A stretch of 30,225 nucleotides of DNA, taken from a virus. Below the pieces are notes generated by a model. It was given only the letters and a program-made list of their open reading frames with translations, did not search any database and was not told the origin of the DNA. Numbering within the stretch: position 1 is the first letter of the stretch; every line of letters begins with the position of its first letter. The DNA is taken from positions 1 through 30,225 of IMG/VR virus record IMGVR_UViG_3300031673_000336. The stretch is one strand, 5' to 3'. Shown piece after piece: positions 1-30,225 of the stretch. A program made the position numbers and the translations under genes.

Positions 1-73
1 CTAAAGTAGAAAGAGAAGAAGTTGTTGTTGAAGACGAAAAAACGGAACTTTCTACGGAAGAACTTGATCCAGC
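1..73. repeat. Terminal redundancy, left copy
   Basis: Bases 1-73 match 30153-30225 at 72 of 73 positions. The only difference is G at 13 against C at 30165, which changes an Arg codon to a Thr codon in the gene that spans the join. Closing the molecule here restores an uninterrupted reading frame of 208 codons. This is best read as the overlap of a circular or circularly permuted genome. The mismatch may reflect strain variation. A true short terminal repeat is less likely, because it would lie inside a coding region. Confidence 0.85.
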
Positions 74-188
74 AGTAAAACCAATTTCTTTCAATCCAGA
101 AAACAAAGAACAAAGAGAAAGGATACTTTACGCACAAAACAGAACAGAAACAACTCTTGACAGAGTATTCAAAAAATTAAATAAATAA
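1..188 (+). CDS. Scaffold-like acidic protein, C-terminal part (continues from 29714)
   Basis: This is the 3' part of the gene starting at 29714. The frame enters at base 3 (AAA GTA GAA) and stops with TAA at 186-188. Counting the repeat once, the whole gene is 627 bases and the protein 208 aa. The visible part is rich in Glu and Lys (a run of Val-Glu-Asp-Glu residues, then STEELDPA), and the last ~35 residues (ERILYAQNRTETTLDRVFKK) are basic and probably helical. It lies 26 bases before the major capsid gene, where scaffolds usually sit, and a basic helical tail is the usual capsid-binding part of a scaffold. The role is inferred from position and composition, not from a recognised family. 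Confidence 0.7.
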   Translation, partial: KVEREEVVVEDEKTELSTEELDPAVKPISFNPENKEQRERILYAQNRTETTLDRVFKKLNK

Positions 189-214
189 ATAATAATAATT
201 AAAAACTAAAAATT

Positions 215-1150
215 ATGGCAGATCAGCCGACATTTCCAGGTAGCTCTTATGCAGGAATGGCAGCGGGAAAATACATTTCCGCAGCTCTTTTAAGTGCGCC
301 TACTATTGAAAACGGTGGCGTTACCGTTCTTGAAAACGTCAAAGGAAAATCAGTATTACAAACTATTGATACTTCTTCAATCTTTACAGATGCAACTTGT
401 GATTTTGACGATACACAAACCGTAACAATGGGCGAAAGCGTATTGACCGTTAAAGATATGCAAGTAAATTTACAACTTTGTAGAAGCCAGTTTCACGACA
501 CGTTTTCGGCAATTGAGATGGGTGCTTCTGCCTTTGCAGACATTCCAAAATCTTTTGAAGATTATCTTCTTGGATATGTTGCTTCTAAAGTTGCAGCTTC
601 TAATGAAACTTTATTGTGGACAGGTGTTGCAGGTGCTAATGCTTATGATGGTATCGTTACACTATTAAACGCAGCAGGTTTACCAGCAGCACAAGATATT
701 ACGGCAGTAGCTTCTACGGCACTTAACGTAATCGATGAGATGGGGTCTGTAATTGATGCTATACCTACAACGGTTTACGGTAGTGAGGATTTGAAATTGT
801 ATGTTTCTTCAAATATCGCAAGAAATTATGTACGTGCATTAGGTGGTTTTGCAGCAGCAGGACTTGGTGCTAATGGTACTGACAACAAAGGAACACAATG
901 GTACACTAACGGAAGCTTGTCTTTTGATGGTGTTCCTGTATTTGTTGCTAACGGAATGGCGGATAATACAATGGTAGCAGCACAGACTTCTAACTTGTAT
1001 TTCGGAACATCGCTATTAAGCGATTGGCAGAACGCTGCTTCTGTAATTCCAGTTCATTTATATGATGGATCTGACAACGTAAGAGTTGTTATGAGAATGA
1101 CGGCAGGCGCACAAGTAGGAATAGCTAACGATTGTGTAGTTTATTCATAA
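215..1150 (+). CDS. Major capsid protein
   Basis: Shell-forming protein of 311 aa, a normal size for a HK97-fold capsid protein of a ~30 kb siphovirus. It starts MADQPTFPGSSYAGMAAGKY and has a long Ala/Gly-rich, mostly beta-type sequence with few charges and few Lys, as highly expressed structural proteins of Bacteroidetes phages often have. It follows the protease and scaffold-like genes (28395-188) and is closed by a strong terminator at 1168-1197, which implies a dedicated abundant transcript. The ATG is preceded by an A/T-only leader (AAAAACTAAAAATT). The identification rests on gene order, length and general resemblance; no catalytic motif exists for this family. Confidence 0.82.
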   Translation: MADQPTFPGSSYAGMAAGKYISAALLSAPTIENGGVTVLENVKGKSVLQTIDTSSIFTDATCDFDDTQTVTMGESVLTVKDMQVNLQLCRSQFHDTFSAIEMGASAFADIPKSFEDYLLGYVASKVAASNETLLWTGVAGANAYDGIVTLLNAAGLPAAQDITAVASTALNVIDEMGSVIDAIPTTVYGSEDLKLYVSSNIARNYVRALGGFAAAGLGANGTDNKGTQWYTNGSLSFDGVPVFVANGMADNTMVAAQTSNLYFGTSLLSDWQNAASVIPVHLYDGSDNVRVVMRMTAGAQVGIANDCVVYS

Positions 1151-1167
1151 TATTAACCAGACTAAAG

Positions 1168-1197
1168 AAAGGTAGGTAAAAGTACCTGCCTTTTTTT
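1168..1197 (+). terminator. Rho-independent terminator after capsid gene
   Basis: An 8-bp stem, GGTAGGTA (1171-1178) with TACCTGCC (1183-1190), has one G-T wobble and an AAAG loop. It is followed by seven T. The A residues before the stem can pair with part of the T tract. It starts 20 bases after the capsid stop codon. Confidence 0.9.
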
Positions 1198-1217
1198 ATT
1201 CATAATACTTTAAAAAA

Positions 1218-1790
1218 ATGAGTTGTGATATTACAAACGGACGTATAGAACAATGTAAAGATTCAGTAAGTGGATTAAAAGCGATTTACTTCGCCAATTT
1301 CGACGATTTAGATTCTGACAATGTTGTATATGATGTTACAAACGGAGACGTTATTGACACTTGGCAACCAGCAGCACCTTTAAGCTTATACAAATACGAA
1401 TTGAAGAGTACAACAAATTCTTTCACTACGGCCATAGAAAGCAGTAGAGATAACGGAACGACGTTCTTCACTCAAACTTTAGTAGCTGCTTTAAAAAGAC
1501 AAGATTTCGCTACACACAAGAACGTAAAACTTCTTGCATACGGAAGACCAAGAATAATTGTTAGAACAATGACAGACCAATTTTTCTTAATGGGACTTGA
1601 TCAAGGTGCAGACGTTTCAGCAGGAGAAATTTCTTCTGGTGCAGCACTTGGAGATTTTAACGGATATTCTTTAACCTTTACGGCTATGGAAGAACTTCCA
1701 GCTAACTTTATTGATGTAACAACTGAAGCAGGACTTGCTACGGCTTTTGCAGATGGTGGTGGAACTGATGCAGTTATTGTTACTTCATAA
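1218..1790 (+). CDS. Probable major tail (tube) protein
   Basis: 190 aa, beginning MSCDITNGRIEQCKDSVSGL, a start I associate with structural proteins of Bacteroidetes phages and prophages. The body alternates beta strands and turns, with a late segment YSLTFTAMEELPANFI and a flexible Gly/Ala-rich end. It is the only gene between two intrinsic terminators (1168-1197 and 1820-1845), so it is probably made in very high copy number. Besides the capsid protein, the tail tube is the component needed in such amounts. No canonical tube motif can be seen, so a capsid decoration protein remains possible. The A-rich leader TTTAAAAAAATG marks the start. Confidence 0.55.
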   Translation: MSCDITNGRIEQCKDSVSGLKAIYFANFDDLDSDNVVYDVTNGDVIDTWQPAAPLSLYKYELKSTTNSFTTAIESSRDNGTTFFTQTLVAALKRQDFATHKNVKLLAYGRPRIIVRTMTDQFFLMGLDQGADVSAGEISSGAALGDFNGYSLTFTAMEELPANFIDVTTEAGLATAFADGGGTDAVIVTS

Positions 1791-1819
1791 GATTCTTTCT
1801 TATACCTTTCATAACAAAG

Positions 1820-1845
1820 AGGCACTTTTCGGAGTGCCTTTTTTT
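1820..1845 (+). terminator. Rho-independent terminator after tail tube gene
   Basis: A 7-bp perfect stem, AGGCACT (1820-1826) with AGTGCCT (1833-1839), has loop TTTCGG, which can close further as a T-G pair around a TTCG tetraloop. Seven T follow from 1839. Confidence 0.92.
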
Positions 1846-1884
1846 GTTTACATAAACACGAATTAAAAACAAAATATTTAAAAA

Positions 1885-1902
1885 AAAGTTATTATAGTAG
1901 AT
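1885..1902 (+). promoter_or_regulatory. AAAGTTATTATA start-site leader
   Basis: AAAGTTATTATA at 1885-1896 lies 6 bases before the ATG at 1903, inside a run of A residues. It is one of four near-identical leaders in the late genes (also at 20711, 28381 and 29161). Confidence 0.45.
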
Positions 1903-2253
1903 ATGATTATTTTACAACCGATAGCAACAGAACAAAGTTTTAGTTTCATTCCAAGAAGCCAAACTTATGACACGTTATATATCACAGGAGAATCTACAAA
2001 CGTAACAACTGAAATAACAATAACAAGTTTTGCGAATGGCGATTACTACGATACAATAAACGCAACTTTTGTTAATGGTTTATTCAATTTAGTAAACAAT
2101 ACTTTTTACACTTTGGAACTAAAAAACGGAACAACGATAGTACACAAAGACAGAATCTTTGTAACGGATCAAACGCCTGTTGTAAACTATTCAGTAAATG
2201 ACGGAGAATTTACTTCAAACGTCAGTAACAACGAATTTATTATTTATGAGTAA
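1903..2253 (+). CDS. Unknown protein, beta-rich (possible Ig-like fold)
   Basis: 116 aa of strongly alternating hydrophobic and polar residues (TTEITITSFANGDYYDTINA, then FYTLELKNGTTIVHKDRIFV). This suggests a single beta sandwich such as an Ig-like or fibronectin-like domain. There is no signal peptide, TM segment or Cys. It is the first gene after the 1820-1845 terminator and overlaps the portal gene by 8 bases (ATGAGTAA), so the two are probably translationally coupled. A minor head or decoration role fits the position. I do not recognise the family. Confidence 0.7.
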   Translation: MIILQPIATEQSFSFIPRSQTYDTLYITGESTNVTTEITITSFANGDYYDTINATFVNGLFNLVNNTFYTLELKNGTTIVHKDRIFVTDQTPVVNYSVNDGEFTSNVSNNEFIIYE

Positions 2254-4012
2254 TAACATCCACGTATTAGAATTAAGTGGCTATGAAGCGCCTGTAATCA
2301 AAGAATCTAAAAGAGAAGATTGGGTTGAATTTGGTACGGACAATAACTACTATCAGTATTTGATTGACAGATACACGAATAGCACTACTAACAACGCGAT
2401 TATAAACAACATCACGCGTTTAGTATACGGAAGAGGTTTAAGTGCAACAGACGCATCAAGAAAGCCTAATGAGTACGCGCAAATGATGGCACTATTCAAT
2501 AAAGATTGTGTAAGGCACTTATGTACTGATTTAAAGTTATTAGGACAATGTGCCGTTCAAGTCATATACACGAAAGACAGAAAGAAAATTGCACAAGTAC
2601 ATCATATACCTGTTCAATTATTACGTGCCGAAAAGTGTAACGAAGATGGCAAAATTGAAGCTTACTATTATAGTGACGATTGGACAGACTTAAAAAACTA
2701 CAAGCCAAAAAGAATACCTGCGTTTGGATGTTCAAAAGAGCCGTTAGAAATTTATTTTATAAAGCCTTATAGTGTAGGAATGAAATTTTACGCACTACCA
2801 GATTATATTGGTGGAATTCCTTATGCAGTTTTAGAAGAAGATATTTCTGAATACTTAATTAACGAAGTAGAAAACGGATTTAGTGGAAGAAGTGTAGTGA
2901 ACTTTAATAACGGTGTTCCAAGTGAAGACCAACAACAAATAATAAAAAACAAAGTACAAAGCCAATTAACAGGAATGAGTGGCGAAAAGTTAATAGTAGC
3001 TTTTAACAACAATGCAGAATCTAAAACAACAGTAGATTCTATGCCTGTAAATGACGCACCAGATTTGTATAGTACTTTATCAGAGGAGTGTTTAAGAAAA
3101 ATAATGTTAGCACACAATGTAACGAGTCCTTTATTGTTTGGCATAGCATCGTCTAATGGGTTTAGTAGTAATTCAGACGAATTAAAGGATTCGTTTGCGT
3201 TGTTTTCAAATATGGTAATTGCACCGATGCAAGAACTTTTGTTAGATGCTTTCGATCAAATACTTGCATACAACGGAATAGCTTTAAACTTATTCTTTAG
3301 AACGTTAAAGCCTTTGGAGTTTGTAGATTTAGAAAACGTACAAACAGAAGAACAAATACAAGAAGAAACAGGATTAGAATTAAGTGGCGATTTTGTAGGC
3401 AAAGAATTAATTGAACTTGGCGAAATGCCTAAAGCCGATTGGTTGCTTATAGATGAATTTGAAGTAGACTACGATACAGACGAAGACGAAAACACGTTAC
3501 TTTCAAGCGACATAAAAACGGAATTAAGCCTAAAGGATAGATTAATCAATTTAGTTAGTACAGGAAGTGCTTTTCCTAATTCCAAAAGTACACAAGATGA
3601 TGTAATTGATGGAATTAAGTTTATTACACGTTATGTTTATGCAGGAAAAACAGGTGGCAATAGTGGTAAAGGTAGAGAATTTTGCGAAAATATGATGAAT
3701 GACAAACGAGGAAACAAGATATATCGTAAAGAGGACATCATAAGAATGAGTGGACAATCTGTAAATCCAGGCTTTGGTGTTGATGGCGCTAATACTTATT
3801 CTATATGGCTTTACAAAGGTGGGCCAAATTGCTATCACAGATGGAATAAACAAGTTTATGTAGCTTTTGAGGGTACAGGAATTGACGTTAAAAGTCCTTT
3901 AGCATCACGTATATCAAGTGCAAAAGCAGCTAAATACGGATATGTAATTAAAAATCCAAATTTAGTAAGCCAACGACCTATTGATATGCCTAATCAAGGA
4001 TATAAAAAATAA
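2246..4012 (+). CDS. Portal protein with extra C-terminal Cys/His domain
   Basis: 588 aa when started at the ATG at 2246. An upstream in-frame ATG (2198) would overlap the previous gene by 56 bases and adds no plausible sequence. Residues ~20-370 look like a SPP1/HK97-type portal: an N-terminal wing with TRLVYGRGLS, a central part (PYAVLEEDISEYLINEVENG) and the clip/stem helices with LAHNVTSPLLFGIASSNGFS. Residues ~370-435 are an acidic linker. Residues ~455-588 form an extra domain with R477-E-F-C, YRKEDI (493-498) and KGGPNCYHRW (524-533; Cys529, His531, Trp533). Its Cys/His layout recalls C-terminal domains of MuF-type minor head proteins, so it may be a fused minor head function. Portal call firm, extra-domain role inferred. 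Confidence 0.88.
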   Translation: MSNNIHVLELSGYEAPVIKESKREDWVEFGTDNNYYQYLIDRYTNSTTNNAIINNITRLVYGRGLSATDASRKPNEYAQMMALFNKDCVRHLCTDLKLLGQCAVQVIYTKDRKKIAQVHHIPVQLLRAEKCNEDGKIEAYYYSDDWTDLKNYKPKRIPAFGCSKEPLEIYFIKPYSVGMKFYALPDYIGGIPYAVLEEDISEYLINEVENGFSGRSVVNFNNGVPSEDQQQIIKNKVQSQLTGMSGEKLIVAFNNNAESKTTVDSMPVNDAPDLYSTLSEECLRKIMLAHNVTSPLLFGIASSNGFSSNSDELKDSFALFSNMVIAPMQELLLDAFDQILAYNGIALNLFFRTLKPLEFVDLENVQTEEQIQEETGLELSGDFVGKELIELGEMPKADWLLIDEFEVDYDTDEDENTLLSSDIKTELSLKDRLINLVSTGSAFPNSKSTQDDVIDGIKFITRYVYAGKTGGNSGKGREFCENMMNDKRGNKIYRKEDIIRMSGQSVNPGFGVDGANTYSIWLYKGGPNCYHRWNKQVYVAFEGTGIDVKSPLASRISSAKAAKYGYVIKNPNLVSQRPIDMPNQGYKK

Positions 4013-4018
4013 CAAGAC

Positions 4019-4519
4019 ATGGCAAAAGCACTATTAATAAGCAGACAGGACGCGATTCGTTTCACAAATATGAACGGAAACATAGACACGGATAAATTTA
4101 TTCAGTACGTTTCGATCGCACAAGATATTCATATACAATCAATGTTAGGAACTAAACTACTTGAAAAACTACAAGCAGATATAATCGCAGGAACTTTAGT
4201 AAATCCATACAAAGACTTATTAGAAATTTACATAAAACCTGCCTTAATTCACGCCAGTATGTTAGAATTCTTGCCTTTTAGTGCAGTAACAATAGCAAAC
4301 AAAGGCGTATATAAACACGGAGCAGAAAATTCAGAAACGGTAAGTAAAGAAGAAATAGATTTTTTAGTAGAAAAACAACGTCAAACTTATATGCACTACA
4401 AAGAAAGGTTTGTAGATTATATATGCGACAATAGTAGCACGTTTCCAGAATACAATACGAATACAGGAAGTGATATGAGTCCAAACGAAAGTACAAATTT
4501 CACAGGTTGGATTTTATGA
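4019..4519 (+). CDS. Head-tail adaptor-like protein (DUF6712-like)
   Basis: 166 aa, mostly alpha-helical. The N-terminal part DTDKFIQYVSIAQDIHIQSM plus LGTKLLEKLQADI, followed by PYKDLLEIYIKPALIHASML, is the pattern I associate with DUF6712-type proteins of Bacteroidetes phages. These occupy the position of gp6/gp15-type connectors that form a ring under the portal. The C-terminal ~25 residues are polar and low complexity (YNTNTGSDMSPNESTNFTG). It starts 6 bases after the portal stop. The assignment relies on helical pattern and on location directly after the portal. Confidence 0.65.
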   Translation: MAKALLISRQDAIRFTNMNGNIDTDKFIQYVSIAQDIHIQSMLGTKLLEKLQADIIAGTLVNPYKDLLEIYIKPALIHASMLEFLPFSAVTIANKGVYKHGAENSETVSKEEIDFLVEKQRQTYMHYKERFVDYICDNSSTFPEYNTNTGSDMSPNESTNFTGWIL

Positions 4520-4626
4520 AGAAACACTATACACCAAAAGAAAAGAACGTAAAACGTTTACAGACGTTTTTAAATAAATATTATGGCAGAAATAAAGATC
4601 AGCGACCTAACGGCAAAGAGTGCTAA
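4516..4626 (+). CDS. Possible 36-aa basic peptide
   Basis: A short frame, MKKHYTPKEKNVKRLQTF..., begins in an ATGA overlap with the adaptor stop and ends 44 bases inside the next gene. It is very basic (Lys/Arg/His about one third). The ATGA coupling is how many genes in this genome are joined. The long overlap and low-complexity composition could equally mean a chance frame. No function is suggested. Confidence 0.3.
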   Translation: MKKHYTPKEKNVKRLQTFLNKYYGRNKDQRPNGKEC

Positions 4627-5440
4627 TTTAGCAAACACGGATTTATTTGTTATTGCAGAATCTGATGGTGCTGGTGGCTTCGTATCAAAGAAAATCACAG
4701 GTGCAGAAATATCGGCTATTGCAGGAAGTAACATTTATTTAATAGATGGCACAATTAGAAGCAACAGAACAATAGATTTAAACGGTGTTTACTTGGCTTT
4801 TCAAAATAGTGGCGCAGATGTATTAAAAATTAGTGCAGCTGATGTTATAAGCTTTAACAATGCGTATTCATTTCCTACGGCAGATGGAACGGCTGGACAA
4901 GTTCTTAAAACTGATGGTGCAGGAACTTTATCTTTTAACCAACCAACGACAGGATTATATGCACAAACGGTAACAAGTGCAGTACTAACAAACACAACAA
5001 CAGAAACAAGCATAGTTGGAACAGGAGTAGGAAGTTTAACAATACCAGCTAATCACTTTGTAGTAGGCGATTCTTACCACGCAAAAATTGGTGGCGAAAT
5101 TTCTGCACAGAATGGCGACGATATCACAATAAGAATTAAGAGTGGTGCAACGGTATTGGCAACAACAGGCACTATTTCTTTAAGTCCAACGACAGGTTTA
5201 GGATGGGAATGTGAGATTGATTTTACAATAGCAGCTATTGGTGCAACAGGAAGTATTTGTACTAATGGAAATTTTGCATATACACGAAACACAGGTGGTT
5301 TAGAGGGTTATGTATTTCAAGATGTAGAAGCTTTTGATTCAACGGTTGCAAACACTTTAGATATTACGGCAGAATGGGGACAAGCTAAAACACAAGACGA
5401 AATACATAGTGCAAACTTTGTACTACATAAAACTTATTAA
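4583..5440 (+). CDS. Tail fibre or receptor-binding structural protein
   Basis: 285 aa. Residues 1-45 (KISDLTAKSANLANTDLFVI) match the attachment-type N-termini common in fibres and baseplate appendages of Bacteroidetes phages. Residues ~95-118 carry the repeat-like module FPTADGTAGQVLKTDGAGTL, which is typical of trimeric fibre shafts. The C-terminal ~160 residues are beta-rich with an aromatic end and look like a jelly-roll head domain. It is followed after 2 bases by the LamG-domain gene at 5443. A host-surface binding role is inferred from these modules; which part contacts the receptor cannot be read from sequence. Confidence 0.65.
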   Translation: MAEIKISDLTAKSANLANTDLFVIAESDGAGGFVSKKITGAEISAIAGSNIYLIDGTIRSNRTIDLNGVYLAFQNSGADVLKISAADVISFNNAYSFPTADGTAGQVLKTDGAGTLSFNQPTTGLYAQTVTSAVLTNTTTETSIVGTGVGSLTIPANHFVVGDSYHAKIGGEISAQNGDDITIRIKSGATVLATTGTISLSPTTGLGWECEIDFTIAAIGATGSICTNGNFAYTRNTGGLEGYVFQDVEAFDSTVANTLDITAEWGQAKTQDEIHSANFVLHKTY

Positions 5441-5442
5441 AA

Positions 5443-6231
5443 ATGGCAAATACGATATATTGGGGACAGGCAGCAGTTGAAAACACGAATGGATTCGGTA
5501 AATCAGCAACAAATAATACTAATGATTTTGGCGAAATTTGTGCAGATAGTTGGAGTCCAGAAACCAACTTAACAGGAACAGGAGCAACACCAAGTTTTAG
5601 CAATACTCAAAGTATAGAGCTTGATGGAATTGATGACTATGTAACTTTAGGAGCTATGACTGGGAGCAGTTTAGCAATTACAGGAGATATTTCTATAAGT
5701 ATGTGGCTTAAATTCTCAAATAGTGGTGGAACAGAATATGCTATGAATATGGGAGATAGCTACGGAATCTATACAAGTGGTGGAACTATAAGAGGATTTT
5801 CAAGAGTTAGTGGAACATTTACTACATTGAGTAGTGTAGGTACTTTTAACGATAATGTTTGGCATAATGTTCTCTACGTTAAAAACTCAACAAATATGCT
5901 TTTATATATTGATGGGGTATTAAACGCATCAAATACAAATGGTGGAACAAGCACTATTACAGGTTTAGATATGCGTTTAGGTGCGAGATACACAACGGCT
6001 AACTTCTATGAGGGTTTAATGGACGAGGTTGCAATATGGAATAGTGACCAATCTGCAAATGCAAGTGTAATAGGCTCTACATTACCAACAGATTTAAGCA
6101 CATACAATCCAATTAGCTGGTGGCGTTGTGGAGATAATGATACAAGTCCGACATTGACAGATAACGGAAGTGGAGGCAATAACGGAACAATGACAAACTT
6201 TACAACCTTTTCAACAGATGTACCTACATAA
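5443..6231 (+). CDS. LamG/concanavalin-like lectin-domain protein, probable tail fibre tip
   Basis: 262 aa. Residues ~55-210 form a LamG-type jelly roll (Laminin_G_3 style): IELDGIDDYVTLG, SISMWLKFSN, VWHNVLYVKN, LLYIDGVLNASN and the signature YEGLMDEVAIWN. The C-terminal part repeats WWRCGDNDTSPTLTDNGSGG, seen after LamG domains in marine Bacteroidetes proteins. These folds bind carbohydrates, so the protein may bind host surface glycans. The N-terminal 50 residues (IYWGQAAVENTNGFG) probably dock to the tail. The gene follows the other fibre gene after 2 bases. Domain call secure, tail location inferred from context. Confidence 0.75.
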   Translation: MANTIYWGQAAVENTNGFGKSATNNTNDFGEICADSWSPETNLTGTGATPSFSNTQSIELDGIDDYVTLGAMTGSSLAITGDISISMWLKFSNSGGTEYAMNMGDSYGIYTSGGTIRGFSRVSGTFTTLSSVGTFNDNVWHNVLYVKNSTNMLLYIDGVLNASNTNGGTSTITGLDMRLGARYTTANFYEGLMDEVAIWNSDQSANASVIGSTLPTDLSTYNPISWWRCGDNDTSPTLTDNGSGGNNGTMTNFTTFSTDVPT

Positions 6232-6243
6232 AAACGAATTAAA

Positions 6244-6486
6244 ATGAAAACATACGCAATACTATCAATAGGAGATATTTTAAACATCGATTTTTCACAG
6301 GTTGAAGAATCTAACGAAAACACGGTTAGAATAAGTTTAGATGGACTTGAATTTGTAATTAAGTATACAACCATACCAACTTTTATAGAAGATGGAAGTG
6401 TACTTCCTTTACAAATATTAACACACGAAGAATGTTTAGCACTTATGCAAACGCCAGAATGGACTGAAGAAATACCTGTGGAGTAA
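6244..6486 (+). CDS. Unknown 80-aa acidic protein
   Basis: 80 aa, acidic, no TM segment. It begins MKTYAILSIGDILNIDFSQV and includes TPEWTEEIP near the end. It sits between the fibre genes and the lysis genes, and its stop overlaps the next start by 1 base (TAATG). Small proteins here in Bacteroidetes phages are often fibre accessories, but nothing in the sequence proves that. The A-rich leader GAATTAAA precedes the ATG. Confidence 0.7.
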   Translation: MKTYAILSIGDILNIDFSQVEESNENTVRISLDGLEFVIKYTTIPTFIEDGSVLPLQILTHEECLALMQTPEWTEEIPVE

Positions 6487-6647
6487 TGGATATTAGAAAC
6501 CATCAAAACGTACTTGCAGTATTATATTTTCTTGCAGGATGCTTCTGTGCCTTTTCTTGTATGTTTACAAGTACAGAATTACACGTACAGGCGTTTGGTG
6601 TATTTCTATTATTTAAAATTATTTGGCTTATAACGGAACAACTTTAA
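6486..6647 (+). CDS. 53-aa two-TM membrane peptide, possible lysis accessory
   Basis: Short frame with start in a TAATG overlap and stop one base before the holin start, so it fills the gap exactly. The 53 residues contain two hydrophobic stretches, about 9-28 (VLAVLYFLAGCFCAFSCMF) and 36-50 (AFGVFLLFKIIWLIT), separated by a short polar turn TSTELH. Three Cys lie in the first helix. The location directly before a holin and an endolysin suggests a holin partner, antiholin or pinholin-like peptide. The exact role is inferred only from topology and position. Confidence 0.65.
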   Translation: MDIRNHQNVLAVLYFLAGCFCAFSCMFTSTELHVQAFGVFLLFKIIWLITEQL

Positions 6648-6648
6648 G

Positions 6649-7122
6649 ATGAAAACACAACTCTATATACTGACAACTAAACTTAAACTTTATTCAACTA
6701 AACTGATGGCTATTATTCTTTCGTTTTTTTTACCTATTGTTGGTATTCTTATTCTTATTGCTGCTTCTGTTATTTTAGATACAATTACAGGTATCTGGAA
6801 AGCAAAGAAACTTAAACAACCGATAACAAGCAGAAGACTATCTGCTATAATATCAAAGATTTTACTTTATGAAGCAACCGTTATGTTGTTTTATGCTATG
6901 GATAAATTCTTATTGAATGATATTGTTCTTTCGTTTTTTAGTATCGAATTACTTACTACTAAAATATTGGCTTTAGTTCTTGTATCAATCGAAGTAATTT
7001 CTATCAATGAAAACTATTTTGCCATCTATCAAAAAGACCTTTGGGACGCACTAAAAAACTTATTTGCAAGAGCAAAGGAAGTAACAAGCGATTTTAAGAA
7101 CATTAATGAGAAAGATAAATAA
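6649..7122 (+). CDS. Holin, phage_holin_4 (TcdE/phi-C-type) family
   Basis: 157 aa. A strong hydrophobic segment at ~20-42 (AIILSFFLPIVGILILIAAS) leads into the family signature DTITGIWKAKKLKQPITSRR, followed by further TM segments (ISKILLYEATVMLFYAM; LLTTKILALVLVSIEVISIN). The C-terminus is charged. This arrangement is that of the phage holin 4 family, which makes inner-membrane holes that release endolysin. The gene overlaps the amidase by 17 bases. Confidence 0.9.
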   Translation: MKTQLYILTTKLKLYSTKLMAIILSFFLPIVGILILIAASVILDTITGIWKAKKLKQPITSRRLSAIISKILLYEATVMLFYAMDKFLLNDIVLSFFSIELLTTKILALVLVSIEVISINENYFAIYQKDLWDALKNLFARAKEVTSDFKNINEKDK

Positions 7123-7519
7123 GATAATCATTCACTGCACGGCAACGCCAGAGGCAAGACCTCACGATGTCGCAGACGTTAGAAGATGGCATTTAGCACG
7201 AGGGTTTAATGACATCGGCTATCATTATTTAATTCATCTTGATGGAACAATAGAGAAAGGAAGACCAATAGAAAAGCGTGGCGCTCATTGTACGAACGAA
7301 AATGTTGGCAGCATCGGTATTTGTTACGTTGGTGGAATGACTAAAGATATGAAGAAAGCAAAGGACACAAGAACGAAAGAACAAAAGGATTCATTAATAA
7401 AACTAATGCACGAACTCATATACAAATATAACAAGGATATGACTATTCACGGACACAACGAATATGCAAACAAAGCCTGTCCATCATTCAACGTACAAGA
7501 AGAATATGCGAATTTATAG
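7106..7519 (+). CDS. N-acetylmuramoyl-L-alanine amidase (endolysin, T7 lysozyme type)
   Basis: 137 aa, a single Amidase_2 domain close in length to T7 lysozyme (151 aa). It cuts the bond between MurNAc and L-Ala in peptidoglycan. Zinc ligands are His10 (IIIHCTA), His117 (HGHNEY) and Cys125 (KACPSF). The T7 catalytic Tyr and Lys correspond in spacing to Tyr39 (DIGYHYL) and Lys123, two residues before the Cys. No signal peptide is present, so it needs the holin just upstream. It overlaps the holin by 17 bases and the next gene by 14, a compact lysis cassette. Confidence 0.95.
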   Translation: MRKINKIIIHCTATPEARPHDVADVRRWHLARGFNDIGYHYLIHLDGTIEKGRPIEKRGAHCTNENVGSIGICYVGGMTKDMKKAKDTRTKEQKDSLIKLMHELIYKYNKDMTIHGHNEYANKACPSFNVQEEYANL

Positions 7520-7928
7520 CCTTATCTTCGTTCTAACGTTGTTTTCTTGCTCTGCTAAGTATCACTATAACAAAGCCATTAAACGTGGCTTACAAGTCAC
7601 GCAAACAAGCGACACGATAAGAATAGCCACAATAGATTCTATTCCTGTAATAAAACACGATACAATAGTATATGAACACTTTTATAGTTCTAAAGATACT
7701 ATTATAGAATACAAGACCGTATATGTGCCACAAACCAGGTTAGAAACACGAATAGAATACAAGCTTAAACGTGACACGTTAAGAATGATTACAAGAGTAG
7801 AAGTACAAAGGGCAAAAGCAGAAGCCAAAGCCAATAAGAAACCAAACTATTGGTGGATGTTAATATTTGCTTTAGTGTTTGGTGCAGTTATTTTTCTTTT
7901 AAATAAGCTAATAAGTAAGATAATATGA
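7506..7928 (+). CDS. Lipoprotein with C-terminal TM: probable unimolecular spanin
   Basis: 140 aa from the ATG at 7506. A longer frame from 7464 would put 14 odd residues before the signal peptide. Residues 1-14 are a lipoprotein signal (MRIYSLIFVLTLFSC) with lipobox LFSC and Cys15. The middle is a periplasmic, beta/coil-type stretch (residues 16-110), followed by a Lys/Ala-rich helix and one TM at about 117-136 (WWMLIFALVFGAVIFLL) ending in ISKII. An outer-membrane lipid anchor and an inner-membrane TM in one chain is the layout of u-spanins such as phage T1 gp11, which disrupt or fuse the outer membrane in the last lysis step. Its place directly after the endolysin supports this. Confidence 0.75.
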   Translation: MRIYSLIFVLTLFSCSAKYHYNKAIKRGLQVTQTSDTIRIATIDSIPVIKHDTIVYEHFYSSKDTIIEYKTVYVPQTRLETRIEYKLKRDTLRMITRVEVQRAKAEAKANKKPNYWWMLIFALVFGAVIFLLNKLISKII

Positions 7929-8797
7929 AAGTAATAAGACACGGTAAGAATGTACACGAAATACAATTAGAGGGTAAATATGCAGAGATAGCTATGTTAA
8001 GTGATTTACATTGGGACAATCCAAAGTGTGACCAAGACCTATTAAAAAAACATTTAGACTATTGTAAAGAAGAGAATATTCCTGTAATGATTAATGGAGA
8101 TATGTTCTGCTTGATGCAAGGACGTGGCGATAACAGACGCAATAAATCAGATATAAGACCAGAACACAACAACGCAAGATATTTGGATTCAGTAGTTGAA
8201 ACGGCAGTTGAATGGTTTACACCTTATGCAGATATTCTTACGGTTATTGGATATGGAAATCACGAAACGGGAATAATTAAGTGGCAAGAGACAGACATCT
8301 TACAAAGATTTGTAGACTTACTTAATTTAAAATGCCATTCTAACGTTCAAGTTGGCGGATATGGTGGTTGGGTTATTATTAAAATGAATAATCATTCAAG
8401 AATAGCAACTACAAAAATCAAATATTTTCACGGATCTGGTGGTGGTGGAGTAGTCACAAAAGGTGCTTTAAATCTTACAAGGGCATTAGAATTGTACGAG
8501 GGTTGCGACGTTTACACAATGGGGCATATTCACGAAAATGCAGCACGAAATGATGTTAGAGATGCTTTAGAAAGTAACTCAAAGAAAGGATATAGCATAA
8601 ATCACAAGCCAATACACTTAATGATTACAGGCTGCTATAAAGAAGAATACGGAGATGGATCAAAAGGTTGGCACGTAGAACGTGGCGCACCTATTAAACC
8701 GATTGGTGGCCGTATGCTTACTATCAAAATAGTAAGGAATAAAACTAAAGATGTAGATGAAACCATCAAATACATAGATTCGCACAGAATTTTCTAA
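7925..8797 (+). CDS. Calcineurin-like metallophosphoesterase
   Basis: 290 aa with all motifs of the two-metal phosphoesterase fold in order: Asp27-x-His29 (SDLHW), Gly58-Asp59 (NGDM), Asn112-His113-Glu (GNHE), His169 (YFHGSG) and Gly-His201-x-His203 (GHIH). The family cleaves phosphomonoesters or phosphodiesters, including nucleic acid substrates (SbcD/Mre11) and nucleotides; the substrate here cannot be read. It overlaps the spanin gene by 4 bases (ATGA) and is the last gene before the early promoter region, so it is probably expressed with the late or lysis genes. A DNA-repair or nucleotide-salvage role is speculation. Confidence 0.88.
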   Translation: MKVIRHGKNVHEIQLEGKYAEIAMLSDLHWDNPKCDQDLLKKHLDYCKEENIPVMINGDMFCLMQGRGDNRRNKSDIRPEHNNARYLDSVVETAVEWFTPYADILTVIGYGNHETGIIKWQETDILQRFVDLLNLKCHSNVQVGGYGGWVIIKMNNHSRIATTKIKYFHGSGGGGVVTKGALNLTRALELYEGCDVYTMGHIHENAARNDVRDALESNSKKGYSINHKPIHLMITGCYKEEYGDGSKGWHVERGAPIKPIGGRMLTIKIVRNKTKDVDETIKYIDSHRIF

Positions 8798-8871
8798 ACC
8801 AACACCTTTGTAACTTATTGATTTTTAAACAACTAAAAAATAATTGTAACTTTTTTTGTTGATAAGTGCAT

Positions 8872-8920
8872 TATTTTTGTTCATAATTCAAAAAGAGTTG
8901 TTATATTTGTGTATACAAAT
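8872..8920 (+). promoter_or_regulatory. Probable early promoter with overlapping inverted repeat
   Basis: The Bacteroidetes-type -7 box TATATTTG lies at 8902-8909 with a TTG (8877-8879) 22 bases upstream as -33 element. A second box-like sequence TATTTTTG is at 8872-8879. The inverted repeat ATTTGT-GTAT-ACAAAT (8905-8920) overlaps the 3' half of the -7 box and the expected start of transcription and could be an operator. The surrounding 8798-8931 gap (134 bases) is the longest A/T-rich non-coding stretch upstream of the early genes and also holds the direct repeat TTGTAACTT at 8808 and 8844. No terminator hairpin is evident in it. Confidence 0.6.
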
Positions 8921-8931
8921 TAATTAAAGTT

Positions 8932-9171
8932 ATGGAAAGATTAGAAATATTAGAAACACTTATTAAGATTGAAGAAGGTATAGAACACTTTGAGAATCAA
9001 ATAGCAGAAACTAAATGGTCGAATGAGTTTGGTATTGGTTTAGAGTTTAAAAGTATTAACGACAAAAACACGGATAGAATACATACTTATATGATGTGCA
9101 TAGATAGATTAAACGAGAGATTTAATAAAATATTATTCGCAATTCGCGAATCACAAACTAAAAACAAATAG
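8932..9171 (+). CDS. Unknown 79-aa helical protein, first early gene
   Basis: 79 aa, predicted alpha-helical with heptad-like Leu/Ile spacing (MERLEILETLIKIEEGIEHF) and a basic end (QTKNK). No TM segment or known motif. It is the first gene behind the promoter at 8902, with the leader TTAAAGTT touching the ATG, so it is likely expressed immediately after infection. First early genes of phages often encode host-takeover or anti-defence proteins, but no function can be assigned here. Confidence 0.72.
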   Translation: MERLEILETLIKIEEGIEHFENQIAETKWSNEFGIGLEFKSINDKNTDRIHTYMMCIDRLNERFNKILFAIRESQTKNK

Positions 9172-9174
9172 ATT

Positions 9175-9369
9175 ATGAAAGAAAAAGAAACAAAAAGACT
9201 ACACGACATAAATACGTTTATGAGTACACAGGAAAATGAAACGTATCTGGTAGGAACTGATGAGCAAGGAAATGAATTAACTATGGTATTTGACACCATT
9301 GAGTTATTAGAATGGCTTGATATTGATTATATGAAGTCACAGAGTAAGAAGTATATTAACAACCTTTAA
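9175..9369 (+). CDS. Unknown 64-aa acidic protein
   Basis: 64 aa, Glu/Asp-rich, starting MKEKETKRLHDINTFMSTQ and containing the segment MVFDTIELLEWLDIDYMK. Soluble, no Cys. It follows the previous gene after 3 bases and is in the same early transcript. The start is supported by an A-rich leader (AAACAAATAGATT). No family recognised. Confidence 0.65.
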   Translation: MKEKETKRLHDINTFMSTQENETYLVGTDEQGNELTMVFDTIELLEWLDIDYMKSQSKKYINNL

Positions 9370-9379
9370 AAACAGAGTT

Positions 9380-9472
9380 ATGAAAGAAGCAAAAAAAGAA
9401 TTATTATTTGGATTCGTGTTTATGGCAGTTGCCTTCACGTTTTATTATTTAGCAGTAAATTTATTATTATGA
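9380..9472 (+). CDS. 30-aa single-TM peptide
   Basis: A very short frame, MKEAKKELLFGFVFMAVAFT and so on, ending in YYLAVNLLL. A charged N-terminus of seven residues is followed by one hydrophobic helix of about 22 residues, so it would insert in the inner membrane with the N-terminus inside. It lies between two early genes, has an AGAGTT leader at the ATG and overlaps the next start by 4 bases (ATGA), which argues that it is real. Function unknown. Confidence 0.6.
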   Translation: MKEAKKELLFGFVFMAVAFTFYYLAVNLLL

Positions 9473-9744
9473 GTTACGAAATAGAAATTGAATATTACGA
9501 TCAAGATGGTGCAATATTTTATATTGGCGAAACACCATACCAAGTGGAACTTTTTATAGAAACGCGAATAGTAGATGAACTAGATAGCTACAATAGCTTT
9601 AACGATAAGCTATCATACGCACAAGTAGAAGAAACATATTATAGAGTACAGAAAGAAACGTTAAGATGTGATGGTGTGAACTATTATAACGAAGAAGATT
9701 TGTGCGAAGAACTTGAAGAAATACTAAACAAATGGAACAATTAA
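9469..9744 (+). CDS. Unknown 91-aa acidic protein
   Basis: 91 aa with strong negative charge and many Tyr (MSYEIEIEYYDQDGAIFYIG, then ELDSYNSFNDKLSYAQ). Two Cys are in the C-terminal half (RCDGVNYYNEEDLCEELEEI). Such acidic small early proteins sometimes mimic DNA, but there is no specific evidence here. It is coupled to the TM peptide by ATGA and overlaps the next gene by 13 bases. Confidence 0.68.
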   Translation: MSYEIEIEYYDQDGAIFYIGETPYQVELFIETRIVDELDSYNSFNDKLSYAQVEETYYRVQKETLRCDGVNYYNEEDLCEELEEILNKWNN

Positions 9745-9971
9745 GAATAGACTGGTGGAGTAATTTTAACGAAGAATTATACTGCAATTATTTAATAGCA
9801 AAAGACGAAAAAATGAACACTTATAAAATACTATACAAATACTATAAAGGCGCTAATACTGACGCAGAATGTTGCCAGGCAGTAAAGTATGTAAAAGCAG
9901 AAGACAGACAGGAAGCTATCAAGCTTTGTGGCTTATGGCAAAAGTTAATAATTAGCATAGAAAAGGTATGA
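9732..9971 (+). CDS. Unknown 79-aa protein
   Basis: 79 aa, start MEQLRIDWWSNFNEELYCNY, with several Cys (including CC in DAECCQ) and a helical C-terminus (DRQEAIKLCGLWQKLIISIE). The start at 9732 overlaps the previous gene by 13 bases. An internal ATG at 9813 (MNTYKILYKYYKGANTD) has a better A-rich leader (AAAGACGAAAAA) and may be the actual start, giving 52 aa. Function unknown. Confidence 0.55.
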   Translation: MEQLRIDWWSNFNEELYCNYLIAKDEKMNTYKILYKYYKGANTDAECCQAVKYVKAEDRQEAIKLCGLWQKLIISIEKV

Positions 9972-10036
9972 AGAAAATAAAAGAATATCTTTATTGCCTT
10001 ATTATAAATTGGATATATGGAAGAATTGATGAGTAG
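9968..10036 (+). CDS. Possible 22-aa peptide
   Basis: A short frame in an ATGA overlap, MKKIKEYLYCLIINWIYGRI plus DE. It is amphipathic to hydrophobic in the middle. The frame fills the 45-base space before the next gene and overlaps its start by 20 bases (8 if that gene begins at 10029). It could be a leader peptide for translational coupling. The evidence is weak. Confidence 0.3.
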   Translation: MKKIKEYLYCLIINWIYGRIDE

Positions 10037-10394
10037 TGTGCTGCACTACATAGAAAAAGACGAATTAAAAAAACGTTGTAGACAAAGAAAATACGTACAT
10101 AAAAGAATATACTTTTTTAACGTTTTAAGAACTGCTGGATATACTTATCAAAGTATAGGCGATTTATTCGGATTAAATCACGCAACAATAGTACACGGAA
10201 TTAAAACTTTTAAGATTTTAAAGAAAGCAAAAGATCCGTTAATGTTTCTAGATATTGCAGAATATGATGGAAAGTTTAAAATCAATGATACAAAGTACGA
10301 TTTAAAAACGGATATTTTAAAAGCTACAACAATTAGAGATTTACAAATAATAAAAGGAAGAACAGAAAAAGAACTTTATAAAGAATTAATATGA
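10017..10394 (+). CDS. DnaA domain-IV-like DNA-binding protein
   Basis: 125 aa. Residues ~24-66 (YVHKRIYFFNVLRTAGYTYQ, then SIGDLFGLNHATIVHGIKTF) match the helix-turn-helix of DnaA domain IV, where the signature is IGxxFGxxHxTVxxA. There is no AAA+ ATPase domain, so it is not a full initiator. The C-terminal half (residues 67-125) is basic and helical. A protein with this part alone could bind DnaA boxes in the phage origin or occupy those of the host. It overlaps the ParB-methyltransferase gene by 4 bases. A second ATG at 10029 could be the start. Confidence 0.7.
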   Translation: MEELMSSVLHYIEKDELKKRCRQRKYVHKRIYFFNVLRTAGYTYQSIGDLFGLNHATIVHGIKTFKILKKAKDPLMFLDIAEYDGKFKINDTKYDLKTDILKATTIRDLQIIKGRTEKELYKELI

Positions 10395-11797
10395 TACAAG
10401 TAAAAGAAGAATTTAAGAATTTGATACCAGCATTAAGTGCTGAAGAATATGCGCAGCTTGAAGCAAACATATTAGAAGAGGGAATAAGAGAGCCTATAAT
10501 AACTTGGAACGGATTTATAATTGACGGTCACAACAGGTTTAGTATAGCACAACGATTTGATGTAGAGTATAGAACTACAAGCAAACATTTTGCAAGTGAA
10601 GAAAGCGCAAAAGAATGGATGATACTAAACCAATTTGGCAGACGTAATTTAAGCAACTATCAACGCAGTGTTTTAGCTTTAGAACTTGAAGAAGTTTTTA
10701 GTAAAAAAGCAAAGGAAAATATAGCAATTGAAAATAAAAACAGAAGCACCGATTCGGCAAAATTGCCAAAACGGGATTCTGTAGATACACGAAAAGAACT
10801 TTCTAAAGTTGCACAAGTTGGAGAAAGGACTTTAGGAATGGTTAAAAAAATACAAGAGAAAGCACCAGAAGAAGTAAAAGCAAAACTTGCAACAGGCGAA
10901 GTAAGTATAAACGCAGCTTACAAAGAAATAAAAGCAGCAGAACAAAAAGACATAAGCAATAAGAATAAGCTTGAAAATTTTGATAAAACCGAAGAAGTAA
11001 AAGATTTAAGAATTATTCAAAATGACTCTAATATGTTTTATGTTTCAGGTGAAAAAAGCGAAAAGCGTTTTGGTGACACTTTTTGTAGTGTAACAGATAA
11101 AAAATATAATACAGTAACAACTATTGGGCGTATTTTTCACAAAGAAACAGGTTTAGAATTTTCATTAAGAGAATATGCAGACGTACAAATGTTTACTAAA
11201 GATTTTAAATTTGTAGGTAATTATTCTTCTATAAAGAAACAAATAGGAAATGCAGTAAGTCCTTTTATGGGTGCTTATATTTCTAAAAACTTAAAAGGAA
11301 AAACCGTAGGAGATATTTTTGCAGGTTGTGGAGGTTTTACTTCTGGCCTACATAAAAACGGAAAAAAAACAAAGTGGTCTATTGAATGGGAAAACATTGC
11401 CTGTCAATCTTATAAATTAAACTTTCCAGACACAAAAGTTATATGTGCAAATATTACAAAAGTAAATACTTTAGAATTGGAAAAAGTGGATATTATTGTA
11501 GGAGGCCCACCTTGTCAAGGTTTAAGCAATGCAGGAAGTGAAAAACGTAATAATACACAAAGATTTATAGAAGACCCAAGAAATCAATTATATAAAGAAT
11601 TTGTAAGGTTTGTAAAAGATCTTCAGCCAAAAGAGTTTATAATGGAAAACGTAAAAGAAATAGAACAATTTAAAGACGAAATTATAAAAGATTTTAATTC
11701 TGCTGGTTATGATGTAAAAACAAAACTTGTTACAGGTAATGAAATAGGAATGAAACAAAACAGAAAACGATTTTTCTTTTTAGGAACTTTAAAATAA
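10391..11797 (+). CDS. ParB-domain fused to circularly permuted cytosine-C5 DNA methyltransferase
   Basis: 468 aa. Residues 1-100 are a ParB/Srx-type domain (IIDGHNRFSIA at 43-53; QFGRRNLSNYQRS at 81-93), and ~130-180 resemble the ParB helix-turn-helix (TRKELSKVAQVGERTL; KLATGEVSINAAYKEI). The rest has all C5-methyltransferase motifs in permuted order: short target region with TVTT (241-244), motif IX SLREYADVQMF (258-268), motif X QIGNAVSP (284-291), then motif I DIFAGCGG (308-315), motif IV PPCQG with catalytic Cys375, motif VI ENV (419-421) and motif VIII QNRKR (456-460), eight residues from the end. Normal order is I-VIII, target domain, IX, X. It should methylate cytosine C5 with SAM; the target sequence is unknown. 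It overlaps the previous gene by 4 bases. Confidence 0.9.
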   Translation: MIQVKEEFKNLIPALSAEEYAQLEANILEEGIREPIITWNGFIIDGHNRFSIAQRFDVEYRTTSKHFASEESAKEWMILNQFGRRNLSNYQRSVLALELEEVFSKKAKENIAIENKNRSTDSAKLPKRDSVDTRKELSKVAQVGERTLGMVKKIQEKAPEEVKAKLATGEVSINAAYKEIKAAEQKDISNKNKLENFDKTEEVKDLRIIQNDSNMFYVSGEKSEKRFGDTFCSVTDKKYNTVTTIGRIFHKETGLEFSLREYADVQMFTKDFKFVGNYSSIKKQIGNAVSPFMGAYISKNLKGKTVGDIFAGCGGFTSGLHKNGKKTKWSIEWENIACQSYKLNFPDTKVICANITKVNTLELEKVDIIVGGPPCQGLSNAGSEKRNNTQRFIEDPRNQLYKEFVRFVKDLQPKEFIMENVKEIEQFKDEIIKDFNSAGYDVKTKLVTGNEIGMKQNRKRFFFLGTLK

Positions 11798-11801
11798 TCA
11801 A

Positions 11802-12176
11802 ATGAAAAATGACTGGCAAAATAACAGAATAAGCAAAAAGCTGAATTTAGAATATCCTACATACTTTTCACTTTGCGATATAGATGGAGCAGTAAGATGC
11901 GAACCATCTCCATTTAACGACATAGATAAAACAAGATTAATTATTTACGAAAGTAAAAACGAAAAAGAGAAACTTATGGGAAGCAGTCAATTAACAACTT
12001 TAAAAACAATACAAGAAAGTATAGAGTGGAGTAGTTTTGATGCAGAAAGTGGAGTATTTGTTATGAAAATAATTGATTTAGAAACGCAGATTATCTGGTA
12101 CGATTTACAAGGAACTGAAGTTAGAAGAACTAATTTTAATGAATTGTACAATGTTTTTAGGGGTAAAACAATCTAA
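11802..12176 (+). CDS. Unknown 124-aa protein, methyltransferase neighbour
   Basis: 124 aa, soluble, starting MKNDWQNNRISKKLNLEYPT and containing paired Cys (SLCDIDGAVRCEPSP) and a beta-rich C-terminus (VFVMKIIDLETQIIWYDLQG). It begins 4 bases after the methyltransferase stop and ends the operon before the promoter-like box at 12183, so it is co-transcribed with the methyltransferase. It could be a partner of that enzyme, but I recognise no family. Confidence 0.68.
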   Translation: MKNDWQNNRISKKLNLEYPTYFSLCDIDGAVRCEPSPFNDIDKTRLIIYESKNEKEKLMGSSQLTTLKTIQESIEWSSFDAESGVFVMKIIDLETQIIWYDLQGTEVRRTNFNELYNVFRGKTI

Positions 12177-12182
12177 TTTAAT

Positions 12183-12190
12183 TATATTTG
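12183..12190 (+). promoter_or_regulatory. Promoter-like -7 box TATATTTG
   Basis: An exact TAnnTTTG box, the same octamer as at 8902 and 15305. A start 5-8 bases downstream would place the RNA 5' end at the first arm of the structured RNA (12195). No clear TTG is seen at the -33 spacing, so strength is uncertain. Confidence 0.5.
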
Positions 12191-12194
12191 TGGA

Positions 12195-12273
12195 GTTGGT
12201 AGGACAATCAAAATATTTAGAGTATAGCGTAAGTAAGTGTTCCTACCCACCGAAAGCGTTATACTTTTTTTTT
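12195..12273 (+). ncRNA. Predicted H-type pseudoknot RNA ending in a T tract
   Basis: Stem 1 pairs 12195-12204 (GTTGGTAGGA) with 12241-12250 (TCCTACCCAC), 9 of 10 positions. Stem 2 pairs 12221-12230 (AGTATAGCGT) with 12256-12265 (GCGTTATACT), 10 of 10 including two wobbles, and can extend two pairs outward. The 5' arm of stem 2 is in the loop of stem 1 and its 3' arm lies beyond stem 1, which is a pseudoknot layout. Nine T follow (12265-12273), so stem 2 also reads as an intrinsic terminator. With the box at 12183 this is either a free ~75-nt small RNA or a regulated leader of the gene at 12286. The pairing was done by eye; the expression model is inference. Confidence 0.55.
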
Positions 12274-12285
12274 AACCTATAATTT

Positions 12286-12858
12286 ATGGCAGAAAATAAA
12301 AAAAGCTTTTTACTTTATTGCGACTTATTGCATACGGTCAAGAAGTTAAATGATGAACAGGCTGGAAAGCTATTTAAACACGTTTTAGAGTACGTTAATG
12401 ACCTGAATCCAGAAACCGAAGACATTATAACAGATTTATGTTTTGAGCCGATAAAACAAAACTTAAAACGTGATCTACAAAAATACGAACAGATAAGAGA
12501 AAAGAAACGTGAAGCAGGAAAGAAAGGTGCTACAAAAAGATGGCAGAATATAGCACCTGTTAAAAGTGCTAAAAAGAAAATGGCAAACATAGCCGTAAAT
12601 GTTAATGTTAATGATAATGTAAATGATAAAGATATATATAGGTGCTTCGCACATTTGTCTATGTCTTTAGATGAATTTAACAAATTAGAAAAGGATTACA
12701 CTAAACAACAAATTGATGGTGTATGTGATGCGATCCAAAACTTTAAGAAAAACACGAATTATAAAAGTTTATATTTAACTGCTAAAAATTGGCTAAAGAA
12801 AGAACAAACAAAAAAAGAAGTAGAAAGTAGTAATGGATTTAAAGCACCCTGGCAATGA
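12286..12858 (+). CDS. Replication organizer-like protein (DUF6291-type N-terminus)
   Basis: 190 aa. The N-terminal 60 residues ([20 protein letters not shown], then [17 protein letters not shown]) match the DUF6291 type found in phage replication proteins. Then comes a basic linker [16 protein letters not shown] (~80-95), typical of phage replisome organizers. The C-terminal ~65 residues ([20 protein letters not shown], then [15 protein letters not shown]) look like a DnaD/DnaT-type primosome domain. It likely binds origin DNA and loads the helicase encoded directly downstream, whose gene it overlaps by 4 bases. It is preceded by the RNA element at 12195-12273, which may control it. Confidence 0.65.
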
Positions 12859-13754
12859 AAGGTTATAAGGTAACAGAAGCAAAAGATATTTTAAACAAGA
12901 TATACAAGCATAGAGATAATTACAACAACAAAGGAAAGTATTTAGGTTGGAAAGGAATGGATGAGTTCTATTCTATGCAATTAGGCAACTGCACAGATTG
13001 GACAGGATTTCCGATGAGTGGAAAAACACAGGTACTTATGGAGTGCCTACTAAACACAAGTAAGTTTTATGGATGGAAGCACCTGGTTTACTTTCCAGAT
13101 GTAGGAAGTAATGTTGAAATAGTTGCAGATTTAATTCACAAGCTAACAGGTAAAAGTTTTAATCCATTAGACAACAATGTGATTAAAGACAAAGAAATAA
13201 CAAATAGTTTAGATTGGATTTTTGAACACTTTAAAATACTTACGAAGTATGATGTAAAAGCTAAATTAACACCGTTTGAATTTTATGATTATGCAGTAGA
13301 ACTTAAACAAAAACACGGATTAGAAACTGCAAGTATTGATAGCTGGAAAGACTTAAGCCATCCATACAACGAGTATGGAGGATATGCACAATATTTAGAA
13401 GTAATACTTCCTTATAGAAACCAAATAGCAGAAGATAATAATCTACACTTACATACAATTATTCATCCTAAACTAACTGAAAAGATAAACGGAAAACGTG
13501 AAATACCAAATCCATATAGTCTAAAAGGTGGCTCTGAATGGTTTAATTCAGGAAAGTGTATGATAACCGTACACCGTGAAGATTTAAGCTACAATCAAGC
13601 AATAATAAACTTTAATAAGATTAAGCCACGTTCAGTTGGTAACATAGGCCAATTAGAATTATGGTTTGATAAAGAAAAGTTTCTATATTATGAACAAGAT
13701 AATCCTGTACCGAATGTTTACAATAAGATTTACGCACAACCAAAACACGAATAA
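12855..13754 (+). CDS. RecA/DnaB-type replicative helicase
   Basis: 299 aa, a lone motor domain with Walker A GFPMSGKT (51-58), a probable Walker B at ASIDSW (Asp162), a sensor-type motif TIIHPK (201-206) and the late motif [20 protein letters not shown] (223-242), which resembles the DnaB/Twinkle hexamer segment ending in an Arg-containing loop. No N-terminal primase or DnaG-interaction domain is present, so it is shorter than DnaB (~470 aa). It probably forms the ring helicase at the phage fork with help from the 12286 protein. It overlaps both neighbours by 1-4 bases. Confidence 0.75.
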
Positions 13755-14047
13755 TGGATAGTTTAGAAATACTAAAAGCAAAGATTAACCTACAAACAAC
13801 TATTATTAAGTTCACAAGTAGTATAGAGGAGTTACAGGCAAAGCATCCGGAACGTAAAGACTTAATAGATTCAATGGTGGATAGTTTAGAAGACATCAGC
13901 TATTTTCAATCCGTGTTTATGCAGTTTGAAGACCAATATTTATTAGAATGTAAAAGTAATTTACGTTTACAGATGGTTATAAGTGAACAAAAACACGAAT
14001 TAGAAAAGCTAAATATTTTAGTAAAAAACTTAAAAGAGGGTATATGA
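13754..14047 (+). CDS. Unknown 97-aa coiled-coil protein
   Basis: 97 aa, almost wholly helical with heptad spacing (ILKAKINLQTTIIKFTSSIE; then KHELEKLNILVKNLKEGI). No TM or Cys pair apart from one Cys (LLECKS). It sits between the helicase and a methyltransferase with 1- and 4-base overlaps. A dimerising accessory of replication is possible, but no family is recognised. The motif AAACACGAA occurs in its 3' part (13991). Confidence 0.65.
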   Translation: MDSLEILKAKINLQTTIIKFTSSIEELQAKHPERKDLIDSMVDSLEDISYFQSVFMQFEDQYLLECKSNLRLQMVISEQKHELEKLNILVKNLKEGI

Positions 14048-14778
14048 TTAATTTAATAAAGGGCGATTGCTTAATAGAAATGAAGAAGATTATAAGTGGT
14101 TCTGTTGATGCAATAATTACAGACCCGCCCTACGGTACAACTGCTTGTAAGTGGGATAGTGTTATTGACTTTGGGTTAATGTGGGAACAACTTAATAGAG
14201 TAATTAAGCCTAACGGAGCGATAGTATTGTTTGGAAGTGAACCTTTTAGTAGTGCTTTACGAATGAGCAATATAAAATATTTTAAATACGATTGGGTATT
14301 TCATAAAACATTGCCTGTTGGACATGGGTATGCAAAATATAGACCGATGAGCAATCATGAAATTATAAGCGTGTTTGGAAAAGGTAAAGTTACATATAAC
14401 CCACAATTTACACCAAGAGAAAAACCAAGAACATACACAAGAAAAAATGCAAGTAAAAGCGGTAGCAGTAGTATGACGAGCCACGACGGAAAAACTAGGG
14501 TTTTAAAAGGTAGGCACCCAACAACTATACAAAAATTTAATACAAGTGTACAAAAAGGAAAATTACACCCAACCCAAAAGCCTTTAGCTTTAATGGAGTA
14601 TTTGATACGCACGTACACCAACGAAAACGAAACAGTTTTAGATTTTACAATGGGTTCAGGGTCTACAATGGTAGCGTGTCAAAACACGAATAGAAACGGA
14701 ATAGGAATAGAGCAGGATGAAAACTATTTCAAAGTAGCACAGGATAGAATAAAAGAAAACGAATACAAATTATTCTAA
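14044..14778 (+). CDS. Amino (N6-A or N4-C) DNA methyltransferase, copy 1
   Basis: 244 aa. Catalytic motif IV DPPY at 27-30 precedes the SAM-binding motif I region DFTMGSGSTM (200-209), the beta-class order. Other landmarks are GDCL (7-10), LFGSEPFSSALR and HPTQKPLALMEYLIRTY. The middle (~95-170) is basic and low in hydrophobics (TPREKPRTYTRKNASKSGSS) and should be the target-recognition part. The protein at 19917 has nearly the same ends but a different middle, so both derive from one gene. It transfers a methyl group to an amino group of A or C; the site is unknown. No restriction enzyme is nearby, so self-protection is likely. Confidence 0.9.
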   Translation: MINLIKGDCLIEMKKIISGSVDAIITDPPYGTTACKWDSVIDFGLMWEQLNRVIKPNGAIVLFGSEPFSSALRMSNIKYFKYDWVFHKTLPVGHGYAKYRPMSNHEIISVFGKGKVTYNPQFTPREKPRTYTRKNASKSGSSSMTSHDGKTRVLKGRHPTTIQKFNTSVQKGKLHPTQKPLALMEYLIRTYTNENETVLDFTMGSGSTMVACQNTNRNGIGIEQDENYFKVAQDRIKENEYKLF

Positions 14779-15300
14779 ATGCCACGTTGTAAAAACTGCA
14801 AAGAGAAATTTGAAGTAAAACACTTCAATCAAAAGTATTGCTTTAAAAGTGATTGTGTTCGTGTTTGGGTAGAAACTGCAAAGGTCAAGAATTGGAAGAA
14901 AGAAAAGAAGAAATTGAAAGACGAATTAGAAACGGTGCAAAGCTTAACTAAAAAAGCACAGGTATACTTTAATGCGTACATTCGTGAACGTGATAAGCAT
15001 AAACCTTGTGTAAGTTGCGAAAAGCCGTTAGGAAGTAAATTCGATGCTGGTCATTACTACTCAAGTACGTTTAAAAATACTACGTTCAATGAGAAAAATT
15101 TGCACGGACAATGTGTATTTTGTAATCAGCATCAACACGGAAACCTACTAAACTATCAAATTGGTATAGAAAAACGAATAGGAGGCGAAGAATTAATAAA
15201 ATTACACGAAGAAGCACACAAGATAAGAAAGTATACAAGAGAAGAATTGAAAGATATAATAGAAATGTATAAACAAAAAAAGAAAGAATTAAATAAATAA
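14779..15300 (+). CDS. ninG: NinG-type recombination endonuclease (lambda NinG/Rap family)
   Basis: 173 aa. A zinc-binding N-terminus, C4-x2-C7 and C21-x4-C26, is followed by a Lys-rich helix, the family signature QVYFNAYIRERDKHKPCVSC, then DAGHYYS and the HNH-like CVFCNQHQHGN. The C-terminus has IEKRIGGEELIKLHEEAH. Lambda NinG (Rap) cleaves recombination intermediates such as Holliday junctions. Here it stands with the Erf-type, exonuclease and SSB-like genes (15337-16917). It starts directly after the methyltransferase stop. Confidence 0.9.
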   Translation: MPRCKNCKEKFEVKHFNQKYCFKSDCVRVWVETAKVKNWKKEKKKLKDELETVQSLTKKAQVYFNAYIRERDKHKPCVSCEKPLGSKFDAGHYYSSTFKNTTFNEKNLHGQCVFCNQHQHGNLLNYQIGIEKRIGGEELIKLHEEAHKIRKYTREELKDIIEMYKQKKKELNK

Positions 15301-15304
15301 TACT

Positions 15305-15322
15305 TATATTTGTATAAACAAA
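15305..15322 (+). promoter_or_regulatory. Promoter-like -7 box with inverted repeat TTTGT-N4-ACAAA
   Basis: TATATTTG at 15305-15312 overlaps TTTGT (15309-15313) and ACAAA (15318-15322), four bases apart. The same repeat and spacing occur at the 8902 promoter. The box begins just after the ninG stop and lies 25 bases upstream of the Erf-type start. No TTG is seen at -33. Confidence 0.5.
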
Positions 15323-15336
15323 AAATAAATAATGTT

Positions 15337-15870
15337 ATGAAAGACACAGTAATCGGAAGACTGGCCAAAATCCAGCAAGAACTAAAAGCACCAAAGAATC
15401 AATTTAACAAGTTTGGCAATTATAAATATCGTAGTTGCGAGGATATATTGGAGGCCGTTAAGCCACACCTCAACGGATTGGCACTAAATCTAACTGACGA
15501 AGTAAAAGAAGCAGCAGGCTATATGTATGTAGAATCAACTGCTATGATTACAGATGGCACAAAGATGCAGGCAGTAAAAGCACAGGCAGGAATAGATCCA
15601 ATGCGTAAAGGAATGGATATTGCACAAGCGTTCGGAAGTAGCAGCTCGTATTCTCGGAAAAGGGCATTGAATGGCTTATTTTTAATAGACGATAGTACAG
15701 ATAGTGACACAACAAATACGCATAATAAAAACGAAGTAAAGAAAGAAAAGCTAACTAAAAAACGATTTGAAGACGCGTTGAAAGCTTTACAAGATGGCAA
15801 AATAAACAAAGCCAAGTTAGAAGAGTTTGATTTATCGCCTTTACAAGTTAAAGCACTTGAATTATGTTGA
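15337..15870 (+). CDS. erf: Erf-family single-strand annealing protein
   Basis: 177 aa from the ATG at 15337. A TTG at 15310 would lie inside the -7 box and is rejected. N-terminal RLAKIQQELKAPKNQFNKFG is followed by YKYRSCEDILEAVKPHL, then the family signature FGSSSSYSRKRALNGLFLID (about residues 99-118), and a charged linker DDSTDSDTTNTHNKN leading to a helical tail. Erf proteins anneal complementary single strands during phage recombination. The gene overlaps the exonuclease by 7 bases, the usual pairing of a Red-like system. Confidence 0.92.
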   Translation: MKDTVIGRLAKIQQELKAPKNQFNKFGNYKYRSCEDILEAVKPHLNGLALNLTDEVKEAAGYMYVESTAMITDGTKMQAVKAQAGIDPMRKGMDIAQAFGSSSSYSRKRALNGLFLIDDSTDSDTTNTHNKNEVKKEKLTKKRFEDALKALQDGKINKAKLEEFDLSPLQVKALELC

Positions 15871-16547
15871 AGATTAGATGTTCAGCACTTGGCAAGATAA
15901 TGACCAATAGCAGAAGCAAGTCCGAAGTATTGAGTAAGACTTGCAAAACCTACCTACAGGAATTAGCCATAGAAGAAATGTACGGAATACGCAAAGAATT
16001 TTCAAGCCGTTACACAGATAAAGGCAACCTTGTAGAAGATGAAAGTATTTCATTAGCACAAGAAGTATTAGATTATGGATTGATGTATAAAAACGAAGAA
16101 CATTTTAACAATGATTTTTTAACAGGTACGCCAGACGTAAACACGGATTCAATACTTTTAGACGTGAAGTCAAGTTACGATGCAACAACGTTTCCATTCT
16201 TTGCTGAAGATATACCAAACAAAGACTACTATTATCAGCTACAAGGCTATATGGCGCTCTGTAACAAACGCAAATCAGTTCTTGCATATTGTTTAGTCAA
16301 TACTCCAGAAGAAATCGTTGAGGATGAAATAAGAAGAGAGCATTGGAAGAATCATTTAATAGATGAATCTGAAGAACTGCGAACAGATGTAGAAGCCAAA
16401 CACAATTTTGACCATATACCAACAGAAAAACGAATCAAAACGTTTGAAGTAAGATATGATAAAGACGTAATTAAAGCTATCTACGACAGAATAAAAGAAT
16501 GTAGAGAATATTACAAAACTTTAATAGATGAAAACACGAAAGACTGA
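15864..16547 (+). CDS. YqaJ-type viral recombinase exonuclease (PD-(D/E)xK)
   Basis: 227 aa. Nuclease motifs are GTPD (88-91) and DVKSS (100-104, catalytic Asp100 and Lys102), with an upstream acidic residue in KGNLVEDES and the helix YYYQLQGYMALCNKRKS. This is the core of lambda-exonuclease/YqaJ enzymes, which degrade the 5' strand of duplex DNA to make 3' tails for the annealing protein. The C-terminus is highly charged. It is coupled to the Erf-type gene (7-base overlap), and its 3' end overlaps the ribbon-helix-helix gene by 20 bases. Confidence 0.88.
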   Translation: MLKIRCSALGKIMTNSRSKSEVLSKTCKTYLQELAIEEMYGIRKEFSSRYTDKGNLVEDESISLAQEVLDYGLMYKNEEHFNNDFLTGTPDVNTDSILLDVKSSYDATTFPFFAEDIPNKDYYYQLQGYMALCNKRKSVLAYCLVNTPEEIVEDEIRREHWKNHLIDESEELRTDVEAKHNFDHIPTEKRIKTFEVRYDKDVIKAIYDRIKECREYYKTLIDENTKD

Positions 16548-16656
16548 CATAGTTACAATAAGAGTAACAGAAGAAGAGAAGAAGCTTTTAAAAGAAAAGG
16601 CAAGGCGTAAACGAAAGACGTTAAGCGCCTATATAATAAGTAAAACAATAGATTAA
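16528..16656 (+). CDS. 42-aa ribbon-helix-helix (Arc/CopG-like) protein
   Basis: A short frame: basic start MKTRK, beta strand TDIVTIRVTEEEKKLL (residues 6-21) with alternating Thr-Arg-Val side chains that would face DNA, then helix KEKARRKRKT and helix LSAYIISKTID. That is the strand-helix-helix order of Arc/CopG regulators, at near minimal length. It would dimerise and bind short inverted repeats, and could act on the operators found at 8905 and 15309. The start overlaps the exonuclease by 20 bases and the stop is 3 bases before the SSB-like ATG. No other transcription repressor is seen in the genome. Confidence 0.75.
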   Translation: MKTRKTDIVTIRVTEEEKKLLKEKARRKRKTLSAYIISKTID

Positions 16657-16659
16657 GTT

Positions 16660-16917
16660 ATGGAACAAAAGAACAACACAGGTGCAATCTTTAAAAACGA
16701 CTACAAAAAAACGGATTCACAACCAGATTACAAAGGTAAAGCTTTGATTGATGGTGTAGAAAAAGAAGTGGCACTATGGCTAAACGAATCTAAAAGTGGA
16801 GTAAAGTATTTTAGTGCAAAGTTTAGTAAGCCGTACCAAGCAGAAGTTGAAGCTGGTGGCAACGAAGATGCAAAGCACGACGCACAACGATCAGATTTAG
16901 ATGGATTGCCTTTTTAG
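16660..16917 (+). CDS. Small SSB-like protein with acidic LPF tail
   Basis: 85 aa. Residues 8-60 (IFKNDYKKTDSQPDYKGKAL, then VALWLNESKSGVKYFSAKFS) are a compact beta-type core like small OB-fold or DUF736-type proteins of Bacteroidetes phages. The last residues SDLDGLPF copy the acidic, Phe-ended tip by which bacterial SSB binds partner proteins. Together with NinG, Erf-type and exonuclease genes this points to single-strand DNA protection in replication and recombination. The leader AAGTT touches the ATG, and a terminator follows at 16941. Confidence 0.65.
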   Translation: MEQKNNTGAIFKNDYKKTDSQPDYKGKALIDGVEKEVALWLNESKSGVKYFSAKFSKPYQAEVEAGGNEDAKHDAQRSDLDGLPF

Positions 16918-16940
16918 ATTATCAACTATAAAACGAAAGA

Positions 16941-16967
16941 AGCACTTTGAAAGAGGTGCTTTTTTTT
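16941..16967 (+). terminator. Rho-independent terminator after SSB-like gene
   Basis: Stem AGCACTT (16941-16947) with AGGTGCT (16954-16960), seven pairs with one wobble, loop TGAAAG, followed by T to 16967. It starts 23 bases after the stop codon and closes the early operon. Confidence 0.88.
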
Positions 16968-16970
16968 ATT

Positions 16971-17062
16971 CACAACGGTAGGTATATGGTTAGTGCGCCT
17001 ACCAAAAACAATTGAATTAAGCACTGACCTTCATTGGCGCATTAACTATATACAATGTTGTG
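16971..17062. repeat. Long folded inverted repeat resembling an integron attC site
   Basis: An 18-bp inverted repeat, 16982-16999 (GTATATGGTTAGTGCGCC) with 17036-17053 (GGCGCATTAACTATATAC), has 16 Watson-Crick and two G-T pairs and a 36-base loop. Outside an asymmetric gap (GGTAG against AAT), CACAAC (16971-16976) pairs fully with GTTGTG (17057-17062). Outer AAC/GTT boxes, an unpaired spacer and an inner stem in ~92 bases match the general plan of attC sites. The full R-box consensus RYYYAAC is not met. A regulatory hairpin or a protein-binding palindrome is an alternative. A GGTAGG...CCTACC hairpin (16977-17003) competes with the long stem. Confidence 0.5.
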
Positions 17063-17081
17063 TGCCGTTAATTTTAAAGAT

Positions 17082-17312
17082 ATGACTAAAGATTCAAAAT
17101 TTGTAAAAGCAAGATACTTGGATAAAGATTTGCCACCTGAAGGTACTATGACGGAGTATGGTGAAATATATGCTTACAATGCAAATGGTTCAATAGATGT
17201 TGGTGGGATTGTGTTACAAACTATAACAGGAGATTGTCACCAAGATACCCTTGAAATAAATAACGTGAAACTACTTGACTGTAAAGCAAATCGTTATTGG
17301 ACTGAATACTAA
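17082..17312 (+). CDS. Unknown 76-aa protein in a cassette-like setting
   Basis: 76 aa from the ATG at 17082 (leader TTTTAAAGAT). An ATG at 17055 lies within the attC-like stem and adds an implausible MLCAVNFKD. The protein is soluble with DLPPEGTMTEYGEIYAYNAN and two Cys (GDCHQD, LLDCKA). Its coding sequence is less A-rich and more T- and G-rich than its neighbours. It is bounded by GTTGTGTGCC (17057) and its complement GGCACATAAC (17314), as an integron-type cassette body would be. This suggests recent acquisition. Function unknown. Confidence 0.6.
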   Translation: MTKDSKFVKARYLDKDLPPEGTMTEYGEIYAYNANGSIDVGGIVLQTITGDCHQDTLEINNVKLLDCKANRYWTEY

Positions 17313-17313
17313 T

Positions 17314-17323
17314 GGCACATAAC
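17314..17323. repeat. Inverted partner of 17057-17066
   Basis: GGCACATAAC pairs with GTTGTGTGCC (17057-17066) at all ten positions, one of them a wobble, and frames the 17082 gene. No further attC-like stem follows it, so the right-hand site would be truncated. The remaining bases up to 17367 show nothing else clear. Confidence 0.5.
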
Positions 17324-17367
17324 GTTTCGTTAAAAACTTCGTCTATACACTATTAAAAAATAATCGT

Positions 17368-17375
17368 TACATTTG
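17368..17375 (+). promoter_or_regulatory. Promoter-like -7 box TACATTTG
   Basis: A TAnnTTTG match 15 bases upstream of the sigma-like gene start. No -33 TTG is found at the usual spacing. As the cassette-like gene interrupts the region after a terminator, a promoter is needed near here for the sigma-like and terminase genes. Confidence 0.4.
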
Positions 17376-17390
17376 TTTAATATCTAATCA

Positions 17391-17924
17391 ATGAACTGGT
17401 TAAAAGAAGTTGCTAAATTTCACGCTGACTATTTGAGAATCGTACAAAGCTACGGCGAAGACTTCTACGCAGAAGATATAGTTCAAGAAATGTATATAAG
17501 ATTACACAAGTATGCAGACAGAGAAAAAGTTATACAAAAAAACGGAACACTTAACCGTGCCTACATACACTTTACTTTAAGAAACATATTCAAAGATTTG
17601 ACAAAAGAACGAAATAAGCACCAGATGGTTAATATAGAAGAACGCAAAGATATTGGCGTGACTTATGACTATATATCAAAAGAAGAAGCCTTTGGTGGTT
17701 TAATTAAACGTGTAAAAGAAGAAGCTGAAACGTGGCACTGGTACGATGAGATGTTATTTAAACACTATTTCGATAGTGGTATGTCAATGCGTGAACTTGC
17801 AGATGAAACACGAATAAGCACAAGTAGTATTTTTCAAACAATAAAATACTGCAAAGGAAAACTAAAAGAAAATCTTAACGAAGATTATGAAGATTATAAA
17901 AACGAAGATTACGAATTAATTTGA
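17391..17924 (+). CDS. Sigma-70-like (ECF-type) transcription factor
   Basis: 177 aa. Residues ~8-75 resemble sigma region 2 (FYAEDIVQEMYIRLHKYADR, then NRAYIHFTLRNIFKDL), and ~125-170 resemble region 4 with a helix-turn-helix (MSMRELADETRISTSSIFQT, then IKYCKGKLKENL). The length equals ECF sigma factors, and the C-terminus has an added acidic Tyr-rich tail (NEDYEDYKNEDYELI). It could direct host RNA polymerase to late promoters. It stands first in the block that leads to terminase, tail and head genes. It overlaps the next frame only if that gene used a TTG start. Confidence 0.72.
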   Translation: MNWLKEVAKFHADYLRIVQSYGEDFYAEDIVQEMYIRLHKYADREKVIQKNGTLNRAYIHFTLRNIFKDLTKERNKHQMVNIEERKDIGVTYDYISKEEAFGGLIKRVKEEAETWHWYDEMLFKHYFDSGMSMRELADETRISTSSIFQTIKYCKGKLKENLNEDYEDYKNEDYELI

Positions 17925-17926
17925 TT

Positions 17927-18355
17927 ATGGAAAAAAACGAAGAATACTATTTAGGTTTAGATAAACGATCTAAAGAATACAAAGACTGGAAGAAGCAGCA
18001 GCCTGTTGAGGGTTTAGGCGACGTTATCGAAAAGGTAATAGAAGCGACAGGAATAAAGAAAGCTATTAAATGGTTGGCAGGAGATGACTGCGGATGCGAA
18101 GAACGTAAAGAAAAACTAAACGCATTATTTCCAAGAAGATTTAAAGCCGAATGCCTACAAAAAGACGAATACGAATATTTAAAAGAATGGTTTTCAAAAG
18201 ATAGCAATAGAATGAAGCCAAGCGAACAAAGAGATTTATTAGTAATTTACAATAGAGTGTTCAGAACTAAACAACAATACACTACTTGTGCAAGTTGTTT
18301 AAGAGATATAAACAACAGAATAAAGAAAGTATACGAAACTTACGAAGATCAATAA
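17927..18355 (+). CDS. Unknown Cys-containing protein conserved before terminase genes
   Basis: 142 aa from the ATG at 17927; an upstream TTG at 17921 is less likely. The segment GLGDVIEKVIEATGIKKAIK plus WLAGDDCGCEERKEKLNALF is one I associate with proteins of Bacteroidetes phages encoded near terminase genes. Cys at DDCGCEE, AECLQ and CASC could bind a metal. The rest is helical and charged. The role is not known; a DNA-packaging or regulatory function is suggested only by position. Confidence 0.65.
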   Translation: MEKNEEYYLGLDKRSKEYKDWKKQQPVEGLGDVIEKVIEATGIKKAIKWLAGDDCGCEERKEKLNALFPRRFKAECLQKDEYEYLKEWFSKDSNRMKPSEQRDLLVIYNRVFRTKQQYTTCASCLRDINNRIKKVYETYEDQ

Positions 18356-18356
18356 G

Positions 18357-18788
18357 ATGTCAAAAAAAGGAAGACCTAAATCACTAAAAGACGCACAAGA
18401 ATTTGAAGACATTTTTGACGCATACAAAACCTACACAAAAACGAATCCAAGATTTAAATATCACTTAAATCAACGTACTGGCGATATGGTAGGAGAACCA
18501 TTAGAAGTTCCACTAACAATAGAGGGCTTTGAACTATACTGTCACAAGAAATTTAACTTCACGGCAAAGCATTATTTAGAGAATACAGAAAAGAGATACG
18601 AAGATTTCTGTACTATCTCTACACGTATACGCAAGGAAATACGCGACGATCAGATTAAAGGTGGTATGGTAGGCCAATACAATCCAAGCATAACGGCACG
18701 TTTAAATAGCTTAAAAGAACAGATAGAGCAAACAAATATAGAGCAACCACTTTTTCCAGATGTTTCAAAGAACAACGGCAATAAATAA
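18357..18788 (+). CDS. terS: Terminase small subunit
   Basis: 143 aa. A basic start MSKKGRPKSLKDAQEF is followed by helical segments including TIEGFELYCHKKFNFTAKHY and the feature TRIRKEIRDDQIKGGMVGQY, then NPSITARLNSL, which I know from small terminase (gp3-like) subunits of Bacteroidetes phages. It recognises phage DNA for packaging and hands it to the large subunit, whose gene overlaps by 29 bases. The C-terminus (EQPLFPDVSKNNGNK) is a flexible tail that probably contacts the large subunit. Confidence 0.82.
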   Translation: MSKKGRPKSLKDAQEFEDIFDAYKTYTKTNPRFKYHLNQRTGDMVGEPLEVPLTIEGFELYCHKKFNFTAKHYLENTEKRYEDFCTISTRIRKEIRDDQIKGGMVGQYNPSITARLNSLKEQIEQTNIEQPLFPDVSKNNGNK

Positions 18789-19920
18789 AATACTTGCGTT
18801 AAAAAAACGAATTAAGATTGTTCAAGGTGGAACATCAGCAGGAAAGACATACGGCATACTTCCTATCTTAATAGACAGAGCAGCCAAAACACCTGGCACA
18901 GAAATAAGCGTTGTAGCTGAATCTATTCCACACTTAAGAAGAGGGGCTTTAAGAGATTTTGTAAAGATTATGAAATCAATAAACAGGTTTGTAGATGACA
19001 GATTTAACAAGTCACTACTTAAATACGAATTTGCAAACGGAAGTTTTATAGAATTTTTTAGTGCAGACGATTCAAGTAAGTTAAGAGGTGGTAGGCGTTC
19101 AATACTTTACATAAACGAGTGTAATTCAGTAAGCTTTGAATCTTACAACGAATTATCTATACGTACAAAAAACGAAGTATTTTTAGACTACAATCCAACG
19201 GCAGAATTTTGGGTACAAACAGAAATAGAAGATCAAGAAGATGCAGAAAAGATAATACTTACTTACAAAGACAATGAAGCACTTGATAACGGAATCATAA
19301 GCCAAATAGAAAAGAACATAAAGAAAGCAGCTACAAGCAACTATTGGAAGAATTGGGTACGTGTTTATGTAGATGGCGAAATGGGACAATTAGAGGGCGT
19401 TGTATTTAGTAATTGGAAACAGATTGATACAATACCAGACGAAGCCAGGCTAATAGGCATAGGAATCGATTTTGGATATACAAACGATCCAACGAGCTGC
19501 ATTGAAATCTACAAACATAACGAAACACGAATACTAAACGAACTAACCTATCAAACAGGATTATTAAATAGTGACATAGCAAAAATACTTCCAAGCAACG
19601 TTCCTTGTTATGCAGATTCAGCAGAGCCAAAAAGTATTAGAACTATTCAACTATCTGGAATCACAATAAAAGGCGTTACGAAAGGGCGTGATAGTATCAA
19701 CTACGGAATAGATGTTATGCAACGTGAAAACTATTTAGTTACTTCTAATAGCACAAACCTAATTAAAGAACTTCGTTCATATTGTTGGGACACAGACAAG
19801 ACAGGAAAACGACTAAACAAACCTGTAGACAATTTCAACCACGCAATCGATGCCGTTAGATACCACGAGATGGAAACGTTAGGAATGAATAAGAATTACG
19901 GAAGCTACAATATATTATGA
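18760..19920 (+). CDS. terL: Terminase large subunit
   Basis: 386 aa, the packaging motor. ATPase: Walker A GGTSAGKT (23-30), Walker B SILYINE (114-120, Glu120), coupling region FLDYNPTAEFWV. Nuclease (RNase H-like): Asp237 in GIDFGYTNDPT, Asp286 in YADSAEPKSI, and Asp364 in DNFNHAIDAVRY. This is the Terminase_3/XtmB-type layout and somewhat shorter than average (~430 aa). The start at 18760, 29 bases before the small-subunit stop, leaves the normal short lead before the Walker A motif. The end overlaps methyltransferase copy 2 by 4 bases. Confidence 0.95.
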   Translation: MFQRTTAINKILALKKRIKIVQGGTSAGKTYGILPILIDRAAKTPGTEISVVAESIPHLRRGALRDFVKIMKSINRFVDDRFNKSLLKYEFANGSFIEFFSADDSSKLRGGRRSILYINECNSVSFESYNELSIRTKNEVFLDYNPTAEFWVQTEIEDQEDAEKIILTYKDNEALDNGIISQIEKNIKKAATSNYWKNWVRVYVDGEMGQLEGVVFSNWKQIDTIPDEARLIGIGIDFGYTNDPTSCIEIYKHNETRILNELTYQTGLLNSDIAKILPSNVPCYADSAEPKSIRTIQLSGITIKGVTKGRDSINYGIDVMQRENYLVTSNSTNLIKELRSYCWDTDKTGKRLNKPVDNFNHAIDAVRYHEMETLGMNKNYGSYNIL

Positions 19921-20684
19921 TTGATTTAAGAAAAGGCGATTGTTTAGAAGTGATGAAAACAATTAAAGATAAAAGTATTGACGCTATTATAACAGACCCA
20001 CCATACGGAACGACTGCCTGCAAGTGGGATAGCGTTATAGATTTTGATTTGATGTGGGAACAACTAAACAGGATTATTAAGCCTAATGGAGCTATTGTTT
20101 TGTTTGGTCAAGAGCCTTTTAGTAGTGCTTTAAGAATGAGTAATTTAAAACTATATAAGTACGATATTAAATGGCATAAAGATAAATGTAGCAACTTTAT
20201 TCACGCTAAAACACAACCGAGAAAAACCATTGAAGATGTTATAGTTTTTAGTAAAGGAGGTACTACACATAATTCAAAAATAAAATATACTTATAACCCT
20301 CAAAAAACAAAAAGAAAGGAAAGAAAAAAAATGCCTAAAACACAGAAATCTGAAAACCAAAAACAAATAAGGAACGGTAATGCAACCTTGTTTTATGGTG
20401 TTGGTTTTGAAAAAGATAAAAATTACCCTGAAAGTTATATTTATATACCTACTGACCATTTAAAAAGACTACACCCAACGCAAAAACCAATAGCATTAAT
20501 GGAATACTTAATTAAAACCTATACAAACGAAAATGATACGGTTTTAGATTTTACTATGGGAAGTGGTAGTACAATGGTAGCGTGTCAAAACTTAAAGCGA
20601 AATGGTATAGGAATTGAACAAGACGAAAACTATTTTAAGATAGCACAAGACCGAATAAAAGAAAACGAATATAAATTATTTTAA
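19917..20684 (+). CDS. Amino DNA methyltransferase, copy 2
   Basis: 255 aa, a paralogue of the 14044 gene. Residues 1-~92 are almost the same (DPPY at 27-30, then GTTACKWDSVIDF and LFGQEPFSSALRMSN), and the last ~75 residues are nearly identical (HPTQKPIALMEYLIKTYTNE; DFTMGSGSTM at 211-220; EQDENYFKIAQDRIKENEYK). The middle ~95-180 differs completely (IKWHKDKCSNFIHAKTQPRK; a Lys-rich stretch; ESYIYIPTDHLKRL), so a different target site is expected. It is coupled to the terminase by ATGA, so it is made in the late phase, whereas copy 1 is in the replication block. Confidence 0.9.
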   Translation: MIDLRKGDCLEVMKTIKDKSIDAIITDPPYGTTACKWDSVIDFDLMWEQLNRIIKPNGAIVLFGQEPFSSALRMSNLKLYKYDIKWHKDKCSNFIHAKTQPRKTIEDVIVFSKGGTTHNSKIKYTYNPQKTKRKERKKMPKTQKSENQKQIRNGNATLFYGVGFEKDKNYPESYIYIPTDHLKRLHPTQKPIALMEYLIKTYTNENDTVLDFTMGSGSTMVACQNLKRNGIGIEQDENYFKIAQDRIKENEYKLF

Positions 20685-20710
20685 TCTGTAAAGTACAAAA
20701 ACACGAAAAA

Positions 20711-20724
20711 AAAGTTATTAATAT
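20711..20724 (+). promoter_or_regulatory. AAAGTTATTAATAT start-site leader
   Basis: AAAGTTATTAATAT touches the ATG at 20725 and is preceded by AAACACGAA at 20699. It is the second of the four late-gene leaders of this type. Confidence 0.45.
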
Positions 20725-21482
20725 ATGAAGTTAGATATACTGCTACCAAATTCATTAAGCGAAATACCTTTAAGTAGGTATCAAGAGTTTGTAGCTATGA
20801 AAGAAAATAGTAACGACGAAGAACTAATTGCCAATAAAATGATACAGATATTTTGTGGCTTACAATTAGGCGAAGTTGCAAAGATTAAACTAAAAGATTT
20901 AAACGGATTGATTAAGCACTTTACAGAAGTGTTTAGTGAAAAGCCACAACTGATACGAAACTTTAAAATAAAGAACATAGAGTTTGGATTTATTCCTAAT
21001 CTGGAAAACATAAGCTTTGGAGAATATGTTGATTTAGAACATCATTTAAAAGATTGGAGTACATATCACAAGGCGATGGCAGTAATGTTTAGGCCAATAA
21101 AGGAAAAGCACAAAGACAAGTATTCTATTATAGACTACGAGCCAAACGAAGATATGCAGGACTTGATGAAGTTTGCGCCTTTAGATGTTGCAATAGCAGC
21201 CAGTTTTTTTTTGCAAAATTTGTTAAGCGAATTGTTACAAGCTACACTGACTTATTTGAAGAACGAACTGACGAAGACGACGGATTTAACGAATTTTCGG
21301 AAAGAGTTCAGTTTGGCAAACGATGGGGTTGGTATTCAAGTATATATGGACTCTCTGGCAACGATCTTACAAAATTTGACACAGTTACAAAATACGGACT
21401 TACTAAATGTCTCACATATTTATCTTTCGTCAAACAAAAAAACGAAATTGAAAGCCGTGAACTAAAACGACAAATGAAATAA
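20725..21482 (+). CDS. Tail assembly chaperone with -1 frameshift (unshifted form ends at 21465)
   Basis: The 0 frame reads MKLDILLPNSLSEIPLSRYQ to codon 162 and meets T9 (21204-21212). A -1 slip on T TTT TTG (21207-21213) gives a 252-aa product ending at 21482. Without the slip the frame continues to 21465 (246 aa). After the T9 the -1 frame uses the phage's usual codons (GAA, ACA, AAA, TTT) and encodes a Trp-rich segment (FGKRWGWYSSIYGLSGNDLT, then CLTYLSFVKQKNEIES) typical of tail chaperones. The 0 frame there is full of otherwise rare TTG, CTG and ACG codons. This resembles the gpG/gpGT arrangement of siphoviruses, which guides tail tube polymerisation on the tape measure. The alternative is a one-base homopolymer error. 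Confidence 0.72.
21207..21213 (+). other. Slippery heptamer T TTT TTG
   Basis: A classical X XXY YYZ -1 frameshift site in the 0 frame of the 20725 gene, part of a nine-T run. No downstream stimulatory stem-loop was identified by eye. Confidence 0.65.
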
Positions 21483-21484
21483 TT

Positions 21485-21937
21485 ATGAACTACTTCGATA
21501 TAATAGACAAACTAAAAACACACTTCGACAACGATGAACTAATAAACACCGTTACACAAGGCGATATCTTCGACGTTGACTTAAACAAGCAAACAATATT
21601 TCCTTTAGTTCACTTGATCGTAAATCAAGCCACGTTTGAAGAAAACGTAATAAGATACAATATAAGTATTTTGGCTATGGATATCACAGACATATCAAAA
21701 GACGAAACAACAAATAAATTTGATGGCAACGACAACGAACTATATGTATTAAATACTATGATGGCAGTATTAAATAGAGTGTATGAATTGTTAAGAAGAG
21801 GCACACTTTACACAGATGCCTTTCAAGTAGACGGCAATCCAACGGCAGAATTTTTTACAGAAAGGTTTGAGAATAAACTTGCAGGTGCAACATTAACCTG
21901 TGATATTTTAATTGGCAATTCAGCGACTATTTGCTAA
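21485..21937 (+). CDS. Probable tail terminator / completion protein
   Basis: 150 aa of mixed alpha/beta type. N-terminal MNYFDIIDKLKTHFDNDELI is followed by FPLVHLIVNQATFEENVIRY (a strand-rich part), ending GATLTCDILIGNSATIC. Length and pattern resemble tail-end and head-closure proteins (gpU/gp17 type) that accompany gp10-like genes, such as the next one. It starts two bases after the frameshift stop of the chaperone and overlaps the next gene by 1 base (TAATG). No decisive motif. Confidence 0.55.
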   Translation: MNYFDIIDKLKTHFDNDELINTVTQGDIFDVDLNKQTIFPLVHLIVNQATFEENVIRYNISILAMDITDISKDETTNKFDGNDNELYVLNTMMAVLNRVYELLRRGTLYTDAFQVDGNPTAEFFTERFENKLAGATLTCDILIGNSATIC

Positions 21938-22494
21938 TGGCAGAATTCAATAACATACAAGAACTATTGGATGACTTCAAGGATAATGTAATCCGTGAAG
22001 CTAAACGAGGTATTCCAAGAGATACAGGAAATCTTGCAAATAGTTTAAAGGGGTATGTTAAAGAATCTAAAAATAGTATTCAAATTTCTTTTGAGATGGA
22101 TGAATACGGATTTTATAAAGATAAAGGTGTAAAAGGAAATAAAAGTTCTAACAAAGGAAACGGCCAAAACAAATCGCCATATAAATTTGGAACAAATAGT
22201 TCACTAATAGGAAAGGCAAACGGTGGTATGTCTGGTATTATGGCAAAATGGGCCAAGCGTAAAGGTTTTCAATGGAAAGACAAAGAGACAGGCAGATTTA
22301 TGAGCCATAAGAGTATGGGTTATATTATAGCAAGAAGCATATATTCCAAGGGCTTAAAGCCAAGTTTATTTTTTACAAAACCATTTGAAAAGTATTACAA
22401 TAAGCTGCCAGATGAACTTATGGAAATGTTCGGCTTTGATATGGAAAAACTATTTAATCAAATTACTGAAGAAAACTTTAAACAACTAAAATGA
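21937..22494 (+). CDS. HK97 gp10-like tail component
   Basis: 185 aa from the ATG at 21937; a TTG six bases upstream is rejected. The family-type segment GIPRDTGNLANSLKGYVKES near residue 25 and FYKDKGVKGNKSS are characteristic of HK97 gp10-like proteins, which form the head-to-tail joining region. Residues 70-130 contain a Lys/Gly-rich loop (GNGQNKSPYKFGTNSSLIGK; MAKWAKRKGFQWKDKETGRF), longer than the usual ~130-aa family size. C-terminal helix follows FFTKPFEKYYN. It overlaps the next gene by 4 bases. Confidence 0.65.
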   Translation: MAEFNNIQELLDDFKDNVIREAKRGIPRDTGNLANSLKGYVKESKNSIQISFEMDEYGFYKDKGVKGNKSSNKGNGQNKSPYKFGTNSSLIGKANGGMSGIMAKWAKRKGFQWKDKETGRFMSHKSMGYIIARSIYSKGLKPSLFFTKPFEKYYNKLPDELMEMFGFDMEKLFNQITEENFKQLK

Positions 22495-23579
22495 AATTAT
22501 CAAGAAGTCCATACATTATAGAAGTAGACGATGCTACACAAACAGGAAGCAAAATAGAATTATTTTTAGCTGCTGATGTAGGTACTGCAAATCCAACTTA
22601 CACACTATCTAAATTAATTCCTGCGTCTAACAACACTAAAACTTTTTATAATATTTCGCCTTATGTTCGTGAGTATTATTCTTTTACGGTGTGGCAAAGT
22701 GCAACAGGTTTATCTTATGGCATAGACACAAACACGGATTATTTAGTAGACTATGAAGTGAAGTCATATAACTTGATAGGTGGATCGTATGTATTAGATA
22801 CAACAGAAACAGGAACTTTCGTAGATGGCTATAACTACTATATGGATGGCTACAATGCAACAACACCAATAGCACTTTTAGACGAGGGTACATATTTTTA
22901 TAACTACGATGCTACAATACCAACTACACAAGGAAACGGTTTGTGGGGGTCTTTTGATTGTGAGTTAAGTATAGGAGATGTTGTGAAGTATACTGATTTA
23001 GTAACAGGCGCAACGTTTACAGAAACGGCTACAACAGATGGAGTAAAAAGCTATGCAAGGGCATATTTAACTTATGCACCAAACGGTAACAAAGTAGAAA
23101 TTTTATTAGGTGGCGTAACAGAACGTTGGACTGCATATTTTAAGCCACAATGCGAACCAAAGTATCAGCCAGTAGTTGTGGATTTTATTAATCGTTACGG
23201 AAGTTGGTCAAGAATATTCTTCCAAAAAGTAAAGAAAAGAAGTATCAACGTAAAGACGAATGAATACAAATTCAATCCAAGCGCATTACCTTACTATCCT
23301 AACTTGTCTGGAGATGGACAATTCAAGGAGTTTAACATAAACGCAAAAGAAACTATTAAGCTGAATACAGGATGGGTTAACGATAACTATGGCGATTATA
23401 TACAACAGATGTTATTAAGTGAGAAAGTGCTTCTTTTAGATTACGAGGTAAACACGAATTACACTCCTGTAAAAGCCAAAACTAAATCACTTCAAAAACA
23501 AGTAGGAATAAACGATGGAATGATAAACTATGAGATGGAGTTTGAATTTGCTTACGATTTAATTAACAATGTAGTATAA
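22491..23579 (+). CDS. Tail or baseplate structural protein
   Basis: 362 aa, dominated by beta strands with many Tyr, Thr and Gly (MKLSRSPYIIEVDDATQTGS; YNYYMDGYNATTPIALLDEG; TDLVTGATFTETATTDGVKS). There is no coiled coil, signal or enzymatic motif. It is placed between gp10-like and a large baseplate-like protein, which suits a distal-tail or hub role. Similar genes pair with the next gene in Bacteroidetes phages as I remember them. The function is inferred from context only. Confidence 0.55.
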   Translation: MKLSRSPYIIEVDDATQTGSKIELFLAADVGTANPTYTLSKLIPASNNTKTFYNISPYVREYYSFTVWQSATGLSYGIDTNTDYLVDYEVKSYNLIGGSYVLDTTETGTFVDGYNYYMDGYNATTPIALLDEGTYFYNYDATIPTTQGNGLWGSFDCELSIGDVVKYTDLVTGATFTETATTDGVKSYARAYLTYAPNGNKVEILLGGVTERWTAYFKPQCEPKYQPVVVDFINRYGSWSRIFFQKVKKRSINVKTNEYKFNPSALPYYPNLSGDGQFKEFNINAKETIKLNTGWVNDNYGDYIQQMLLSEKVLLLDYEVNTNYTPVKAKTKSLQKQVGINDGMINYEMEFEFAYDLINNVV

Positions 23580-25957
23580 TGCGAACTGTACAAGTATACA
23601 TAGAGGGGCAAAGACTTGATTTATTCAAAGACGAAATAATAAGCGTCACAAGTAAGCAGCAAGATATAAGCGATATAAGTAAAATATTTACGGATTTCTC
23701 ACAAAGCTTTTCAGTTCCGAGTTCAATTAAAAATGATGCAATATTTGAACACTTCTATCAGAATGATGTAAATAGCACAATAGATCACAACATAAGAAGA
23801 GATGCGTATATTGAAATAGACTTAACAACATTTAGACGTGGAAAAATAAGTTTAGAAAAATCAGAAGTAAAAGATAACCAACCTTATAGTTATCAGATTA
23901 CTTTCTATGGAGATATTACAAGTTTAAAAGACAAGTTTTCAGACGATAAACTTCAAGACTTAACACTTTTAAATATATATGCACACGATTACACGGCAAC
24001 AGAAGTAGAAAATAGAGTTACAGATGGTGCTGCAAATTACGTTGTACGTTATCCATTAATTACAAGAAGATATTTAACTTATGACGATGCAGGAGTAAAC
24101 GACATAAACACGAATACAGGTGCTATTGCATATAATGAATTATTTCCAGCAATAAGATTAGCTGCAATATTTGGTGCTATGCAAGGGAAATACGGAGTAA
24201 CATTTGATGGAACTTTCTTAACAGATAAAAGATTTCAAAATTGTTTCTTGTATTGCCAAAATGCAAACGACTTTCAATTCTTTACAACTACGGAAGATGT
24301 AGATTTTACAACAGGTGGAGAAGATGCAAGTAATCCAAGTTCAGCAGTATATACAGACTACTTTGATTTAGCAGAAGAAACACTTACAATACAACCTGTT
24401 AATTACGTTGATGCCTTTGGAGTAACGCCAAGTAGTGCGTTTTTTGAAGATGCAACAAGCCATAGAGTATTTGTGTCAGCAAGTTGCACCAGTGCAACGG
24501 CAATTTATTACATTGATGTTTTTATTAATGGTGTATTAAGTATTACAATAGATGGACAATTTGCCATATTTCAACAAGCATATGTAAGACGTAACGATAA
24601 TATTAATACACAAGATGTATTGCACTTTAGAGTTCGCGCAACGGAAAGCACAACGGTAAATATTTCTGTTAGGTATGAACAACACCAACAAGACCCATCT
24701 TATTTTCCACCTTTAAGCAACATATTCTTTGCGAATAGTTCAATGTCATTAAGTGGAGATATCGACCCTATTGCATACTTGCCAGATATGAAAGTATCGG
24801 AGTTCTTTACAGGCGTTTTAAAGGAGTTTAATTTAACTTGCTATGGAATTGCAGATGGCGTGTTTCAAGTTGAGCCGTTAGACGATTGGTATAGTAAAGG
24901 CGCAGTTGTGGATATCACGAAATACACGGATATAAAAAGCACAAATATTGATAGGCTTAAACTATTTAACAACATACAATTTAAATACCAACAAAGTGAA
25001 AACATTTTAAATACTCAATTTAGAGATTTATTTGGAAGAGAATATGGAGATACACAAGTGGCTTTTGATTACGATGGTGGCGAATATAAGATAGAGCAGC
25101 CGTTTGAAAATATGCACTTTCAAAGGTTTACAAACACGGATTTACAAGTTGGATTCACAATAGACAAAGACTTAAATTCTTATGTTCCTAAACCGATGTT
25201 ATTGTATATGTATGATGAAACAACTACTTCATTTAAATTCAATACAGGAACAGGCATAAATACAATAACGGAATATATGCCTTTCGGACAAGATGTAAAA
25301 GTATTAACTGAAAACTACACACTAAATTTCAATGCAGAAATTAGCACACTTACAGGATTGGTTGAACAAAATACTTTATTTGCTACATACTACTTCGGTT
25401 ATTTAAGCAACTTATTTAATCTAAAGAATAGAAGAACAACCATAAAAACGAATCTGCCTGTAAGCCTATTAACTGAATTACGTTTGAATGATCGCGTAAT
25501 TATTAGAGATAAAAGATACATTATAGAATCAATGAAATCTAATCTGAATACTGGCAATGTAGACTTTGTTTTAATAAATGATTTTAGACCTGTTATATCT
25601 ATTGGAAATGTTCCAAACGAGCCGTTAATTCCAAGTTATGCAGCACAATGTTTAGATGTTAGGATATTATTTCCTAACGGAGTAGTTCAAGCAGATGTAA
25701 CTTGTAGTAATCCAAGTGTAACAATTACACCAAGCACTTTAACAAGTGAGGGTACGGTTGAAGTATGTATTCCAGACAATCCAAATACTACAACGGTACT
25801 AAAAACTGAAGACGATTTAGACTACATAAACACGGAAGATACTAAACGAGTAAGAACAGAAGAGGGAACTATTGAACTATACACTTTAGTTGTTACTTAC
25901 ACATTCAGTAACGGAACACAAACAAGCAATCAAATATTTATCCAACAACAACCGTAA
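23579..25957 (+). CDS. Large tail/baseplate protein
   Basis: 792 aa. The N-terminal ~110 residues (VQVYIEGQRLDLFKDEIISV, then SVTSKQQDISDISKIFTDFS, SFSVPSSIKND) form a module I associate with tail proteins of Bacteroidetes phages. The central region is beta-rich (PLITRRYLTYDDAGVNDINT; FRVRATESTTVNISVRYEQH). The C-terminal ~130 residues contain CLDVRILFPNGVVQADVTCS and a final Ig-like part with VVTYTFSNGTQTSNQIFIQQ. It is probably the tip hub that contacts fibres. It overlaps 1 base with both neighbours (TAATG). Confidence 0.65.
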   Translation: MRTVQVYIEGQRLDLFKDEIISVTSKQQDISDISKIFTDFSQSFSVPSSIKNDAIFEHFYQNDVNSTIDHNIRRDAYIEIDLTTFRRGKISLEKSEVKDNQPYSYQITFYGDITSLKDKFSDDKLQDLTLLNIYAHDYTATEVENRVTDGAANYVVRYPLITRRYLTYDDAGVNDINTNTGAIAYNELFPAIRLAAIFGAMQGKYGVTFDGTFLTDKRFQNCFLYCQNANDFQFFTTTEDVDFTTGGEDASNPSSAVYTDYFDLAEETLTIQPVNYVDAFGVTPSSAFFEDATSHRVFVSASCTSATAIYYIDVFINGVLSITIDGQFAIFQQAYVRRNDNINTQDVLHFRVRATESTTVNISVRYEQHQQDPSYFPPLSNIFFANSSMSLSGDIDPIAYLPDMKVSEFFTGVLKEFNLTCYGIADGVFQVEPLDDWYSKGAVVDITKYTDIKSTNIDRLKLFNNIQFKYQQSENILNTQFRDLFGREYGDTQVAFDYDGGEYKIEQPFENMHFQRFTNTDLQVGFTIDKDLNSYVPKPMLLYMYDETTTSFKFNTGTGINTITEYMPFGQDVKVLTENYTLNFNAEISTLTGLVEQNTLFATYYFGYLSNLFNLKNRRTTIKTNLPVSLLTELRLNDRVIIRDKRYIIESMKSNLNTGNVDFVLINDFRPVISIGNVPNEPLIPSYAAQCLDVRILFPNGVVQADVTCSNPSVTITPSTLTSEGTVEVCIPDNPNTTTVLKTEDDLDYINTEDTKRVRTEEGTIELYTLVVTYTFSNGTQTSNQIFIQQQP

Positions 25958-26148
25958 TGATTAAGAACATAGTAGACTTATTGGCAATAGACGATTTTTA
26001 TAATGGCAGCTACAATGTACAGGTGGCGAAAGGATTATATAGTTATGAAACAGGAGTGAAAGGAATTTATAAGCAAAAGAAAAGAATGAACTTGTTAAAA
26101 ACACGAAATAAAGAAACACTCAAATGGCTGAAAAATCTAAAAAAATAG
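25957..26148 (+). CDS. Unknown 63-aa basic protein
   Basis: 63 aa, basic, with a helical C-terminus rich in Lys/Arg (IYKQKKRMNLLKTRNKETLK). It begins IVDLLAIDDFYNGSYNVQVA. It lies between the baseplate-like protein and the tape measure gene, which it overlaps by 25 bases. It may assist in assembling the tape measure complex; the sequence gives no proof. The motif AAACACGAA occurs in its 3' part (26099). Confidence 0.6.
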   Translation: MIKNIVDLLAIDDFYNGSYNVQVAKGLYSYETGVKGIYKQKKRMNLLKTRNKETLKWLKNLKK

Positions 26149-28373
26149 TTCAAATAGAAATTGAAACTAATGCAGGAAAGGCAACTAAAGAATTTGAACA
26201 ATTAAGTAACGGAGTTTTAAAAGCTGCCGATAGTGCAGAAAAGCTTGATGCCTCTTTTGATGATGTGTATAATGGAATGGCACCATTAACTACACGAATG
26301 GGCGAAGCAGAAGATCGCCTTTATGAATTAGCACTTGCAGGAGATACGGCTTCAAAAGAATATCAAGAACTATTAACAAAAGTAGGAGAATATCGTAAAG
26401 TACAAATTCAAACGGATTTAGCAGTAGATGGCGCAGCCACGACAATGACGCAAAAGTTAGGTAGTGCGTTAAATGGTGCTACAAGTGGATTTGCAGCTAC
26501 ACAAGGCGCGATGGCTTTATTTGGAGATGAAAACCAAGCACTTGAACAATCACTTTTAAAAGTTCAATCTGCTTTAGCTATTCAACAAGGAGTACAAGGT
26601 CTTACGGAGGCATATAGAGAATTATCAATAGGTACAAAAATAGCAGGAGCAGCACAATATGTTTACACTACGGCAGTAGGCACAAGTACTGGTGCTATGA
26701 AGTTGTTTAGATTGGCTTTAATTGGCACAGGGATAGGTGCTATTGTTGTAGGTTTAGGTTTATTAATAGCAAACTTTGACAAAGTAAAAAAGGCAGTAAC
26801 CAATGCAATATCAAGCTTTGATAAGTTAGGCCCAGCAATGAAGATTATTTTATTTCCGATAACTTCAATTCTTGAGGGTTTTAAATTAATGAAAAAAGGT
26901 TTAGTTGCTTTTGGCATTATAGCCAGTGATGAAGAGAAAGCTTCACTTGCAAGGGAAGACGCAAAAATATCAAGAGCAGAAAAAAGAATTAAAGAGATTG
27001 ACGAAGAAATTGAAGCTATTAATAGAAGAATAAGTGTAAGAGAAAAGGAAGAGGGCGTTATTGATAAAATTTACAACCTAAAAAGAAAACAAGCAAAAGA
27101 CATAAACGATTTAAATAAAGTAGAGGTTGATGCAAGGACAAATGCTCTTGCAAGTATTGAAAAACGAGAAAGAGAAGTTGTTGAAAAAGTAACGGCTTCA
27201 AGAGATAAATTAGCCAATGCTTTAATAGCACAAGATGCACGTATTAACAAGTTAAGGATATCTGGTGCAGCAATATCTAAAAAGACACTTGATGCACAGG
27301 CAGCGGGATATAAGACGTTAGCAGAAATAACTCAAAACATAGAAACAGGCAACTTATTAGCTTTACAAGAATTAAATATAGAACGTCAAAATTTAGAAAT
27401 TGACTATACAGAAACGATAAAAGCAAACAATAAAAAAAGAGCAGACAGTTACAAACAATATGCAGCAGAAAGGTTAAGCATCGCAAGACAAATAGAAGAC
27501 CTTGAAAATTCACTTCTTCAAGATGGCATAGAAAAAGAACTTGAAATAAATCGCGACAAGTTTAGAAAGCTTCGTGAAGATGTAAAAGGAAATAGAGAAG
27601 AACGAAAAATTTTAACCGACTTATACAATCAGCAAGAAGCACAAGCAGAAGCAAAAATAATTGCAGACAATCAAAAAAGACGTGAAGATGCTTTTGAAAC
27701 AGAAAGAAGCGAAAGAGTAGAATTATTAAACTTTGTAGACGAATTAAACACGAAAGAAGTAGAATCTGAAAAGGCAAAGAATCTTGCTATTTTAGATAAT
27801 GCAGTAGAAACAAATGAAAAATTAATTGAATCTGATAAAGCAGTAGCAGAAGCAAAGAAAAATATTCAAGATGCACAGATAGCAAATGTTGAAGCAGGAA
27901 TTTCTTTGTTTAAAGATTTAGCAGGAGAAAATAAAAAACTACAAGCATTGTCAATAGCAGCAGAAAGTGCAGTATCTATTGCAAAAACAATTATAAGTAC
28001 ACAAGCAGCAAATGCAGCAGCAACTGCACAAGGTACGGCATTAGCAATTGCGTCTGGTGGTGCATCGGTAGCAGCAGCAGCAGGTCTTGTAACACAAAAC
28101 AACATATCGGCTGGTATATCTATTGCAGCTCAAATAGCAGCAGCAGCGAAAGGAATTAGTGCTTTAGGTGGTGGTGCAAGTGCAGCAAGTGGAAACGCAC
28201 CAAGCGATACAGGTGGTGGTGGAGCAGTGCCTAATTTTAACGTTGTTGGAGATAGTTCAATAAATCAAATCGCGGCCTTGCAATCTACCCCTGTCCAGGC
28301 CTTTGTAGTGAGTGGAGAAGTAACGACAAGCCAAGCACTTGACAGAAATAGAGTACAAAATGCAACACTATAA
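26124..28373 (+). CDS. Tail tape measure protein
   Basis: 749 aa; about 110 nm of tail by the usual 1.5 Å per residue. Residues 1-190 are helical with Ala-rich repeats, ~193-218 a TM-like helix (LALIGTGIGAIVVGLGLLIA), ~280-560 a long charged coiled coil (KISRAEKRIKEIDEEIEAIN, EIEDLENSLL type), ~590-690 an Ala-rich hydrophobic part (AESAVSIAKTIISTQAANAA), then a Gly-rich linker and the end VPNFNVVGDSSINQIAALQS with VVSGEVTTSQALDRN, a tail frequent in Bacteroidetes phages. It sets tail length and helps DNA entry. The baseplate-like genes precede rather than follow it, unlike the common siphovirus order. Confidence 0.88.
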   Translation: MAEKSKKIVQIEIETNAGKATKEFEQLSNGVLKAADSAEKLDASFDDVYNGMAPLTTRMGEAEDRLYELALAGDTASKEYQELLTKVGEYRKVQIQTDLAVDGAATTMTQKLGSALNGATSGFAATQGAMALFGDENQALEQSLLKVQSALAIQQGVQGLTEAYRELSIGTKIAGAAQYVYTTAVGTSTGAMKLFRLALIGTGIGAIVVGLGLLIANFDKVKKAVTNAISSFDKLGPAMKIILFPITSILEGFKLMKKGLVAFGIIASDEEKASLAREDAKISRAEKRIKEIDEEIEAINRRISVREKEEGVIDKIYNLKRKQAKDINDLNKVEVDARTNALASIEKREREVVEKVTASRDKLANALIAQDARINKLRISGAAISKKTLDAQAAGYKTLAEITQNIETGNLLALQELNIERQNLEIDYTETIKANNKKRADSYKQYAAERLSIARQIEDLENSLLQDGIEKELEINRDKFRKLREDVKGNREERKILTDLYNQQEAQAEAKIIADNQKRREDAFETERSERVELLNFVDELNTKEVESEKAKNLAILDNAVETNEKLIESDKAVAEAKKNIQDAQIANVEAGISLFKDLAGENKKLQALSIAAESAVSIAKTIISTQAANAAATAQGTALAIASGGASVAAAAGLVTQNNISAGISIAAQIAAAAKGISALGGGASAASGNAPSDTGGGGAVPNFNVVGDSSINQIAALQSTPVQAFVVSGEVTTSQALDRNRVQNATL

Positions 28374-28380
28374 ACAAATA

Positions 28381-28394
28381 AAAGTTATTATAAT
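28381..28394 (+). promoter_or_regulatory. AAAGTTATTATAAT start-site leader
   Basis: AAAGTTATTATAAT lies directly before the ATG at 28395. Near-identical leaders are found at 1885, 20711 and 29161, and shorter forms (AAAGTT or AGTT touching the ATG) at 8926, 16650 and 9375. In Bacteroidetes, A-rich leaders without Shine-Dalgarno sequence set translation starts, so these are best read as strong translation initiation sites. A phage late-promoter role cannot be excluded. Confidence 0.5.
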
Positions 28395-28994
28395 ATGAGC
28401 AGTGAATCAAAAACATTTAAAATCGTAGAACTTATAATTGATCCAAACGATGAACAAAGTGGAATAGACGCAATTTCTTTAGTAGAAACTCCTGCGATTG
28501 AATCCAACTTCATCGCACTTTCTAAACAAAAACACGAACTATACTTAAAAGAGATTAACGCAGAAAAGAAAATCTTAATGGGTGCTGCACTTATTCCAGA
28601 TAAAAGTATTTACAGAAGAAACGATAAAGGCGACGAATACTATATTTACTTTTCTAAAAACACAGTACGACAGGCAAGTGAATTATTTTTTAAAAAATCG
28701 AATCATAAAAACGCAACCTTTGAACACGAACATAAAATTGATGGTGTAACAATAGTTGAAAGTTGGATAGTAGAAGATAGCAAGAAAGACAAAACGGCTT
28801 TATACGGCTTGGATGTACCTGTTGGAACTTGGATGGTATCGGCAAAGATAGACGATCAAGAACTATACAACAAAGCAAAAGAGGGTACTATCCGTGGTTT
28901 CAGTATTGAAGGATTTTTCAGCGACAGATACGATATGAGTAAAGACGATAAAAAAACGGAAACAATAAACAAACTAAAAGACCTATTGAAATGA
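28395..28994 (+). CDS. XkdF-like prohead serine protease
   Basis: 199 aa of the XkdF/peptidase S78_2-like type. It carries LIDPNDEQSGIDAISLVETP-type opening (residues 14-33), the His motif ATFEHEH (His111), VESWIVED (121-128), VPVGTWMVSAKI (141-152) and the Ser motif TIRGFSIEGFF with Ser170. These would be the catalytic His and Ser of a herpes-protease-like fold. The enzyme trims scaffold and capsid N-termini during head maturation, which fits its place three genes before the capsid gene. It overlaps the next small gene by 4 bases (ATGA). Confidence 0.85.
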   Translation: MSSESKTFKIVELIIDPNDEQSGIDAISLVETPAIESNFIALSKQKHELYLKEINAEKKILMGAALIPDKSIYRRNDKGDEYYIYFSKNTVRQASELFFKKSNHKNATFEHEHKIDGVTIVESWIVEDSKKDKTALYGLDVPVGTWMVSAKIDDQELYNKAKEGTIRGFSIEGFFSDRYDMSKDDKKTETINKLKDLLK

Positions 28995-29131
28995 GTAAAA
29001 AGAAAGTAGAAAGGCCACAAGCACAAAGCAGTCCTAAAAACTCACGTAAAGCTTGTTTATGTGAAGACAATACATATTCAACAAAGTGTTGTAAAGGCAC
29101 TATAAGAAACCAAGGAATCGGCAACATATAA
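28991..29131 (+). CDS. 46-aa Cys4 mini-protein
   Basis: A short frame starting in an ATGA overlap with the protease. A basic N-terminus MSKKKVERPQAQSSPKNSRK is followed by ACLCEDNTYSTKCCKGTIRN and QGIGNI. The spacing C22-x-C24-x8-CC33-34 is a likely metal-binding or disulphide knot. I recall similar CLC...YS..CC.G...QGIG peptides next to head genes of Bacteroidetes phages. A small head-assembly factor is possible. Its ATG context and the motif make it likely real despite its size. Confidence 0.72.
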   Translation: MSKKKVERPQAQSSPKNSRKACLCEDNTYSTKCCKGTIRNQGIGNI

Positions 29132-29160
29132 TCCAAAAATGCAACAAACAATTTAAAATA

Positions 29161-29173
29161 AAGTTAATATAGT
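29161..29173 (+). promoter_or_regulatory. AAGTTAATATAGT start-site leader
   Basis: AATAAAGTTAATATAGT (29157-29173) ends at the ATG of the coiled-coil gene. Fourth member of the late-gene leader group. Confidence 0.42.
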
Positions 29174-29692
29174 ATGGAACGACTAAATAAGATTTTTGCT
29201 GAATGGGCAAAACAAGACAAAAGAACGGAGTTAGCTTCTCAAAAAGTAGAACTTGGTTTGATTGACGATTTGAATAAAGCACTTGATAGTTCAGAAGAAG
29301 TAATTGGACGTCTTAAAGAGGGGAACAGTCTTATAAAAAGAGATGAAGATTTTTTAGAAAAAGATAAAAAAGAAGGAGCAAAATTATATTCTAACGCACA
29401 AAAAGCAGCAGATGTTTTTTTTAAACTTGAAGACCAATTTTTAGCAGCAAGAGGTAGAAAAGATGATGCAGATAAAAAAGTTCAGGCAAATGATAAAAGC
29501 CAAGAAGAGTTATTAAAACGAATTGAAAGTTATAAAAAGAAAAAAGCGCCTGTAGATAAAAAAGCACAAAACTTAATTACAGTATTTGAAAAAAATATTA
29601 AAAAAGCAGAAGCAGCAGCAAAAGATTTAGGCTTAAAATTGCCTATTGCTAAATACGTAAAAGCACAAGACGATTTAAGAAAGAATATATAA
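29174..29692 (+). CDS. Unknown coiled-coil structural protein
   Basis: 172 aa, predicted entirely helical with Lys/Glu heptads (ELGLIDDLNKALDSSEEVIG; QAKNDKSQEELLKR-like; IKKAEAAAKDLGLKLPIAKY). No Cys or Trp-rich core apart from one Trp (FAEWAKQDK). It precedes the scaffold-like gene, with AAACACGAAT in the 21-base gap. Helical proteins between protease and capsid gene often act in scaffolding or as internal head proteins. This assignment is by context. Confidence 0.65.
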   Translation: MERLNKIFAEWAKQDKRTELASQKVELGLIDDLNKALDSSEEVIGRLKEGNSLIKRDEDFLEKDKKEGAKLYSNAQKAADVFFKLEDQFLAARGRKDDADKKVQANDKSQEELLKRIESYKKKKAPVDKKAQNLITVFEKNIKKAEAAAKDLGLKLPIAKYVKAQDDLRKNI

Positions 29693-29713
29693 ACACGAAT
29701 AATTAAATAAGCT

Positions 29714-30225
29714 ATGAACAATAAAGCAATACTAAACAAAGTAAGAGAACTTTTAGGAATGGAAGTGAAACTTGAACAACGCAAGTTAGAAGACGGTGTT
29801 ACAATCATTGAAGCAGATGAATTTGCGCCAGAAAACGAAGTTGTTATAATCACAGAAGACGAACAAAGAATTCCACTTCCTATTGGAGAATACAAGATGG
29901 ATGATGGAATGATTTTAGTCGTTACAGAAGAGGGTTTAATCGCAGAAATCAAAGAAGAAGCAGCCGAAGAAGAAGAAGAAGTAATTGAAGAAGAAGCTAA
30001 AAAAGATTACGACGAAAAAGAAGAAGAGATGGCAGACGAAGCAAAGCCTGTTAAAAAAGTAGTTGAATCAATCGTAAAAGAAACTTTCTTTAATGAAATC
30101 GAAACTTTGAAAAAAGAAAACGAAGAACTTAAAGCAAAACTTCAAAACCTTTCTAAAGTAGAAACAGAAGAAGTTGTTGTTGAAGACGAAAAAACGGAAC
30201 TTTCTACGGAAGAACTTGATCCAGC
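29714..30225 (+). CDS. Scaffold-like acidic protein, N-terminal part (continues at 1-188)
   Basis: The ATG at 29714 opens 170 codons before the window ends; the rest is at 1-188 after circular closure (208 aa in all). Residues 1-~75 look folded (NKAILNKVRELLGMEVKLEQ; TIIEADEFAPENEVVIITED; PLPIGEYKMDDGMILVV). Then comes a very acidic stretch around ~85-115 with long Glu runs, then a coiled coil (ETFFNEIETLKKENEELKAK) and a Val-Glu repeat. The N-terminal part resembles small beta domains found in scaffolds of this phage group. It is separated from the capsid start by 26 A/T bases. It may be processed by the 28395 protease. Confidence 0.72.
   Translation, partial: MNNKAILNKVRELLGMEVKLEQRKLEDGVTIIEADEFAPENEVVIITEDEQRIPLPIGEYKMDDGMILVVTEEGLIAEIKEEAAEEEEEVIEEEAKKDYDEKEEEMADEAKPVKKVVESIVKETFFNEIETLKKENEELKAKLQNLSKVETEEVVVEDEKTELSTEELDP
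30153..30225. repeat. Terminal redundancy, right copy
   Basis: Same 73 bases as 1-73 except C at 30165 in place of G at 13. The reading frame of the scaffold-like gene runs through the overlap without a break. Confidence 0.85.

Follow-up and report, generated by a model that had tools for sequence, protein, structure and literature searches.

The locus described here raises the question of what a phage gains from a ParB-like domain joined, in one chain, to a circularly permuted cytosine methyltransferase (MTase). The locus lies in a 30,225-nucleotide stretch of viral DNA (IMG/VR record IMGVR_UViG_3300031673_000336), referred to below as the window. A preliminary description of the sequence had suggested that the protein could mark or partition phage DNA rather than act as a simple anti-restriction enzyme. 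The explanation that we favor, with a probability of about 0.7, is that the locus would encode a phage-borne restriction-modification (R-M)-like pair that moves as a cassette, the ParB scaffold staying constant.

The ORF at 10391-11797 was found to be a single unbroken chain of 468 aa. Its ParB-like module (residues 1-177, 10391..10921, + strand), supported by PHROG ParB families and alignment A1, contains a ParB/Srx domain with the DGHNR motif at residues 45-49, a variable HTH-linker region, and the hinge SINAAYKEIK. Phage ParB-like families of PHROG match residues 1-207, and PHROG 12047 (E = 1e-10) covers residues 21-207. The remainder, residues 178-468 plus the stop codon (10922..11797, +), is a circularly permuted C5 cytosine MTase with a short target-recognition domain (TRD). 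Its C5 motifs, all on the + strand, are IX (SLREYADVQMF, residues 258-268, 11162-11194), X (IGNAVSP, residues 285-291, 11243-11263), I (DIFAGCGG, residues 308-315, 11312-11335), IV (GGPPCQG with Cys375, 11501-11521), VI (ENV, residues 419-421, 11645-11653), and VIII (QNRKR, residues 456-460, 11756-11770), after which the chain ends at residue 468. The Pfam C5 DNA_methylase profile (E = 1.2e-52) aligned residues 306-468 with its positions 3-163 of 324 and matched a separate second stretch, and the Pfam, NCBIfam, and PHROG models placed motifs I-VIII at residues 306-468, preceded by the IX-X stretch. In a phmmer alignment with M.HaeIII, residues 257-303 corresponded to HaeIII 275-322 and residues 308-466 to HaeIII 5-161. 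Therefore, motifs IX and X precede I-VIII in the fusion, and the break falls after VIII and before the TRD, as in the Type H permutation.

An AlphaFold model of residues 178-468 adopted a C5 fold that matched M.HaeIII (Z 17.7, rmsd 1.3 over 157 residues) and also M.HhaI, with a pLDDT >90 across most of the catalytic part and <50 for residues 178-234. The TRD-like sequence ahead of motif IX amounts to about 25-50 residues. This half of the chain thus combines motifs I, IV (PPCQ), VI (ENV), VIII, IX, and X with the C5 fold, as is characteristic of C5 cytosine DNA MTases. The preliminary description was accurate in these respects: the ORF and all motif positions were correct, the permuted order IX-X-I-IV-VI-VIII was borne out by Pfam and the M.HaeIII alignment, the ParB-like domain ahead of the C5 half was recovered by PHROG 12047, the target region is short, and the structure prediction that it called for yielded the expected fold.

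The permutation is of an already known type (M.BssHII, which the preliminary description had named, and M.Alw26I). A published list of permuted C5 MTases includes M.BssHII, M.Alw26I, M2.Eco31I, M.Esp3I, and others, with 27 sequences in REBASE, and in most of them the break follows motif VIII, as in the window (PMC5944983). The window enzyme has the motif order IX-X-I...VIII in common with these Type H enzymes but differs from them in its very short TRD and in the N-terminal ParB/HTH part that replaces other partners. Colinear matches across residues ~237-468 turned up among both phages and plasmids, which shows that C5 enzymes permuted in this way are no rarity. Fusions of ParB to amino-MTases, also mentioned in the preliminary description, are described for the met genes of Wolbachia prophages (ParB-adenine-methylase fusions; PMC3089641), for Bce_0392 of B. 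cereus (cited in the review PMC5512222), and for Methanoculleus virus Blf4. In these proteins a ParB-like domain precedes a DNA MTase, as here; however, theirs is an adenine MTase and that of the window is C5, and an adjacent nuclease and cassette exchange do not appear in the portions of their published descriptions considered here.

Among viral contigs, only two loci, that of the window and that of contig L151, were found to join a ParB domain to a permuted C5 domain. The L151 protein has 459 aa, its C5 half is 88% identical, and it ends in FFFLGTLK as in the window. A frameshift or split gene, an artifact against which the preliminary description had cautioned, is ruled out by this separate contig, which has the same chain with the same end. 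A tight DNA pattern for permuted C5 genes retrieved only L151, L152, and L153, and a loose pattern gave mostly noise. In L152 and L153, a short-TRD C5 module (46-47% identical in a C5-only alignment) stands behind other HTH-like N-termini. At L313:1716-2991, a separate HTH-like ORF overlaps a conventional C5 MTase. Its homologue (54% identity) is the N-terminal domain of the permuted enzyme in L153, so that fused domains and split genes alternate. In a 1017-aa protein at L039:4806-5741, a permuted C5 domain is preceded by an N-terminal part resembling amino-MTases, an arrangement comparable to that of the Alw26I/Eco31I/Esp3I family.

The distribution of the ParB module was evaluated separately from that of its partner, and the module is 56-94% identical to counterparts in viral contigs. 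A first scan recovered it in 12 viral contigs (56-92% identity), and none of those complete enough to tell contained a C5 domain, DPPY amino-MTases (Pfam N6_N4_Mtase) or MT-A70 enzymes being found instead. A wider scan yielded 202 relatives, of which 80 were kept. Across at least 80 viral contigs, the partners of the module were DPPY amino-MTases and MT-A70 types, with C5 only in the window and L151, and an MTase was present in 79/79 loci with a complete fusion. As judged from these alignments, it is the ParB module that stays constant and the MTase (C5, DPPY, or MT-A70) that is exchangeable. The preliminary description, sound on the architecture, the permutation, and the short TRD, had missed both the exchangeability of the MTase on a constant ParB module and the small predicted nuclease gene downstream, which is swapped along with the MTase. 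Its suggestion of DNA partitioning was not supported. In ParABS systems a ParA ATPase gene adjoins parB, and no ParA-like gene was found among the neighboring and further ORFs scanned, which are part of the ORFs of the window; a partition function was rejected on this ground. It is possible that the ParB part supplies DNA recognition.

Directly downstream of all 79 complete viral ParB-MTase genes (63 distinct pairs) there is a small ORF, 121-186 aa long where complete and mostly overlapping the MTase stop. Those with an ATG start begin 26 nt before to 6 nt after that stop, and the six remaining loci have the same kind of small ORF with another start codon. In a genome collection, the combination of ParB module, MTase, and small ORF behind it, in several cases with similar motifs, was encountered in a Vicingaceae bacterium, Selenomonadaceae, an Omnitrophota MAG, Candidatus Methanoperedens, and a Verrucomicrobia MAG, and ParB proteins without an MTase in the same scan had unrelated neighbors. 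Other genes follow some of the genome fusions (L233 and L240), and therefore the small ORF is not a constant companion beyond the viral contigs.

The small ORFs form about 13 clusters that mostly do not recognize each other in BLAST. When 58 divergent ORFs were aligned, the best-conserved columns after the start Met included D at 84% (E 16%), E at 69% (plus D 12%), and K at 67% (plus R 17%), in the spacing of PD-(D/E)XK nucleases. The pattern D-x(8-28)-h[ED]xK was present in 53/59 ORFs compared to 28.5 in shuffles (maximum 40), a count that overstates independence because members of one family are related; the plain D...[ED]xK pattern does not occur in those of L002, L174, L183, L212, L221, and L011. 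Invariant residues within families are D35/D37, E52, and K54 in A4; D30, E45, and K47 in A5; and D36, E49, and K51 in A6. Weak Pfam matches fell mainly on nuclease families, namely NERD (9 members), UPF0102 (5), VRR_NUC (3, best 2.6e-5), PDDEXK_5 (3), and, for one member each, Hjc, AHJR, and HSDR_N. PDB profile searches found archaeal Hjc for one family (E 0.007-0.013) and no nuclease for families A3, A4, and A6. No single one of these lines is enough, and it is their combination that supports the assignment of the small ORFs as predicted PD-(D/E)XK-type nucleases.

The window member, P0002 (11802..12176, + strand, 124 aa), is a small predicted PD-(D/E)XK nuclease with D28 and E50-x-K52, residues that are invariant in 5 homologues. 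Its AlphaFold model (pLDDT 65) has the order alpha-beta-beta-beta-alpha-beta, so that fold and motif together show the PD-(D/E)XK core with a D at beta2 and ExK after beta3. The 15 best structural matches of the model were all Hjc/RecU nucleases (Z 6.3-4.6, VIA-align), followed mainly by tRNA-splicing endonucleases. HMM searches gave no match for P0002, Foldseek with the model gave no significant match, and a query with the single sequence found no relatives in viral contigs or phages; unlike P0002 alone, an alignment query recovered relatives. In profile comparisons, P0002 matched family A5 (E = 2e-5) and not A4, and BLAST found no similarity to the small ORF of L235. Relatives of P0002 lie behind a DPPY MTase in L227/L312 and L311. 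In L313 the relative comes after a conventional C5 MTase that stands free, which is how genes of a type II R-M pair are ordinarily arranged. Given these other partners, the idea that P0002 serves as a TRD subunit missing from the C5 enzyme was rejected. Motif and fold support the interpretation that P0002 is a predicted PD-(D/E)XK nuclease and the partner of the MTase.

The fold matches could also be read as indicating a Holliday-junction or branched-DNA resolvase that serves replication or recombination, with the MTase marking phage DNA to regulate it. The resemblance to Hjc and RecU, which is one of shared fold only, would agree with this, as would the surroundings of the locus, a replication/recombination region that includes Erf and exonuclease genes. 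A resolvase role is weakened because the phage already encodes its own NinG/Rap junction endonuclease (14779-15300) and because many unrelated nuclease families occupy one slot, which would be odd for a single housekeeping function, and we consider it very unlikely.

The boundaries of the exchanged unit were located by comparison with a near-identical phage, L005, in which most flanking proteins are 91-100% identical. In blastn, homology to L005 was 89% up to 11014, absent above the threshold in 11015-12176, and 94.7% from 12177, which is the base immediately after the nuclease stop. In six other syntenic loci, the right edge falls within 12135-12177 and the left edges range from 10976 to 11059. 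Therefore, the exchanged unit (11015..12176, +) consists of the catalytic part of the MTase and the nuclease. Furthermore, across the 63 distinct pairs, MTase similarity was correlated with nuclease similarity (r = 0.80, 0/2000 permutations), and similarity over ParB residues 1-75 showed no correlation with the MTase (r = 0.02) and barely any with the nuclease (r = 0.08). By these sequence comparisons, the MTase and nuclease are inherited together, whereas the beginning of the ParB module varies independently of the MTase. Adjacent, co-inherited MTase and nuclease genes, as expected of a type II R-M system, are thus present.

This co-inheritance bears on the proposal that the fusion is an orphan methylase that serves only to counter host R-M, being exchanged to track host defenses, and that the nuclease serves DNA metabolism. 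Solitary MTases are common in phages and very few complete R-M systems are thought to be carried (PMC4176335), the window phage has two further amino-MTases (14044 and 19917) without adjacent nucleases, and the MT-A70 relative of Polaribacter phage Danklef_1 stands on its own. The locus shares with such orphans a phage-borne DNA MTase but differs in that a nuclease-like gene always adjoins it (79/79 complete cases) and changes with it, whereas a housekeeping nuclease would be expected to track the phage backbone. A pure anti-restriction role is disfavored because it leaves the linked nuclease unexplained, and we regard it as unlikely, in agreement with the doubt voiced in the preliminary description. 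It would follow that the 'orphan' methylase of the window is probably half of a complete, swappable R-M pair.

The cassette is flanked by constant genes. On the left, a 125-aa ORF with a DnaA-C-like HTH (10017..10394, +; Bac_DnaA_C E = 7e-7, just below the cut-off) overlaps the fusion start and is kept in most syntenic loci at 44-98% identity. On the right, a DUF6291/replisome-organizer-like ORF (12286..12858, +; Pfam DUF6291 1e-25) is 71-99% identical in most syntenic loci and 56% identical in a truncated L002 copy. At the right cassette edge there is a conserved non-coding element (12177..12278, +) consisting of an H-type pseudoknot (12198-12204 paired with 12241-12247 and 12221-12229 with 12257-12265) and then a T run. 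In 13 distinct sequences the pseudoknot was 99% paired (0/500 shuffles), and 6 of 16 pairs had compensatory changes on both sides. The element has no Rfam match and is present in 14 loci of the phage group, behind different cassettes. Other genes of the phage encode portal, terminase, amidase, Erf, exonuclease, and NinG proteins. The host is likely to be a marine flavobacterium, because Flavobacterium phages have the terminases nearest to that of the window (56%) and a Nonlabens phage has the nearest portal.

An R-M-like pair is the most economical reading of these sequences, because co-inheritance with changing chemistry is the expected product of matched specificity. The ParB-C5 fusion would methylate cytosines at short sites in the phage genome, and the small PD-(D/E)XK protein would cut unmarked DNA, whether of the host chromosome or of a competing phage. 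As a constant scaffold, the ParB/HTH part would most likely hold the enzyme on its own or replicating DNA, and it may stand in for the missing large target-recognition domain. We infer that recombination between conserved arms carries MTase and nuclease from phage to phage as a single cassette; the left arm would be the ParB hinge and the right arm the sequence past the nuclease stop, so that one locus may carry C5, DPPY, or MT-A70 chemistry, each with a matching nuclease. As in type II R-M systems, an MTase gene directly precedes a small predicted nuclease gene and the two are co-inherited, and the conventional C5 MTase followed by a P0002 relative in L313 is a further likeness. In contrast to those systems, the predicted MTase is fused to a phage ParB scaffold, the nucleases have only 121-186 aa, and the pairs appear to replace one another as cassettes at one fixed phage locus.

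Several observations count against an R-M pair. For autonomous type II enzymes, the predicted nucleases would be very small; their nearest solved structures are junction resolvases rather than restriction enzymes, their HMM matches are all weak and absent for P0002, some of the ORFs lack the motif pattern, the pLDDT of the P0002 model is modest, and the C5 version is present in only two loci. Complete R-M systems are also rare in sequenced phages (9 in 831; PMC4176335). A more specific and tentative idea is that the ParB module is a socket for complete R-M pairs in which the nuclease, lacking its own specificity domain, acts in a complex with the ParB-MTase; phages would then acquire a new restriction specificity by replacing the MTase-plus-nuclease cassette, whatever its chemistry, and keeping the DNA-binding scaffold fixed. 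Another proposal places the activity in the ParB domain itself, as a nicking DNase that attacks host DNA together with the small nuclease without sequence matching. Nonspecific nicking is reported for the ParB part of Bce_0392 (in the review PMC5512222), but the joint exchange of MTase and nuclease beside a constant ParB start would be left unexplained, and this proposal seems to us highly improbable.

No description of the cassette arrangement was found in the open PMC literature (subscription papers and preprints being outside this scope), and neither PADLOC nor NCBIfam names as a unit what would be a compact phage-borne R-M architecture. The 79 complete phage loci contain a tiny companion gene, in most cases with nuclease hallmarks, that the libraries used do not confidently identify. 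Should the pairs be active, some of the 'orphan' methylases of phages would be halves of weapons or of self/non-self systems, and fixed scaffolds with exchangeable cassettes would provide natural sets for studying specificity swaps and the reasons for which phages restrict DNA.

A second exchangeable MTase site was observed, with a DPPY MTase at 14044-14778 of the window and a conventional C5 MTase at 11398-12510 of L005; its flanking genes are the same in both, and no small nuclease-like ORF adjoins it. The DPPY MTases at 14044-14778 and 19917-20684 of the window are paralogous (62% overall), with nearly identical ends and a different middle at the TRD position, which looks like specificity-domain exchange.
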